Source: Chloroflexota bacterium (GTDB lineage Bacteria; Chloroflexota; Dehalococcoidia; Bin125). Taken from it: a stretch of 64,000 nucleotides of DNA. Each line of letters opens with the position of its first letter. Positions within the stretch are counted from its first letter, which is position 1. The position numbers and the translations under genes were made by a program. Below, piece after piece: positions 1 to 64,000 of the stretch. Where the stretch lies: contig VXQZ01000001.1 of the NCBI GenBank assembly GCA_009838735.1, positions 1-64,000 on the forward strand, written 5' to 3'. Under the pieces are notes generated by a model. The model did no database searches. It saw nothing but the letters and a program-made list of their open reading frames with translations, and was not told the origin of the DNA.

Positions 1-41
1 CTTCCCCACTTTCGCTCCGATGCCCCCCACTCCCACTCCGA

Positions 42-64
42 GGCCCCGCACTTGATGCGGGGCC
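42..64. repeat. Palindromic GC-rich stem-loop (REP-like)
   Basis: A perfect 9-bp inverted repeat: GGCCCCGCA at 42-50 and TGCGGGGCC at 56-64 with a 5-base loop. Nearly the same hairpin recurs at 7597-7620, so this looks like a dispersed repetitive palindrome rather than a gene-specific terminator. No gene is seen to its left within the window. Confidence 0.6.
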
Positions 65-560
65 CAGACCGCGATCGCCAAGTGGAGCAGAGCGCCAGCC
101 CCCTGACTCGATCGCCACCGGCCCGCAGCAATCGCCTCGCTGCCCGCTCTGGCGCCGACCCATCCGGCATCGTCAACCACGACGCGTTGACATGGCGCGC
201 CAGACCCACCCCGCGAAGTTCAATCCCATATAATCAGAACATCAGTCCTTGTTCGACTCTGGAGCGGCCCTCAATGTCTATTGCAACCCGGTACACCCGC
301 CAACACACCCGAACGGATCCGAACAGGACCGAACATGCAGGACCCGCTAGATGCCTGAAGAAACCTGAAAAAACCTGAAAAATGCTGAAACCCCTGAGTC
401 CACGATCTCGAGGGTTTTGCAGGGCATCGCGTCCGCGACGCTCGTTTTCCCACCCGAGAGAAAAGTTTCGCCGAAAACCTGAAACCGTCGTCCGCCGAAC
501 CAGATTCGACCTTCACCGGTCGGTAGTCTGTACAGGCTTGAGCAGCACCTGGAGCACGAC
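65..560. other. Non-coding leader region with 10-bp phased repeats
   Basis: No convincing gene lies here; the short open frames on both strands have no recognisable family and poor codon bias. From about 307 to 397 the sequence is a degenerate tandem array with a 10-bp step: GAAC begins at 311, 321 and 331, and CCTGAA or GCTGAA at 354, 364, 374 and 384. The second block has A-tracts of 3-6 bases in helical phase, which is the known signature of intrinsically curved DNA. The role is unknown; it sits about 160 bp upstream of the crotonase gene. Confidence 0.6.
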
Positions 561-1358
561 ATGACCCTCAATCCCGACGCCTACACCACCATCGACATCG
601 ACAAGCGCTCCGACGGTGTGACGATTGCCACATTGAACCGACCGGAAAAGCTGAACGCCGTCAACTCGGCGATGCACCGCGAGCTGGCCTCGTTGCCCCT
701 CGACGCTAACCGCGACCATGAGGTACGCGTCCTGGTGCTGACCGGCGCCGGTCGCGCATTCTGCGCCGGCGGCGACTTCTCCGCCGATCGCGACGAGCCA
801 ATGGGCGGCCGCTATCTGAATCGGATGAACGAAGCCCGCCTGATCGTCGACAACTGGCTCGACTGCGAGAAGCCCGTGGTCTGCGCTGTCAACGGCTACG
901 CCCTCGGTCTGGGCGCCACGGTCGCGCTGATGGCCGACGTTGTATACATCGGACGCTCCGGCGTCCTCGGCGACACCCACGTCAACATGGGCATCGGCGC
1001 CGGGGACGGCGGCGGCGTAATCTGGCCGATGCTGGTCGGACCTTCGCGGGCCAAGTACTTTCTCATGACCGGAGAGCACATCCGCGCCGAGCAGGCGAAG
1101 GAACTCGGGCTGGTCCAGGATGTCGTGGAAGACGACGACCTGATGCCGACGGCTCTGGCGCTGGCCGAGCGGCTCTCGAATGGTCCGCTGGCGGCAATCT
1201 CCGCATCCAAGGTGCCAATCAACAAATGGATCAAGCACGTATCCAACCTCGTCCTGCCACTTTCGCTGTCGATGGAAGAGGCAACCATGTCTGGACCGGA
1301 TGCCGCGGAAGCGCAGGCGGCATTCCGAGAGAAGCGCCAACCGAACTATCGAAGTTAA
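561..1358 (+). CDS. Enoyl-CoA hydratase/isomerase (crotonase) family protein
   Basis: A 265-residue protein of normal crotonase length. The start ATG is preceded by GGAG at 551-554. The oxyanion-hole/CoA-binding stretch FCAGGDFS is at residues 67-74, and a second conserved block, NGYALGLGATVALMAD, follows near residue 112. Classical enoyl-CoA hydratases carry two catalytic glutamates, in GGGCELA and GQPEI. Here those positions read GLGATVA and GDTHV, so neither glutamate is visible. The fold is therefore well supported but simple hydratase chemistry is not; another CoA-thioester reaction of the superfamily is likely. The gene stands alone, with a long non-coding region upstream. Confidence 0.85.
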   Translation: MTLNPDAYTTIDIDKRSDGVTIATLNRPEKLNAVNSAMHRELASLPLDANRDHEVRVLVLTGAGRAFCAGGDFSADRDEPMGGRYLNRMNEARLIVDNWLDCEKPVVCAVNGYALGLGATVALMADVVYIGRSGVLGDTHVNMGIGAGDGGGVIWPMLVGPSRAKYFLMTGEHIRAEQAKELGLVQDVVEDDDLMPTALALAERLSNGPLAAISASKVPINKWIKHVSNLVLPLSLSMEEATMSGPDAAEAQAAFREKRQPNYRS

Positions 1359-1446
1359 CCCCGATTTCCAATTCCTCGATAGGCTGATGCGTAGTGCGGG
1401 GTGGGCTGCGTCATCGAGACTCTGACGTGGCCGGGCGTCGATACCG

Positions 1447-3126
1447 ATGATTGGCAGGCTTCCTCACATGCCCCTGCGTCCGATGCTGTCCCCGCGCGGC
1501 GCGCCGTTTGCCGGCTGGCTGACCGCGTGTTTCCTTTTCATGCTTCCGCTAATCGCGGTGACTGCGTGTACAGACAGCGTCCCCCAGGATCACCAGCCGC
1601 AGGCCCAACGACAGCAGCAGAGTGATGCGCAGCAAGACCAGTCCGCAGAGCCGGACGCATCGCAGACCGCGGCTGATGAGCAACAGGTAGATGCCGACCA
1701 GGACGGCGCCGCAGCGGACACCCAGCAAGGCGATCAGAATCAATCCTCTGCTGCCGACGCGATGCAACGCGATCGGCAGGAATCTCAGCAACAGACCCAG
1801 AGCTACGGTTCGGCCGACCCCTACGGCGACGGTGAAGACGGTGACGACAGCGCGCAAGACGACCAACCGGTAACCCCCCCAGTGCCGCCGGTGCGCCAGT
1901 GGCTGGCTGAGGGCGTCGCCCTGGCGCCCAGCGTGCCGGCGGAGGGCGACGAGTATGGCTGGTCGGCGGTCATCGAGGGCGACATCATCGCCATTGGCGC
2001 GCCCTATCACGACGAACTCGGCGAAGACACCGGCGCAGTGTTCATTTTCGAGCGGATCGACGGCGAATGGATCGAGACCGCCTACCTGTTGCCGCCCTTC
2101 CCCGACCCGCTCGGTTGGTTCGGCCGCTGGCTCGCGATCGACGACGGACGAATCGTGATTGGCGCGCCGTACGAGGACGGGTTGCGAGAGGATGGCAGCC
2201 GGATCGACGACTCCGGCGTCGCCTATGTCTACGAGAGAGTCAACGGCGAGTGGACGCGCACCGGCACGTTGTTGCCGCAGACGCCGTACTCGGGTGCGTC
2301 GTTTGGCTGGAGCGTGGCCATCTCCGGCGAGCGGATCGCGGTTTCAGCCTGGGAAGCCCCGCTCTTTGGCATGCAGACCGGCTCCGTGACGATCTTCACT
2401 CAGCACAAGGGACTCTGGCGGGCGGAAGCCGTGCTGCAGCCAGCCGAGGCGAGCGAGCGGATGATGTTCGGCCGAGACATCGAACTGCAGGGCAACGTCC
2501 TGGCCGTCGGCGCGCCCGGCGACGACACCATCGCCGAGGACGCCGGCGCCATCTATGTCTGGCACTACTACAACGACGAGTGGAACTTCGCCGGCAGGCT
2601 GGTCGCCGCCGACGGCATCGCCCACGACCGGCTTGGTTCGCAGGTCGCGCTGCACCAGCCCTGGCTCGCGGCCGGCGCCTACGACCACGACGATCCCTTC
2701 TGGAGCGCCGGAGCCACCTATGTCTGGAAGTTGGACAACCTCTGGGAGTTCCATGCCAAGCTCGAAGCCTCGGACATGCAACCCGGCGATTGGTTTGGTT
2801 ACTCGGTCGACATCCAGGGCGATTTCATGGTCATCGGCGCGCCCCATCGGGGCCATCCCGAGACCGGCACCTATCGCAGCGGCGCGGCCTACGCATTCGA
2901 GCTAACCGACGACCAGTGGCTCGAGGTCGGCGTGCTCGGCCCGGTCGACGCCGTCGAAGCCGGTGAGCGGGCCGAATTCGGCTGGGTCACCGAGATCCAC
3001 GGAACCACTGCCGTCGTCGGCGCCTGGCTCGCTGACACCGACGCCGGCGGCGTGGATGCAGGCGCAGCAGCCGTCTATGAGATCCCGACCAACGGCGAAG
3101 ACGCCGACAGCCCCGCGGACGAGTAG
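1447..3126 (+). CDS. FG-GAP beta-propeller lipoprotein
   Basis: A 559-residue secreted protein. The N-terminus has a hydrophobic segment ending in VTAC, a lipobox with the lipidated Cys at residue 41. A second ATG at 1468 would give a tidier signal peptide, so the exact start is uncertain. Residues about 45-125 form a Q/D-rich low-complexity linker. The rest holds seven FG-GAP-like units, each with a FGW/FGY-type turn followed by an IAIGAPY-type strand, for example GWSAVIEGDIIAIGAP and FGYSVDIQGDFMVIGAP. That is consistent with a seven-bladed propeller anchored to the outer face of the membrane. Such proteins bind ligands or partner proteins; the partner is unknown. It ends just before the converging SDR gene. 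Confidence 0.8.
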   Translation: MIGRLPHMPLRPMLSPRGAPFAGWLTACFLFMLPLIAVTACTDSVPQDHQPQAQRQQQSDAQQDQSAEPDASQTAADEQQVDADQDGAAADTQQGDQNQSSAADAMQRDRQESQQQTQSYGSADPYGDGEDGDDSAQDDQPVTPPVPPVRQWLAEGVALAPSVPAEGDEYGWSAVIEGDIIAIGAPYHDELGEDTGAVFIFERIDGEWIETAYLLPPFPDPLGWFGRWLAIDDGRIVIGAPYEDGLREDGSRIDDSGVAYVYERVNGEWTRTGTLLPQTPYSGASFGWSVAISGERIAVSAWEAPLFGMQTGSVTIFTQHKGLWRAEAVLQPAEASERMMFGRDIELQGNVLAVGAPGDDTIAEDAGAIYVWHYYNDEWNFAGRLVAADGIAHDRLGSQVALHQPWLAAGAYDHDDPFWSAGATYVWKLDNLWEFHAKLEASDMQPGDWFGYSVDIQGDFMVIGAPHRGHPETGTYRSGAAYAFELTDDQWLEVGVLGPVDAVEAGERAEFGWVTEIHGTTAVVGAWLADTDAGGVDAGAAAVYEIPTNGEDADSPADE

Positions 3127-3906
3127 CTAGCGATCGGGCCCACGTACCGTGACGCCGCCGTCGACGGGCAGGATCACGCCGGTCACGTACTTCGCCTCAT
3201 CGCTGGCCAGGAAGACAGCCGCCCAGGCGATGTCCCACGGCTCGCCCTCTTGCTTCAGAAGGCTGGCGTTCTTCCGACGCTCGCGCAGCTCCTCCGACAT
3301 CCCCGCCGAGTAGACCATCGGCGTGTACACCGGACCGGGCATGATGCAGTTCGCTCGGATCCCGTCGCGGCCGTGGTCAACCGCCAGTGCCTGCGTCAGT
3401 GTCGCCACCGCCGCCTTGCTCACGCTGTACGCCGTCAGACCCCGAGGCCGCAGCGCGGCGATCGAAGACACATTCGTAATCGCCCCGCCGCCGCTCTCGC
3501 GGAGCGCCGGCACCGCGTGCTTGCAGGTCAACATCATCGAGGTCACGTTGACGCGCTGAACATGCTCCCACTCAACCTCCGACACGTCCTCGACCGTGCC
3601 GCGCCCACCAATCCCCACGTTGTTGTGCAGCACATCGAGCTTCCCGTATCGGCTGACCGCGTCCGACACGATCCGCGCGCAGTCCTCGGTCGACGTGACG
3701 TCCGCGACGGCGATTGCCGCGTCATGGCCCTCGGCCCGGATCATGTCCAGCGTCGCCTGAGCCGCCGCCTCATCGCGGTCGACGAGCAACAAGTCTGCGC
3801 CCTCGCGAGCAAAGAGAATCGCCGTCGCCCGACCATTGCCAATCCCGGCGGCGCGAGACCCCGCGCCCGTCACAATCGCAGATTTGCCGTTTAATCGGTC
3901 GGGCAT
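3127..3906 (-). CDS. SDR family oxidoreductase
   Basis: A 259-residue short-chain dehydrogenase/reductase. Visible motifs are the nucleotide-binding glycine-rich turn (TGAGSRAAGIGNGRA, residues about 14-28), NNVG, the catalytic YSVSK (Y-x-x-x-K) and the C-terminal VTGVILPVDGG. Classical SDRs use NAD(P)(H) to interconvert an alcohol and a carbonyl; the substrate cannot be told. It is the last gene of a minus-strand run (DUF4097, cyclase, MFS, SDR) with 20 bp to the MFS gene, so co-transcription is plausible. Confidence 0.9.
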   Translation of the reverse strand: MPDRLNGKSAIVTGAGSRAAGIGNGRATAILFAREGADLLLVDRDEAAAQATLDMIRAEGHDAAIAVADVTSTEDCARIVSDAVSRYGKLDVLHNNVGIGGRGTVEDVSEVEWEHVQRVNVTSMMLTCKHAVPALRESGGGAITNVSSIAALRPRGLTAYSVSKAAVATLTQALAVDHGRDGIRANCIMPGPVYTPMVYSAGMSEELRERRKNASLLKQEGEPWDIAWAAVFLASDEAKYVTGVILPVDGGVTVRGPDR

Positions 3907-3926
3907 GAGTCTGCTCCCATCATTCT

Positions 3927-5261
3927 TCAGTCGAAGTCAACCGGTCGCGGCACGGACGCCGGACGTTGCTGCGGCTTCCAGAGCACTTCCCGCAGGAGCG
4001 CCGGGACAGCCGGCGGAATCCGCAGCCGCCCACCCTCCTGCCGATCGGCCCGCACCCAGAGAATCATGATGATCAGTAGCAGCGGCCCGTAGAACGCGGC
4101 GAGGCCGAGAAAGACCGTCGGCAGCGGGTGATCGTTGACCACGCGACCGAAGATCGGCAAGAAAGGCAGCATGATCAGCGCCCAACCCATGTGATTGAGC
4201 GAGAGCGCGGTGGCTCGCAGGTGCGAAGGGATTCGGCGGTTGAGGTAGCCCTCCATCAGCGGCATCTGCGCGCCGCGAGCGATCCCGAGCAATACAAACA
4301 ACCCGATCGCACCGAGGTGATCGAGCAGTGCAATTCCGACATAGACTCCGACGACCCAGAACGGCATCGAGGCCACCGTGCGCACCAGGCCGAATCGCAT
4401 CGCGAGCCAGAACGCGAGGCCGGCGGCGAACACCGTGGCAATCCGCGCAGGAGCCTGCAACGCGGTGAACACCCAGCCGACTTCAATGCCATGCCGATCC
4501 AGGAACGGCTGAATCAGATAGAACTCGGGCACCAGGGCCGCGACGAGCAGCGCGCTGAAGATCAGCGAGTACCGAATGGTCGGAGTACGCGCCGCTAGCT
4601 GCAGCGTTTGCTTCATCAGGCTCAGATACGACGGAGTCTTCGCGTCCTGCCCGGCTTCCTGTCTCGGCGGCTCTCTGAACCCGAACGTGATCAGCAGCGC
4701 GATCGCCGTGCCGATCGCGCCGGAGATCACGGTCAGCTGCGTGCCGATCATTCCGGCCAGGATGCCGCCGCCGAAGGTCGCCAGGACCATGGCGACCGAT
4801 CGCACGGCGAAAGCCCGCCCGGCCAGGCGCTCGAAGTCGCGCGCTCGGCCCATAGCCTGCAGCGAGTCGTGCAGGAAGGCGCTGTCCGTGCCGGTCAGCG
4901 TGACCATCGCCAGACCCCAGAGCGCCCAGGCGATCGCCGCTTCCCAGAACGAACCTGCAAATGCAAACCAGAGGATGAACGCGATGTATATGACCAGCGA
5001 GGCGCGCATCACGCGCAGGCGGCCGAAACGATCGGCGATTGCGCCGGCGGGCGCCTGCCCAAACGATGTGATCACATAGAAGGCCGGCCCGATTGCTCCA
5101 ATCTCCGCCCAACTGAGCCCGACGCCGTCGATCGCAAACACGATCCACAGCGGCAGCCAGAACTGCAAATCGTGAAAGAAGTAGAACAACGGATAGAGAC
5201 GCACGTTTCGCCGCCAGCGCGGCCGCTCGTCAACCCCATTGAGACTGGACTGTACGGTCAC
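3927..5261 (-). CDS. MFS transporter
   Basis: A 444-residue polytopic membrane protein with about 12 hydrophobic segments and the MFS loop 2-3 signature region APAGAIADRFGRLRVMR at about residues 71-87. The start appears to be GTG. The C-terminal tail after the last membrane segment is basic and proline-rich. It belongs to the drug/metabolite efflux-like MFS; the substrate is unknown. It lies between the cyclase and SDR genes on the same strand with short gaps. Confidence 0.85.
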   Translation of the reverse strand: MTVQSSLNGVDERPRWRRNVRLYPLFYFFHDLQFWLPLWIVFAIDGVGLSWAEIGAIGPAFYVITSFGQAPAGAIADRFGRLRVMRASLVIYIAFILWFAFAGSFWEAAIAWALWGLAMVTLTGTDSAFLHDSLQAMGRARDFERLAGRAFAVRSVAMVLATFGGGILAGMIGTQLTVISGAIGTAIALLITFGFREPPRQEAGQDAKTPSYLSLMKQTLQLAARTPTIRYSLIFSALLVAALVPEFYLIQPFLDRHGIEVGWVFTALQAPARIATVFAAGLAFWLAMRFGLVRTVASMPFWVVGVYVGIALLDHLGAIGLFVLLGIARGAQMPLMEGYLNRRIPSHLRATALSLNHMGWALIMLPFLPIFGRVVNDHPLPTVFLGLAAFYGPLLLIIMILWVRADRQEGGRLRIPPAVPALLREVLWKPQQRPASVPRPVDFD

Positions 5262-5302
5262 TCAGGCAGGGTAAGGCGTTGGCAGGCGGAGCTGCCCTCG
5301 AG

Positions 5303-5839
5303 TTAGCGTGCGACCGCGCGATACAGTCGCACCGGATCCGGGATGCCCTTCATGATCACCGGCCCTAACTCCTCGAAGATCGCCTCGGAATCATCGTGCA
5401 GCTCAGCCACCGTAGCCTCTGACAGCAACAGCTCAGTCGCTCCTGCCTCGTCGGCAATCCTCGCCGCGAGATTGACGTCGTGTCCGATCAGATCGGCCCG
5501 CCTCCGAGTCTGACGACCCCAGTGAATACCCATCCGCACCCATAACGGCTGCAAAGTTTCGAGCGAATACTCCTCGAACCGTTGCATCAACCGGAGACAG
5601 GTGGCGAGCGCCACGTCGGCATTGGGAAACCAGAGCATAAGCCCGTCCCCGAGTTCCTTGACCAGCCAGGAGCCTGCAGGCAGGAGCTGATTGACGATCG
5701 ATTCCTGCGCGGTCAGCAGCTCGTTCGCCGCGGTGTCGCCCTCGACGGCGTTGAACTCGGTGAAGCTGACGATGTCGGTGAAGACAACCGCGCCTTCGAT
5801 GGAGTTCGGTGGAGCGGCGGAGACTGCTGCTGAAGACAT
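5303..5839 (-). CDS. Class III adenylate/guanylate cyclase catalytic domain protein
   Basis: About 178 residues, essentially a single CHD cyclase domain. The metal-binding FTDIVSFT segment, the second metal aspartate in ELGDGLMLWF, the MGIHWG turn and the late GHDVNLAARIA segment (Asn/Arg of the transition-state region) are all present, so it looks catalytically competent. No membrane or sensor domain is visible. The ATG at 5839 was chosen because the domain starts about 13 residues later; the frame stays open upstream but would run towards the DUF4097 gene. No good Shine-Dalgarno is seen, so the start is uncertain. Expected role: cytosolic cNMP synthesis. Confidence 0.8.
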   Translation of the reverse strand: MSSAAVSAAPPNSIEGAVVFTDIVSFTEFNAVEGDTAANELLTAQESIVNQLLPAGSWLVKELGDGLMLWFPNADVALATCLRLMQRFEEYSLETLQPLWVRMGIHWGRQTRRRADLIGHDVNLAARIADEAGATELLLSEATVAELHDDSEAIFEELGPVIMKGIPDPVRLYRAVAR

Positions 5840-5913
5840 GGGAGGATGGCTGTCGGACCGTCTGGCGGGGTCTGCTTGCTCTTCGCTGTCAAGCTGATGC
5901 GTGTTGTCCAAAA

Positions 5914-6630
5914 TCAGTGCGTACCTACCTTGATCGCGCCCGAAACCGTCGCCACCGTAATCCGCAGGTCGTTGCCCTCCGTGCAATCCACATCGAGGCT
6001 TCCGGACTTGCGGTGACACTTGATCTCCGGAGCGCGGTGTTCGGGGATGCGAACCTTGATCGCGCCCGAGACGGTGGCCGCACTGATGTCACCCGCGCCC
6101 TCCGATTTGATATCGATGCTGCCGCTGACGCTCATCGCCTCCGCAGAACCGACGACTCGTCTCATCTTGATCCTGCCGCTGACGGTTGCTGCTCGCGCGC
6201 TGCGCGCTTGAACGACCTCGATTGAACCTGAAATCGTCCCGGCCGACGCACGCCCGTGGATACGGGCGATGTTGATCTTGCCGTCGCGCGTCTTCGCCTC
6301 AGCGCTTCGTGCGCTCTCGACGCTGATGGCGCTGCTGCTGCTCTTGAGCTTGACGTCGCCGAAATCCCCTCGCAATTCGACCCTGCCCGAGTCGCTGCCG
6401 GCTCCGATGTCCGTGCCCGGTGGACACTTCACCGTCACCGCGTTGCTGCCGCTGCCAGAGCGGATGTGCAGGCGGCCGTGCTCACGCCAGATCTGCCGGC
6501 GCTTCGCCTCCTCCACCAGACCATCGACCTCGATATCGACCCGTCCGTCCTCGGCGATCACGACGAGCGCGCCCGAGCGGGTCGTGATCTCCAGGCCGTT
6601 GGCGTCTCGAAGTTCGACGGCGCGGTTCAT
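5914..6630 (-). CDS. DUF4097-type putative adhesin (beta-helix repeat) protein
   Basis: A 238-residue protein made of short repeating strands such as TVSGAIKV, TVSGRIKM, SVSGSIDI and TISGSIEV. This is the pattern of DUF4097/DUF4098 proteins, often called putative adhesins and often found near cell-envelope or anti-sigma loci. No signal peptide is visible. The frame is open far upstream opposite the crotonase gene, but codon use and repeats begin at the ATG at 6630. It is divergent from the crotonase gene at 6745 and first in the minus-strand run towards the cyclase. Confidence 0.7.
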   Translation of the reverse strand: MNRAVELRDANGLEITTRSGALVVIAEDGRVDIEVDGLVEEAKRRQIWREHGRLHIRSGSGSNAVTVKCPPGTDIGAGSDSGRVELRGDFGDVKLKSSSSAISVESARSAEAKTRDGKINIARIHGRASAGTISGSIEVVQARSARAATVSGRIKMRRVVGSAEAMSVSGSIDIKSEGAGDISAATVSGAIKVRIPEHRAPEIKCHRKSGSLDVDCTEGNDLRITVATVSGAIKVGTH

Positions 6631-6744
6631 GCATTCGAGCCTAGAGATGTCGCTCACCGCCGGTCCGCTGACCCGGCGGCTGATGTTCCTTGCGACATAT
6701 AGACTTGGCCCATCAAAGCACACAACGGAAGATGGCGTTGCGCG

Positions 6745-7536
6745 ATGACCTACGAACAGATCCTGACCGAAACAATCGGACGAGTCGGAGTCATCCGGCT
6801 GAACCGACCCGAGAAGCTCAACGCCTGGACCGACCAGATGGCGTCCGAGATGGCCGAGCAGATTCAATCCTGGAACGACGACGACGGTATCGGCGCAATC
6901 GTCATCGCAGGAGAAGGCCGCGCCTTCTGCGCCGGCGCCGACCTGCAGGGCTTCAACCAGCGCCTCGCTGATGACCCCGAGGCCCAAAACCGAGATCGCG
7001 GCATGCGCGTCGGCACCAACTGGACCCGGCTCATCCGCGAATCGAAGCCGGTGATCGCGGCGATCCACGGATACGCAGTCGGCGTCGGTCTGACGCTGGC
7101 GCTGCCCTGCGACGTCCGCTACGCCGCCGAGGACACCAGGCTCTCGATCCGCTTCGTCAAGGTCGGCCTGGTCCCCGAACTCGGCTCCACCCGCCTCCTG
7201 GCCCAACTGGTCGGACTCGGCCACGCCACAGACATCTGCCTCTCCGGACGCATGGTCCCGGCCGACGAGGCCTATCGGATCGGCCTCGTCTCCGCCGTCG
7301 TGCCGAAGGAAGACCTGTTCGCCACCGCCCTGGCCAAGGCCGAGGAGTACGCCAACAACCCCACGGCGGTGGTGCGCAAGATCAAGACACTGCTCAACGA
7401 CAACGTGACCGAGCCGAACCTCGATCGAGTCATGGAACGAGAGGGAGCCCGGGACCGGGAATCCCGCCGCCTCCCTTCCCACGAGGAGGCCGTCACCGCC
7501 TTCCTCGAGAAGCGAGAACCCGTCTTCAACCAGTAG
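6745..7536 (+). CDS. Enoyl-CoA hydratase/isomerase (crotonase) family protein, second copy
   Basis: A 263-residue crotonase-fold protein. RPEKLNAW and FCAGADLQGF mark the CoA pocket, IHGYAVGVGLTLALPCD the second oxyanion strand, and GLVPELGSTRLLAQLVG the trimer-contact region. As in the copy at 561-1358, the two hydratase glutamates are missing (GVGLTLA and LSIRFVK at the expected sites), so the reaction may be isomerisation or another CoA-ester conversion. The C-terminus HEEAVTAFLEKREPVF is typical of the family. It is divergent from DUF4097, with 114 bp between them. Confidence 0.87.
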   Translation: MTYEQILTETIGRVGVIRLNRPEKLNAWTDQMASEMAEQIQSWNDDDGIGAIVIAGEGRAFCAGADLQGFNQRLADDPEAQNRDRGMRVGTNWTRLIRESKPVIAAIHGYAVGVGLTLALPCDVRYAAEDTRLSIRFVKVGLVPELGSTRLLAQLVGLGHATDICLSGRMVPADEAYRIGLVSAVVPKEDLFATALAKAEEYANNPTAVVRKIKTLLNDNVTEPNLDRVMEREGARDRESRRLPSHEEAVTAFLEKREPVFNQ

Positions 7537-7563
7537 CGGAGTCGGGCGAGACCCACATCCTTT

Positions 7564-7630
7564 ATCCCCCCTGAGCGGGGGGAGATGCCGAAAGCCTGCC
7601 CCGCACCTGATGCGGGGGCAGAGGAGGGTA
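7564..7630. repeat. Composite palindromic repeat (nested hairpins)
   Basis: The outer unit TCCCCCCTGAGCGGGGGGA (7565-7583) followed by GATGCCGAA is the same family as the repeats at 42249-42291 and 45892-45939. Here the expected continuation GGCAGAGGGGGG is interrupted by a second hairpin, TGCCCCGCA...TGCGGGGGCA (7597-7620), which resembles the stem-loop at 42-64. The stretch lies between the converging crotonase and HAD genes. Confidence 0.6.
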
Positions 7631-7670
7631 GCGGATCATCGGAGCTTGCGGCGCGGATGACGCCGAACCC

Positions 7671-8336
7671 TCAAGAGTCAAACAGTAGGTTCTGTACCCC
7701 AGCAAGGTCCCCCGCCGTGTCCGTCGCCCCAAACCGGCGCAGATACTCCTCGTCCCGCACGCCCACGATCCCAATCACCCCGGCAAACCCCGCATTCCGG
7801 CCCGCCCCCATGTCCGACTCTGTGTCGCCAACCATCACCGCCGACTCGGGCTCGCCCGCGAGGATCTCCAGCGCATACAGTAGCGGCGCGGGGTGAGGCT
7901 TCGGGTCGCTCGCCGTGTCCGCGCCGATGATCGTCTCGAACTGATCCGTCCAGTCCAGCAGTTCCACCGTCTTGCGCCCGGCGTCTTCGCGCTTGTTCGT
8001 CACAATCGCCAGCGGCACGTTCGCTTCGCACAGCGCGTCCAACAACGACTCCGCCCCCGGCAAGGGGCGCGTCTGCGGCATGTAGACGTCCTCGTAGCGG
8101 CGCAGATAGTCCATGTAGATCGGGTGCGCCTGCTCCGCGCTGAGTCCCAGCATGTTGTTGAGCATCACCGGCAGCGGCGGCCCGATGTACTTAAGCAGCA
8201 GCTCCTCGTCGACCGCGTGCCCGTGCCTGTTGATCGTCTCCAGCATGCAGCCAAGCACCAGCGGCTCGGTGTCCGCCAGCGTGCCGTCGAGGTCGAATAC
8301 GACCGACCGATAGCGCGGCCTCTTGCCATTGATCAC
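7671..8336 (-). CDS. HAD-superfamily hydrolase (phosphoglycolate phosphatase-like)
   Basis: About 221 residues. Motif I FDLDGTLADTE is near the N-terminus, motif II/III region IVTNKRE in the middle, and motif IV VGDTESDMGAGRNAG near the end. A helical cap sits between motifs I and II, as in subclass IA phosphatases such as Gph/PGP. The GTG at 8336 was chosen because it overlaps the stop of the preceding small frame (GTGA), suggesting translational coupling. The substrate is not predictable; phosphoglycolate or a nucleotide monophosphate are possible. Confidence 0.85.
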   Translation of the reverse strand: MINGKRPRYRSVVFDLDGTLADTEPLVLGCMLETINRHGHAVDEELLLKYIGPPLPVMLNNMLGLSAEQAHPIYMDYLRRYEDVYMPQTRPLPGAESLLDALCEANVPLAIVTNKREDAGRKTVELLDWTDQFETIIGADTASDPKPHPAPLLYALEILAGEPESAVMVGDTESDMGAGRNAGFAGVIGIVGVRDEEYLRRFGATDTAGDLAGVQNLLFDS

Positions 8337-8440
8337 TTGAACTGGACCCGCCAGTCGTCGGAGCCGGGCTTGTCCCGCTCGCAGACCGCCAGCTTGCCGT
8401 TGACGAAGACGCTCACACTGAGCGCCGGCCCGGGGATCGT
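8333..8440 (-). other. Coding-like continuation frame after an in-frame TGA
   Basis: Thirty-five codons directly follow, in the same frame, the TGA at 8443-8441. Nearly every codon ends in G or C, as in real genes of this window. The frame ends in TGA overlapping the GTG start of the HAD gene. It may be the second half of a gene interrupted by the TGA, or a separate peptide starting at an internal GTG. The family is not recognised. Confidence 0.4.
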
Positions 8441-8569
8441 TCAATCCCGCGCCGAGGGACGCTCGGCTTCTGCCGCTGCTTGACGGATTTCGTCCAGGAG
8501 CGCATCGGCGTCAACATTCAGGATGTCCGCCGCATTGCTGATACTTAGTGATTCGGTCGGTGCAACCAT
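8441..8569 (-). CDS. Small hypothetical protein (42 residues), possibly truncated
   Basis: The short frame begins at ATG 8569 and ends at TGA 8441. The predicted peptide is acidic and helical, with the segment NAADILNVDADALLDEIRQA. No family is recognised. The frame continues with strong codon bias for another 35 codons beyond the TGA and then couples to the HAD gene. The annotated unit could therefore be a complete small protein, or the first half of a 77-codon gene with one nonsense codon. It is divergent from the CorC-like gene at 8660. Confidence 0.4.
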   Translation of the reverse strand: MVAPTESLSISNAADILNVDADALLDEIRQAAAEAERPSARD

Positions 8570-8624
8570 GCCAGAAGAGTAGCGTAGGGATTCATAGCCC
8601 CCGGCGGTTTCGGGGGCAGCACTG

Positions 8625-8640
8625 TCCGTTGTGCAACGGA
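8625..8640. promoter_or_regulatory. Perfect palindrome upstream of the CorC-like gene (candidate operator)
   Basis: TCCGTTG (8625-8631) and CAACGGA (8634-8640) form a perfect 7-2-7 inverted repeat in the 90-bp divergent intergenic region, 20 bp before the GTG start of the CBS membrane protein. A 7-base stem GCCCCCG/CGGGGGC lies just upstream at about 8597-8617. The short spacer fits a dimeric regulator better than a terminator. No regulator gene is adjacent. Confidence 0.35.
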
Positions 8641-8659
8641 ACGTGCAGGGAGTCCGTTC

Positions 8660-9952
8660 GTGATTGAGTATTTCGTGCTGCTGGCAGGGCTGCTGGCGCT
8701 GTCGGCGTTCTTTTCCAGCTCCGAGACCGCCTACCTGTCGATCGAAGGCGTTCGCCTCGAACACGAACGCCGTCGCCGGCTGCCCGGCGCCGATCGCGCC
8801 GCCCGCCTGCTCGCCGAACCGCGACGCCTGCTCGCCTCGATCCTGGTCGGCAACAACCTCGTCAACACCGGCGCCGCGACCGTCGGCGCGGTCATCGCTC
8901 AGGAGCTGGTCGGCGGCAGCGGCGGACTCAGCATCGTCATCGCGACCATCGCCGTCACCATCCTGCTCGTCATCTTCGGCGAGATCGGTCCGAAGTCGGT
9001 TGCGCTGCACCACAACCTGGCCGTCGCCCGCTACTACTCGCTCCCCCTCACCTGGTGGGCGCGACTGACCAGGCCGGCCGTCGCGGCGCTCGACTGGACC
9101 TCGCGGATCTGGCTGCGCATCGTCGGCGGACAGGAAGAAGCGCATTCGGCGCTGTCGCTGGGCGAACTGCGCACCGCAATCGTCCAGGCCCGCGACGAAG
9201 GCGAGCTGGAAACCCAGGACACCTCGGTCCTGCTCGGCGCGTTGCGCCTCGGAGAGACCCAGGTCCGCCGGATCATGACCCCGCGACCACAGATCTACTC
9301 AATCGACTCGGCCGCCACGCTGGAAGAGGCCGGACGCGCCTTCGGCGAGGCCGGATTCCTCCGACTGCCGGTGCGCTACGGCTCGGCCGACGACTACATC
9401 GGCTACCTGCACGGCTCCGACGTTGTCGCCGAGCTGGGACGCGGCAAGCGCGAGGATCGCGTGCGCGACGCGATGCGCGAAGCGCCGGTCGAGTCCGAGC
9501 GCGCTTCCGTCCAGCGAGTCTTGACCGAAATGCAGACCACCGGCCAGCAACTGATGCTGCTTATCGACGAGTTCGGCGCGACCACCGGCATGGTCACGCT
9601 CGAGGACATCCTCGAGCTGGTCGTCGGCAACATCCGCAGCGAGACCCGGGCCGGCTCGGAGCCCGTCCCGGTCAGCATCGCCGGCGAACAGTTCGTCGAG
9701 GGCCGCCGCGGCCTCACCGACCTGGGCGCCGAGCTGGAGCTCGACTTCTCCGGCGAGGAGGCGGAAACCGTCGCCGGCATGCTCCTGCAACGCTTCCGCC
9801 GCATCCCCCAGGCCGATGAGTCCGTCGACCTGCACGGCTACCGCTGGACGGTCGCCGAGTCCGACCGGCGCCGCATCCGCCTGGTCCGCTTCCGCAAGTT
9901 GAATCCGATTCAGGCCCATCGGGAGGACGGCGATGGCGTCCGAGAGTCCTGA
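8660..9952 (+). CDS. HlyC/CorC-type (CNNM/DUF21 + CBS) membrane protein
   Basis: A 430-residue protein with a GTG start, preceded by AGGGAG at 8647-8652. Residues 1-150 are the CNNM/DUF21 membrane domain, with SAFFSSSETAYLSIE at the start and IFGEIGPKSVALHHN inside. A CBS pair follows (region of RIMTPRPQIYSID through TTGMVTLEDILELVVGNI). The C-terminus is a transporter-associated CorC domain (FVEGRRGLTDLGAELE onwards). Members are linked to magnesium/cobalt efflux or ion homeostasis, gated by nucleotides bound to the CBS pair. Its last codons lie just upstream of tRNA-Leu. Confidence 0.9.
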   Translation: MIEYFVLLAGLLALSAFFSSSETAYLSIEGVRLEHERRRRLPGADRAARLLAEPRRLLASILVGNNLVNTGAATVGAVIAQELVGGSGGLSIVIATIAVTILLVIFGEIGPKSVALHHNLAVARYYSLPLTWWARLTRPAVAALDWTSRIWLRIVGGQEEAHSALSLGELRTAIVQARDEGELETQDTSVLLGALRLGETQVRRIMTPRPQIYSIDSAATLEEAGRAFGEAGFLRLPVRYGSADDYIGYLHGSDVVAELGRGKREDRVRDAMREAPVESERASVQRVLTEMQTTGQQLMLLIDEFGATTGMVTLEDILELVVGNIRSETRAGSEPVPVSIAGEQFVEGRRGLTDLGAELELDFSGEEAETVAGMLLQRFRRIPQADESVDLHGYRWTVAESDRRRIRLVRFRKLNPIQAHREDGDGVRES

Positions 9953-9969
9953 TAGTCTGGAGAAAGCGT

Positions 9970-10056
9970 GCCGAGGTGGCGGAATGGTAGACGCGATGGT
10001 CTCAAAAACCATTGGGCGTAAAGCCCGTGCCGGTTCGAGTCCGGCCCTCGGTACCA
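9970..10056 (+). tRNA. tRNA-Leu (anticodon CAA)
   Basis: An 87-nt class II tRNA. The acceptor GCCGAGG pairs with CCTCGGT, the long variable arm is present, the T-loop is GTTCGAGTC, and CCA is encoded at 10054-10056. The anticodon stem ATGGT/ACCAT encloses the loop CTCAAAA, giving CAA. Confidence 0.93.
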
Positions 10057-10064
10057 CGCTCACT

Positions 10065-10138
10065 TGCCGAGTAGTGTAACGGTAGCACTAGGGACTTTGG
10101 ATCCCTCAGTTCAGGTTCGAATCCTGGCTCGGCAGCCA
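10065..10138 (+). tRNA. tRNA-Gln (anticodon TTG)
   Basis: A 74-nt tRNA eight bases after tRNA-Leu. The acceptor TGCCGAG pairs with CTCGGCA, the anticodon loop CTTTGGA gives TTG, the T-loop is GTTCGAATC, and CCA is encoded. It forms the left boundary of a lower-GC accessory segment. Confidence 0.92.
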
Positions 10139-10188
10139 GTCATTTGCTGTGGAAGGCGACCAAAGCCTTGCCGGCAGACTGAGGATTG

Positions 10189-11019
10189 TTAGCCGCCTAA
10201 CTCTATCAGCGCCGTAGGCGCGACGTCCGTGTACCATGTAGCACATTGCCCCTTTGGTCGATTGGGCCATCGATGTCTCCTAGCAACAAGGGATTCTGAG
10301 AGCTGATGCGCCCATGCTTGCATTTGCTGGTGCTCGCCGCTCCACAACTCTTCCAAGTCTCCATCGCGCACTTCAACGTATCGCCTTAGGATCGCGGCGT
10401 AAACGTCGGCAAGTTGGACCAGGCTTTCATGGTGAGACTTGATAGCGTAAGGCGTATTGATTATCTGGTCAAGGCGCTCTGGCAGCTTCTTCTTGGTCTG
10501 GTAGTAGTCGTCAGTCCAGGGTGGAGGGTTCCAAAGAAGCTCGCTGAGTCTGTCGGCCTTTTGCTTGTTGTCGTCGAAGATCAAGAAGGTCTTCCCTTTG
10601 TTCTTTTGCATGTTCCTGTTCATATGTTGAATCTGCAGGGCAATATGAAGGCCCGCTGCGAGCCATTCGTCTCTGAGTTGGCTCGGGACACTGGTCATCT
10701 TAGTTTCTCTAAGTTTTCGTTTGTCCACTGCCGCGAGGACAATCGAATGACTGTTCGTCTGGACGAAAGAACACAGTGAGTCGAGGATGCTAGCCCAGTC
10801 GACCGAGGACAGGTGGCTCCATCCACCTTTGCGGCTAACAAGGCGTGATCCTTTCAACTCCGAGAGATCGCCCGGGAAGACTTCAGATATCGTCGAAAGT
10901 TCTTTCGTCAATTCGCGCTGGGCTTTGTTGAGTCTTGTCGCATCCACCAGAACACCCACCATAATCAGGCATCTCGCGCTTGAGTTATGGCCTGTTTCGT
11001 CGACGTAGCAAACTTTCAC
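10189..11019 (-). CDS. DUF3800 domain protein
   Basis: About 276 residues. The N-terminal YVDETG matches the Y-x-D-E-[ST]-G signature of DUF3800, and the late QLADVYAAILRRYVE matches the conserved Q-L-A-D segment, both thought to belong to an RNase H-like acidic site. The GTG at 11019 is preferred over ATG 11046 because GGAG lies seven bases before it. DUF3800 genes are common in mobile and defence-type regions; the biochemical role is not established. Base composition and codon use are visibly more AT-rich than the neighbours, supporting transfer. The gene lies between tRNA-Gln and the displaced tRNA-Asn fragment. Confidence 0.8.
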   Translation of the reverse strand: MKVCYVDETGHNSSARCLIMVGVLVDATRLNKAQRELTKELSTISEVFPGDLSELKGSRLVSRKGGWSHLSSVDWASILDSLCSFVQTNSHSIVLAAVDKRKLRETKMTSVPSQLRDEWLAAGLHIALQIQHMNRNMQKNKGKTFLIFDDNKQKADRLSELLWNPPPWTDDYYQTKKKLPERLDQIINTPYAIKSHHESLVQLADVYAAILRRYVEVRDGDLEELWSGEHQQMQAWAHQLSESLVARRHRWPNRPKGQCATWYTDVAPTALIELGG

Positions 11020-11192
11020 GGGTGTTCTCCATTCGTATTGGGCCATTCGCCGAATCTACGCGTAACGGATCGAGTGTGTCGAGAATACGTGGCAACAGCC
11101 ATGTGGTGCTACGATTGGAAGTAGTCGGGTGCGCTGAAGAAAGAACAATTGGTAGGTGTTGCGTGTGAATCTCGTGAAGGACTGTTGGTAGT

Positions 11193-11234
11193 TGGCCGTC
11201 CGGCGAGGACTCGAATCCGCAACCAAGCGGTCAA
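11193..11234 (-). repeat. Displaced 3' half of tRNA-Asn (candidate attachment-site remnant)
   Basis: Forty-two bases align with the 3' half of the intact tRNA-Asn (11747-11788), in the same orientation, with 34 identities by eye. The match runs from the anticodon loop through the T arm to the terminal CCA. The 5' half is absent: the hicB stop codon falls inside the fragment. The T stem is degenerate, so this is not a working tRNA. Together with the intact tRNA it flanks hicAB like attL/attR. Confidence 0.7.
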
Positions 11235-11455
11235 TTGCCTCCGGTTGCAGGAGCAACTAGCTTACGAGCTGGTGCTGGAATCGGATGCCCGAACTCCTTC
11301 GCAGTATCGAGCCAGAGCGACATAGCCACTTGGGCCTCCTCGAGCGCTCTTTCGTAGGTCTCGCCGTGCGCAGAGCATCCCGGCAACTCCGGAATGTGTG
11401 CGATGTACGCGTTGTCTTCTTCGCTCCAAAAGATGATGATTTCGTATTGAAGCAT
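11231..11455 (-). CDS. hicB: HicB family antitoxin
   Basis: A 74-residue protein with the HicB partial RNase H fold pattern: YEIIIFWSEEDNAYIAHIPE, then LPGCSAHGETYERALEEAQ, then ALEEAQVAMSLWLDTA. It starts in the stop codon of hicA (TGATG overlap), the usual toxin-first hicAB order. HicB neutralises HicA and often represses the operon; no separate DNA-binding C-terminal domain is evident in this short form. Its stop lies within the displaced tRNA-Asn fragment. Confidence 0.88.
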   Translation of the reverse strand: MLQYEIIIFWSEEDNAYIAHIPELPGCSAHGETYERALEEAQVAMSLWLDTAKEFGHPIPAPARKLVAPATGGN

Positions 11456-11718
11456 CAGTTTCCTCCTGAGGCGTCGCGCAGATTGTGCTTTGCAAGCACC
11501 GCGCGGAGTTGGCGCAGTTGGTAGGGTATCGCGTCTGAGCCCTGTGGCTGCAGGTTGATTGTGTCGTCGATACCTGCCCTCGCGTAGATGTGATGACTCC
11601 CCCGTATTCGCTCCTCAAACCCCATTCTAATGAGAAGCGAACGCACGTCGTTGAAGGCGATGTTGGCGAGCTGCCGTCCGTCGAGGATGCGATTGAGGAG
11701 TCGCTGATGGCGGTTCAA
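11455..11718 (-). CDS. hicA: HicA family toxin (mRNA interferase)
   Basis: An 87-residue protein with the dsRBD-like HicA fold. GSHHIYAR carries the catalytic histidine, and the C-terminus LRAVLAKHNL is typical of the family. The N-terminal half is longer than in minimal HicA (about 60 residues). The start appears to be TTG at 11718, with GGAG six bases before it. Only 28 bp separate it from the 3' end of tRNA-Asn on the same strand, leaving little room for its own promoter, so read-through from the tRNA promoter is possible. Confidence 0.85.
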   Translation of the reverse strand: MNRHQRLLNRILDGRQLANIAFNDVRSLLIRMGFEERIRGSHHIYARAGIDDTINLQPQGSDAIPYQLRQLRAVLAKHNLRDASGGN

Positions 11719-11746
11719 GCTAGGCTCCGCGCACTTCAGCGAAGGA

Positions 11747-11822
11747 TGGCTGCCCGGGCAGGACTTGAACCCGCAACCTAGCGGTTAACAGCCGCCCGCT
11801 CTACCAATTGAGCTACCGGGCA
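11747..11822 (-). tRNA. tRNA-Asn (anticodon GTT)
   Basis: A 76-nt cloverleaf with CCA encoded. The acceptor TGCCCGG pairs with CCGGGCA, the D arm is GCTC/GAGC, the anticodon loop CTGTTAA gives GTT, and the T arm is GCGGG/CCTGC. It is the only full copy of the sequence partly duplicated at 11193-11234. Confidence 0.95.
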
Positions 11823-12159
11823 TTGCCATCGACATCTTAGCGCGACCCCTCCCCGTGATCACCCCGCCACTGACGCAGCCGACGCACTCCGACGCTGCGG
11901 AACTGCCTACCATGAGAACATATGACCCAATCTGTCCCGAGAGGCGCCCGCCATGCTCCGCCCACTCTCCGACGCAATCCCGCACATTCCTGCCCTCAGC
12001 CGCACATTTCCCGCTCAAAACCAGCCAAAACTAGCCCAATCTGGACGAATCTGGACAAATCTGGACTCCCCCGGACGCCAGAACGCACGATCCGCAGCCC
12101 AGGACAGGAGATCCGATCAAATCGACCAGAATTCACCCCCGCCGAGGCCTAAATCGCCT
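11823..12159. other. Non-coding stretch with 10-bp phased repeats
   Basis: There is no credible gene between tRNA-Asn and the end of rnd. At 12041, 12051, 12061 and 12071 the motif [CT][CT]GGAC starts in exact 10-bp register, preceded by CAAAA at 12016 and 12026. The decamer CTGGACAAAT reappears at 49121. Near 12148-12166 a short stem GAGGC/GCCTC could serve as the rnd terminator. Confidence 0.6.
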
Positions 12160-13404
12160 CTAACTCGTCGTTGGCAGACCGCCCACCGCCAGGGGATTCG
12201 CCGACAGCGGATCATTGATTCGCAGGCTGATCCGCCCGGCCAGCGCTTCGAGCAGCGGCTCCGCGCAGACCTCGCCGCGCCAGCCCTTCAGCAGCCGCGG
12301 CGTCAGCTCAGGCGGCCGCCCGTTCTCGTTCCACGCGACCAGCGCCCGCAACTGCGAGCTGCCCCCGACCAGGTCGGGGTCAATCTGATGCTTCGCGCAG
12401 GCCGCCGCCAGCACCGACTCCAGGAACAGCACCACCATCCGCGACGGCTTGCCCCCGTGATGCCGCGTCGCCCGCGCGGGCAGCTCGTCCTCGGGAATCG
12501 CCAGCGCCGCCTCGACCGCGCCGAGCACGTCGGAGAAGTACGCCTGCTTGAGTTGCTTGATTCCGCGAATGCTGGACAGCTCCGCCGCCGACGTCGGCCG
12601 CGTCGCGGCGATTGCTACCAGCAGGTCGTCCGAAGCAATTCGCCGGAACGGGATATTGCGTTCGCTCGCCACCGACTCGCGCCAGGACGAGAGTTCGCGC
12701 AGCGCCGCTAGCGAGCGCGATGCGAGCTTGTTCGCGCCCGACAGCCTCCGCCAGCGGTCCGTCTCACGCGTGCTCAGCCGGCTCAGCCGCGCTTCGGTCT
12801 CCTCGCGCATCCAGCCCAGGCGTTCCTGCTCCAGGTCATCGCTCATCCGACTGAGGAAGCGGTCGTGCAGTCGAATCAACCAGCGCACATCCTCCGCCGC
12901 ATAGCGGCACTGGGCCGACGTCAGCGGTCGCTGCAGCCAGTTGGTCCGCGACTGCGACGGCCCCACGCCGCGACGCAGCTCGCGTCCGACCAGCTTGTCG
13001 TAGGCAATCGGGTAGTAGTGACCGCTGAACGCCGCGGCGAGTTGCACATCGAACAGGTCGCCCGGAGTCTTGCCTGTCCGTTGCAGACAGAACTGCGCCT
13101 CGTGGTCCAGCGAATGCACGATCGTCCGCACCGACGGGTCGGCCATCAGGTCCCAGATTGGCTGGTCGGGCGCCTCCTGGATCAGTTCGGCGAGCGGGTC
13201 GATCAGATAAATCTCGTCGCGCGTGGAGACCTGGAGCAGCGCCAACTGCGGTTGGTAGGTGCGTTCCGAGACGAATTCGGTGTCGAGCCCCATCACGCCG
13301 TCGTCGCGAATGCGGTCGGCAAGTTCAGCGACATCCTCGTGTCGCTCGAGCAGCTGTCCGGCCGCTGGCAGTCCGCGAGCAGAATCCGATGGGCTCAAGG
13401 GCAT
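12160..13404 (-). CDS. rnd: Ribonuclease D
   Basis: A 414-residue DEDD 3'-5' exoribonuclease. Exo I is GLDTEF near residue 40, Exo II lies in the IVHSLDHEAQFCLQR segment, and Exo III is in CRYAAEDVRWLI. An HRDC domain follows the nuclease, and a second HRDC-like helical region extends to the C-terminus, as in E. coli RNase D. It trims tRNA and other structured RNA 3' ends. It is divergent from rpmJ with 133 bp between. Confidence 0.9.
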   Translation of the reverse strand: MPLSPSDSARGLPAAGQLLERHEDVAELADRIRDDGVMGLDTEFVSERTYQPQLALLQVSTRDEIYLIDPLAELIQEAPDQPIWDLMADPSVRTIVHSLDHEAQFCLQRTGKTPGDLFDVQLAAAFSGHYYPIAYDKLVGRELRRGVGPSQSRTNWLQRPLTSAQCRYAAEDVRWLIRLHDRFLSRMSDDLEQERLGWMREETEARLSRLSTRETDRWRRLSGANKLASRSLAALRELSSWRESVASERNIPFRRIASDDLLVAIAATRPTSAAELSSIRGIKQLKQAYFSDVLGAVEAALAIPEDELPARATRHHGGKPSRMVVLFLESVLAAACAKHQIDPDLVGGSSQLRALVAWNENGRPPELTPRLLKGWRGEVCAEPLLEALAGRISLRINDPLSANPLAVGGLPTTS

Positions 13405-13537
13405 ACGCAGTTGAAGCCTCGTCCGTCAATCCATTCGAGGATAGCGACAAGTCGGTGATACGTCAGCAACAGACTCGTCAACGTCCGCCGCGCCGGCCGC
13501 GTGTTACGATCTTCGAAGAGCAGTAATCGGAGCCCGT

Positions 13538-13654
13538 ATGAAGGTCAGAGCCTCAGTCAAGAAGCGCTCCCGCGACGATCAAATCGTGCGCCGCAAGGGC
13601 CGCGTCTACATCATCAACAAGAAGAATCCGCGCAACAAGCAGCGCCAGGGCTAG
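13538..13654 (+). CDS. rpmJ: 50S ribosomal protein L36 (Cys-free type)
   Basis: A 38-residue protein starting [11 protein letters not shown] and ending NPRNKQRQG, unmistakably bL36. The zinc-binding Cys/His positions of the C+ form are replaced (the CEKCK-type segment reads RSRDDQ), making it a zinc-independent C- form. GGAG lies six bases before the ATG. It stands alone next to rnd and not in a ribosomal protein operon. C- paralogs are commonly used under zinc limitation; whether a C+ copy exists elsewhere cannot be seen. Confidence 0.93.
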
Positions 13655-13687
13655 GCGGTCGGCGGCAGCGCAGTACAGGCGGGACGG

Positions 13688-14674
13688 GTGGCGGACGCCG
13701 CGGTGAGTGACCAGTCCCAGTCAGACCTGTCAGACCCCACGCAAATCAACCGCGCCCAGGCCGCGTTGTCGGCCTGTGGAGTCGACGGCGATGTTTGCGC
13801 CGTTCAGCGGCTCAAGGGTCAGTCCCACGAGAGCTGGCGCGTCGAGCGACGCGGCGCGCCGCCGGTCGTGCTCAGGATCGAGCCAGCCCGAGGGATCCTC
13901 CCGCCCTACGACCTACCGGCGGAGGCTCGGCTGCTCCAGCAGCTCGCCCAGGCCGGCGTCCCCGTCCCGGAGGTGCTCGGCGTCTGCGATGCTCTCGATT
14001 CACCAGAGTTGGCAGGCCGCGCCTGCATCGTTATCGAGTGGGTCGATGGCGATGTGCTGATCAGAGGACAACTCCAGGCACGCGCCGCCCGCGCCTACTG
14101 CGAAACGCTGCGCCAGATCCACACGCTCAATTGGAGAGCGGCCGGACTCGACTGGCTGCCGACACCGCCCGCGTCGGGACCGGCGCTTCGCGAACGGGCC
14201 GAGATACTTCAGCGCCTGCAATCATTCGGCGTCGCCAACCTGCCCCACATCAAGCGCCTGCGCGAAGCGCTCGACGGCCGCATCCCGGACGATTGCGAGC
14301 CAATGCTCGTCCACGGCGATGTCAACTTCGGCAACTTCATTCTCGCCCCGCAAACGTCCCCGCAGACTCCGCCGCAAGTAGCCGCCGTCCTCGACTGGGA
14401 ACAGACCCATCTGGGCGATCCTCTCTCCGACTGGGGCCGGCTCGCCGCCGAAGACTTGCTCGGCAACCTCGACCTCTCGGCAGAAGCGCGGCAGGCCATG
14501 ACCGAAACGCTCGACAGCTACGCCCGAAGCGAGCACGACTTTCACTACTGGACCATCCACCAGCTCTACAAACACTCCTCAGCCACCGGAGCCCTGATCG
14601 TCCTCCGAGGCTGGGACCCAGACCAGATCGCCGCCATGTACGAGGAACCAACTAACCGCTTGTTGTCCCAGTAG
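13688..14674 (+). CDS. Aminoglycoside phosphotransferase (APH)-fold kinase family protein
   Basis: About 328 residues with a protein-kinase-like fold. The catalytic loop is LVHGDVNFGNFI and the metal-binding segment LDWEQTHLGDPLSDWGRLA. ATP-binding residues lie in APPVVLRIEPARG. The start is a GTG at 13688 or the next in-frame GTG at 13703; neither has a strong Shine-Dalgarno. A paralog lies at 15138, with a hotdog thioesterase between. Such APH-like proteins often accompany acyl-CoA dehydrogenases and may phosphorylate hydroxyacyl substrates rather than antibiotics; that is inference here. Confidence 0.85.
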   Translation: MADAAVSDQSQSDLSDPTQINRAQAALSACGVDGDVCAVQRLKGQSHESWRVERRGAPPVVLRIEPARGILPPYDLPAEARLLQQLAQAGVPVPEVLGVCDALDSPELAGRACIVIEWVDGDVLIRGQLQARAARAYCETLRQIHTLNWRAAGLDWLPTPPASGPALRERAEILQRLQSFGVANLPHIKRLREALDGRIPDDCEPMLVHGDVNFGNFILAPQTSPQTPPQVAAVLDWEQTHLGDPLSDWGRLAAEDLLGNLDLSAEARQAMTETLDSYARSEHDFHYWTIHQLYKHSSATGALIVLRGWDPDQIAAMYEEPTNRLLSQ

Positions 14675-14707
14675 GGCTGGATTGAGTCTGCCCTTAGACT
14701 CCGCGGT

Positions 14708-15133
14708 ATGCCCGACGACATTCAGTCGCTGGTCCCCCTGCCCGAGATCAAGTCTCGGTATGGGACCGATTCGATCTTCGGCGAGCACTTCACCGAAATC
14801 TCTCGAGGTCGCACCGTGCTTGAAATGCCGATCACCGCGACCACGGCCGGCGGCGCCAGAGGCGGCGTCCACGGCGGCGTGCTTGCCTCCCTGGCCGACA
14901 TCGGCGTCGTCGCCGCAGTGCTCTCAACCTGCCGCGTCGGCGAGCAGATGCAGGGCACGTCCGAGCTGAACATCTCCTACCTGCGACCGGCAGTCGGCTC
15001 GAAGGTCCGGGTCGAATCGAACGTGATCAAGAAGGGCCGCACGCTGGCCGTCGGCGACGTCGACCTGCTCAGCGATCAGGGCAAATTAATCGCCAAGGCC
15101 CGAGTCACCTACTCAATCTCACAGACCGGCTAA
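14708..15133 (+). CDS. PaaI-type hotdog-fold thioesterase
   Basis: A 141-residue single hotdog domain. The signature GGVHGGVLASLADIGVV holds the conserved HGG turn and the helix-borne acidic residue of PaaI-type acyl-CoA thioesterases. GTSELNISYLRPA is the typical inner strand. It would hydrolyse an acyl- or aryl-CoA. It sits 33 bp after one APH-fold gene and 4 bp before the next, so the three probably form one operon. Confidence 0.87.
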   Translation: MPDDIQSLVPLPEIKSRYGTDSIFGEHFTEISRGRTVLEMPITATTAGGARGGVHGGVLASLADIGVVAAVLSTCRVGEQMQGTSELNISYLRPAVGSKVRVESNVIKKGRTLAVGDVDLLSDQGKLIAKARVTYSISQTG

Positions 15134-15137
15134 GCCG

Positions 15138-16073
15138 ATGGAACTTGAGCTAACGCCGGCGCTCGCGACCGAGGCGCTGCAATCCTGCGGAGTCGGCGGG
15201 CAAGCGGTCCGGGCCGAACGGCTGGACGGCGGGGTCTCCAACCTGACCTGGCAAATCGGGGGAGACGGCGGCCCGCCGGTGGTGCTGCGGCTGCAACGCG
15301 AAGTCGGCATCTTCCAGCCCTACAACGTACGCCGCGAGGCGCGTGTGATCCGCTGCCTGGAGACGTCTCCGATTCCCGTCCCGCGAATGCTGGGCGAACG
15401 CGGCGATGACTCGCCGCTGGGTGCGCCATTCATCGTGATGTCGTGGTTGGACTACCCACACATGGGCATGGTCCCGATGTCGGGTGAGGTCATCGATAGC
15501 TACCGAGCAATGGTGGAATCAATCCATGCGCAGGACTGGCGCTCGCTGGATCTGGACTTTCTCGGTCCTCCACTCGCCGGGAGCGAAGCAGCGCTGCGCG
15601 ACCTCGAAGCGATCCATGCCAGAGCACTCGCCTTCAACTGTCAGCACGACAACCTGATCGCCGATCTCCGCGCCGCCCTCAAGCGGAACCTGCCCGACAG
15701 CCCTGAGCCTCAGCTCTGCCACGGCGACATCAACGTCTTCAACTACCTGGTCGACGAAGACGGCTCGATCGCCGGCGTCGTGGATTGGGAGCAGGCCCAG
15801 CTTGGCGATCCGCTCTCGGACTGGGGCTTGATCACGGCCCTCGCCTCACTCAAGGGTCTCAATGCCCGGCCCGAGGAGCACCCCCTCGCCGCTCCTGCCT
15901 TCGAGCGCTCCGGACGAGACGCCCACGACCTCCGCTACTGGATGCTCCACCAGATCTACAAGCTGGCCGTCATCCACCGCATCTGGTCCGAAATCGGAGA
16001 CGCCCCACCCTGGTACGCATGGTCCGACGTCGAGCGCGTGGCAGAAAGCGCCCTCATGTACCTCGGCGAGTAG
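15138..16073 (+). CDS. APH-fold phosphotransferase family protein, second copy
   Basis: A 311-residue paralog of the gene at 13688. PPVVLRLQREVGIF is the ATP-binding strand, CHGDINVFNYLV the catalytic loop and VDWEQAQLGDPLSDWGLI the metal-binding loop. YWMLHQIYKLAVIHR near the end matches HYWTIHQLYKHS in the first copy. It begins four bases after the thioesterase stop, which points to translational linkage. The substrate is unknown; a role in fatty- or hydroxy-acid CoA metabolism is suggested only by context. Confidence 0.85.
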   Translation: MELELTPALATEALQSCGVGGQAVRAERLDGGVSNLTWQIGGDGGPPVVLRLQREVGIFQPYNVRREARVIRCLETSPIPVPRMLGERGDDSPLGAPFIVMSWLDYPHMGMVPMSGEVIDSYRAMVESIHAQDWRSLDLDFLGPPLAGSEAALRDLEAIHARALAFNCQHDNLIADLRAALKRNLPDSPEPQLCHGDINVFNYLVDEDGSIAGVVDWEQAQLGDPLSDWGLITALASLKGLNARPEEHPLAAPAFERSGRDAHDLRYWMLHQIYKLAVIHRIWSEIGDAPPWYAWSDVERVAESALMYLGE

Positions 16074-16907
16074 CTATCCCGCCAACGATCCCAGATGCTC
16101 CACGCCGTGCAGCATGCTGCGCTCGGTCGGCGTCGCCAGTGAGACCAGACGGTGCGCCCCGGCCTCGGCGTACTGTTCGATCGCTTCAGCGGTGAGACGC
16201 GCCGGCGGAGTGATCGTGATCTCCAGCTCTCCCATCGCATCTGGACGACCCGCCTGCTCCGAAAGTTCGTGCAGCCTGCGAACATAGTCAGCCGTCTGCT
16301 CCGGATCCTGCATCCAGCCGTACCACCCCTGACCTCGCTCGGCAGCTCGCTTGAGCGCGGCTTCGGAGTGACCGCCGATGTGGATTGGCACGCCAGCGGG
16401 ACTGGTCGGTCTGGGGTGCGCATCGATTCCGCTGAACTGCCAGAACTGACCGTCGAAGCTGGGATCCTCCTCATTCCACAGCGCGCGCATGGCGTCGATC
16501 GCCTCGTCCGTGCGCCGCCCCCGCTCGCGGAATGGGGCCCCAATCGCATCAAACTCGGGCTGCAGATAGCCCGCGCCGATACCGAGGATCGCCCGACCGT
16601 TCGAGACCATATCGACCGACGCGAACTCCTTGGCCAGGACGAGCGGGTTGCGCTGCGCGATCAGGACAATGCCCGTACCCAGTCTCAGGGTTTCGGTGCA
16701 GGCTGCCAGGTATCCGAGCACAACCGAGGGGTGCAGAAAGTGATGCTCAGGATCAGCCGGCGACGGCGCCACGCGAGGCTTCGGAAGCACCACGTGTTCG
16801 CCGCACCAGAGCGACTCCAGACCGGACGCCTCAGCCGACTCAGCGATCCTTCGCAGCGACCCCGGATCGGAAATGCCGGTACCCATGTTGAAGATGCCGA
16901 GTTTCAC
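16074..16907 (-). CDS. LLM class (luciferase-like) F420/FMN-dependent oxidoreductase
   Basis: About 277 residues of the bacterial luciferase-like TIM barrel family. The start is set at GTG 16907 by GGAGG nearby upstream and by the expected N-terminus VKLGIFNMGTG. Conserved pieces include GLESLWCGEHVVLPKP, LAACTETLRLGTGIVLIAQRNPLVLAKE and GIGAGYLQPEFDAIG. The last resembles F420-dependent subfamilies such as the Rv2161c-like group. The flavin type and substrate cannot be told from sequence. It converges with the APH-fold gene, with no gap. Confidence 0.87.
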   Translation of the reverse strand: MKLGIFNMGTGISDPGSLRRIAESAEASGLESLWCGEHVVLPKPRVAPSPADPEHHFLHPSVVLGYLAACTETLRLGTGIVLIAQRNPLVLAKEFASVDMVSNGRAILGIGAGYLQPEFDAIGAPFRERGRRTDEAIDAMRALWNEEDPSFDGQFWQFSGIDAHPRPTSPAGVPIHIGGHSEAALKRAAERGQGWYGWMQDPEQTADYVRRLHELSEQAGRPDAMGELEITITPPARLTAEAIEQYAEAGAHRLVSLATPTERSMLHGVEHLGSLAG

Positions 16908-16935
16908 GAATGGCCTCCATCTAAATCTCACCGTC

Positions 16936-17023
16936 ATTGCCGCGCTTGTCGCGGCAATCTCGCAGCGTGCTGTGACAACGTCCATGCCAGCACAGCCTCA
17001 TACCTGCGGTAGGCGCGGGTATG
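16936..17023 (-). terminator. Stem-loops between accC and the LLM gene
   Basis: Two hairpins follow the accC stop on the minus strand. One has a perfect 9-bp stem, ATTGCCGCG (16936-16944) with CGCGGCAAT (16950-16958). The other is CATACC/GGTATG at 16999-17023 with further GC pairs inside. Neither has a T-tract, so Rho-independent termination is uncertain; they may be REP-like or mark mRNA ends. Confidence 0.4.
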
Positions 17024-17060
17024 ACCGTAGTGCGTGGTTCCCGGAGAGGGAAGACGCAGC

Positions 17061-18413
17061 CTACGTCTTGAGCAGGCCGTCGGTCAGCGTGACGTCGTAG
17101 TTGCCATCGATGAACGGTTGGGCGTCGAGCACGCGCTGGAGGAAGGGAATGTTGTGTTTCAGCCCCTCAATCCGCGAGCCGTCGAGCGCGATCCGCAGCC
17201 GTTCCAGCGCCTGCGGACGGTCGTCGCCATGGACAATCAGCTTGGCCATCAGAGGGTCGTAGAAGTGTGAGACCTCGTCACCCGAGGCCACGCCAGCGTC
17301 CAGCCTTAGCCACGGCTGGTCCGGCACTTCCAGGATGTCAATCGAGCCGGGGCTGGGCAGCAGAGTCTCCGGATCCTCGGCATAGATTCGCGTTTCGATG
17401 GCGTGTCCGGAGATCGGCGGCGGATCGCCGTAGCCCGGCAGCTCCGTCAACGGCTCTCCGGCGGCGATCCTGATCTGCCACTCGACCAGATCCAGTCCGG
17501 TCACCATCTCAGTGACGGGATGCTCGACCTGAAGACGCGTGTTCATCTCCAGGAAGAAGATCTCGCCCGATGCATCGAGCAGGCATTCAACCGTGCCCGC
17601 GTTCCGATAGTTCAGTCCCGCCACAGCGCTGCGCACCTGGCCATACAGCCGGTCGCGCAGGTCGTCCGTCAGATGCGGAGCTGGCGCGGGAGCCTCTTCG
17701 ATCACCTTCTGGTGACGGCGTTGGACGCTGCACTCGCGATCGCCAAGGATCACCGCGTTGCCCTGGCCGTCGCCGAAGACCTGCAACTCAATGTGATGAG
17801 GCTCGACCAGCAGGCGCTCGAGGTAGACCTCGTCCGAACCAAACGCGCGCAGCGCCGACGAGCGGGCGCGGCGCAGGGATCGACTGAACTGGTTGGGACG
17901 CTTCACCGTCGCCATGCCGATCCCGCCGCCTCCGTATGAGGCTTTGATCAACAGCGGGTAACCAACCGCTTCGGCGACCGCTTCCGCGTCTTCGTCGGCG
18001 ACGGTGGCGGCTGAACCGGGGATCACCGGCATACTCAGGTCGCGCATCGTCGCGCGCGCCTGGTTCTTGTTGCCCATCAGCTCCATGTGCGCCGCATCGG
18101 GGCCGATGAAGGTGATCCCCCGTTCGTCGCAGGCCTGGGCGAAGTGGCCATTCTCGGAAAGCAACCCGTAGCCGGGGTGCACGGCGTCGCACCCCGCTTC
18201 TACTGCCGCGTCCAGTACCGCCTCCACGTTGATGTATGACTCGGCCACTGGCGCAGCGCCGATGTGCGTGGCTCCGTCCGCCTCGCGCACGTGCAGCGCG
18301 TCGGCGTCGGCGACCGAGTAAACGGCGTGCGACTCGATGCCGAGTCGGCGGCACGTGCGGGATACGCGAGCGGCGATTTCGCCTCGGTTGGCGATCAGAA
18401 CGCGTTGGAACAT
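17061..18413 (-). CDS. accC: Biotin carboxylase subunit of an acyl-CoA carboxylase
   Basis: A 450-residue ATP-grasp enzyme. It begins MFQRVLIANRGEIAARV, carries YGGGGIGMATVK in the ATP-grasp lid, RECSVQRRHQKVIEEAPAPA in the active site and FLEMNTRLQVEHPVTEMVTG near residue 295. It carboxylates biotin on the carrier protein encoded just upstream, using ATP and bicarbonate. No carboxyltransferase gene is in the window, so acetyl-, propionyl- or another acyl-CoA specificity cannot be assigned. It runs 24 bp after the carrier gene on the same strand. Confidence 0.92.
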   Translation of the reverse strand: MFQRVLIANRGEIAARVSRTCRRLGIESHAVYSVADADALHVREADGATHIGAAPVAESYINVEAVLDAAVEAGCDAVHPGYGLLSENGHFAQACDERGITFIGPDAAHMELMGNKNQARATMRDLSMPVIPGSAATVADEDAEAVAEAVGYPLLIKASYGGGGIGMATVKRPNQFSRSLRRARSSALRAFGSDEVYLERLLVEPHHIELQVFGDGQGNAVILGDRECSVQRRHQKVIEEAPAPAPHLTDDLRDRLYGQVRSAVAGLNYRNAGTVECLLDASGEIFFLEMNTRLQVEHPVTEMVTGLDLVEWQIRIAAGEPLTELPGYGDPPPISGHAIETRIYAEDPETLLPSPGSIDILEVPDQPWLRLDAGVASGDEVSHFYDPLMAKLIVHGDDRPQALERLRIALDGSRIEGLKHNIPFLQRVLDAQPFIDGNYDVTLTDGLLKT

Positions 18414-18437
18414 GGCGGACGCGATGGGTACTGCTAA

Positions 18438-18653
18438 CTAGTCGCCGATTGTGACCAGCAGATCGCCCTCCTGGACCTGGTCGCCCTGGGCGATGTGAAT
18501 CTCGGCGACCGTTCCGTCGCCGGGCGCTTCGACCGGAATCTCCATCTTCATCGATTCGAGAATGACCAACTCATCGCCCTCCTCGACCGCATCGCCCACG
18601 GCGGCGATCAACTCGAAAATGGTGCCGGCCATCGGCGACTTGACTTCGGCCAT
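18438..18653 (-). CDS. accB: Biotin carboxyl carrier (biotinyl/lipoyl attachment) protein
   Basis: A 71-residue free-standing biotinyl domain. ESMKMEI carries the biotinylated lysine, flanked by GDAVEEGDELVIL and GDGTVAEIHIAQGDQVQEGDLLV. The start ATG 18653 gives exactly one domain; the open frame upstream is not domain-like. It is much shorter than E. coli AccB (about 156 residues), lacking the proline/alanine-rich N-terminus, as in carriers of propionyl/acyl-CoA carboxylases. It probably works with the adjacent biotin carboxylase. Confidence 0.9.
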   Translation of the reverse strand: MAEVKSPMAGTIFELIAAVGDAVEEGDELVILESMKMEIPVEAPGDGTVAEIHIAQGDQVQEGDLLVTIGD

Positions 18654-18789
18654 GGTTGCCTGCTCCGCTCCCCTGGGATCTGCTTCATGCCGGTGTGAAT
18701 TCCACCGGACGGTTGTACGAGTTGGCGTACAGTATTGCAGTATGCCCGCAGCGCTCAGTATGCGCACTAGCAACCGACGCAGGCTGAAG

Positions 18790-18993
18790 ATGAGAAAAGA
18801 ACTGGTCGATCAGCTGGTCTGTCCCATCACCCGAGAACCGCTGACGCTGGAAATCACGCTCGAAGACGAACACGGCGAGGTCATCGAGGGAGCGCTCTTC
18901 TCGGAGCGGATCAACTTCCGCTACCCAATCGAAGACGGGATTCCCAACCTCCTGCCCCCCGACATGCAGCGCCGCGCCGATGAGTCCGTCTGA
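18790..18993 (+). CDS. Trm112/UPF0434-like small protein
   Basis: A 67-residue protein beginning MRKELVDQLVCPITREPL and ending with PIEDGIPNLLPPDMQRRA, the pattern of bacterial Trm112-like (UPF0434/YcaR) proteins. The usual second Cys of CPxC is replaced (CPIT), so metal binding is doubtful. Bacterial members are of uncertain function; some eukaryotic and archaeal Trm112 proteins activate methyltransferases. Divergent from accB. Confidence 0.8.
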   Translation: MRKELVDQLVCPITREPLTLEITLEDEHGEVIEGALFSERINFRYPIEDGIPNLLPPDMQRRADESV

Positions 18994-19010
18994 GCGACCC
19001 AATCGGTTGA

Positions 19011-19045
19011 CCCACGATCCACACGGAACCGGTGGATCATGTGGG
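19011..19045. terminator. Strong stem-loop after the Trm112-like gene
   Basis: CCCAC-GATCCAC (19011-19022) pairs with GTGGATC-at-GTGGG (19032-19045), a 12-bp stem with a 2-base bulge. It lies 18 bp after the Trm112-like stop and upstream of the pyr leader, so it probably ends that transcript, although no T-tract follows. Confidence 0.4.
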
Positions 19046-19103
19046 ATGGTGTCGGGCGTGATAGAGATGCCGGACTCGGAGATGTAAGCTCGGCAGAACC
19101 CCA

Positions 19104-19223
19104 GTTGGACTTTAACCCGGTCCCGCGAGGCCGGGAAGGTCAACGAGATGTATCTCAAGCTCCTGCCCATTCCTGACGTATCCGGGTATCAGCTGCAAAA
19201 CCAGCGCTTGCCGCTGGTTTTTT
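19104..19223 (+). promoter_or_regulatory. PyrR-binding pyrimidine attenuator (leader RNA with terminator)
   Basis: A hairpin with stem CCCGG (19116-19120)/CCGGG (19131-19135) carries the loop sequence TCCCGCGAGG. It matches the PyrR-binding consensus ARUCCNGNGAGGYU at 12 of 14 positions when read from 19119. Downstream, AAAACCAGCG (19197-19206) and CGCTGGTTTT (19212-19221) with six T's at 19218-19223 form a textbook Rho-independent terminator 22 bp before pyrR. An alternative fold is visible: ACCCGG (19115-19120) with CCGGGT (19182-19187), and GTTGG (19104-19108) with CCAGC (19201-19205). It would use the 5' side of the PyrR hairpin and the 5' side of the terminator, as an antiterminator should. 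Expected logic: UMP-bound PyrR stabilises the first hairpin and allows termination. Family knowledge comes from Bacillus-type pyr operons; the pairing here is my reading. Confidence 0.85.
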
Positions 19224-19245
19224 CGTCTCTGGACGGCCGCTCCCA

Positions 19246-19785
19246 ATGATCTCTATGGACGCCGCCGCCATCAATCGAGCCATGACTCGCGTCGCTCATG
19301 AGATCGTGGAGCGACATCCGGAGCCCGAGCCGCTGATGCTGGTCGGCATGCGCACCCGCGGGGTCCCGCTGGCCGAACGCCTGGCGGTCAGGATTGAAGG
19401 AATCGACGCACGCCGCATTCCCGTGGGCGCGATCGACATCTCGCTGTACCGCGACGACCTCGCTCAGCGACCGCACGCGCGGATGCAGCCGTCCAGAATC
19501 CCCGAGGACATCGACGGCGCGGTGATCGTGCTCGTCGACGATGTGTTGTTCACAGGCCGCTCGATTCGCGCGGCGCTGGATGCATTGATCCATTACGGAC
19601 GACCGGCCGTGATCGAACTGGCGGTCCTGATCGACCGGGGCCACCGCGAACTGCCGATCCGGGCCGACTACGTCGGCAAGAACATCCCCACGCAGCGCGG
19701 CGACGACGTACGCGTGTCACTGCTCGAATCGGACGGTGAAGACTGCGTCGGCGTCTATGAGGAGAGGATGTCACGTGGTCTCTGA
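19246..19785 (+). CDS. pyrR: Bifunctional pyr operon regulator / uracil phosphoribosyltransferase
   Basis: A 179-residue PRTase-fold protein. VLVDDVLFTGRSIRAALDAL is the PRPP-binding loop, and MLVGMRTRGVPLAERL the N-terminal loop. It binds pyr mRNA in response to UMP and has weak UPRTase activity in known members. The attenuator directly upstream supports the regulatory role. It is the first gene of the pyr operon; its 3' end overlaps pyrB by 11 bases. Confidence 0.95.
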   Translation: MISMDAAAINRAMTRVAHEIVERHPEPEPLMLVGMRTRGVPLAERLAVRIEGIDARRIPVGAIDISLYRDDLAQRPHARMQPSRIPEDIDGAVIVLVDDVLFTGRSIRAALDALIHYGRPAVIELAVLIDRGHRELPIRADYVGKNIPTQRGDDVRVSLLESDGEDCVGVYEERMSRGL

Positions 19786-20800
19786 ACCGATTGCGGAGCC
19801 TCTCGTAGCGCCAACCTCGCGGGTGCCGTTTGATGAGCCAATCACGGACTGGCGGCACCGACACTTGCTGGACGTCGACAATCTGTCCAAGGAAGAGATC
19901 CTCCGCATCCTCTCAACGGCGAGCGCGATGGCTGAGGTGCTGGACCGCTCAGTCGCACGAACCCCGGCCTTGCGCGGCGTGACGATCTTCAATCTCTTCT
20001 ACGAGGCTTCCACGCGCACGCGCTCATCCTTCGAGTTGGCCGGCAAGATCCTCGGTGCGGATGTGATCAACGTGTCCGGCTCCGGATCCTCGGTCGAAAA
20101 GGGAGAGTCGCTGGTCGAGACGCTGAACACGCTCTCGGCCGTCGGGGCCGACGCCGTCGTCATGCGTCACCATGCCTCGGGCGCGCCCTGGCTGGCAGCC
20201 CGCACCATTCAGGGGCACATCATCAATGCCGGCGATGGTCAGCACGCGCACCCCACCCAGGCCCTGCTCGACGCCTACATCCTGCTCGAAGAATTCGGCG
20301 ATCTCACCGGTCGCAAAGTCGTGATTGTCGGCGACATTCTGCACTCACGCGTCGCGCGATCCAACATCTGGTCGCTGACAACGCTCGGCGCGAAGGTCAC
20401 GCTGGTCGCGCCGCGTCCGCTGATTCCGGCGTCCATGGCGCCTGGGGCCGGCGAGCCGGAACATCCACTGGCATTGCCCTCGGTTCAGGTGGCCGCAGAC
20501 CTCGACGAAGCGATCGTGGGCGCCGATGCGGTGATGGCGCTGCGCATCCAGAACGAGCGTCTTCAGGGCAAACTGCTGCCGTCGTCGGCAGAGTTCGCCC
20601 GCCGCTACCAACTCACCGCCGAGCGCGTCGCGATGGCCTCTCCGCACGCGATCGTCATGCATCCCGGACCCATGAACGAGGGCGTCGAAATCGCCGTCGA
20701 TGTCGCCCACGGACCACAGAGCCGGATCGAGGCCCAGGTCTCTGCTGGATTGGCTGTACGAATGGCAATTCTCTTCCTCTTGATTCGAGGCGGCGCGTGA
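19775..20800 (+). CDS. pyrB: Aspartate carbamoyltransferase catalytic subunit
   Basis: About 341 residues. EASTRTRSSFELAGK is the carbamoyl-phosphate loop, HPTQALLDAY the conserved HPxQ motif, and MALRIQNER the aspartate-domain signature. It condenses carbamoyl phosphate and aspartate to N-carbamoyl aspartate. The GTG at 19775 is preferred because GGAGAGG sits seven bases before it and it overlaps pyrR. No regulatory pyrI chain is present, in keeping with PyrR control instead of allosteric PyrI control. Confidence 0.94.
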   Translation: MVSEPIAEPLVAPTSRVPFDEPITDWRHRHLLDVDNLSKEEILRILSTASAMAEVLDRSVARTPALRGVTIFNLFYEASTRTRSSFELAGKILGADVINVSGSGSSVEKGESLVETLNTLSAVGADAVVMRHHASGAPWLAARTIQGHIINAGDGQHAHPTQALLDAYILLEEFGDLTGRKVVIVGDILHSRVARSNIWSLTTLGAKVTLVAPRPLIPASMAPGAGEPEHPLALPSVQVAADLDEAIVGADAVMALRIQNERLQGKLLPSSAEFARRYQLTAERVAMASPHAIVMHPGPMNEGVEIAVDVAHGPQSRIEAQVSAGLAVRMAILFLLIRGGA

Positions 20801-22115
20801 ACCGCATCCTCGTGTATGGCGGCCACGTGATTGACCCCGCGTCAGGGATTGACGAGCGGCTCGACGTATTGGTCGTAGACGGACGGATCGCCGAGGTGGG
20901 CGCCGATCTTGCAGCACCCGAAGGCGCCGACCTGTTGGCGGCCTCGGGACTGGTCGTGGCCCCGGGCTTCGTCGATCTGCACACGCACCTCCGAGAACCT
21001 GGTCAAGAGCACAAGGAAACGATCGCCTCAGGCGCGCGCGCTGCGGCCCGGGGCGGATTCACAACGATCTGCGCCATGCCCAATACCGAGCCGGCGTTGG
21101 ATTCGGCGGCGATCATCGACGGCATGCTGCAACGCGCGCAGGACGTCGATTGTCGAGTCCTCCCGATCGGCGCAGTGAGCAAGGCCCGGGCCGGCAAGGA
21201 ACTGACGGAGCTCTCTGCGCTGCGTGATGCGGGAGCCGTTGCCGTCTCGGATGACGGCGACGCCGTCGCCGATACGTCACTCGCCCGACGGGCCTTCGAA
21301 TACCTCGCCGACCTGGACATCCCCCTCGCCGAACATTGCGAGGATCCCGCCATTGCCCAGGGCGGCGTGATGCACGACGGCGCGGTCTCTGCCCGGCTCG
21401 GCCTGCGCGGCCAGCCCGCGGCAGCCGAGTTGTCGATTGTCCAGCGTGATATCGCGCTCGCCGAGGCCGCGGGTGCGCAGTTCCACGCCTGCCATATCTC
21501 GACCGAACCGTCTCTACAGGCCATCGCCGACGCACGGGCGCGCGGCCTGCATGTCACGGCTGAAGTGACCCCCCACCATCTGTACCTGACCCACGACGTG
21601 GTCGCGGGCAGCAGTGACGAACTGCTCTACGACACCAACGCCAAAGTCAATCCGCCGCTGCGCACCGACTCCGATGTCCAGGCCTGCATCGACGCCCTGG
21701 CCGGGGGCGTCGTCGACGCGGTCGCCACCGACCACGCGCCGCACGCAGCAATCGACAAGCAATGCGAGTTCGACGCGGCGGCGTTCGGCATCTCGGGACT
21801 GGAATCCGCCTGGGGCGTAGTCAACTCGTTGGTCATCGCCGGCCGCCTGACGCTGTCCGATGCGATTGAACGGCTGACGATCGGTCCGGTGCGAGCCTGG
21901 AATCTTGACCAGGGAGCACTGATCGGTTTGGGCACACTGCAGGTCGGCGCGCCGGCCGACCTGACGCTGCTCTCGACCGACGCGGTCTCGCGGGTTCAGC
22001 CCGCCTCGTGGGCATCAAAGGGCAAGAACACACCACTCGACGGCCACTCGCTGATTGGGCTGGTCGCGGCGACGATCTCCCAGGGACGCATCGTCTGGGA
22101 CGGTCGGGAGCAGTA

Positions 22116-22116
<1 letters not shown>
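20797..22116 (+). CDS. pyrC: Dihydroorotase (class I)
   Basis: A 439-residue amidohydrolase. The N-terminal metal site is DLHTHLREPGQEHKETI, further ligands lie in HCEDPA and HACHIST, and ATDHAPHA carries the catalytic aspartate. It cyclises carbamoyl aspartate to dihydroorotate. The GTG start overlaps the pyrB stop (GTGA), and its stop overlaps carA (TAATG), so translation is tightly linked. Confidence 0.94.
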
Positions 22117-23237
<1,121 letters not shown>

Positions 23238-23238
23238 C

Positions 23239-23718
23239 ATGACGCACTCCAGCAGCCCGGACGATGGCCCAGAGCCTGAGTATCGACTGGCGACAGCCAA
23301 TGACGCCGCGGCAATCTCCGACGTGATCCGCGATGTTGTCGAAGGACCGAATCCGGTGGTGTTCGATCGCCCCTGGAGTGTCGAAGAAGTCTCGACATGG
23401 CGAGGACGCTTGGGCAACAGCGGCGCCATCTACGTGGCGGTCGAGGGCGACCATCTGATCGGCTTCGGCGCGCTCGACTACAACACGCGCCAGCCCGACA
23501 CCTGTACGCTCGGCGTCTGGCTGCGTTCAGAGTGGCGCAGGCGCGGCATCGGCACGGTGTTGGCCGAATACCTCCTCTCGCACGCGCGCGAACAGAACTT
23601 CCGCCGAGTCGTCGGTTCACTGCCTGACAACAACGAGGCCGCCCTCTCCTTCCTCAGCGCCATCGGCGCGCTTGCGCCGCTGATCAATCCCGATTCACGA
23701 TTCGAGCTCCCGCTGTGA
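23239..23718 (+). CDS. GNAT family N-acetyltransferase
   Basis: A 159-residue protein with GNAT features: an N-terminal YRLATANDAAAISDVI helix/strand, the acetyl-CoA loop WLRSEWRRRGIGTVLAEYLL (R/Q-x-x-G-x-G/A type) and NEAALSFLSAIG near the C-terminus. The start is two bases after the carA stop, so it is clearly inside the pyr operon. The acceptor substrate is unknown and no link to pyrimidine synthesis is known from the family. Confidence 0.85.
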   Translation: MTHSSSPDDGPEPEYRLATANDAAAISDVIRDVVEGPNPVVFDRPWSVEEVSTWRGRLGNSGAIYVAVEGDHLIGFGALDYNTRQPDTCTLGVWLRSEWRRRGIGTVLAEYLLSHAREQNFRRVVGSLPDNNEAALSFLSAIGALAPLINPDSRFELPL

Positions 23719-23730
23719 TAGGACAATCGG

Positions 23731-23985
23731 TTGCATCTTCGTCGCTGGTTGCTCGTCAGCGCGCTGATCTTCGCGCTCATCGGCGCAGGCACGTTGACCG
23801 TATCGGTCTGCTGCATGTTCGGTCTGATCGAGAGTCAGTGCGAACTCTGGTTGCTGGGACCGCTCCTGGCACTGCCGCTCGGTCTGGGCGTTGCGTTGAT
23901 CGGTCGAGCCGCCGGCGGACCGCCCGTGCCGGAGTCGGCGGAGTCGGTCGAGCCAATGGGAAGCGGTGATCGTGACGAAGCCTGA
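23731..23985 (+). CDS. Small two-helix membrane protein in the pyr operon
   Basis: An 84-residue protein with a TTG start 12 bp after the GNAT stop. Two hydrophobic segments, [20 protein letters not shown] and [18 protein letters not shown], are joined by a short Cys-containing loop ([11 protein letters not shown]). The tail is acidic, and the stop overlaps the start of carB. No family recognised. Co-translation with carB is likely; the function is unknown. Confidence 0.55.
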
Positions 23986-26900
23986 ATCCGTCCTGATTAT
24001 CGGCAGCGGGCCGATCGTGATCGGCCAGGCGGCCGAGTTTGACTACGCCGGTACACAGGCCTGCAAGGCGATGTCCGAAGAGGGTGTGCGTTCAATCCTG
24101 GTCAACTCCAATCCGGCCACGATCATGACCGACGAAGGCGTCGCCGACGAGGTCTACATCGAGCCGCTGACAGTGCCGGTCTTGCGCCGGATCATCGAGA
24201 AGGAACGCCCCGAAGGTCTGTTGCCCACGCTCGGCGGACAGGTCGGCCTGAACCTCGCCGTAGACCTGCACGAGGCCGGCGTGCTGGAAGAGTTCAACGT
24301 TCGCCTGCTGGGCACCCCGCTCGACGCCATCCGTCGCGCTGAAGACCGCGAGCTGTTCCGCACCGCGATGCGCGAGATCGGCGAGCCAACGCCGCCCTCG
24401 GCGGTCGTTCACACGCTCGCCGAGGCTCGGGACGCACTGGAAGAGATCGGCCTGCCGGTCGCGATTCGCCCCGCGTACACGCTGGGGGGAACCGGCGGCG
24501 GATTCGTCCGCACAATGGAGGAATTCGAGCGAGTCGTGCAGACGGGACTGGACGCCTCGCCGATCACGCAAATCTTGATCGAGCGCTCGCTGCTGGGCTG
24601 GAAAGAAGTCGAGTACGAGGTGATGCGCGACGGCGCCGACACCTGCATCACGATCTGCAACATGGAGAATCTCGACCCGATGGGCGTCCACACGGGCGAT
24701 TCCATCGTGGTCGCACCGTCGCAGACGTTGTCCGACAAGGACTATCAAATGCTGCGTTCGGCGTCGCTCAACATCATTCGCTCGCTGGGGATCGAGGGCG
24801 GTTGCAACGTCCAGCTCGCGCTCGCGCCGCGCCAGGATGTCGTCGCCTGGCCGCCCGAATCGATGCGAGATGGCGGCGGCGTGGGCATCCCTCACGACGA
24901 ACCGCTGCCCTACTACGTGATCGAGGTCAATCCGCGCGTCAGTCGATCGTCGGCGCTGGCATCCAAGGCGACCGGCTACCCGATCGCGCGTGTGGCAGCC
25001 AAGATTGCGGCCGGCAAACGGCTCGATGAAATCGCCAACCAGGTCACCGGACGCACCCAGGCAGCGTTCGAGCCGGCGTTGGATTACTGCGTCGTCAAGA
25101 TCCCGCGCTGGCCCTTTGACAAGTTCGAGGCCGGCGATCGCGTGCTTGGCACGCAAATGAAGGCCACCGGCGAGGTGATGGCCATCGACCGGACCTTTGA
25201 AGCCGCCTTGCAAAAGGCGATTCGCTCGCTCGAATTCGGCGGCCGCACGGTCCTCTGGGAGGACTCGGAAAAGGAGGAGGAACCCTTTCGCGGTTCTGAA
25301 ACACCGACCGATGTCCGACTCTGGCACTTGCTCGCCGCGGTCCGCGCCGATCTGCCGCTCGACGAGATCGCCAGTCACTCCGGCGTTGACCCCTGGTTTC
25401 TCGAACGTCTCGAGACGATTGTGCGGATGGAGCAACGTCTGCTGGCCGAACCGCTGACGCCGGCGCTGATGCGTCGCGCCAAGCGCATGGGATTTGCCGA
25501 CGAGCAGATTGCCAACCTGGCCGGCAGCGTCGACGAGCGAATCCGCGAACAACGGCTGAGCTGGGGCATCGCGCCGGTCTACAAGATGGTCGACACCTGT
25601 GCGGCCGAGTTCGACGCCGTCACGCCATACTTCTATTCGACCTACGAGGACGAGAACGAGGCCGAACCGGAGCTGGGCAAACGCGCTCTGGTGGTCGGCT
25701 CAGGGCCGATCAGAATCGGTCAGGGGATCGAGTTCGACTACGCCTCGGTCAAGGCAGCGCAGGCGCTGCGAGCGGCCGGCTGGGGCGCCGTGATGGCGAA
25801 CAGCAATCCCGAGACGGTCTCAACCGACTTCGACACTTCCGATCGGCTCTACTTCGAACCATTGGACGAGGAAGCCGTACGCGACATCCTCGAAAACGAG
25901 GACGGATCGCAGAACGGCAATGGCGGTGATGGCGGCGTCGCCTCCATCCTGCAGTTTGGCGGCCAGACCGCGATCAACCTCGCCGGACCGCTGACGACCG
26001 CGGCCCGACCAATCCTCGGCTCGTCGGCAGACGTGATCGACCTGGCCGAGGACCGTAAGCGCTTCGAACGCTTCCTCGCCGACCTGGGTATTCCTCAGCC
26101 CCCGGGCACGGCGGTGAGCACTATTGACGAGGCCGTCCTCGCCGCCGACGCGATCGGCTATCCGGTGCTGGTCCGGCCGTCGTACGTATTGGGCGGTCGA
26201 GCGATGGAGATCGTCCAGGGCGTCGGCGATCTCGCCCGCTACGTCACTCAGGCTCAGGCTGCGGCTCCGGGTAAACCCATCCTGATCGACAAGTACCTGG
26301 CCGGGATCGAGGTCGAAGTCGACGCGATCTGCGGCGGCGCTGGCGATGACGCGGTGTTGATCCCCGGGATCATGGAGCACATTGAGCGCGCCGGCGTCCA
26401 CTCGGGCGACTCGATGGCCGTCTACCCCGCCCCGAATCTGCGCGCCGGAGAAGTCGCGACGATCATCGAGTACACCCGACAGATCGGTATCGGGCTCGGC
26501 GTCGCCGGGCTGATGAACATCCAGTACGTCATCATGCGCGACTCCGACGACGACGGCGACGTCTTCGTCCTCGAGGTCAACCCACGCGCCAGCCGCACCG
26601 TGCCGTTCCTGAGCAAGGTCACCGGCGTGCCGATGGTCGAAGTTGCCGTGCGCGCCATGCTCGGCGAGTCGCTAGCTGAGCAGGGCTACTCCAGCGGACT
26701 CTGGCCGTCAACGCCATTGGTCGCGGTCAAGGCTCCGGTCTTCTCGATGTCCAAGCTGTCCGGCGTCGACACACATCTCGGTCCCGAAATGAAGTCGACC
26801 GGCGAAGTCATGGGCGTTGATACCGACTATGAGAAGGCCCTGAACAAGGCCTTGATTGCCGCCGGCATGGCTGTTCCATCGCAGGGCCGCGCCCTGCTCA

Positions 26901-27289
26901 GCATCGCCGACCAGGACAAGCCCGGCGCGATGGCGTTGATTCGCGAACTGGGAGAGGCGGGCTACGAGCTTCACGCGACGGTCGGCACGGCCAGCTTGAT
27001 CCGCGGCCTGGGCTATGCGGTGCACGAAGCGCCCAAGCGCGAGGTCGGCGGCGATCCCGACGTGATCGACTTGATTCGCTCAGGCCAGATCGACATGGTG
27101 ATCAACACACCCGAGCAAATCAGCAGCAACATTCGCGACGGGTTCCATATCCGACGAGCGGCGGCGGAACAGCGGATTCCCTGTTTCACCTCGATCGATA
27201 CCGCGCACCACGCCGTCGGGGCCATGCTCGAGGGCGGCGCCGACTACAACATCGCACCGCTGCCGGACTATACGGCTGGCCGGGTGTAA
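23966..27289 (+). CDS. carB: Carbamoyl-phosphate synthase large subunit
   Basis: A 1107-residue protein with the tandem architecture of CarB. The first ATP-grasp half starts [20 protein letters not shown], the second [18 protein letters not shown] near residue 575, and a C-terminal MGS-like allosteric domain has DMVINTPEQ. It is slightly longer than the usual roughly 1070, partly from a G/N-rich insert ([10 protein letters not shown], about residues 650-660). The start is GTG 23966 or GTG 23972, both overlapping the membrane-protein gene. It makes carbamoyl phosphate for pyrimidines and arginine. Confidence 0.95.
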
Positions 27290-27309
27290 GAAGTTCGGAA
27301 GTCAATCAG

Positions 27310-28116
27310 GTGCGTCGCGCCGCCGCCCGGGTGATCGAGACCGAAGAGATCTATCCCGGCACGTTCGTCACCTGGTACGATGCTCCCGCGCTCACGCAAC
27401 ACGCCCAGCCCGGCCAGTTTGTCATGGTCGACCCAGGCGCGGAGCGCGGCGCGTTCGATCCGTTGCTGCCACGGGCGTTCTCTTACTACCGGTTTCGCTA
27501 CACCTCGCCCAGGGACTCCGAGCGACAGTTCGCGTTGCTCTACAGCGTGATCGGCCGGGTGACCGAGCAGATGGCTTCGATGCAACCGGGCGAACGGGCC
27601 TGGATGACCGGTCCACTGGGCCGCGGATTTGACGTACGACGCACCGCCTCGAATCTGTTGCTGGTCGGCGGCGGCGTTGGGATCGCCCCGTTGGTTGCGC
27701 TCGCCGACTCCGAGTCCGAGAACTCGTCGCGAACGCGTTCGATCGTGCTCTGCTTCGGCGCCCGCAGCGCGGACGGCGTCTATCCCGCCGAACTCCTCCC
27801 GCCGCAGGTCGAGTACCAGGTCTCGACCGAAGACGGCTCAATGGGTCGAGAGGGATTCGTCACCGATCTGTTCGCCGACTACCTCTCCTGGGCCGACCAG
27901 TCATTCGCCTGCGGACCGGTCCCCATGTTCCGAGCGATGACGCCGATCGTCCGCCGCGACGGCATGAATCGGCCGGTGCAAATCCTGATGGAAACCGAAA
28001 TGGCCTGCGGCACCGGCATCTGCTACGGCTGCGCGGTCTTCACCAAGCAGGGAGTCAAGCTCTGCTGCAAGGACGGCCCCCGATTCGAGCTGTTGGACGT
28101 CTATCCCAACGGCTGA
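27310..28116 (+). CDS. pyrK: Dihydroorotate dehydrogenase electron-transfer subunit
   Basis: A 268-residue ferredoxin-reductase-like protein. PGQFVMVDPG and PRAFSYYRFR fit FAD binding, and LVGGGVGIAPLVALA the NAD(H) domain. The [2Fe-2S] ligands appear as C233, C238, C241 and C252/C253 (pattern C-x4-C-x2-C). PyrK passes electrons from class 1B PyrD to NAD+. No pyrD, pyrF or pyrE follows, so its partner must be elsewhere. GTG start, 20 bp after carB. Confidence 0.9.
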   Translation: MRRAAARVIETEEIYPGTFVTWYDAPALTQHAQPGQFVMVDPGAERGAFDPLLPRAFSYYRFRYTSPRDSERQFALLYSVIGRVTEQMASMQPGERAWMTGPLGRGFDVRRTASNLLLVGGGVGIAPLVALADSESENSSRTRSIVLCFGARSADGVYPAELLPPQVEYQVSTEDGSMGREGFVTDLFADYLSWADQSFACGPVPMFRAMTPIVRRDGMNRPVQILMETEMACGTGICYGCAVFTKQGVKLCCKDGPRFELLDVYPNG

Positions 28117-28128
28117 GGCGAACATTCG

Positions 28129-28467
28129 ATGCCCGAGATTCCTCATCGTGGTGTTCGCGGGAACGACGCGACTGACGAACACCTTTGGAAGCACGGCCTC
28201 AGATTGGCCGATGCCATTGCGGTGTGGGTTGGTCCGGCGAAGTACTTTGAACAGGCCGAGTCGCTTGAGGACGATGGGTACGGTCGGATACGGAAGAGAG
28301 CGGAACGGACGATCATGATTGGTCCGGACCGGGGTGGACGCCTGTTGACGATCGTTCTGGAGTTGCCCGACGCCTTGCGGGAGTCGCATGTCGTGACGGG
28401 ATGGCCGTCAACCTCCGCAGAGCAATCCCGCTACCATCAACCAGGAGGAAGGATGCGACGCCGATGA
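28129..28467 (+). CDS. BrnT-like (DUF497) candidate toxin
   Basis: A 112-residue basic protein. EHLWKHGLRLADAIAVW resembles the NxxKHGVxFEEA start of BrnT toxins, RTIMIGPDRGGRLLTIVLEL the central strands, and SAEQSRYH the RRERxxY end. The usual ARKAT-like stretch is altered (TGWPST), so activity is uncertain. It begins 12 bp after pyrK and overlaps the next gene (ATGA), the usual toxin-antitoxin order. A type II RNase toxin is the leading idea. Confidence 0.55.
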   Translation: MPEIPHRGVRGNDATDEHLWKHGLRLADAIAVWVGPAKYFEQAESLEDDGYGRIRKRAERTIMIGPDRGGRLLTIVLELPDALRESHVVTGWPSTSAEQSRYHQPGGRMRRR

Positions 28468-28724
28468 CCAGGCAAGGCGATGAGTGGCACACGATGAACC
28501 CGCCGATAGAGGAGGCGGTCGAGATTCCATACGACCCGGCAGACATGGGCCCAGGATCGTTCACGATTGAAGTCACATTCGACATGGAGGAGATCGACCG
28601 AATGTACGCCGGTATTCCCTACGGCCCGATCGGCATTACCCGATTCATCAAGAACGCCGCGCTTGCGGAGGCAGACAGGCTCGCGGCTGAACGCGAGTGT
28701 GAAGAGCTGCCGCAGACGGACTAA
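28464..28724 (+). CDS. Candidate antitoxin partner of the BrnT-like toxin
   Basis: An 86-residue acidic protein starting inside the toxin stop (ATGA overlap). The core is PADMGPGSFTIEVTF, then MEEIDRM and ITRFIKNAALAEADRLAAE. This could be a short strand followed by helices like a ribbon-helix-helix antitoxin. A clear paralog without toxin lies at 44600. Family assignment rests on gene order and the toxin match. Confidence 0.55.
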   Translation: MTRQGDEWHTMNPPIEEAVEIPYDPADMGPGSFTIEVTFDMEEIDRMYAGIPYGPIGITRFIKNAALAEADRLAAERECEELPQTD

Positions 28725-28738
28725 CCGGGACTCATCCC

Positions 28739-29584
28739 ATGCCTCGAGAAGCTCGCCTGGTACTTGACAGTCTCGTCTTTCCCGAGGGCCCCCGATGGTT
28801 TGAGGGACGGCTGTGGTTCTCGGACATGCACGCCCACGAAGTCGTTGCCGTCACTCCCGACGGTGAGCGCGAGACGATCGTTGAAGTTCCCACTCAGCCC
28901 TCGGGCCTCGGGTTTCTGCCCGACGGTCGACTGCTGATCGTCTCGATGACCGATCGCAAGTTGCTTCGCCTCGACCCGGACGGACTCTGGGAGGTCGCCG
29001 ACATCTCGGACATGGCGCCCTACCACTGCAACGACATGGTCACCGACTCCGAGGGCAGCTGCTACATCGGCAACTTCGGTTTCGACATCACCGACGGCTC
29101 GCCGCCGCGCGCGACGACGATGGTTCTGGTCACGCCCGACGGCGACGCCTCGGTCGTGGCGGATGAACTGCAGTTTCCCAACGGCACGGTGATCACGCCT
29201 GACGGCAAGACGCTGGTCGTCGGCGAGAGCTGGGGTCAGCGGCTAGCGGCATTCGATGTCGCGGACGACGGGACGCTGTCCAATCAACGAATCTGGGCAG
29301 AACTCGGATTCCCGCCCGACGGCATCGCCCTCGACGCCGAGGGCGCGATCTGGGTGGCCGTGCCGACCAATCCGGGAGCGCTGGTCCGGGTTGCTGAGGG
29401 CGGCGAGATGCTGGAACGCATCGAGGTACCGGACATGGGCGTCTACGCCTGCATGCTCGGCGGCGAGGAGCGCAAGACCCTGTTCTCGCTGGAGGCGCCG
29501 ACGTCGAATCCACAACCTGGTGACCCTCGACTTGGCCGGATTCGCGCCTTCGATGTCGAAGTCGGCGGCGCTGGATTGCCGTAG
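28739..29584 (+). CDS. SMP-30/gluconolactonase/LRE family protein
   Basis: A 281-residue six-bladed propeller protein. FPEGPRWFEGRLWFSDMHAHEV gives the first metal glutamate (in FPEGP), HCNDMVTDSEGSCYIGN the Asn/Asp metal region, and PPDGIALDAEGAIWVAVP the catalytic aspartate region. Members hydrolyse sugar or other lactones using a divalent metal. The substrate is unknown. It begins 14 bp after the antitoxin and ends 17 bp before the cyclo-ligase gene. Confidence 0.9.
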   Translation: MPREARLVLDSLVFPEGPRWFEGRLWFSDMHAHEVVAVTPDGERETIVEVPTQPSGLGFLPDGRLLIVSMTDRKLLRLDPDGLWEVADISDMAPYHCNDMVTDSEGSCYIGNFGFDITDGSPPRATTMVLVTPDGDASVVADELQFPNGTVITPDGKTLVVGESWGQRLAAFDVADDGTLSNQRIWAELGFPPDGIALDAEGAIWVAVPTNPGALVRVAEGGEMLERIEVPDMGVYACMLGGEERKTLFSLEAPTSNPQPGDPRLGRIRAFDVEVGGAGLP

Positions 29585-29601
29585 GCACCGTTTCAGCGGA
29601 C

Positions 29602-30165
29602 ATGTCGAAGGCTGAACTGCGGAGCGCGATGCGTCGCCAGCGGGCCGCGTTGCCCGCCGAGGCGACGCACGGCTGGTCGGCGTCGATCGCCGCTCGCGTG
29701 ATTGCGCTGGACGAGATCCGACGCGCCGATACCGTCCACTGTTACGCCAGTTCGTTGCCCGGCGAGGTCGGCACCGACGGCCTGATTGCACAATTGCTGA
29801 CCGAGCGACGGCGGGTCGTGTGTCCCAGGGTGCGCGCGCATGGACAGCTGGAGCATCGCGAGATCTCGGCACACTCACAACTGGTGGGCGCAGCGTTCGG
29901 GCTGCGCGAGCCCGATCTCGAACTCGCACCGCCGGTCGATCCGGGGATCTGCGATGTGATCGTCGTGCCCGGAGTCGCATTCGATGTGGAGGGTGGACGG
30001 CTGGGCATGGGCGGCGGCTACTACGATCGCTTTCTCGCCCAGGTCTCCGCGCCCGCCGTTGGGCTGGCATTTGAGATGCAACTGGTCGACAGACTCCCGG
30101 TGTCGGACCACGACCAACGTGTTGACCTGATCGTGACTGAGTTGCGAGTGATTCGATGTCGCTGA
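29602..30165 (+). CDS. 5-formyltetrahydrofolate cyclo-ligase
   Basis: A 187-residue protein of the YgfA/MTHFS family. It starts MSKAELRSAMRRQRAAL, and the signature PGVAFDVEGGRLGMGGGYYDRFL binds ATP and folate. It converts 5-formyl-THF to 5,10-methenyl-THF, linking to one-carbon metabolism and the MetH at the window end. Its last 10 bases overlap the next gene. Confidence 0.92.
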   Translation: MSKAELRSAMRRQRAALPAEATHGWSASIAARVIALDEIRRADTVHCYASSLPGEVGTDGLIAQLLTERRRVVCPRVRAHGQLEHREISAHSQLVGAAFGLREPDLELAPPVDPGICDVIVVPGVAFDVEGGRLGMGGGYYDRFLAQVSAPAVGLAFEMQLVDRLPVSDHDQRVDLIVTELRVIRCR

Positions 30166-30614
30166 TCCGCTGGATGCCCGTCACTCGGGCCGCCGCGATC
30201 CACGCCGTCACGACGCACGCCGAACTGGTCGGCGCATTCGCTCAGATCTATCCGGCGGTCTGGGACGCGTTGCAAGAGCAGGGCCCGCCCGAATTGGGGC
30301 AAGTCATCGCCGTCTACCACTCGATTGGAGATGACGAGCTGGTGCTCTCGGCGGGGATGGAGGTTGCAGCTGACTTCGAGCCGCTCGAGCCGCTGGCGCG
30401 GCTCGACCTGGGCGGCTGTGATGCTGGAGTGATCGATCACTTCGGCCCGTACCTCTTCGAGGACTTCCGCAGAAGCCAGGCCACACTGGAAGCGGAGCTT
30501 GCCTTGCAGAACCGGGTCGCGACGGGACTGGTCATCGAGCGGTATCTGACGATGCCTGATGCGGAGCCTGACCAGTCGAAGTGGCATACCGAGATCTGGC
30601 TGCCGTTGGCGTAG
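30156..30614 (+). CDS. GyrI-like small-molecule-binding domain protein
   Basis: A 152-residue protein with the SRPBCC-like GyrI/AraC effector-binding fold. IAVYHSIGDDELVLSAGMEV and the C-terminal SKWHTEIWLPL are typical. No DNA-binding domain is present. Stand-alone GyrI-like proteins bind or sometimes hydrolyse hydrophobic cyclic compounds. It overlaps the cyclo-ligase gene by 10 bases. A paralog follows at 30651. Confidence 0.8.
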   Translation: MSLIRWMPVTRAAAIHAVTTHAELVGAFAQIYPAVWDALQEQGPPELGQVIAVYHSIGDDELVLSAGMEVAADFEPLEPLARLDLGGCDAGVIDHFGPYLFEDFRRSQATLEAELALQNRVATGLVIERYLTMPDAEPDQSKWHTEIWLPLA

Positions 30615-30650
30615 CATCGCGGTGAAGCGAGATGGTGAACGGAGCGAACG

Positions 30651-31103
30651 ATGCCGGAGATTGTCCAACTTGCGGCCCGGAGGGCGGCGGTGATGCATGC
30701 GGAAGCCTCGACGGAGGAGCTGCCGGCGACCTTTGCGCGCATTTTTCCCGCAGTGCATGCGGCGCTGACCGAGCAAGGCGTCACCGACATGGGTCATGTC
30801 ATTGCCGTCTATCACTCGATGGACGCCAACCAGATGACGCTGTCCGCGGGGATTGAGATCGGCGATGGAGTGGAGCCGAGCGGGGAGCTCGAGCTACTGG
30901 AGATGCCCGCCGGCGACGCGGTGAAGGCGGACCACTTTGGACCCTATGAAGAGCTCGGCAAGACGCATGAGCAAGTCTGGCAGTACGTGCAGGAGATTGG
31001 CCGCATGCCGAGCGGTGGTCCGATCGAGCGCTACATCACGGATCCCGGGGCGGAGCCGGATACGTCGAAGTGGCATACGGAGATTCTGTTGCCACTGCAG
31101 TAG
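30651..31103 (+). CDS. GyrI-like small-molecule-binding domain protein, tandem paralog
   Basis: A 150-residue protein closely related to its neighbour: IAVYHSMDANQMTLSAGIEI and SKWHTEILLPL match the first copy, and both hold a VIDHFGPY/VKADHFGPYEEL segment with a conserved acidic centre. Thirty-six bases separate the two genes. This is a tandem duplication; the two N-termini differ (ARRAAVMHAEASTEELPATF here), which may reflect different ligands. Confidence 0.8.
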   Translation: MPEIVQLAARRAAVMHAEASTEELPATFARIFPAVHAALTEQGVTDMGHVIAVYHSMDANQMTLSAGIEIGDGVEPSGELELLEMPAGDAVKADHFGPYEELGKTHEQVWQYVQEIGRMPSGGPIERYITDPGAEPDTSKWHTEILLPLQ

Positions 31104-31109
31104 CGCTGG

Positions 31110-31181
31110 AGCGGGGGACGGGATTCGAACCCGCGGCCACCTGCTTGGAAGGCAGGAGCTCTACCCCTGAGCTACCCCCGC
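31110..31181 (-). tRNA. tRNA-Gly (anticodon TCC)
   Basis: A 72-nt cloverleaf on the minus strand. The acceptor GCGGGGG pairs with CCCCCGC, the D arm is GCTC/GAGC, the anticodon stem CTGCC/GGCAG-type arm has loop CTTCCAA (TCC), and the T arm holds GGTTCGAATC. CCA is not encoded, unlike the other three tRNAs in the window. Confidence 0.93.
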
Positions 31182-31207
31182 TTGCAAGGACCAGCTTAGC
31201 GGCGACG

Positions 31208-31232
31208 CGGCCGGCCTCATGGAGGCCGGCCG
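31208..31232 (-). terminator. Stem-loop downstream of the sigma factor gene
   Basis: A perfect 11-bp stem, CGGCCGGCCTC (31208-31218) with GAGGCCGGCCG (31222-31232), and a 3-base loop, 10 bp after the rpoD stop. There is no T-tract, so it may stall polymerase or protect the mRNA 3' end rather than terminate alone. Confidence 0.5.
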
Positions 31233-31241
31233 TTCGGGATG

Positions 31242-32855
<1,614 letters not shown>

Positions 32856-33097
32856 CCGATCCCCCTTTCATTCAGTGCTGCTGCGCCCGCTCGATGCTCC
32901 GTGCACCAGCGGATCAGTGCGCTCACCAACAGTACGAAAACGGGCACGCAATTGTTCCCGATTGCAACAGCGACTGCAATCCGCTGTACGCCGAACATGC
33001 GTCCGCCGCCACTCGGGAAGCGGCAGCGTCTACCAGTGACAGATTTGATGTAGCGCGGGCGACTGAGTCGAAGTCTGTCGACCTCCGATGTTGGCGG
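32856..33097. other. Intergenic region upstream of rpoD
   Basis: 242 bp between rpoD and the VOC gene, both on the minus strand. No gene is credible. It should contain the rpoD promoter, but I cannot identify a convincing -35/-10 pair by eye. No repeat of the 10-bp or palindromic families is seen here. Confidence 0.5.
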
Positions 33098-33697
33098 TCA
33101 GTCCGCCAATACCGCCGCTGCGCTCGCTGCCCGGGCCGGCGCATGACGGACGTCGTCGGGCCGCATCGCGCGGGTCCAGGCGGCCAGTTCGAGCATGATT
33201 CCGTCGGGATCGTAGAAGTAGACGGAGCGGACAAAGACGCCCTCGTGGTTCTCGCGGGCGATCCCGCGGGGCGAGTCGTCGTGGTTGAGGATCGGCGTGC
33301 AGCGGATGCCGGCTTCGATCAGCCGTTCGCGCATCTCCTCGATCTCATCCGGATCAACGTCGAAGGCGACGTGGTTCATCGAGGCGATCGCGGTGACGAG
33401 TTCGGCCGAGGGGTCGAAGAAGGTGTTCGGGTCCGGCGAGGCGACGCCCGGCGCCGGTTCGGGCGCATCGGGGAAATTGAAGAAGGCGAGACAGTCGCCG
33501 TTGCCGATGTCGAAGAAGAAGTGCTGGCCCATGTCTCCGGGCAGCTGGATGGTTTTGACGAGCGGAAAGCCGAGCACGCCCTCGTAGAAGTCGACGGTCT
33601 GCTGCATGTCGCGACAGACCAAGGCCAGGTGGTTGATGCCGCCGACGTTGAAGTTGCCGACACGGTTCTTGACCGGCTGCTCATTGGTGGTGGTCAT
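33098..33697 (-). CDS. VOC family (glyoxalase/extradiol dioxygenase-like) protein
   Basis: A 199-residue protein with paired beta-alpha-beta-beta-beta modules. INHLALVCRDMQQTVDFYEGVLGF holds the first metal His, MNHVAFDVDPDEIEEM the second, and VYFYDPDGIMLELAAW the Glu. GAGGAG precedes the ATG by about 10 bases. VOC members perform isomerisation, dioxygenation or resistance functions; the substrate is unknown. Confidence 0.88.
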   Translation of the reverse strand: MTTTNEQPVKNRVGNFNVGGINHLALVCRDMQQTVDFYEGVLGFPLVKTIQLPGDMGQHFFFDIGNGDCLAFFNFPDAPEPAPGVASPDPNTFFDPSAELVTAIASMNHVAFDVDPDEIEEMRERLIEAGIRCTPILNHDDSPRGIARENHEGVFVRSVYFYDPDGIMLELAAWTRAMRPDDVRHAPARAASAAAVLAD

Positions 33698-34215
33698 CGT
33701 CGCCGCTCCTCGTTGCTTGTCGAATTCTCAGGATACGCCTCCGGGTTACGTTTGGTCGGCGGTGTTCGGGAGAGGAGGATTGTTCGGACTTCGGGTGTTT
33801 GGCGAGAAAATTGTTCTTCGAGGCCAGACAGGCAGGATCTCCAGTGTTTCGCTGGGGATTGGCGATTGCGGGTGGACAATTTTGAACAATTTCGGACAAT
33901 TTTGGACCAGTCTTGTTGGCCTGAGAGCATGTTTTGGCTGGTGAAGCTGTTCGGGCGTGTTCGGTTCTGTTCGACGGGGTTCGACTGCGAGCGCGTGGTT
34001 CGAACGTCGGCGGGAGCGTTTTGGTGAGTCGGCGGACGGTGGTTGGAGATGTTTTTTTTCGGACGGGCGAATGGGGCGGAATCCCAGTGTTTTGCGGGGG
34101 AAGAGTGGTTGAGAGTGGTTGGTTTTGGAAGGTCTTGGAAGATCCAGACGCAGGCGATGGAGGCTGGATCTGTTCGGTTTTGTTCGATTGTGATCGAATC
34201 GGCCTGGTCGCTGCG

Positions 34216-34252
34216 GGGCCCTCACCCTAACCCTCTCCCTCGGGGAGAGGGG
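34216..34252. repeat. REP-like palindrome, family A
   Basis: The unit is a CCCTCACCCTAACC lead followed by the hairpin CCTCTCCC-tcg-GGGAGAGG. The same unit, in either orientation, occurs at 44430-44466, 44515-44549, 49864-49898 and 49921-49982. Confidence 0.7.
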
Positions 34253-34510
34253 ACCGGAAAGGGACTTGTGGGCGAGCTTCAGGCAAGGGAGCGGAGTTGC
34301 GCCAGGGATGAGGATGGCCGCTCGCACGTTGTTCGTCATTCCTCACCTCTCAGAAGGACATGTGTACGATGTTCTGCCACGGTAGTCAAGCTGGAGGTAG
34401 CCGGATCCGGTGGACGCGGATACGGTTGGGACGGCGGTCGGAGATGGGTGGCTTGTATCGACTGGGTTACTTGTGGTATCAAAACTATCTATCGTGAGCT
34501 ATCGGAACTA

Positions 34511-34538
34511 TTGACGAAACCTAGATCGACCGTACCTT
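34511..34538 (+). promoter_or_regulatory. Candidate sigma-70 promoter for aceB
   Basis: TTGACG (34511-34516), a 16-base spacer and TACCTT (34533-34538) lie about 110 bp before the aceB ATG in a relatively AT-rich patch. The -35 is close to consensus and the -10 is weak. Assigned by eye only. Confidence 0.3.
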
Positions 34539-34645
34539 AATCCAACGTTCACAGACGATACTTGCGAGCGGCGTCCACCTTCGTCGTGGGAGGCCACCGA
34601 TTTCGACAGGGCGGCACAGACCGCGAGCACGGACAGAGCACAGAG

Positions 34646-36241
34646 ATGACCCAGGCTATTGAGATCAGCACCCCGGACGGCGTGGAGGTCGTCGGAGCAC
34701 TCCAGGAGGGCTTCGACGAGATTTTGACCGAAGAGGCGCTCGCGTTCGTCGCGGGCTTGCACCGCGCCTTCAACGCGCGCCGGCACGAGTTGCTGCAGCG
34801 ACGCGACGAGCGACAGGTTGAGTTTGACAACGGCGCGCTGCCCGACTTCCTCTCCGACACAGAAGAGGTCCGCTTTGGCTCCTGGGAAGTCGCCCCGACG
34901 CCGGAAGACCTGCAGCAGCGCTGGGCGGAGATCACTGGTCCGGTCGACCGCAAGATGATGATCGGCGCGCTGAACTCCGGCGCCGACGCGTTCATGGCCG
35001 ACTTTGAGGACGCGCTGTCGCCGACCTGGGACAACATCGTCAATGGCCAGATCAATGCCCGCGACGCCGTCCGCCGCGAGATTACGTTCGAGAACCCCGA
35101 CGGTTCGGTGCGCACGCTGAATGAGAAGATCGCCACGCTGCTGATCCGGCCACGGGGCTGGCACCTGGACGAGAAGCACGTGCTGGTCGACGGCGAGCCG
35201 ATCTGCGCTTCGCTGTTCGACTTCGGCATGTACATGTTCCACAACGCGGCCGAGCGGGTGGCTCGGGGCACGGGTCCCTACTTCTACCTACCCAAGCTGG
35301 AGTCGCACCTCGAAGCGCGGCTCTGGAACGACGCGTTCGTCAAGGCGCAGGACGATCTTGGCGTGCCCCAGGGCAGCATCCGCGCGACGGTGCTGATTGA
35401 GACGTTGCCGGCCGCCTTCGAGATGGAAGAGATCCTCTACGAGCTGCGCAACCACTCGGCCGGGCTCAACGCCGGGCGCTGGGACTACATCTTCTCGGCC
35501 GTCAAGCGCTTCAAGTCGCAGCCGACCTTCACCCTGCCCGACCGCGTGCAGGTGACGATGACGACTCCGTTCATGCGCGCGTACACCGAGTTGCTGGTTC
35601 GCACCTGTCACAAGCGGGGAGCGCATGCGATGGGTGGCATGGCCGCGTTCATTCCCTCGCGCCGCGACCCCGAGATCAACGAGATTGCCCTGACCGGCGT
35701 CCGCGCCGACAAAGAGCGCGAGTCGACCGACGGCTTCGACGGCACCTGGGTCGCGCACCCGGACCTGGTTAACGTCGCCCGCGACATCTTCGAGAAGAAC
35801 CTCAACGGCGCGCGCAACCAGCGTGAGCGGATGCGCGAAGACGTCGAGGTCAGCGCCGGCGAGCTGGTCTCGCTGGACGAATCCGGCGGCACGGTCTCCG
35901 AGGCCGGATTGCGGGCGAACATCTCGGTGGCGCTGCAGTACATCAACAGCTGGCTCAACGGCGTGGGCGCGGCGGGGATCAACAACCTGATGGAAGACGC
36001 CGCCACGGCGGAGATTTCCCGCGGTCAGATCTGGCAGTGGATTCGTCACGAGGCCGAACTCGACGACGGCCGCTCGGTGACCTCGGAGCTGTACGAGTCG
36101 CTGCGCGACGAAGAGCTCGCGTCGCTCGGCGGGTCCGGGGAATCGCGCTTTGGCGACGCCGTTGAGATTCTCGACCAGCTCGTGCTCAACGACGAGTTCA
36201 CCGAGTTCCTCACTCTGCCGGCGTATGAGTATCTCGACTAG
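34646..36241 (+). CDS. aceB: Malate synthase (isoform A type)
   Basis: About 531 residues, the normal length of malate synthase A. Conserved parts include [83 protein letters not shown] and [15 protein letters not shown], ending [12 protein letters not shown]. It condenses glyoxylate and acetyl-CoA to malate. The start at 34646 was chosen because the upstream open frame is not family-like. It is followed by isocitrate lyase, a classic glyoxylate shunt pair. Confidence 0.95.
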
Positions 36242-36289
36242 ACGCTGAGAGCGAAACAGGACAGAGTGAGCGAATCCCCAACCACAGGC

Positions 36290-36319
36290 ATCACGGCTTG
36301 ACAGCCGCAACGACGTGAT
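36290..36319 (+). other. Stem-loop between aceB and aceA
   Basis: CGGCT-tgac-AGCCG (36294-36307) is nested in an outer ATCACG (36290-36295)/CGTGAT (36314-36319) repeat in the 120-bp gap between the two shunt genes. It could stabilise or separate the two messages; no T-tract is present. Confidence 0.4.
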
Positions 36320-36361
36320 CCGACGCCAGGGATCGGACACGGACAGCCACGGAGGACCCAG

Positions 36362-37690
<1,329 letters not shown>

Positions 37691-37699
37691 ACTCACTGC

Positions 37700-40306
37700 G
37701 TGCGACGGCTGCTGGCCCCGGCTCTTTCCTGTCTGATTGCAGTTGCCTGTGCTGTCGGGCTGAGCGTTGCGTTCGCGGATGACGGCGAGCCGTCGCTGCC
37801 CGAGTCGGTCACCACGACGCTTCAGCCTGGGGACAACCGGATTGGCTGGGTGGCGGAGCGCATGTCCGCGGAGGACCTGTTTGCGCGGCTGCCTCAGGTC
37901 GTGCTGGTCTACACCTGGAATGCCGATTCTGGTCGCTACGAGATCGCTGCGCCTCGGCTGCCTCGGCGCTACTGGACGATTCGGTTCCTGGAGCCGGGGC
38001 AGGGATACGTCCTGCGGGTCGGCGGGCCGGGCGACGTTGAGTGGCAACGGTCGGTGCTGCCCGCGAGCGGCCTGGTCAGTCTGCGCAGCGGGCTCAACTG
38101 GTCGGCCTGGGCTGGTCGGGACGATGCAAGTATCGCGGACGTGGCCAGAGGGATCGGCAGTTCGCTGCTGTCGATCCGTTCGGGCGATCTGATCTATGAC
38201 CCCTCTGTGCCCGGGTCCATGGACGATTGGCCGGCTGTGCAGCGGGGCGATGCGCTGGAAATCAGCGTGAGCCGCGATGTCAACTGGCTCCAACCGACGT
38301 TCGTCATGCCCCAGATTCACTATGCCGGCAACGTCGATCACGGTGTGCGCCGTCTGATTGAGCGCGATCTGGAGGCAACGCTGGAATACAGCGCCACAGA
38401 ACTCGGTGTCCAGGCCGACCCGTCTTCGCTCGTGGTTGTCGTCGCCGGCGACGCGAAGTCGGCGCACGACAAGACCACTGAACTGGGCCACCCATGGGAA
38501 TGGGAGTCGTTCCGGAACTTCTGGCAACGGGCTGGTGGTTGGTACAGCAGTGATCAGGATGCGTTCTACCTGAAGAGCAGCACGTGGGAGGGATCCAGCA
38601 GCGGGCGCTACCACTTTGGTCGCTACGTGGTCCTGCACGAGTACATTCATGCGTTGCAGTTCCAGCTGATGGGCGCCGACATCGTTGATTTGGACTGGAT
38701 GCTCGAAGGCTCCGCCAACTGGTTCGACAGCGATCTCGCGACCCAGGATCGCAACGGCTATCCGCTCAGCAGGAGGCTGATCGACGCGCTCAACCTGGCT
38801 TCGAAGGGTCCGCCGCTTGAGGAGATTGAGTCGGCCAACGATACCTGGCAGTACTCGTTCGGCCTGGTCGCTGCCGATCTGCTGATCGAGCGCGCGGGCA
38901 AAAGCGCTGCGCTCGACTTCTATCGCGTATTGGCCCCCGGCAGAGCGGGGCCCGGTGGCCGCTGGGAGACCCGGCCTACCGTGCGCAGCGCCTTCGCGGC
39001 TGCCTTTGGACTGTCCCTCGAAGAGTTCTACGACGAGTTTGAGGCGCTGATGACCAAGCGCCGCGGCAGCGCCAAACGCCGGCCCGCGGGAAACGAGTTC
39101 GCGCTCGCGGGGACAATCGTCAACACCGACGGCACGCCGCGGGTGGGCGCGTCGCTGGAGGCAAGGGAGTACCAAGACGGTGTTCCGGCCGGTTGGGATC
39201 GTCGAGCGAGGTCGAGTGAAGACGGAACCTTCGAACTCTTCGTCCGCAGACGGGCCGACTACCGTGTCTGGGTCGAGCTTGGAGACGACTACTGGAACTG
39301 TCAGTTTTGGTGGTCGGAGAGCAGCGATGCGGCGAGGCCGTCCGATGACGAGGCCAGCCTGATCGAAATCGGCAGCAGTCAACCTGAACCGATCGCGATC
39401 ACCGTCGACGCTGATCAATGCCGTTGGCGCATCACGGGAGCATTGTCCGGTCCAGACGGTCAGCCGCTGGCCGGCATCGAAGTCCAGGCCCAGAGGGAAG
39501 GCAGCACGACCTCGATCAGAACCGAAGTCGACGGCTCGTTCACATTCGTTGCGAGCCGGCCTGCCTCTTACCAACTCTCTGCCGACCTGGGCGGATGCCG
39601 TCTCTATTGGAACGCGGATGCTCCAGCCTGGACCGAGGATCAAGCCGGGACGCTCGAGGTGACCAGCCGGGACATCGCCGGCATTCGATTCCAGGCCGAA
39701 GATGATCCGTGCAAGCGGATCACTGGATGGTTGCTCGATTCGAATGGCGAGGGAATCAAGAACGTCGACGTTAACGCCGTTGCCGATGACCATCGAGCCA
39801 TGGATCCTACGGATTCAACGGGCAGATTCAGCATCGCGCTGACGGAGGCGGGAGTCTATGGCCTGGAAGCCTGGATCAACGGGTGTTTCCTGTACTACGG
39901 GAACGACGGGGCCACAGGGACGTTGCGCGAACGGAAGACTGTCAGTGTGACAGAGCACGATGTGTCCGGCCTGCTGTTCCAACTCCAGCCAGACATGTGC
40001 ACCCTGCGCATCTCCGGCAGGCTTCTCAACGCCGATGGCACTCCGAGGACGGATAACTGGGTCGGTGCCAGCGGGGAATCCGGCAGAGGCGCTGATTGGC
40101 CGGCCGAGGACGGGACGTTCTCCTTCGCGGTTCCCGGTCCGGGGGTCTACGACATGTCGGTCGCCGTCGACGGATGCGAAATCTACTACGTCGGCAATGG
40201 CAAGACCGGAGCCAAGAGCGAGCGCCGCTCCTTCAACATCACCCGCTCCGACATCACCGGGATCGAATTCCGCCTGCCCGAGGCTCCCGCCTCTGTCTGC
40301 AACTGA
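37700..40306 (+). CDS. Secreted gluzincin-like zinc metallopeptidase with C-terminal regulatory-domain repeats
   Basis: An 868-residue exported protein, GTG start 9 bp after aceA. A signal peptide covers about residues 1-26 (LLAPALSCLIAVACAVGLSV). After a beta-rich region (about 30-200) comes a peptidase domain: HEYIH at residues 313-317 (HExxH) and the third zinc ligand in EGSANWF at residue 336, the spacing of gluzincins. From about residue 470 four carboxypeptidase-regulatory-like beta domains follow, each built on a GTIVNTDGTP/GRLLNADGTP-type turn and separated by conserved Cys residues that could form disulfides. The substrate is unknown; it probably acts outside the cell. Confidence 0.8.
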   Translation: MRRLLAPALSCLIAVACAVGLSVAFADDGEPSLPESVTTTLQPGDNRIGWVAERMSAEDLFARLPQVVLVYTWNADSGRYEIAAPRLPRRYWTIRFLEPGQGYVLRVGGPGDVEWQRSVLPASGLVSLRSGLNWSAWAGRDDASIADVARGIGSSLLSIRSGDLIYDPSVPGSMDDWPAVQRGDALEISVSRDVNWLQPTFVMPQIHYAGNVDHGVRRLIERDLEATLEYSATELGVQADPSSLVVVVAGDAKSAHDKTTELGHPWEWESFRNFWQRAGGWYSSDQDAFYLKSSTWEGSSSGRYHFGRYVVLHEYIHALQFQLMGADIVDLDWMLEGSANWFDSDLATQDRNGYPLSRRLIDALNLASKGPPLEEIESANDTWQYSFGLVAADLLIERAGKSAALDFYRVLAPGRAGPGGRWETRPTVRSAFAAAFGLSLEEFYDEFEALMTKRRGSAKRRPAGNEFALAGTIVNTDGTPRVGASLEAREYQDGVPAGWDRRARSSEDGTFELFVRRRADYRVWVELGDDYWNCQFWWSESSDAARPSDDEASLIEIGSSQPEPIAITVDADQCRWRITGALSGPDGQPLAGIEVQAQREGSTTSIRTEVDGSFTFVASRPASYQLSADLGGCRLYWNADAPAWTEDQAGTLEVTSRDIAGIRFQAEDDPCKRITGWLLDSNGEGIKNVDVNAVADDHRAMDPTDSTGRFSIALTEAGVYGLEAWINGCFLYYGNDGATGTLRERKTVSVTEHDVSGLLFQLQPDMCTLRISGRLLNADGTPRTDNWVGASGESGRGADWPAEDGTFSFAVPGPGVYDMSVAVDGCEIYYVGNGKTGAKSERRSFNITRSDITGIEFRLPEAPASVCN

Positions 40307-40332
40307 CCTGGAGCCGCCGCAAGTGGAGGCGC

Positions 40333-41238
40333 TCAGTCGCTGCCGCGGAGGCGGGGGTCGAAGATGTCTCGGAGGGAGTCGCCGAGCAGGTTGAAGCCGA
40401 GTACGGCGAGGGTGATGGCGACGCCGGGGAAAATGCTCAGGTGGGTGTGCTGCCAGTAGTCTCTGGATTCGACCAGCATGCGGCCCCAGGAGGGGTTGGG
40501 CGGCGGGACGCCGAGGGCGAGGAATGAGAGCGCACCCTCGAACAGGATCGCGCCGCCCAACAAGGTGGTGACGTAGATCAGCAGCGGCGGGCCGATGTTG
40601 GGCAGCACGTGCCGCCAGAGAATGCGGAACGGCGCCACGCCGATGACGCGTGCAGCCTCGACATAGGCTGCGCCCAGCGTCGCCAGGGTCGAGGCCCGCA
40701 CGATCCGGATCATGCCCAGGGTGAAGATGATCCCCATGCCCAGTGCGATCGACTGCCAGTTGCGCCCCGTCACCTGCGCCAAGAGCAACAGCAACACGAG
40801 CCCGGGGAAGGCCAGCAGCATGTCGAGCACGCGCTGCGACAGCAGATCGAACAACCCGGCCGCGTAGGCCGAGGTCATACCCAGGACCAGGGCGAAGCCG
40901 ACCCCGATCGCCATTGCGGTCAAGGCCAACGTGATTGAGAGCCGGGCGCCCGCGACCACGCGCGCGAAGTAATCTCGGCCGAGATCGTCGGTGCCGAACC
41001 AGTACTCGCCGCCGGGTGCGGCCAGGATGTTCGGGGAGAGCTTGGTCGGATCCCCGGCGATCAGCGGGCCGAAGGCGGCGAGCGCGATCATCAGGATCAC
41101 GATCAACAGCCCGAACGCGCCCAGGGGATGCTGCCGCAGCAGCCGCCGGAGGCGACGGCCCAGCGGCGGCCGCACCAGCAGACCGTACTCATCGAAGACG
41201 GCCGCGCCCGGCTGTTGAGTGGGTTGGGCGGCGCTCAC
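40333..41238 (-). CDS. ABC transporter permease, DppC/OppC type
   Basis: A 301-residue inner-membrane permease. It has an N-terminal cytosolic tail, one early helix, the GTDDLGRDYFARVVAGAR signature, and the EAA loop around EAARVIGVAPFRILWRHVLPN. The C-terminus ends DIFDPRLRGSD as usual. The GTG start overlaps the stop of the DppB-type gene by 4 bases. Together they form the channel of a peptide/nickel-type (PepT) importer. No ATPase gene follows, as a converging peptidase gene begins its end 27 bp away. Confidence 0.9.
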   Translation of the reverse strand: MSAAQPTQQPGAAVFDEYGLLVRPPLGRRLRRLLRQHPLGAFGLLIVILMIALAAFGPLIAGDPTKLSPNILAAPGGEYWFGTDDLGRDYFARVVAGARLSITLALTAMAIGVGFALVLGMTSAYAAGLFDLLSQRVLDMLLAFPGLVLLLLLAQVTGRNWQSIALGMGIIFTLGMIRIVRASTLATLGAAYVEAARVIGVAPFRILWRHVLPNIGPPLLIYVTTLLGGAILFEGALSFLALGVPPPNPSWGRMLVESRDYWQHTHLSIFPGVAITLAVLGFNLLGDSLRDIFDPRLRGSD

Positions 41239-42197
41239 TGGAACCGGACCCGAGGATCGAAGACGGCGTAGCTGAGGTCCACGGCCAGGTTGATGAGCAC
41301 GAAGGCCGTGCCGAAGAACAGCATCCAGAGCTGCACCACGGGTAGGTCGTTCGCGAAGATGGACTGGACGAGCAAGCGGCCCATGCCCGGCAGACCGAAG
41401 ATCTGCTCGACGATCACCGAGCCCGCGACGCCGTCGGCAAAGACCAGGCCGATCAGCGTGATTAGGGGGATCATGGCGTTGCGCAGCGCGTGGCGCATGA
41501 CCACGATGCGGCCGGAGACGCCCTTGGCCTGGGCCGTGCGCACGTAATCCTGGCGCAGCACTTCCAGCATCTCCGAGCGTGCCAGCCGTCCCAGCACCGC
41601 CGCGCCCGACAGCGCCGCGACCGCCGCCGGCACGATCATCTGGATCAGGTTGGTGCCCGGACTCACCCAGAGCTGCTCGTAGGGGGCGGGCAGCGCATAG
41701 CGCCAGAGCACGAGCGGGATTAACACGACCAACGTGGCCAGCCAGAAGTTGGGGATGGCGAGGAAGAGCACCGTGACGAAGCGGATGCCGTAGTCGTCGG
41801 GCCGGTTGCGGCGCACGGCCGACCAGATCCCCGTTCCAATCCCGATCGGGATGTACAGCAACAGCGTCAGGAAGAGCAGTTGAGCCGTGACGGGCATGCG
41901 CCGGGCGAAGGTGTCCATGATGGACTCCCGCGTCAGCCAGGAGGTGCCGAAATCGCCGGTGAGGACCTGTCCGACCCAGTTCACGTACTGCACGTGGACC
42001 GGCCTGTCGAGCCCGAAATGCGCCTCCAACGCGGCGCGCTGCTCCGGGTCGGCGCTCGCCGAGGCGCCCATGGTGTTGCTCAGGCGCGCGTCGACCACCG
42101 ATCCCGGCACGAGCCGAACCAAACCGAACGAGAACACTGATAGCAGAAGCACGGTGACCGGCAGCAGCAGCAACCGTCGAATGACGTAGGTGCGCAT
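41235..42197 (-). CDS. ABC transporter permease, DppB/OppB type
   Basis: A 320-residue permease starting MRTYVIRRLLLLPVTVLLLS, with the early-loop conserved LDRPVHVQYVNWVGQVLTGDFGTSW. The EAA loop is DYVRTAQAKGVSGRIVVMRHALRN, and the C-terminus LAVDLSYAVFDPRVRF. Six membrane helices are apparent. It pairs with the DppC-type protein; the binding protein is encoded upstream on the same strand across a repeat-filled 200-bp gap. Confidence 0.92.
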   Translation of the reverse strand: MRTYVIRRLLLLPVTVLLLSVFSFGLVRLVPGSVVDARLSNTMGASASADPEQRAALEAHFGLDRPVHVQYVNWVGQVLTGDFGTSWLTRESIMDTFARRMPVTAQLLFLTLLLYIPIGIGTGIWSAVRRNRPDDYGIRFVTVLFLAIPNFWLATLVVLIPLVLWRYALPAPYEQLWVSPGTNLIQMIVPAAVAALSGAAVLGRLARSEMLEVLRQDYVRTAQAKGVSGRIVVMRHALRNAMIPLITLIGLVFADGVAGSVIVEQIFGLPGMGRLLVQSIFANDLPVVQLWMLFFGTAFVLINLAVDLSYAVFDPRVRFQ

Positions 42198-42398
42198 CGG
42201 CGTTGGCCTCCTGCCGCCCCGATCAGGGGAGAGCCCTCGGTTCTTTTCTCCCCCCGCGCCAGCGGGGGGAGATGCCGAAGGCAGAGGGGGGTTCCCTCCG
42301 GAAGCAGCTACGGGGAGCCCCCCCTTCAGTCCCTACGGGACAGCTTCCCCCCAGAGGGGGGGAAGCGAGGATGCGTGGGGGAGGTCTTTCCGACCCCG
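42198..42398. repeat. Cluster of palindromic repeats, family B
   Basis: The gap between the binding-protein and permease genes is filled with hairpins. 42249-42291 is a full family B unit: CCCCCCGCG...AGCGGGGGG then GATGCCGAAGGCAGAGGGGGG. 42342-42365 is GCTTCCCCCC-aga-GGGGGGGAAGC, and TCCCTACGGGA lies between. It may attenuate downstream permease expression relative to the binding protein. Confidence 0.65.
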
Positions 42399-44273
42399 CT
42401 AGACGCCGGGCTTGCCCTCGAACCACGACCGGTACCACCGATAGGTGGCAGCGGTTTGCATGTTGGTCGGGCCATAGCCCTTGAGCCAGGGACGGTGGCC
42501 GACGACCGGCCGGCCCCAGCTGCAGTAGAGCTGGGGATTGTGCCGGTCGAGCAGCTTGGTCTGGATCTCGTCGTAGATCGGCCGTCGGTTCTCGAGGCCG
42601 AGGGTGGATCGTCCCTGTTCCAGCAGTGCGTCGATCTCGGGGTCCGAGAACTCGCCGAAGTTGCGCCCGCCCCCGCTGTGGCTGAGTCCGTAGAGGATGT
42701 CGGGGTCGAACGCGCCCCCGAGGCCCTGGTAGGTGAGGGTGAACTCCCCCGCCGCTCGCTTGGGGTTGTTCTCCGAGTCGGGCTGCTCCTGGACTGCGAC
42801 CTCGAAGCCGATTTCCGCGAAGTTCTGCTGCATCACCTCGGCGTACGGGGTTCCGTAGCCAGCAGCGGCGGTCATCGGCGGCGCGCTGGCCGGGTCGTAG
42901 CCGCTGGCGTCGAGCAGCCGCCGACCCTCGGCCAGGTCCTCCTCGCGCTGGGCGCCGGAGCGGTAGCCGGGCAGTTGGCGCAGTTCGTCCGGGGTCCAGG
43001 CGTATGCGCCGATCGCGTGGGAGATCGGTCCGCCGATTTCCGTCACGCCTTGAGTCGTCACGAGGAGCTGTTCCCGGTCGGTGGCGAGGTGCAGGGCGGT
43101 GCGCACACGCGGGTCGGTGTAGGGCTCGACCTTGGTATGGAAGTGGACCGCCACCCAGTTCCAGGTCGCGTTCATGGGCACTTCGACGAGGTTCTCCTCG
43201 CCGACTTGGCCCCGCACGGCCTCGTTCTCCGCCGGGAAGCCCAGCCACGGAAAAAAGAGCATGTCCGCATCGCCGGCGACGTACTGCGCGGCCCGGTACG
43301 CCCCGTCGAAATTCCAGTTCCCCCGCAGCCCGTCGAAGTAGGGGAGCCCGTCGCGGAAGTAGTTGGGGTTGCGTTCCAGCACGGTTTCGACATCGGCCTC
43401 CCGGGAGACCATCTGCATGCCGCCGGTGCCGATGGCGGCCGCGGCGTCGCCGGCAATGGCGTCGTCGCCGAAGGCCTCGACCACGTCGCGCGCGATCATC
43501 AGCATCTGGATCTCGCCGACGGCGGTGATCATCGGCGCGAACACCTCCCCGAGCCTGAGGCGCAGGGTGAGGTCGTCGGTGACCTCGAACTGGTCGACGG
43601 CGGCGAAGCGGTCTCGCTAGATGAACTCGGGGTTGTCCTGGCCGAAGCGCTGGAGTCCGAAGGACGCGTCCTCGGCGACGAACTGGCGGCCGTTCAGCGG
43701 GGGCTTGTCCTGCCAGTACACGTTCGGCTTGATGTTGTAGACGAAGGTGACGTCGTCGACGACCTCGGGCAACTCCGCCATCGCCGAGGTGAGCACCCCG
43801 CCCTCATCCATGTAGTTGAGGTGGTCGTAGATCGGGAAGATGCTGCTGTCGAGGCCGCCGTGGTCGGCGATGGCCGGGTCGAGGATGCCGCCGTCGAAGG
43901 CGAAGTACGTGATGATGCCGCCGCGTTTTGGATCGCTGTCGGCGGCCTGGGCGGCGGCTTGCTCCGCATCCTGTTGCTCTTCGGCGGTCGCGGTCTGAGC
44001 CTGTTGCTGCTGTACCTGTTGTTCGGCCTGTTGCTCGGCCTGCTCCTGCTGCATCGACTGTTGCTGGGCCTGCTGCGCCGACTGTTGCTGCTGGTCCTGC
44101 TGCTGCGCAACCTGCGCCCCCGACGGTTGTGCGTCGTCGTCGTCATCATCGCCGCCGCAGCCGACCAGGGCCAATCCGGCGGCGCCGACCCCGGCCCGCG
44201 CCGAGGCTCGCAAGAGCGACCGCCGAGACATTTTGTTGCGCCGCATGCGCTGCCAGTAGTTTCGCGTGGTCAT
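42399..44273 (-). pseudogene. ABC transporter substrate-binding protein (DppA/OppA type) with in-frame TAG
   Basis: One frame runs from ATG 44273 (GGAG seven bases before) to 42399, broken only by a TAG at 43619-43617 (codon 219). The first part has a Tat-like RRSLLRASARAG, a lipobox LVGC (Cys39), a long Q-rich linker (about residues 50-110) and the family start DPKRGGIITYFAFDGGILDP. After the TAG the frame continues RDRFAAVDQFEVTDDLTLRL with normal SBP_bac_5 sequence for 405 codons, ending WYRSWFEGKPGV. It is a full-length family 5 binding protein (about 623 residues) with one nonsense codon. Mutation, strain variant, sequencing error or readthrough are all possible. It feeds the DppB/DppC-type permeases. 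Confidence 0.8.
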
Positions 44274-44429
44274 GCCAAGGCTCCGTCCCCAATCGCCGCC
44301 TGTGTCTTGTTTCTATCGGCGATTTCGGCGAAGCTACCCCCCCCCATGTCAAGTCGGCGGCCCACTATCGAAGCGTCTAACGCAGTCCTACTGTTCTAGT
44401 CACAGCCTGACGTCGACCCTTGTTCCGAT
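44274..44429. other. Intergenic region upstream of the binding-protein gene
   Basis: About 155 bp between the minus-strand binding-protein gene and the repeat pair. It probably contains the transporter promoter. A stretch of C residues (44338-44345) is notable; no convincing promoter boxes could be chosen by eye. Confidence 0.4.
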
Positions 44430-44549
44430 CCCCTCTCCCTGAGGGAGAGGGTTAGGGTGAGGGCCCCGCGGCGAGCGAGGACTAGGAGCCTCTAGATTGT
44501 TTGCGCCCCCCGGACCCTCACCCCAGCCCTCTCCCAGAGGGAGAGGGGG
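44430..44549. repeat. Facing pair of REP-like palindromes, family A
   Basis: 44430-44466 carries the unit in one orientation (CCCTCTCCCTGAGGGAGAGG then GTTAGGGTGAGGG), and 44515-44549 carries it in the other (CCCTCACCCCAGCC then CTCTCCCAGAGGGAGAGGG). They point away from a shared 48-bp centre. This paired layout recurs at 49864-49982. Confidence 0.7.
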
Positions 44550-44599
44550 TTGCCGGATCGGCGTATCGTGCAATGGTTGAGCAAAAGGATGCGAACTCG

Positions 44600-44854
44600 A
44601 TGAGCAAGCCCAAGCGACCGGCGCATGTTAGGAATCCTCCGATTCTGGATGCGGAAGAGATTCCATACAATCGCTCTCAAATGGGACCGGGTTCTCTCGT
44701 GCTTGAGATCGAGTTCGATCGGGAAGAGATCAATCGACTAAAGGCTCGACATCCCAGGGGGCCCCTGATTCGCTTCATCAAGCAGGCTGCCCTCTAACGA
44801 GCCGACCGCGAGGCAAGGCGCCTCGCTTCCGACGAACTCCGCGAAGCTGACTGA
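44600..44854 (+). pseudogene. Orphan antitoxin paralog truncated by a TAA
   Basis: From ATG 44600 (or 44573) the frame gives EEIPYNRSQMGPGSLVLEIE followed by an RFIKQAAL segment, then stops at TAA 44795-44797. It aligns with the antitoxin at 28464 (VEIPYDPADMGPGSFTIEV, RFIKNAAL). After the TAA the same frame continues RADREARRLASDELREAD to a TGA at 44854, aligning with EADRLAAERECEELPQTD of the intact copy. No toxin gene is upstream; a REP pair lies there instead. It looks like a decaying antitoxin, though the product up to the TAA might still fold. Confidence 0.65.
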
Positions 44855-44923
44855 CTCCGCTGCTACCCTTCAGCAGACATTTACCAACTCAATCAACCGC
44901 CTCAGCGGAGAGAGGATCGTCAC

Positions 44924-45865
44924 ATGACCAACAGCCCCCACTTTGGCGTCATGGTTCCCCAGATCAAGCGCACCTGGCAGGAGACGCAACGCGCGGCCTC
45001 GGCCTTTGAGGAGATGGGCTTCGACTCGCTCTGGGTCAACGACCATCTCTACGGCCCGCAGTCCCCCGCGATCCCGATGCTCGAAGCCTGGACCCTGGCG
45101 GCCGGCATCGCCGCGGTGACCGAGAAGCCGGAGATCGGCACGCTCGTCACGCCCGTCGGCATGCGCAACCCGGCCCACACCGGCAAGATGATCGCCACCG
45201 TCGACAACATCGCCGGCGGACGCATCATCCCCGGCTTTGGCTCCGGTTGGATGGCCCGCGAGTTCTCCGACTTCGGCATGCCCTTCGTCGGCACCCGCGA
45301 CCGTCTGCGCCAGCTCGAGGAGGGCCTGCAGATCTTCAAGGGCATGTTCGACCCCGACCAGGACGAGTTCTCGTTCGAGGGCGAGTACTTCCACACCGAG
45401 AACCTCGTCACCCAGCCCAAGCCGCCGCGCGACATGCCGATCCTCGTCGGCGGCGGCGGCGAGCAAGTCACCATGCGTATCGCCGCGCAGTACGCCGACA
45501 TCTGGAACAACTCGGCCGGCTCGCAGGACGACCTGGAGCACAAGGTCTCGGTCCTCCACGGCCACGCCGAACGCCTCGGCCGCGACCCTTCGGAAATCCG
45601 AGTCTCGCAGCAGTGCCTCGTCACGATCGTCGACGACGACGCCAAGGTCCAGCCGATGGTTGAGCGAGCCCAGAAGATCTTCGGAGGTCACATGGGCAAC
45701 CCGGCCGGCGACATGGCCCTGACCGGCACCCCGGACATGATCAAAGAGCGAGTCAACCGCCACATGGAGCGCGGCTGCGACATGTTCATGATCGAATTCT
45801 TCGGCCGAGACACCATCGAGCCCGCCCAGATGTTCGCGGAGACGGTCATCCCCGAGTTCCGCTAA
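44924..45865 (+). CDS. LLM class F420-dependent oxidoreductase
   Basis: A 313-residue luciferase-like TIM barrel protein. It starts HFGVMVPQIKRTWQET, has GFDSLWVNDHLYGPQ, IGTLVTPVGMRNPAHTGKM, GRIIPGFGSGWMAREFSDFG and PILVGGGGEQVTMRIAAQYA. The GGGG loop and SGW segment resemble F420-binding members. AGAGAGG precedes the ATG. The substrate is unknown. It is unrelated in detail to the copy at 16074, so not a recent duplication. Confidence 0.9.
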   Translation: MTNSPHFGVMVPQIKRTWQETQRAASAFEEMGFDSLWVNDHLYGPQSPAIPMLEAWTLAAGIAAVTEKPEIGTLVTPVGMRNPAHTGKMIATVDNIAGGRIIPGFGSGWMAREFSDFGMPFVGTRDRLRQLEEGLQIFKGMFDPDQDEFSFEGEYFHTENLVTQPKPPRDMPILVGGGGEQVTMRIAAQYADIWNNSAGSQDDLEHKVSVLHGHAERLGRDPSEIRVSQQCLVTIVDDDAKVQPMVERAQKIFGGHMGNPAGDMALTGTPDMIKERVNRHMERGCDMFMIEFFGRDTIEPAQMFAETVIPEFR

Positions 45866-45891
45866 GGACGCTAGCCACCCGTTCCACTCCG

Positions 45892-45939
45892 CTCTCCCCC
45901 CGCGAAGCGGGGGGAGATGCCGAAGGCAGAGGGGGGCTC
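45892..45939. repeat. Palindromic repeat, family B
   Basis: TCCCCCCGC-gaa-GCGGGGGGA followed by GATGCCGAAGGCAGAGGGGGGCTCC, almost identical to 42249-42291. It lies between the LLM and restriction-modification genes. Confidence 0.7.
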
Positions 45940-45983
45940 CCCACCCCTCAACTACGCTTGCCCTATCCCCGATAGGACGAGCA

Positions 45984-48908
45984 GTGCCCCAAGCCGCAAC
46001 CCTCTCCGCCGCCGACTTCGCCGCCAAGTGGCGAGACAACGCCCGACGCGAGAGCGCCTCGTCCCAGGAACACTTCCTCGACCTCTGCCGGCTGCTCGGC
46101 GTCCCGACCCCCGCTGAAGCCGACCCCTCCGGCGAGTCCTACACCTTCGAGGCCGGCGTCGAGAAGCTGGGCGGCGGACAGGGCTGGGCCGACGTCTGGA
46201 AGCGCGGACACTTCGGCTGGGAATACAAGGGCGACCGCGCCGACCTCGCCGCCGCCTACCGACAGCTCCTCGACTACCGCGAAGACCTCGAGAACCCGCC
46301 CGCGCTCGTCGTCAGCGACATGGACCGCATCGAGGTCCACACCAACTTCACCAACACCCGACCCCGCGTCCACGAGATCACCCTCGACGACCTGGCCCAG
46401 GGCGGCGACAAGACCGCCGAGGCGCTGCGCATCCTCCGCGCCGTGATGATCGAGCCCGAGGACCTGCGACCGCGCCAGACCCCCGACGAAGTCACCCAGG
46501 CCGCCGCCACTCGCTTCGCCGACCTCGCCCGATCAATGCAGGAGCGTGACAACGATCCCGAAACGGTCGCCCACTTCCTGAACAGAGTCCTCTTCTGCCT
46601 CTTCGCCGAGGACGTCGGCCTGCTGCCGCGACGGCTGATGACCGACCTGATCGAATCGCGCAAGGACCATCCCGCCGAATTCACCAGTGGACTCGCCGAT
46701 CTGTTTCGCCTGATGTCAGACCGCGAGGCCGGCCGATTCTTCGGCACCCAGCGCATCGAGTGGTTCAACGGCGGGCTGTTCGACGACGATTCCGTGCTGC
46801 CATTCACCAGCGACGAGCTGCGCACCGTCGCCGACGCCTCCAGCCTCGACTGGTCGCAGGTCGAGCCCGCCATCCTCGGCACACTCTTCGAGCGTGGGCT
46901 CGACCCGGCCAAGCGCGGACAGCTCGGCGCGCACTACACCGACCGCGAGAAGATCCTGATGGTCGTCGAACCCGTTGTGATGACGCAGCTGCGCCGCGAG
47001 TTCGCCGCCATGCAGGAGCGCGTCGCCGCGCTGATGAAGGATCGCCAGCCCAGCCCACTCACCCGCGAGGGCCTGCGCCGAGCCAACCTGCCCAAATGGG
47101 AGCGGGACGCCGAGACCGAGTGGCGCGCCTACCTCCAGCGCCTGCGCGACGTGCGCGTGCTCGACCCCGCCTGCGGCTCGGGCAACTTCCTCTACGTCAC
47201 CCTGCGTTTGCTCAAGGACCTCGAACAGGAGGCCATCCGCTGGGGCGCCGAGCGGCTGCGCATCACGGGCGAGTTCCCCCGCGTCGACCCGCACAACGTG
47301 CTCGGCATCGAGATCAACCCCTACGCCAAGGAGCTCGCCGGCGTCGCCATTTGGATCGGCCACATCCAGTGGATGCTCGACCACGGCTACGGCTTCCCCC
47401 GAGACCCCGTCCTCCAACCGCTCGACAACATCGAACTCCGAGATGCCATCCTCGCCCACGACGAGGACGGTAACCCTATACCGGCGTCCTGGCCGGAGGC
47501 CGAGTTCATCGTCGGCAATCCGCCATTTCTTGGTACGGGAATGAAACTACGGGCCTCGCTAGGAGACGACTACATGGAGGACCTGTTTTCGGCGTGGCAA
47601 GGCAGCGTTCCCAAGGGAGCGGACTTAGTTTGCTACTGGCAAGAGAGGGCTCGAAGGCAAGTCGAAAGCAGACGCACATCGCGAAGCGGCCTCCTCGCTA
47701 CCAACTCGATTCGTGGTGGGGCTAATCGGGTGGTTTTAGAGAGCATCAAGGGCAGCGGAGACATCTTCGTTGCATGGTCAGATGAGCCATGGATCGTTGA
47801 AGGCGCTGCCGTGCGGGTCTCGATCATCTGTCAAGACAATGGGTCTGAAGCGTCGCGATCTCTGAATGGCAAGGTCGTCAGAGCCATCAATGCCGATCTC
47901 ACATCGGGAGCTGACCTTACGACTAGCAAGTCGCTTCCGGAGAACCTTCGGCTCTCCTTTCAAGGGGTGAAGAAGGGCGGCTCATTCGAGCTTGAAGGAG
48001 ATGCCGCCCGCGAAATGTTGAGAGAACCGGCGAACGTCAATGGGCGCCCAAATTCCGACGTGGTATTGCCTTGGAAGAATGGCCTGGATATCACGCGTCG
48101 TCCTCGAGACATGTTCCTCATCGACTTTGGCATAGAGGCATCGCATTCTGACGCGGCTCTCTACGAGAGGCCCTTCAGATACGTGGAGGACCATGTAAGG
48201 CCTTATCGCCTAAAGAGCAGGGAACGCAGCGCGAGGGAAGACTGGTGGATACATCAGCGAGCACGTCCAGAGATGCGGAGTGCCACGGCGCCGCTAAATC
48301 GTTTCATTGGCACTGCGAGAGTTGCCAAGCATCGTCTGTTTGTCTGGCTTGAAGAGCCAACTTTGGCCGATAGCCAGATCATCGTCATCGCCCGCGACGA
48401 CGACTACACCTTCGGCGTCCTTCATTCCAGAGCACACGAACTCTGGTCGCTTCGGCTCTGCACGTGGCTGGGAGTAGGCAACGATCCCCGCTACACGCCG
48501 ACCACCACCTTCGAGACCTACCCCTTCCCCTGGCCGCTCAACACCCCAGACGACGCCCTGACGCCGGAGCAGCGTGATCATCGCGACGCCATCGGCGCGG
48601 CCGCCAAAGAGCTGGATGACAAGCGCCGACTCTGGCTCAACCCGCCCGAGTGGGTCCGCGAGGTCCCCGACGTCATCCCCTCCCTCCCCAACCGCCTCTT
48701 GCCCGTCGACGACGAGGCCGCCAAACAACTCAAGCAGCGCACCCTGACCAACCTCTACAACCAGCGCCCCACCTGGCTCGACAACCTCCACCGAACCCTC
48801 GACGCCGCCGTCTTCGCCGCCTACGGCTGGCCCGCCGACATCGAAGACGAACAAATCCTCGAACGCCTCCTCGCCCTCAACCTCGAACGCGCCGAGCCCG
48901 CTCCATAG
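45984..48908 (+). CDS. MmeI-like type II restriction-modification fusion enzyme
   Basis: A 974-residue single-chain enzyme, GTG start. An N-terminal nuclease has D70 and E80-x-K82 (WEYKG), a PD-(D/E)xK site. A helical connector follows to about residue 330. The adenine methyltransferase has motif I DPACGSGNFLY (residue 394 on) and motif IV NPPF (residue 512). Residues about 520-830 are the target-recognition region. The C-terminus is a helical segment with RTLTNLYNQRPTWLDNLH. This layout matches type IIL enzymes that methylate one strand and cut at a distance. DNA for residues about 520-830 is clearly less GC-rich than the ends of the gene, suggesting exchange of the recognition module. Confidence 0.85.
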   Translation: MPQAATLSAADFAAKWRDNARRESASSQEHFLDLCRLLGVPTPAEADPSGESYTFEAGVEKLGGGQGWADVWKRGHFGWEYKGDRADLAAAYRQLLDYREDLENPPALVVSDMDRIEVHTNFTNTRPRVHEITLDDLAQGGDKTAEALRILRAVMIEPEDLRPRQTPDEVTQAAATRFADLARSMQERDNDPETVAHFLNRVLFCLFAEDVGLLPRRLMTDLIESRKDHPAEFTSGLADLFRLMSDREAGRFFGTQRIEWFNGGLFDDDSVLPFTSDELRTVADASSLDWSQVEPAILGTLFERGLDPAKRGQLGAHYTDREKILMVVEPVVMTQLRREFAAMQERVAALMKDRQPSPLTREGLRRANLPKWERDAETEWRAYLQRLRDVRVLDPACGSGNFLYVTLRLLKDLEQEAIRWGAERLRITGEFPRVDPHNVLGIEINPYAKELAGVAIWIGHIQWMLDHGYGFPRDPVLQPLDNIELRDAILAHDEDGNPIPASWPEAEFIVGNPPFLGTGMKLRASLGDDYMEDLFSAWQGSVPKGADLVCYWQERARRQVESRRTSRSGLLATNSIRGGANRVVLESIKGSGDIFVAWSDEPWIVEGAAVRVSIICQDNGSEASRSLNGKVVRAINADLTSGADLTTSKSLPENLRLSFQGVKKGGSFELEGDAAREMLREPANVNGRPNSDVVLPWKNGLDITRRPRDMFLIDFGIEASHSDAALYERPFRYVEDHVRPYRLKSRERSAREDWWIHQRARPEMRSATAPLNRFIGTARVAKHRLFVWLEEPTLADSQIIVIARDDDYTFGVLHSRAHELWSLRLCTWLGVGNDPRYTPTTTFETYPFPWPLNTPDDALTPEQRDHRDAIGAAAKELDDKRRLWLNPPEWVREVPDVIPSLPNRLLPVDDEAAKQLKQRTLTNLYNQRPTWLDNLHRTLDAAVFAAYGWPADIEDEQILERLLALNLERAEPAP

Positions 48909-49215
48909 CTACCGGCTCCGGCTCTGTCACCCCGACAACTCCCCAGTTTTCCGACAGAACATCCGTCCGCATACAATCGATGCCGCCAGAACGCCTGGCC
49001 ATCAGACGACGGAGCACCCCATGACCAATCTCACCCCCAGGACCACCACCCGGACTGACCCGGATCAGGCCGGAATGACCAAGAACGACACTCACCAGAA
49101 CTGGCATAACCGAGACAAATCTGGACAAATCTGGACTGGTCCGGACGGTTTTTCGCAGAATTCTCAGTCCAGAGCGCCAAAACTGTCAAAACTACCCGAA
49201 TTCCCCGCCCGACCC
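48909..49215. other. Non-coding region with 10-bp phased repeats
   Basis: 307 bp between the converging restriction-modification and methyltransferase genes. CGGA begins at 49051, 49061 and 49071; CTGG at 49101, CGAGAC at 49111, CTGGAC at 49121 and 49131, and CCGGAC at 49141, so the 10-bp phase is kept over about 90 bp. CAAAACT occurs at 49178 and again nine bases later. The decamer CTGGACAAAT is shared with 12051. No gene or clear terminator is seen. Confidence 0.6.
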
Positions 49216-49860
49216 TCACTCCGCCGGCGTCCGCGACTGGACCACGTACATCGGGTCGCTCCGACCCTTGGCTGGCGAGATGTCGTGCCACTGCGGCGGG
49301 TCGAACGCGCCCGAGTAGTGGAAGTAGGCGCCGACCATCTGCACGTGGCCGTCGTCGCCCATCCCCTGCCAGAGCCAGACCGCCTTGGTCGGGAAGCAGC
49401 GGTTCGAGAAAGACACGATGCAGCCCCCGCCCGGTCGCAGCACCCGGCCGATCTCGCGAAACACCTCCAGCGGTCGCGTCAGGTACTGCACCGACACCGC
49501 GATCGTCACCACATCGAACTCGCCGTCGCCGTAGGGCAGCACCGGGTCCGCGTTCAGGTCATGCACGACCCACTCGGTCAGCTGAGGATTCTCGGCCAGC
49601 TCGTCAGCGTTCATCCCCAGCCCGGCCACCCGCTCCGACTCCAGGTCGTCCGGGTAGTGCGAGACCCACGACGACATCAGGTCGAGCAACCGACCCTGCT
49701 TCGGCAGGAATTTGGAGTAGTGCTCGCGCAGCGCGCCGATCGCCGCGTCGTCGATGTGCGTGACCAGTCGCGCCTCGACGTAGAAGTTGGCGTCGTCGGA
49801 CTCATCGGCACGCCGAAAGTGGGCGTCTTCGAAGGGAGGATCTGCGGGTTGATCGGACAC
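49216..49860 (-). CDS. SAM-dependent methyltransferase (class I)
   Basis: About 214 residues. LLDLMSSWVSHYP is motif I (D replaces the usual E/D-x-G-x-G pattern, so the glycine loop is atypical), VGLGMNADEL motif II, LNADPVLPYGDGEFDVVTIAVS motif IV and VLRPGGGCIVSFSNRCFP motif V/VI, as in Methyltransf_11 proteins. The GTG at 49860 was preferred to the one at 49872, which falls inside a REP palindrome. Its position beside an MmeI-like gene may be coincidental; the substrate is unknown. Confidence 0.75.
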   Translation of the reverse strand: MSDQPADPPFEDAHFRRADESDDANFYVEARLVTHIDDAAIGALREHYSKFLPKQGRLLDLMSSWVSHYPDDLESERVAGLGMNADELAENPQLTEWVVHDLNADPVLPYGDGEFDVVTIAVSVQYLTRPLEVFREIGRVLRPGGGCIVSFSNRCFPTKAVWLWQGMGDDGHVQMVGAYFHYSGAFDPPQWHDISPAKGRSDPMYVVQSRTPAE

Positions 49861-49863
49861 TGT

Positions 49864-49982
49864 GGCCCTCACCCTAACCCTCTCCCTCGGGGAGAGGGAA
49901 CAGAATCTCCCCTCTTCCTACCCCCTCTCCCTCTGGGAGAGAGCTTGTCCCCGCGCAGGCGGGGAGCTGGGGTGAGGGTCCC
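49864..49982. repeat. Facing pair of REP-like palindromes, family A
   Basis: The first unit (49864-49898) reads CCCTCACCCTAACCCTCTCC then CGGGGAGAGGG. The second (49921-49982) is reversed, with CCCTCTCCCTCTGGGAGAG and GGTGAGGGTCCCG, and carries an inserted hairpin, TCCCCGC-gca-GGCGGGGA. It is the same paired arrangement as at 44430-44549. Confidence 0.7.
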
Positions 49983-49984
49983 GC

Positions 49985-50182
49985 TTAGAACTTGGGCGGC
50001 TTGGGCAGAATGTAGGCGGCCGAGAGTCCGAGCAGGATCGCCGACAGCGCGATCCCGATCACGATCGCCACGATCTGTCCGGCGTGCAGTCCGCCGCCGC
50101 CCTCTCCGCCGGCAGCCATCGCCACGCCGCCCAACAGGACGGCGGCGATGAATGCGACGGACAGCGTCAAGGTGCGCAGCAT
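49985..50182 (-). CDS. Small membrane protein (65 residues)
   Basis: It has two hydrophobic stretches, LSVAFIAAVLLGGVAMAA (possibly a signal peptide) and IVAIVIGIALSAILLGLSAA, joined by a GGEGGGG linker; the C-terminus is ILPKPPKF. ATG 50182 lies 17 bp after the DinB-like stop, so they may be co-transcribed. No family recognised; it resembles small single-pass proteins with cleaved signals. Confidence 0.55.
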   Translation of the reverse strand: MLRTLTLSVAFIAAVLLGGVAMAAGGEGGGGLHAGQIVAIVIGIALSAILLGLSAAYILPKPPKF

Positions 50183-50199
50183 GGCGAGATTCACTCCGG

Positions 50200-50643
50200 C
50201 TAGAAGGCCGGGCGGCTGATCTGCGCGGCGTGGTCGGCCAGGTGCCAGGTGTTCATCGCCATCAGGCCAGCCACCGGCACCGCGGCCATGCCCTCGCCGC
50301 CCTGGGACTTGCCCAGTTCCTCGTCCTGCACGTACTTGATCTTGCTGTTCGCAGCCTCGGCGACGGCGTCCAGCGCGGCCAGCGCGTCGTCGGGAGTGGC
50401 GAACTCGGTGCTGGTCAGCGGGTTGTCCGGGCCGTCGTAGCCGCAGGCGGCGCAGACGCCGGTAGCGAACATCATCTCGGCCGGGATCACGTGCTCGGCG
50501 GTCTGGCGCGGCGACCAACCCGCCTCACCATCGTCGGCTGTGCCTTTGGGGGTTTCCCAGGCGTCGCCAGATGTCTGGATCGCCACGCGCAGGGCTGCCC
50601 GCGCTCCGTCAATCCCGGCTCGCAGTTCGTCGGCAGTCGGCAT
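50200..50643 (-). CDS. DinB-like (YfiT/DinB superfamily) protein
   Basis: About 147 residues. The ATG at 50643 is set by AGGAG eight bases upstream. The four-helix DinB fold is suggested by WSPRQTAEHVIPAEMMF (first metal His) and MNTWHLADHAAQI (paired His near the C-terminus). Members use a metal and often a low-molecular-weight thiol such as bacillithiol or mycothiol. The CAACGYDG segment is an unusual Cys pair in the middle. Exact reaction unknown. Confidence 0.75.
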   Translation of the reverse strand: MPTADELRAGIDGARAALRVAIQTSGDAWETPKGTADDGEAGWSPRQTAEHVIPAEMMFATGVCAACGYDGPDNPLTSTEFATPDDALAALDAVAEAANSKIKYVQDEELGKSQGGEGMAAVPVAGLMAMNTWHLADHAAQISRPAF

Positions 50644-50766
50644 CTCGTGTACTCCTTGGTTGGGGACGTTCGAATGGTTCTCAAGCAGCATAGGACAGGC
50701 CCGGACTACCCTGACCTCGACTCTTCAGACCTTCACAACCAATCGCGCGACACGGAGGAATCGGCC

Positions 50767-51807
50767 ATGGCATTCGGCATCGGACTGATCGGAGCAGGCG
50801 GCAATCAAAAGCTGCGACACATCCCCGGCTTCCGCGAAATCGACGACGTCGAAGTCGTCAACGTGGTCAACCGCTCTCGAGAATCGGGGGAGCGAGTCGC
50901 CGCCGAGTGGGACATTCCCAACGTCTCTGACTCAGTCGAAGAACTGCTCGCCGACCCGGCGGTCGACGCGGTCAGCATCGGCACCTGGCCGTACATGCAT
51001 CTCGACTACACGAGGGCGGCGCTCGAAGCGGGCAAGCACGTCCTCTGCGAAGCGCGCATGGCCACAAATGCGACCGAGGCGGAGGCGATGCTCGCGGTCA
51101 GCCAACAGCATCCCAACCTGGTCTCGCAGCTCGTCCCGGCCCCCTTCGACTTCCGCCTGGGCAAGACGATCAAGCGGCTCTGCGAGGACGGCTCGCTGGG
51201 CAGCATTCTCGAAGTGCACCTGACGCTGCTCAACGGTTCAGGTCTGGACGACTCCGGACCGCTGCACTGGCGTCACCGAAGCGACTATTCCGGACATAAC
51301 ATGATGCAGCTCGGCATCTTCAACGAGACCATCCAACGCTGGCTCGGCGATACCGCGCGCGTCACCGCGCACGCCCGCACGTTCGTCCCGTCGCGCGTCG
51401 ACGCAGAGACCGGCGAGCGCTACAACATCGTGATTCCTGACAGCCTGGGCATCTTCGCCGACATGGCCAACGGCGCCCGCTGCACCTACCGGGTCAGCGC
51501 CGTGACCGAAGGCGCGCCGCAGCCGCCGAGCATCGACATCTACGGCTCGGAAGGCCGGCTGCACTGGCGCTTCGGCGACACCGGCGAGTGGGGCAAACAC
51601 GGCGAAGACGTCGAGCCGATTCAGCCGGATCCAGGAACGGCGCACGATTGGCAGGTCGAGGCGGACTTCATGAACTCGGTCCGAAACGGAGCTCCGGTCG
51701 AGTTGACCAACTTCGCCGACGGCGTCCGCTACATGCGCTTCACCGACGCAGTCTGGGAGTCTTGGAACAGCGGCCAGAGTCGAGAGATCGAGCCTCTTGC
51801 AGAATAG
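50767..51807 (+). CDS. Gfo/Idh/MocA family oxidoreductase
   Basis: A 346-residue protein. The nucleotide-binding turn is IGLIGAGGNQKLRHIP, the second strand gives VVNRSRES, and AVSIGTWPYMHLDYTRAALEAGKHVLCE is the conserved block; EARM replaces the more usual EKPL, so the catalytic lysine of the E-K-P motif is absent. GGAGG precedes ATG 50767. Members oxidise or epimerise sugars and polyols with NAD(P). The missing lysine makes ordinary dehydrogenase activity doubtful. Divergent from the DinB-like gene. Confidence 0.88.
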   Translation: MAFGIGLIGAGGNQKLRHIPGFREIDDVEVVNVVNRSRESGERVAAEWDIPNVSDSVEELLADPAVDAVSIGTWPYMHLDYTRAALEAGKHVLCEARMATNATEAEAMLAVSQQHPNLVSQLVPAPFDFRLGKTIKRLCEDGSLGSILEVHLTLLNGSGLDDSGPLHWRHRSDYSGHNMMQLGIFNETIQRWLGDTARVTAHARTFVPSRVDAETGERYNIVIPDSLGIFADMANGARCTYRVSAVTEGAPQPPSIDIYGSEGRLHWRFGDTGEWGKHGEDVEPIQPDPGTAHDWQVEADFMNSVRNGAPVELTNFADGVRYMRFTDAVWESWNSGQSREIEPLAE

Positions 51808-51914
51808 ATTCCAGCATCGAACCGATGAAAAGGGCACAGCTTGCCATGCTCAGGCCAGGCACTTGGGCAGAGCCGAGCGTCTAAGGGCCAAACAGTGCGC
51901 ATAGCGGACTGCAG

Positions 51915-54900
51915 ATGACGGCCACTCGCCCGGATCGCAGGTGGATCAACTCCGATCTACCGCTCCGACTACGGTCAGCTGTACCAATTGCCGTAATCAT
52001 CTCCACGCTGATCATTTCCGCATGTAGCCAGATCTCTGCAGCCGTTCTTGCGCCAGAACACATCGACGCGCCATCGCTGGCGCCGGCGTCGCCGGAGGAC
52101 AATGAGATCGACGGCGATTCAACCTGGAGGGAGGTGTTCAACCAGCTTGCCGCGTCCGAGCAAAGCTGTATTCGCACCAGTTTGGGCGAGGATTTTGGGT
52201 CGCTGCTCGATCAGCCGATCGTTGAACTAGACATCGCCGAGCCGCCTCCGTGGCTGGAGTCTTTCTTCGATTGCCTCCCGGAGGAGACGGTCCGTTCCGC
52301 ATACTTGATCATCTGGGTCCGATACTGGCTGGATTCACTGGGCCTCGTACTGAGCGAGGAAGAAGAGAGTTGCCTACGGAGTTCGGCGGTTGAAGAAAGC
52401 AAGCAGGGCTTGGTCACTTGCGTGTCGAACCTGTTCGGCGCGATCAGTGAAGTCGCCCGAGCCTCCGACGATCATGCTGGAACGCCGTCAGATGCTACGA
52501 CATTGACCGACGGGCAGGAGACCGAAGGGACACTGGACTCCGTAAGCGACGTAGATCTTTTCAAGTTCCGTGCGTCAAGAGGAGAGCACTATCGGCTCGA
52601 CGTAGCTCTGGACACGCTGGAGAGCGCACTACTAGTCCTCGTGAGCCTCGATGGCGGTGTCCTGACCTCCTTCAATGTGTATGAGTACGTCGGAGAAGCA
52701 ACGGAGATCTGGTTGGCCGCGAGTTCGGCTGACTACGTTGTCGGCGTGCTTGGCCCCTATTCCCACACCGGGACGTACAGCCTGACAGTTTCCGCAGTCG
52801 TAGACGACCACCCCGACGATCAGTTTGGAGCTGCGTCGGTGTCTATCGGCGCGACGGTTGAGGGGAGCGTCGATCACTATGACGACCGAGATGTGTTCGG
52901 ATTTCAGGTCGAAGAAGGGTTGTTCTATCTGCTCGATGTGGGACTGGGAACGCTTGGCGACTCCCTCCTGGCGGTGGAGGACGCCGAAGGCCAACTGCAG
53001 GCACAGAACGACGACCGATACAGGGGTGAGCCCGCATCGCGCATCGTCTGGAAGGCGTCGGCCTCCGGCCTCTTCTATGCCGCAGTGAGCGGCGGCAGAT
53101 CGAACATCGGCACGTACAGGCTGACCTTCTCTCAGATTGAAGACGATCACGTTGACCGCCGGCCAGGAACCACCATGGTGACGTTGGGCGCTGTTGTGGA
53201 TGGTGAGCTGAACTATGAGCGCGACGTAGACGTGTTCGCCTTCGAGGCAGAAGCAGGGGTGGTCTACAAGATTGGCGTGGTTTCGGAGACACTGGTCAGA
53301 CCGGTGTTCGGCGTGGTAGGGGCCAGCGAAGATTACCTGGCCGGCAACATCGGTCACTCGGACTATTGGACGCCAGTTATCAGATGGAAGGCTCCGACTC
53401 AGGGGATCTACTACGTCGCGTTAGCTGGTGAGAGTATCGGAAGATACACGCTAACGATCACTGCTACCGATCTCAATGACAACCATGCTGATACGACGTC
53501 AGATGCCACACTCGCGACCATTTCTGAGGTCGTCCAGAGCGCGGTTGAGCATGTCCACGATGAAGACCTGTTTGGCTTCGATGCGACGGAAGGTGTGATC
53601 TACGAAGTTTCGGTCATCCCGGAAGAAATGTCTGCGCTAACCCTCAGCGTGGTCAACGCCGAGAAGCGACAACTCGCCACCACGACCAACTATGCGAACG
53701 CGGGCAGCATGCAGATTCTCTGGCAAGCCCCTGAGTCAGACCGCTACTACATCGCGCTAGGAGGACCGGGCACGGGTGCGTACAGTCTGACCGTCAAACA
53801 ATCTCAACTCGTGGACATGCATGGCGATACCGTCACCGATGCGAGCACCGCACATTTGGGCGAGTCGATGTCCGGTGGGATCGATCATGTTCACGATCGT
53901 GACGTGTTTGTATTCGCAGCAACGCGAGACGTGATCTACGAGGTCGTCGTGACTCTTGGAACCTTGGAGCGCGTGGTGTTGTACGTTGAGGATGTTGACG
54001 ACGAAGAGGTGGCACGCCTCGACTTCGATGATGATCCTCGACTCGAGCGCCTCATTTGGAAGGCTGACGCTACCGGAAACACCTACGTGATGATTGATAG
54101 TCGTTACACGGGAACATACACGTTGAAAGTTGGCAGATCACCGGTGGTTGATGATCATTCGGATACCCGAACCAAAGCTACCAGAACGCGAGCGGGCCGA
54201 GTCGCCCAGGGCATGGTGGATTATGAGGGAGATGTGGATGTGTTCGTGTTCACAGCGAAGAAAGGGGAGCTCTACGACCTTGACGTTGACCTGGGCACGT
54301 TGGAGGATGCCCTGATGACAGTGGAGGATGCCGAAGGAACCGTGCTGGAATGGAACACGGGCAACCTCTACGGGGGAGTGCCGCGGGCTTTCTGGAGAGC
54401 GCCAGCTACGGGCGAATACTTTGTTCAGGTTGCCAGCTACGGCTTTAACTCACGTCCAGGGACCTACAGCCTGAACATCTCCCAGGTCGTGGACGATCAC
54501 AGCGACGACGAAGCACTGGCGACGAAGATCATCGTCGGCGAAGGCGTACAGGGGTCGATAGATGATCCCTGGGATGGAGACTGGTTCGTCTTTGAAGGAG
54601 ATGCGGACGTTGCATACAGAATCGAGACTAGTCTGGGTACTCTGCCTGGTGCATCCTTGTTCCTGAAAGCCTCGTACGACGACTGGATCGCCTCGAGCGA
54701 TGATGCTCAAGGGCAGCCCCCGAGCATCGTCTTCTACGCGGCGTCTTCAGGCGAACACTATGTACGAGTGGCTAGTTCGCACCTCCCCGGTATGGGAACG
54801 TACACGCTGACCGTGAAGCATGCTGAAGTTGAGGACGACCATGCCGGTAATCTTTCCGGAGCGACAGAGTTGGTGTTAGGCAACGCGGTGCCTGGCGTGA

Positions 54901-55193
54901 CGGACTATGTGCAGGATTTGGATGTCTTTGTCTTTGAGGCAGTGGCAGGTCGGCAGTACGAGATCATCGTGTCGTTAGGCACGCTGTCCGATGTGGTCGC
55001 CACACTATACAGGGAGGACGGTGCGGTGGTGGCTTGCGACTTTGCCGAAGACTCCCAGAGATGGCAAGCATCTTGGACGGCTCCGGATTCAGGCGCATAC
55101 TATATCGCGCTTCGGGGTTCATTCTATCGCGTCGGCACCTACACCCTTACGGTTACGGCAGAGGTGCAAGGAGACGTTGTGGCCGTTCGGTAG
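51915..55193 (+). CDS. Large lipoprotein of eight PPC-like repeats
   Basis: A 1092-residue exported protein. The signal AVPIAVIISTLIISAC ends in a lipobox with Cys37. A unique N-terminal helical region (about 50-180) precedes eight repeats of about 110 residues. Each opens with a DDHxDxxxxAT motif (DDHAGTPSDAT, DDHPDDQFGAA, DDHVDRRPGTT, DNHADTTSDAT, DMHGDTVTDAS, DDHSDTRTKAT, DDHSDDEALAT, DDHAGNLSGAT), then D(V/L)F.F and a GTYxLT end. That is the pattern of the bacterial pre-peptidase C-terminal domain. No enzymatic domain is visible. Codon use is less GC-biased than in the neighbours. Likely a surface adhesin or carbohydrate/protein-binding scaffold. Confidence 0.8.
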   Translation: MTATRPDRRWINSDLPLRLRSAVPIAVIISTLIISACSQISAAVLAPEHIDAPSLAPASPEDNEIDGDSTWREVFNQLAASEQSCIRTSLGEDFGSLLDQPIVELDIAEPPPWLESFFDCLPEETVRSAYLIIWVRYWLDSLGLVLSEEEESCLRSSAVEESKQGLVTCVSNLFGAISEVARASDDHAGTPSDATTLTDGQETEGTLDSVSDVDLFKFRASRGEHYRLDVALDTLESALLVLVSLDGGVLTSFNVYEYVGEATEIWLAASSADYVVGVLGPYSHTGTYSLTVSAVVDDHPDDQFGAASVSIGATVEGSVDHYDDRDVFGFQVEEGLFYLLDVGLGTLGDSLLAVEDAEGQLQAQNDDRYRGEPASRIVWKASASGLFYAAVSGGRSNIGTYRLTFSQIEDDHVDRRPGTTMVTLGAVVDGELNYERDVDVFAFEAEAGVVYKIGVVSETLVRPVFGVVGASEDYLAGNIGHSDYWTPVIRWKAPTQGIYYVALAGESIGRYTLTITATDLNDNHADTTSDATLATISEVVQSAVEHVHDEDLFGFDATEGVIYEVSVIPEEMSALTLSVVNAEKRQLATTTNYANAGSMQILWQAPESDRYYIALGGPGTGAYSLTVKQSQLVDMHGDTVTDASTAHLGESMSGGIDHVHDRDVFVFAATRDVIYEVVVTLGTLERVVLYVEDVDDEEVARLDFDDDPRLERLIWKADATGNTYVMIDSRYTGTYTLKVGRSPVVDDHSDTRTKATRTRAGRVAQGMVDYEGDVDVFVFTAKKGELYDLDVDLGTLEDALMTVEDAEGTVLEWNTGNLYGGVPRAFWRAPATGEYFVQVASYGFNSRPGTYSLNISQVVDDHSDDEALATKIIVGEGVQGSIDDPWDGDWFVFEGDADVAYRIETSLGTLPGASLFLKASYDDWIASSDDAQGQPPSIVFYAASSGEHYVRVASSHLPGMGTYTLTVKHAEVEDDHAGNLSGATELVLGNAVPGVTDYVQDLDVFVFEAVAGRQYEIIVSLGTLSDVVATLYREDGAVVACDFAEDSQRWQASWTAPDSGAYYIALRGSFYRVGTYTLTVTAEVQGDVVAVR

Positions 55194-55420
55194 TCGAAGC
55201 CCGCGCTAACCGGAGTATAGGAAAAGGTTGGCGCGCTCGTTGCAGCTGAATGAGGTAGGCGACGAAGACTCGGTTGAGTTTCGCGGGCTCTTCCTGACGG
55301 CTCTAGGGAGTGCGGTCGTCGATGGGGCTTCCGTGGAGATAGGAGGTCGATCCCGATGGGGGAACGGAGCGTGGCAGCCGAGGACCTTTGGCCGTACCTC
55401 TCACCAATTAGGATGAGGGC
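55194..55420. other. Intergenic region before the corrinoid-binding protein
   Basis: 227 bp. A 62-codon frame (55228-55416) is open but has no family. I looked for a cobalamin riboswitch because of the downstream gene and did not recognise a B12 box or its hairpins. No terminator or repeat of the two families is seen. Confidence 0.45.
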
Positions 55421-56344
55421 ATGGCGCGGATTGTGTCACTGCTGCCCAGCGCGACCGAGATCGTCTGTGCGCTTGGCGCCGGAAACGATCTCGTCGGACG
55501 CTCGCACGAGTGTGACTTCCCAGCGGAGATTCAGCATCTGCCTGTGCTCACCAGTCCCAGGTTCGTCCCCGCTTCGAGCAGCGGAGAAATCGATCGACAG
55601 GTCCGGGAGTTGGCGCTTGAGGCTCGGGCCGAGGATGCGTTGGGCGTCTACGAGATCGAGATGGACCTGCTGCAGCAGCTCGGGCCGACGCACATCGTCA
55701 CTCAGACTCAGTGCGAAGTCTGCGCCGTGAGTCTGCGAGACGTCGAGCGTGCCGTGGAGCAGCTCACCGGCTTCAGTACTAAGCTGATTCCGCTGGCGCC
55801 GAATTCCCTCGCTGACATCTGGGACGACATCCAGCGCACCGCAGAAGCGCTCGGCCTGGGCGAGCGAGGAAGATCGCTGATTCACGTCCTGCAAGATCGG
55901 ATCGATTCGGTGCCCGGCACCGCGAACGCTCCCCGCGTCGCAGTCGTCGAATGGGCGGACCCTCTCATGACCGCCGGTCACTGGACCATGGAACTGATCG
56001 AGCGCGCCGGAGGCGTCCCAGTGATCGGCGCGCCGAAGGGTCCGTCGCTGCATTTCGCGATGTCCGATCTCGCGGAAGCGGATCCAGACTTCATCATCAT
56101 CGCGCCGTGCGGTTTCGACCTCGACAGAACGCGGGAGGACGCCCGGCTGCTGAACGCTCGTGAGGACTGGCGAGCGTTACGTGCCGTCCGAGAGGGTCGC
56201 GTCGCTCTGATCGATGGGAATCAATACGTCAATCGCCCCGGCCCAAGGGTCGTGGAGACACTCGAGATCATCGCCGAGATCATCAATCCCGATCTCAAGG
56301 AGCATCAGCACGAGGGGCTTGGCTGGGAACGCGTTCCCTCCTGA
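55421..56344 (+). CDS. Cobalamin/corrinoid-binding periplasmic-type protein (BtuF-like) without signal peptide
   Basis: A 307-residue protein starting ARIVSLLPSATEIVCALGAG, the BtuF-like helical-backbone binding-protein pattern, with LVGRSHECDFP and TQTQCEVCAVSL. No signal sequence is present and no BtuCD genes are adjacent. Such cytosolic cobalamin-binding proteins are frequent near B12 enzymes; MetH lies 5 kb downstream. GATGAGG precedes the ATG. Confidence 0.82.
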   Translation: MARIVSLLPSATEIVCALGAGNDLVGRSHECDFPAEIQHLPVLTSPRFVPASSSGEIDRQVRELALEARAEDALGVYEIEMDLLQQLGPTHIVTQTQCEVCAVSLRDVERAVEQLTGFSTKLIPLAPNSLADIWDDIQRTAEALGLGERGRSLIHVLQDRIDSVPGTANAPRVAVVEWADPLMTAGHWTMELIERAGGVPVIGAPKGPSLHFAMSDLAEADPDFIIIAPCGFDLDRTREDARLLNAREDWRALRAVREGRVALIDGNQYVNRPGPRVVETLEIIAEIINPDLKEHQHEGLGWERVPS

Positions 56345-56362
56345 TCCGGGTGCGCGGACGAA

Positions 56363-57316
56363 TCAGAGAGTCTTCAACCACCCGACGAGGATGCGGTTGA
56401 GCTCCTCCGGTTCTTCTTGCTGGGTCCAATGGCCGCAGTTCTCGATGTGGCCTCGGCTGAGGTTGGGGATCCAGTCTTCCATGCCCTCGGACATGGAGGG
56501 CAGCAGGACGCCGTCTTTGCCCGCCGTGACCATTAGCGCCGGTTGAGTGATGTCGTTGCCGTCAACGGCGGCGCCCCATTCCCAGTTGCGGCCGTGGTTG
56601 CGGTACCAGTTGAGTCCGCCGCGGAATCCGGTCTGCTCGAAGGCCCTAACGAAGGTGTTGAGGTCTTCCTCGGTCAGCATGATTGAGCGCTCCGCGTCGT
56701 CGGGCAGGCCGACCAGCAGCCCGCCACGCGCTCGGACCCCAGACGTCATGCCGATCACGTCCAGCCGGTCTTCAGGCTTCGATGTACGCAGCATCAGGGT
56801 CATGGTGCGTCGCACCTTACCGCCGAGCTCGGCTTCGGCCACGCCCTCGTCCTGGAAGTACAGCTGGTAATCGAATCGGCCGGGATCCATCTTCATCGCG
56901 TCGAGCGGGTTGATCGGTGGTCGGCGGCCGGCCGGCGTGTTGATCCCGGCGACGGCGCTGCAGCGCGTCGGGTGGTGCTGGGCCATGTTCCAGACGACGG
57001 CGCCGCCCCAGTCGTGGCCGACGAACACGGCGCTCTCTATCTCCAGCCCGTCGAGCAACGCGACCATGTCGGCGCAGATCCGTTCCTGGGTGTAGTCCTC
57101 GGCGTTGGGCGGAGCGTCGGTGCCCCCGTAGCCGCGCATGTCGGGGGCGATGGCGCGGAACCCCGCCTCCGCCACGACCGGCAACTGGTGTCGCCAGGAG
57201 TACCAGAGTTCGGGGAAGCCGTGGCAGAAGACGACCGCCGGGCCTTCGCCCGCCTCGGCGACGTGCATGTTGATGCCGGTGGAGAGGTCGATCTGGGAGT
57301 GAGTGACGTCGGTCAT
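56363..57316 (-). CDS. Alpha/beta hydrolase, epoxide hydrolase-like
   Basis: A 317-residue protein. HGFPELWYSWRHQLP is the oxyanion-hole HG motif, VGHDWGGAVVWNMA the nucleophile elbow with Asp (H-D-W-G), and HIENCGHWTQQEEP the catalytic histidine. A lid with YQLYFQDEGVAEAE and GGLNWYR (candidate ring-opening tyrosines) fits the soluble epoxide hydrolase group. The ATG at 57316 gives the family start MTDVTHSQIDLSTGINMHV. Divergent from the M3 peptidase gene. Confidence 0.9.
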   Translation of the reverse strand: MTDVTHSQIDLSTGINMHVAEAGEGPAVVFCHGFPELWYSWRHQLPVVAEAGFRAIAPDMRGYGGTDAPPNAEDYTQERICADMVALLDGLEIESAVFVGHDWGGAVVWNMAQHHPTRCSAVAGINTPAGRRPPINPLDAMKMDPGRFDYQLYFQDEGVAEAELGGKVRRTMTLMLRTSKPEDRLDVIGMTSGVRARGGLLVGLPDDAERSIMLTEEDLNTFVRAFEQTGFRGGLNWYRNHGRNWEWGAAVDGNDITQPALMVTAGKDGVLLPSMSEGMEDWIPNLSRGHIENCGHWTQQEEPEELNRILVGWLKTL

Positions 57317-57425
57317 GTGCCGCCCTTGTGACTGCATGCGAAGCGGCAGGGCGTTGCTCCGCGCTCGCATGATCATACGCAGAAGCGGCAACTGCGGATA
57401 CCGTAGCTCCGACAGGAGAACGACG

Positions 57426-59405
57426 ATGACGATCGACACACCGAACTGGGCCTCGACCACCGCCGACGACATCGAACGGGGCGTCGATGCAGCGATCCGC
57501 ACCGTCGAACGGTTGGCGGACGAACTGGTGTCCGTACCCGACGGCCGGCGCAGCTTCGAGAACACGGTGCTACCTCTGGACGAGATCAGCAATGTCTTCA
57601 ACCAGGCCTCAGGCCGATTCGGATTTCTGTCGCAGGTCTCCGCAAACGCGGAACTGCGCGATGTCGCTCACCGTCAGGAGGAGCGTCTGAACGTGTTTGC
57701 CGCCGGAATCGGCTTTCGCGAAGACATCGACCGCGCGCTCAAGGCCTATGCGACGAGGGCCGAGTTGGAGGCTCTCCCCGACGATGCCCGTCGACTGCTG
57801 GAGTTCGCGCTCCGCGATTATCGCCGAAACGGTCTCGACCTGAACAAGGAGACACGCGACGAGTTGCAGTCATTGCAGGAGCGGCTAGTCGGTCTGGGCA
57901 TCGAGTTTCGCAAGAAGATCGACGATTACCAGGATCACATCGAGGTCAGCCGCGAAGAACTCGATGGTCTGCCGGACGCGTACATCGAGCGGCTCGGCAC
58001 CGTGGAAGTAGACGGCGCCGTCCGCTATCGAGTCAGTCTGGACTATCCCGAGTTGCATCCGTTCCTCGACGCCGCGCACGACGGAGAGCGCCGCCGCGAG
58101 TTGTTCTACAAGAACCACAACAAGGCGGCCGACACGAACATCGACATCCTCGAAGAGGCGCTCGGCGTCCGTTCGTCGATGGCAACGCTCCTCGGCTTTG
58201 AGTCGTGGGCGGCGTACGCGCTCGAGGTCAAGATGGCCAAGCAGGCTGACGCCGTGCTTGAGTTCCTGGAGGATCTGGAATCGCAATTGCAAGCCAAGCT
58301 GGCAGCCGATCTGGCGCGTCTGAGCCAGCAACAAGAACGTCGCACCGGCATCGCAGGTCCGATTGGCATCTCCGACTGGCGCTACTACACCAATCAGGTG
58401 ATCCAGGAGGAGTACCAGGTCGATCCATTCGAAGTTGCCGCCTACTTTCCACTCGACGCGGTGTTGGACGGGATGTTCCGGGTCTACGAAGCACTGGTCG
58501 GGGTCAAGTTTGTCCGTCGGCCGGACGTGGTCGAATCCGCCTGGCACGAGGATGCGCAGCCGTTTGACATCGTCGATCCGGCCAGCGGTGAAGCGCTGGC
58601 GCGGTTCTACATGGACCTCTACCCGCGGCCGGGAAAGTTCGGACACGCGGCGGCGTTCACACTGCGCGGCGGACGACGGCTCAGCGATGATGGATATCAG
58701 CGGCCGATCTCCGCGATCGTGGCCAACTTCACCAAGCCGACCGAATCTTCGCCCTCGCTGCTGAGGCACACGGAGGTCGTGACGCTATTCCACGAATTCG
58801 GGCACATCCTCCACCAGACACTGACCAGCTCGCGATTCACGCGATTCAGCGGTACACGGGTGGAACGCGACTTTGTCGAGGCGCCCTCACAGATGCTCGA
58901 GCACTGGTGCTGGCAGCCCGACATGTTGAGCAGCTTCAGCCGTCACTACGAGACCGGCGATCCGCTGCCGGCCTCGCTGATCGGCCGGATGATCGAGGCC
59001 AAGCACACATCCTCGGCGATCGCGACGTTGCGGCAGGTTTATTTCTCTCGCCTCGATCTTGCCTACCACTCCGAGCCGGGTCGCAGCACCGACGAGATCG
59101 CGCGCGAGCTGCACCCGATCACCGGCTTTCCGTTCCCCGAGGACACGCACTTCCAGGCCGGCTTCGGACACCTCTTCGGCTACGACGCCGGCTACTACGG
59201 ATATCTCTGGTCACGGGTGTTCGGCGACGACATGTTCACCCGGTTTGAGGAGCCGGGAGCTTCCGTGTCAGCTGTCGGCGCCGAGTATCGGCAGCACATC
59301 CTCGAGCCGGGTGGCACCGCCGACGCCGACCAGCTGATCCACCGCTTCCTCGACCGTGAACCGAACGCCGACGCATTTCTGCGTGAACTGGGTCTGTCGA
59401 CGTAA
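57426..59405 (+). CDS. M3 family metallopeptidase (thimet oligopeptidase-like)
   Basis: A 659-residue zinc peptidase, cytosolic by lack of a signal. The active site is TLFHEFGHILHQTL with HEFGH at residues 456-460; the third ligand lies in RVERDFVEAPSQMLEHW. FYMDLYPRPGKFGHAAAF and GYYGYLWSRVFGDDMF are further conserved stretches. It degrades short peptides. AGGAG precedes ATG 57426. The length matches M3A enzymes rather than the shorter PepF. Confidence 0.93.
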   Translation: MTIDTPNWASTTADDIERGVDAAIRTVERLADELVSVPDGRRSFENTVLPLDEISNVFNQASGRFGFLSQVSANAELRDVAHRQEERLNVFAAGIGFREDIDRALKAYATRAELEALPDDARRLLEFALRDYRRNGLDLNKETRDELQSLQERLVGLGIEFRKKIDDYQDHIEVSREELDGLPDAYIERLGTVEVDGAVRYRVSLDYPELHPFLDAAHDGERRRELFYKNHNKAADTNIDILEEALGVRSSMATLLGFESWAAYALEVKMAKQADAVLEFLEDLESQLQAKLAADLARLSQQQERRTGIAGPIGISDWRYYTNQVIQEEYQVDPFEVAAYFPLDAVLDGMFRVYEALVGVKFVRRPDVVESAWHEDAQPFDIVDPASGEALARFYMDLYPRPGKFGHAAAFTLRGGRRLSDDGYQRPISAIVANFTKPTESSPSLLRHTEVVTLFHEFGHILHQTLTSSRFTRFSGTRVERDFVEAPSQMLEHWCWQPDMLSSFSRHYETGDPLPASLIGRMIEAKHTSSAIATLRQVYFSRLDLAYHSEPGRSTDEIARELHPITGFPFPEDTHFQAGFGHLFGYDAGYYGYLWSRVFGDDMFTRFEEPGASVSAVGAEYRQHILEPGGTADADQLIHRFLDREPNADAFLRELGLST

Positions 59406-59493
59406 CTGAACTCGAGCTGGTACCGCAATTCGCGCATGGGCGCAGCAGGTACACTGCCGACGGTAGCGCGACGCAGATGCTTCGGCGAGGAGA

Positions 59494-60714
59494 ATGAACA
59501 TGCCCGACATCGGATCCCTCGAGCAGGCCAAACAGCGGTTTGGCGAGCTGCTCGAGGCTCAACAGACACGGGTGGACGCGATCAAGGCGGAGGGCGAGCC
59601 GACGGACTTCACCACGCTCGATCACATCGAGATCGGCGTGCTGGGCGGCGACGGCATCGGTCCGTCGATTGCCCATGAATCGCAGCGCGTGCTCGAAGCG
59701 TTGCTTGAGGATCAGGTCGCGTCTGGCCGGGTCAGCTTCCGCACCATCGATGGACTGACCATCGAACGTCGCGCCGAGGAAATGGCCGCCATTCCCGAGG
59801 GAGTGCTCAAGGAAATCCATGAGTGCGATGTCACACTCAAGGGACCGACCACCACACCGGAACAGGGCGACGGTTGGCCCAACATCGAGTCGGCCAACGT
59901 GGCGATGCGCAAGGTGCTCGACCTCTACGCCAACGTCCGGCCGGTGCGGGTACCGGCCGAGGGAATCGACTGGACCTTCTTCCGCGAGAACACCGAGGAT
60001 CTCTACGCGGTTGGCTCTGAGGGCTTCTCGCTGGGCGATCTCAATATCGACTTCAAAATCCTCTCGAATCCAGGATCCGAGCGGATCATCCGGGCCGCCT
60101 TCGACTATGCCAAGAACAACGGCAAGGACTCGGTCACGATTGTGACCAAGGCGAACGTGGTCAAGACGACCGACGGCGCCTTCCTCGATGCGGCGCGCAA
60201 AGTGGCGGAGGATTACGACGGGATCGAGTGGGAGGGCTGGTACATCGACATCATGACCGCGAAGCTGGTCGACCCCAAGCGACGGACCAACTTCCAGGTC
60301 TTCGCGCTGCCCAATCTGTACGGGGACATCTTGACGGATGAGGCGGCGGAGTTCCAGGGCGGCGTCGGAACGGCCGGTGCTGGCAACATCGGCACCAAGA
60401 CGGCGATGTTCGAGGCGATCCACGGCTCGGCCCCGCGCATGGTGCGCGAGGGTCGCGACATTTACGCCGACCCATCCTCGATGCTGCGCGCCGGGGCGAT
60501 GATGCTCTCGCATATCGGCTTCCCCGAACTCGGCGGCAAACTGGACAAGGCAATGGACCTCTGCGGCCAGTACGAGAAGGAACTCGTCATGACCGGCCGA
60601 GATACCGGCGCCACCACGGCGGCATTCGGCGACTACGTCTTGGCGACAGTCAACGACTCCACCCTGGACGACCGCTGGACGACGGCGATCGAGGCCGTCC
60701 GCGCCGGGTCGTAG
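59494..60714 (+). CDS. Isocitrate dehydrogenase (isocitrate/isopropylmalate dehydrogenase family, probably NAD type)
   Basis: A 406-residue beta-decarboxylating dehydrogenase. IGVLGGDGIGPSIA starts the fold after a 45-residue N-terminal extension. ESANVAMRKVLDLYANVRPV is the substrate loop with the S-x-N-x-x-x-R pattern of isocitrate rather than isopropylmalate enzymes, and FRENTEDLYAVG supports this. NLYGDILTDEAAEFQGGVGT is the metal-binding region. With malate synthase and isocitrate lyase also in the window, this enzyme would compete for isocitrate. AGGAG precedes the ATG. Confidence 0.85.
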   Translation: MNMPDIGSLEQAKQRFGELLEAQQTRVDAIKAEGEPTDFTTLDHIEIGVLGGDGIGPSIAHESQRVLEALLEDQVASGRVSFRTIDGLTIERRAEEMAAIPEGVLKEIHECDVTLKGPTTTPEQGDGWPNIESANVAMRKVLDLYANVRPVRVPAEGIDWTFFRENTEDLYAVGSEGFSLGDLNIDFKILSNPGSERIIRAAFDYAKNNGKDSVTIVTKANVVKTTDGAFLDAARKVAEDYDGIEWEGWYIDIMTAKLVDPKRRTNFQVFALPNLYGDILTDEAAEFQGGVGTAGAGNIGTKTAMFEAIHGSAPRMVREGRDIYADPSSMLRAGAMMLSHIGFPELGGKLDKAMDLCGQYEKELVMTGRDTGATTAAFGDYVLATVNDSTLDDRWTTAIEAVRAGS

Positions 60715-60722
60715 GCTCCGCA

Positions 60723-61349
60723 ATGGCCGACCAGCTTCGAGTTGAACGCGCCCGAGCGGAGCGTGCCGAGGCGGGGCGAAAAGCCGCGGTTGAGCGGGCC
60801 AACTCGCTTGAAGATCGCGCCAAACGGGCCGAGAAACAGTCTCGCGATCTCCGCGCGCACCTTGATCGCCTGGGAGAGAGGTTGGCCGCAGCCGGCGGAG
60901 AGGTCGAGCCGTTGCGTGACGAGCTGCGCAACGCCCAGCGCGAGTTGGCGTCGTTGCGAGCAGAGGCAGCGGCTGCTGCGGCGTCCTCCGAGTCTGCCAA
61001 TGCGCAGCTCGCGGCGCTGCAAGCGCGAAGCGAGGCCGCGGAGCAGGAACGAGATCGGTCACAGACTGAACTGCAGGCGCTGACCGAGAAGTCGACCTTC
61101 TACGAGCAGGCCGCTAAGGAAGCATCCTCTTCGCTGGCCGCAGCTTCCGCGGCCCAGACAGAGGCAGAGCGCAAGGCCTCGGAGTTCGAGTCAACGCTTG
61201 ACGCTCGCCACGAGGAATTCCGTCAGGAACGCAATCGGCTGAGCCGCGAGAACAAGCGTCTGCAGAAGCAGGTCGAGCAGCTAGAGTCGGATTTGGAGGC
61301 GGCCCGCGGCGGTATCGGCGGCGCTCTGCGGCGTCGGATACGCGGATAG
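60723..61349 (+). CDS. Coiled-coil protein
   Basis: A 208-residue protein that is nearly all heptad repeat: ERARAERAEAGRKAAVERAN, ELRNAQRELASLRAEAAAAA, LSRENKRLQKQVEQLESDLE. The C-terminus GGIGGALRRRIRG is glycine- and arginine-rich. No other domain is visible. It starts 8 bp after the dehydrogenase stop and lies 66 bp before metH. Function unknown; a structural or scaffolding role is only a guess. Confidence 0.75.
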   Translation: MADQLRVERARAERAEAGRKAAVERANSLEDRAKRAEKQSRDLRAHLDRLGERLAAAGGEVEPLRDELRNAQRELASLRAEAAAAAASSESANAQLAALQARSEAAEQERDRSQTELQALTEKSTFYEQAAKEASSSLAAASAAQTEAERKASEFESTLDARHEEFRQERNRLSRENKRLQKQVEQLESDLEAARGGIGGALRRRIRG

Positions 61350-61415
61350 CTGTCCCGACCGGCGGACTGTTCACGCAATACTGCCGCGCCGTTCTTTGCT
61401 GGATACGATCAACGG

Positions 61416-64000
61416 ATGCAACGCTCCGACCTGCGCGCTGCCGCTGCTGAACGTGTGATCGTGCTCGACGGCGCGACCGGGACCGGTCTGCAGCTGCTCG
61501 ATCTCTCGCTCTCGGACTTCGACGGTCTTGAGGGGTGCAACGAGATCCTCAACGTCTCGCGTCCCGACGCGGTGAGTGCGCTCCACGAGTCGTATCTCGA
61601 AGCCGGCGCCGATGCTGTCCTGACCAACACCTTCGGCGGCTCCTCAATCACACTCGGTGAGTATGACCTGTCTGAGCGGACACGTGAGATCAATCGCGAA
61701 TCAGCTCTGATTGCCCGCACCGTCACAGACCGTTTCTCGACGAGGAAACGGCCACGCTTTGTGATCGGCTCACTCGGCCCCGGGACCAAGCTGCCCTCGC
61801 TGGGGCATATCGGTTTCGACGAGTTGCATGCCGCGTATCTGGAACAGGCTCGTGGACTGCTCGATGGCGGAGTCGATGCGCTGTTGGTGGAGACGGTCTA
61901 CGACCTGCTGCAGGGCAAGGCCGCGATCCTGGCTTGCAGGGACGCACTGGCCGAGTTCAAGATCAACACGCCGCTGTTCGCGACCGTGACGATCGAGACA
62001 ACCGGACAGATGCTGGTTGGCAGCGAAATCGGTGCCGCATTCACTGCGTTGGCCCCGCTCGGACTCGATGGCATCGGGCTCAACTGTGCAACCGGGCCGG
62101 ACTTGATGCACGAGCCGTTGCGCTACCTCGCGGGAAATGCCGAGATGACCCTGCTCTGCTCGCCCAACGCTGGTCTGCCCCGCACCGAGGACGGGCAAAT
62201 GATCTACGACCTGCAACCCTCTGAGCTGGCCGACGCACACCGCACATTCGTGAGCGAATACGGCGTCGGGATTGTCGGAGGGTGCTGCGGGACAACGCCT
62301 GAGCACGTGCGCGCGATGCGCGAAGCGATGAGCGGCATGCAGGCCGTGCAGCGGAGTCCCGAACCAGATCCGTCGGCTGCTTCGCTATTCGTCTCGACGC
62401 CGTATCGACAGGACGCTTCATTCCTGATTGTGGGCGAGCGAGCCAACGCCAACGGCTCGCGTCGCTTCAAGCGCCTGCTGCAGAACGAGGAATGGGAGCA
62501 GATGGCCAATGTCATCCGTGACCAGGCGGCCGAAGGTGCGCACATCGCCGATGTCTGCGTCGACTTCGTTGGCCGCGACGGCACCCCCGACATGGCTGAG
62601 TTGGTTCAACGAGCCCGCGGACTCTCGACGCTGCCGCTGATGCTCGACTCGACCGAGCCTGAAGTGCTTGAGGCCGGACTCAAGCAACTCGGCGGTAAGG
62701 CGCTCGTGAACTCGATCAACCTGGAAGACGGCGGCAAGCGGCTGGATCAGACGCTGTCCTCCGCGATTCGCTTCGGAGCCGGGGTCGTTGCGCTGGTGAT
62801 TGACGAAGAGGGCCAGGCCCGTACCTGCGAGCGAAAGCTGCAGATCGCGCGTCGGCTCTACCGGATCGCCACCGAGGACTACGGTCTGGCGCCCGAGGAT
62901 CTGTTCTTCGACGCTCTGACCTTGCCGGTCAGCACCGGCCAGGAGGATCTGCGTCGCGATGGACTGGAGACGCTCAACGCCGTGGAAGCGATCACGAAGG
63001 AGTTTCCCCGCGCCCAGACGATCCTCGGCATTTCCAACATCTCCTTCGGACTCAATCCCGCCGCGCGGCAGGTACTCAACTCCGTCTTTCTGCACGACGC
63101 GGTCGAGCGTGGACTCAAAGCCGCCATCGTGCATGCGGCCCAGATCCTGCCGATCAACCGAATTCCCGACGAGCAACTCGAGGCTGCGCGCCGACTGATC
63201 TTCGACGAGTGGGCCGACGGCGCAGACGGACCTGTCGATCCCCTTCCCGCATTCATGGCATTGTTCGAGGATCAGAAAGCCGCGACGCAACAGCGAGAGA
63301 GCCTCGACGACCTGCCGCTGGAGGAGCGCTTGCATCGACGCATCGTGGATGGCCAGCGCGAGGGCCTGGAATCGGATCTCGACGACGCGTTGGTCAAGCG
63401 AGAAGCGATTCCGATCATCAACGAACTGCTGCTGCCTGCGATGCAGGAAGTCGGGGATCTGTTCGGCGCGGGCGACATGCAGCTCCCCTTCGTGCTGCAG
63501 TCGGCCGAGACGATGAAGAAGGCCGTCGCCCATCTTGAGCCGCACATGGATCGGCTGGATTCAACCAGCAAGGGGTCGATCGTGCTGGCAACGGTGCGCG
63601 GCGACGTCCACGACATCGGCAAGAACCTGGTCGAGATCATTCTCTCCAACAACGGGTTCACGACGATCAATCTGGGGATCAAGCAGCCGATATCGAACGT
63701 GATTGAAGCGGCGATCGAGCACAACGCCGACGCGATCGGGCTATCCGGACTATTGGTCAAGTCGACGTTGGTGATGAAGGAAGACCTGGAAGAGCTCAAC
63801 CGCCGCGAGCTGGCAGATCGTTGGCCCGTGCTGCTCGGCGGAGCCGCCCTGACACGCAAGTATGTCGAGTGGGATTTGCGCAACACCTTCCACGGCGACG
63901 TCTTCTACGGGCAGGATGCCTTCGATGGTCTGCGCATCATGACCGCGCTTAGCGACGGAGTCGAACTGGACAGCACTCCGACCGAACCAATGGCCGCACC
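61416..64000 (+). CDS. metH: Cobalamin-dependent methionine synthase (5' part; runs off the window)
   Basis: 861 codons are visible and the frame is still open at the edge. The order is the standard one: a homocysteine-binding domain with zinc ligands C224 (LNCATG), C290 and C291 (GGCCGTTPEH); a pterin-binding domain (VGERANANGSRRFK, VDFVGRDGTPDMAEL); the helical B12 cap; and the B12-binding domain with DVHDIG at residues 730-735, His732 being the cobalt ligand. The C-terminal reactivation domain, if present, lies beyond the edge. It methylates homocysteine using 5-methyl-THF. Confidence 0.95.
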   Translation, partial: MQRSDLRAAAAERVIVLDGATGTGLQLLDLSLSDFDGLEGCNEILNVSRPDAVSALHESYLEAGADAVLTNTFGGSSITLGEYDLSERTREINRESALIARTVTDRFSTRKRPRFVIGSLGPGTKLPSLGHIGFDELHAAYLEQARGLLDGGVDALLVETVYDLLQGKAAILACRDALAEFKINTPLFATVTIETTGQMLVGSEIGAAFTALAPLGLDGIGLNCATGPDLMHEPLRYLAGNAEMTLLCSPNAGLPRTEDGQMIYDLQPSELADAHRTFVSEYGVGIVGGCCGTTPEHVRAMREAMSGMQAVQRSPEPDPSAASLFVSTPYRQDASFLIVGERANANGSRRFKRLLQNEEWEQMANVIRDQAAEGAHIADVCVDFVGRDGTPDMAELVQRARGLSTLPLMLDSTEPEVLEAGLKQLGGKALVNSINLEDGGKRLDQTLSSAIRFGAGVVALVIDEEGQARTCERKLQIARRLYRIATEDYGLAPEDLFFDALTLPVSTGQEDLRRDGLETLNAVEAITKEFPRAQTILGISNISFGLNPAARQVLNSVFLHDAVERGLKAAIVHAAQILPINRIPDEQLEAARRLIFDEWADGADGPVDPLPAFMALFEDQKAATQQRESLDDLPLEERLHRRIVDGQREGLESDLDDALVKREAIPIINELLLPAMQEVGDLFGAGDMQLPFVLQSAETMKKAVAHLEPHMDRLDSTSKGSIVLATVRGDVHDIGKNLVEIILSNNGFTTINLGIKQPISNVIEAAIEHNADAIGLSGLLVKSTLVMKEDLEELNRRELADRWPVLLGGAALTRKYVEWDLRNTFHGDVFYGQDAFDGLRIMTALSDGVELDSTPTEPMAA

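Follow-up and report, generated by a model that had tools for sequence, protein, structure and literature searches.

A hicAB pair between tRNA-Asn and a copy of its 3' half in a Dehalococcoidia genome: a likely non-autonomous, CIME-like cassette

We consider it likely that a hicAB toxin-antitoxin pair lying beside the only tRNA-Asn gene of a Dehalococcoidia (Chloroflexota) genome is a non-autonomous, CIME-like cassette, inserted site-specifically at the 3' end of that tRNA gene. The window, that is, the whole stretch of 64,000 nucleotides that was analysed (G000:C19:1-64000), comes from a genome of 3.15 Mb in 56 contigs, and the locus was compared in this genome and 13 other genus members (n=14), represented by assemblies that are mostly metagenomic. 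The cassette would have the layout tRNA-Asn 3' half, short leader, hicA, hicB (Table 1), and its route into the tRNA gene would have been site-specific recombination. The 3' half that it brought along would keep tRNA-Asn whole, and the 3' half of the gene now at 11747-11822 would be cassette-borne; the host's own 3' half would have been displaced to a position directly behind hicB, where it supplies the hicB stop codon. The integration enzyme would have been given in trans or since lost.

Table 1. Features of the hicAB cassette and the surrounding interval, with positions in the window
Feature	Position	Strand	Evidence or remark
tRNA-Gln(ttg), hotspot boundary opposite tRNA-Asn	10065..10138	+	ARAGORN
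Variable interval between convergent tRNA-Gln and tRNA-Asn	10139..11746	.	47 to 3166 bp in 14 genus members
DUF3800 gene, 285 aa, hotspot cargo outside the hicAB unit	10189..11046	-	PF12686 47.7 bits
Putatively displaced and decayed tRNA-Asn 3' half with its CCA; marks the distal end of the cassette	11193..11234	-	34/42; recognisable to ~11242
hicB, antitoxin, 74 aa	11231..11455	-	PF15919 39.9 bits
hicA, predicted toxin, 87 aa, TTG start	11455..11718	-	PF07927 27.5 bits
Leader, 28 nt, from CCA to the hicA start codon (TTG)	11719..11746	-	CGGAG = possible ribosome-binding site
Intact tRNA-Asn(gtt), putative insertion target	11747..11822	-	ARAGORN; 76/76 identical across 14 genus members

The partial tRNA copy matches the tRNA-Asn 3' end gaplessly, with 39/50 identities if the alignment is extended to 11242, and lies on the same strand as the intact gene. 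In 150 first-order Markov shuffles of the 1608-bp interval, no ungapped match exceeded 25/42, so the same-orientation copy that the sequence-only reading had reported is far above chance. Its local score was 28-29 against tRNA-Asn and 16-18 in shuffled windows. Another tRNA was rejected as the source of the fragment, as the other 47 tRNAs of the genome all match it far less well (scores ≤18). Between the two tRNA-Asn copies stand hicA and hicB alone, in a unit of about 550 bp, and gene calls and Pfam revealed no integrase there and no recombination or conjugation genes in the cassette, all of which agrees with the earlier description. No extra copies of the 10139-11746 interval were found in the genome. 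A search within 5 kb of each of the other 47 tRNA genes gave no clear copy of the gene's own 3' part (scores ≤17), with the exception of tRNA-Arg(tct) (G000:C52, L175 5743-7631), for which a like-oriented, borderline 3' copy with a score of 19 lies 1.8 kb downstream; an apparent DEAD-box helicase gene stands in between.

The HicA domain was matched marginally (cut-off 27.0 bits) and the HicB domain was matched against a cut-off of 27. The hicA stop overlaps the hicB start (TGATG), and the hicB stop codon, TGA at 11231-11233, lies inside the tRNA fragment. HicA retains the conserved histidine (H42); this residue and S41 are invariant in the five rows of the alignment, and the GSHH motif region is conserved. 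Comparison of the window with its relative G012 gave dN 0.04 and dS 0.44 for hicA, and dN 0.02 and dS 0.48 for hicB; both genes are under purifying selection between the two genomes. The product would be an ordinary HicAB toxin-antitoxin pair with a presumably active toxin. In keeping with the family, the cassette has HicA and HicB domains encoded by overlapping genes with the toxin first, but it differs in its tRNA-side location, its short HicB and its probable dependence on the tRNA transcript. The hicA start codon lies 27-29 nt behind the CCA in the five genomes with hicA, and in the three genomes with hicB-only units the hicB start codon lies 22-23 nt behind it. Because a distance of 22-29 nt leaves no room for a promoter, we infer read-through from tRNA-Asn, with the tRNA-Asn promoter probably driving hicAB.

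The cassette forms a single layer of a larger variable interval, which is flanked by the CNNM and RNase D genes. In the window this interval measures 1608 bp and has a G+C content of about 0.54, lower than that of the flanking genes (0.68-0.69). This tRNA-Gln/tRNA-Asn interval is a turnover hotspot in the genus, with lengths of 47, 198, 230, 904, 1013, 1196, 1414, 1447, 1594, 1608, 1760, 1882, 1962 and 3166 bp in the 14 genomes. Comparison of the locus among relatives, which the sequence-only reading had proposed as a search for an empty site, yielded both a near-empty site (G009, with 47 bp between the tRNAs) and alternative contents. Either hicAB or hicB stands directly behind tRNA-Asn in 8/14 genus members: G000, G004, G005, G010 and G012 have both genes, and G001, G006 and G007 have hicB without hicA, in units that can be shorter than 300 bp. 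DUF3800 genes are present in the intervals of G000, G003, G004 and G006, the G008 interval holds an IrrE-like peptidase-domain protein, a DUF4411 protein and a DNA methylase-HNH protein, and in G013 and G014 the encoded proteins match no Pfam family. A stretch of about 140 bp, 80-82% identical, is common to G010, G014 and G005 (L023, L016, L019) at differing positions, near tRNA-Gln or mid-interval, and is possibly a dispersed repeat. The contigs of G011 end in tRNA-Asn and before tRNA-Gln, and this genome is uninformative on the interval. Contigs break off inside tRNA-Asn or one base behind it at G011:C49:7401-7448 and at the end of G144:C47 (L245), which would fit further copies of the 3' half in those two genomes.

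If insertion at the tRNA 3' end recurred, one would expect tRNA-Asn copies at the ends of hicB genes, copies younger than the material behind them, and a unit boundary at the CCA. A tRNA-Asn 3' copy was found at the hicB end in five of the eight hic-bearing intervals (G000, G006, G007, G010, G012), in each case overlapping that end or within ~15 bp of it, and none above the search threshold in the six genus intervals without hic genes (0/6); copies above threshold are thus confined to hic-bearing intervals, and no relative was found with the fragment but without a hic gene. One antisense match in G004, with a score of 16, is at noise level. In G007 the copy is pristine (51/51), as against 34/42 in the window; the hicB remnant on its far side has decayed heavily, which indicates that the insertion is younger than what stands behind it. 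A second, broken hicB also lies beyond the copies of G010 and G012. These remnants in three genomes, together with a 159-bp duplicated tRNA segment in another family (G048, below), could be taken as products of a tandem duplication of the tRNA-Asn 3' part with hicB, the distal copy of which then decayed; we hold this to be very unlikely, since a single event would have given the tRNA copy and the hicB remnant of G007 the same age. The alignment of G000 and G012 runs from tRNA-Asn to the CCA of the fragment and diverges exactly there, with nothing in common until tRNA-Gln. The cassettes of the two genomes are 88.6% identical at the nucleotide level, about as diverged as their flanks (86-90%), and therefore may derive from one old insertion.

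The duplication, the unit boundary, the near-empty and alternative states and the turnover of the interval are direct observations; neither a circular form nor a strain-level pair of empty and occupied sites was seen. In related species the same tRNA end would have taken several such cassettes, layered as in the tandem accretion of CIMEs. The window's cassette is probably locked in by decay of its distal copy, because precise excision would leave the genome's single tRNA-Asn gene with mutations in its 3' half (8/42 mismatches). To hold the cassette in place, decay of the fragment would suffice by itself, as excision would then damage tRNA-Asn; toxin-antitoxin addiction is a plausible candidate reason for the retention of hicAB. 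Some copies could owe their good preservation to gene conversion from the intact tRNA.

No recombinase was found by Pfam in the tRNA-Gln/tRNA-Asn intervals of the genus members, and a search for a helper integrase via PF00589 revealed two loci only in most of them, presumably XerC and XerD; the PF00589 matches of G000 are on contigs other than that of the window. Of the two things that the sequence-only reading had suggested looking for, similar hic units behind tRNA-Asn were found in eight genus members, and PF00589 matches beyond these two loci were absent from most of them. An integrase-bearing element does occur at this site in the class: in G030, a 409-aa tyrosine integrase lies next to tRNA-Asn in a 32.6-kb element, the far end of which carries a perfect 51-bp tRNA-Asn 3' copy. 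This element indicates that the tRNA-Asn site is used by integrases and that the copy which they leave behind is of similar length. Such larger elements, and the view that CIMEs arise through deletion (PMC7563491), lend something to the idea that the cassette is what deletion has left of a larger integrated island, a stub reduced to hicAB and kept by toxin-antitoxin addiction. We regard this as unlikely. Larger islands holding this hicAB were found in no relative, diverged hicB types turn up in units of one common size, and hicB-only units of less than 300 bp occur, so that small size looks characteristic. Searches for a parent element (ICE or IME) carrying this hicAB also found none. Where the earlier reading had wavered between a non-autonomous mini-island and such a stub, the former is favoured by the discrete unit that G000 and G012 delimit at the CCA, and the latter, which is not needed to explain the cassette but might hold for the deep past, was not borne out.

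The identity of HicB does not follow species relations. The sisters G004 and G006 are 88% identical in RNase D and 51% in HicB, and the G004 HicB is 76% identical to those of G007 and G010. A search for HicB relatives beyond the family gave 80 loci, of which only the four from this genus lie directly beside a tRNA. Relatives on phages and plasmids are weak (44%, 37-39%), with one plasmid match at 63%, and viral contigs gave no exact match to the tRNA-Asn 3' half. Whole intervals are also exchanged, as near relatives have unrelated intervals between conserved flanks: G008 and G010 have flanks about 90% identical and wholly different intervals, and G009 and G013 likewise share the tRNAs alone across theirs. 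It could be argued that swaps of this kind, by homologous recombination in the conserved flanks and following one ancient tRNA duplication, account for the whole pattern, and they would require no integrase. This we think quite unlikely, as it leaves the origin of the duplication unexplained and as copies of very different age, pristine in G007 and 55/74 in G006, stand at corresponding positions.

The cassette that we propose most resembles the CIMEs, a concept that a paper on Dehalococcoides islands credits to Pavlovic et al. 2004 (as cited in PMC3146451). CIMEs have flanks made of att-site copies, lack integration and conjugation genes and pile up at a single target gene, where decay of CIMEs and microCIMEs is greatest in those farthest from the target (PMC7563491); the cassette shares putative att-type flanks, the lack of mobility genes and this kind of stacking. 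CIMEs with cargo measure 1.2-13 kb and gene-less microCIMEs 130-220 bp (PMC7563491), whereas here about 550 bp hold one toxin-antitoxin pair, a size between both, and descent from an ICE or IME is putative. Within the same class, the Dehalococcoides ssrA islands are arranged in tandem at a single-copy RNA gene, and 15 of them lack an integration module; they differ from the cassette in their ssrA target, 20-bp repeat, serine recombinase, far larger size and rdhA cargo (PMC3146451). Partial tRNA copies at the far end of an element are known as fragments left by integration, but the elements described are many kilobases long (PMC9897764). In Shewanella a HipAB toxin-antitoxin pair maintains an island integrated at tRNA-Trp, but that island is a 48-kb composite with an integrase, and in the cassette the toxin-antitoxin pair is the whole cargo (PMC8978831). 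In the part of the literature covered, we found no report of a tRNA-targeted unit consisting of a toxin-antitoxin pair alone, and one incidental paper only on hicAB at tRNA-Asn. The cassette would show how small a tRNA-targeted unit can be: one toxin-antitoxin pair with no enzyme and, it seems, no promoter, seen repeatedly at the same site. It is a tractable case for the spread of toxin-antitoxin modules and for a tRNA transcript as their carrier, and a hicAB pair next to a tRNA can flag a hotspot whose content changes even between close relatives.

Related arrangements occur elsewhere in the class. In another genus, G015 has hicAB behind tRNA-Asn without a tRNA copy, and in G080 hicB and then hicA follow 21 nt behind tRNA-Asn. 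In another family, G048 (L198, G048:C430 1859-5233) has the order tRNA-Gln, tRNA-Asn, hicAB and then the duplicated segment, which consists of the tRNA-Gln 3' part and tRNA-Asn (159 bp, 94%); beyond it lie further genes, including an RHH-PIN pair, and a third tRNA-Asn copy, identical to the second (74/74), whose start touches the stop of the PIN gene. We tentatively raise the possibility that in Dehalococcoidia the tRNA-Asn 3' end both receives promoterless cassettes of one or two small genes and expresses them; these would be bounded by tRNA-derived copies, would often move with no enzyme of their own and would rely on the tRNA promoter for their expression. The cargo, under the same reservation, might be hicAB, hicB alone, a vapBC-like pair or a GIY-YIG nuclease, with promoter sharing somewhat as in integron cassettes.

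In other families of the class, a gene for a GIY-YIG nuclease (~78 aa, PF01541) lies roughly 14-34 nt behind the CCA, where measured, at tRNA-Asn (L260-L265, L268 and L269, in G049, G033, G248, G205, G268, G271, G103 and G057) and at one tRNA-Ala (L270, G259). At E 1e-16, all 12 matches (12/12) in 294 class genomes adjoin a tRNA or a piece of one. Behind most of these genes is a tRNA-like copy with a hairpin, often TCCTTC-N-GAAGGA, replacing the anticodon arm, and the GIY-YIG cassette may be an independent element of the homing type. The similar architecture at the same tRNA end could suggest that the hic cassettes spread likewise by nuclease homing, but this is extremely unlikely: there is no GIY-YIG match in the window, nor at E 1e-16 in G000 and its genus-mates, and the hic-associated copies keep the anticodon arm. 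A mirror layout was seen in L266 and L267 (G172, G164), where a tRNA-Asn 5' part with a hairpin for the anticodon arm is followed by the GIY-YIG gene, a repeat of the upstream region and then the intact tRNA-Asn; L268 also has a tRNA-Asn 5' part with a hairpin upstream of its tRNA-Asn.
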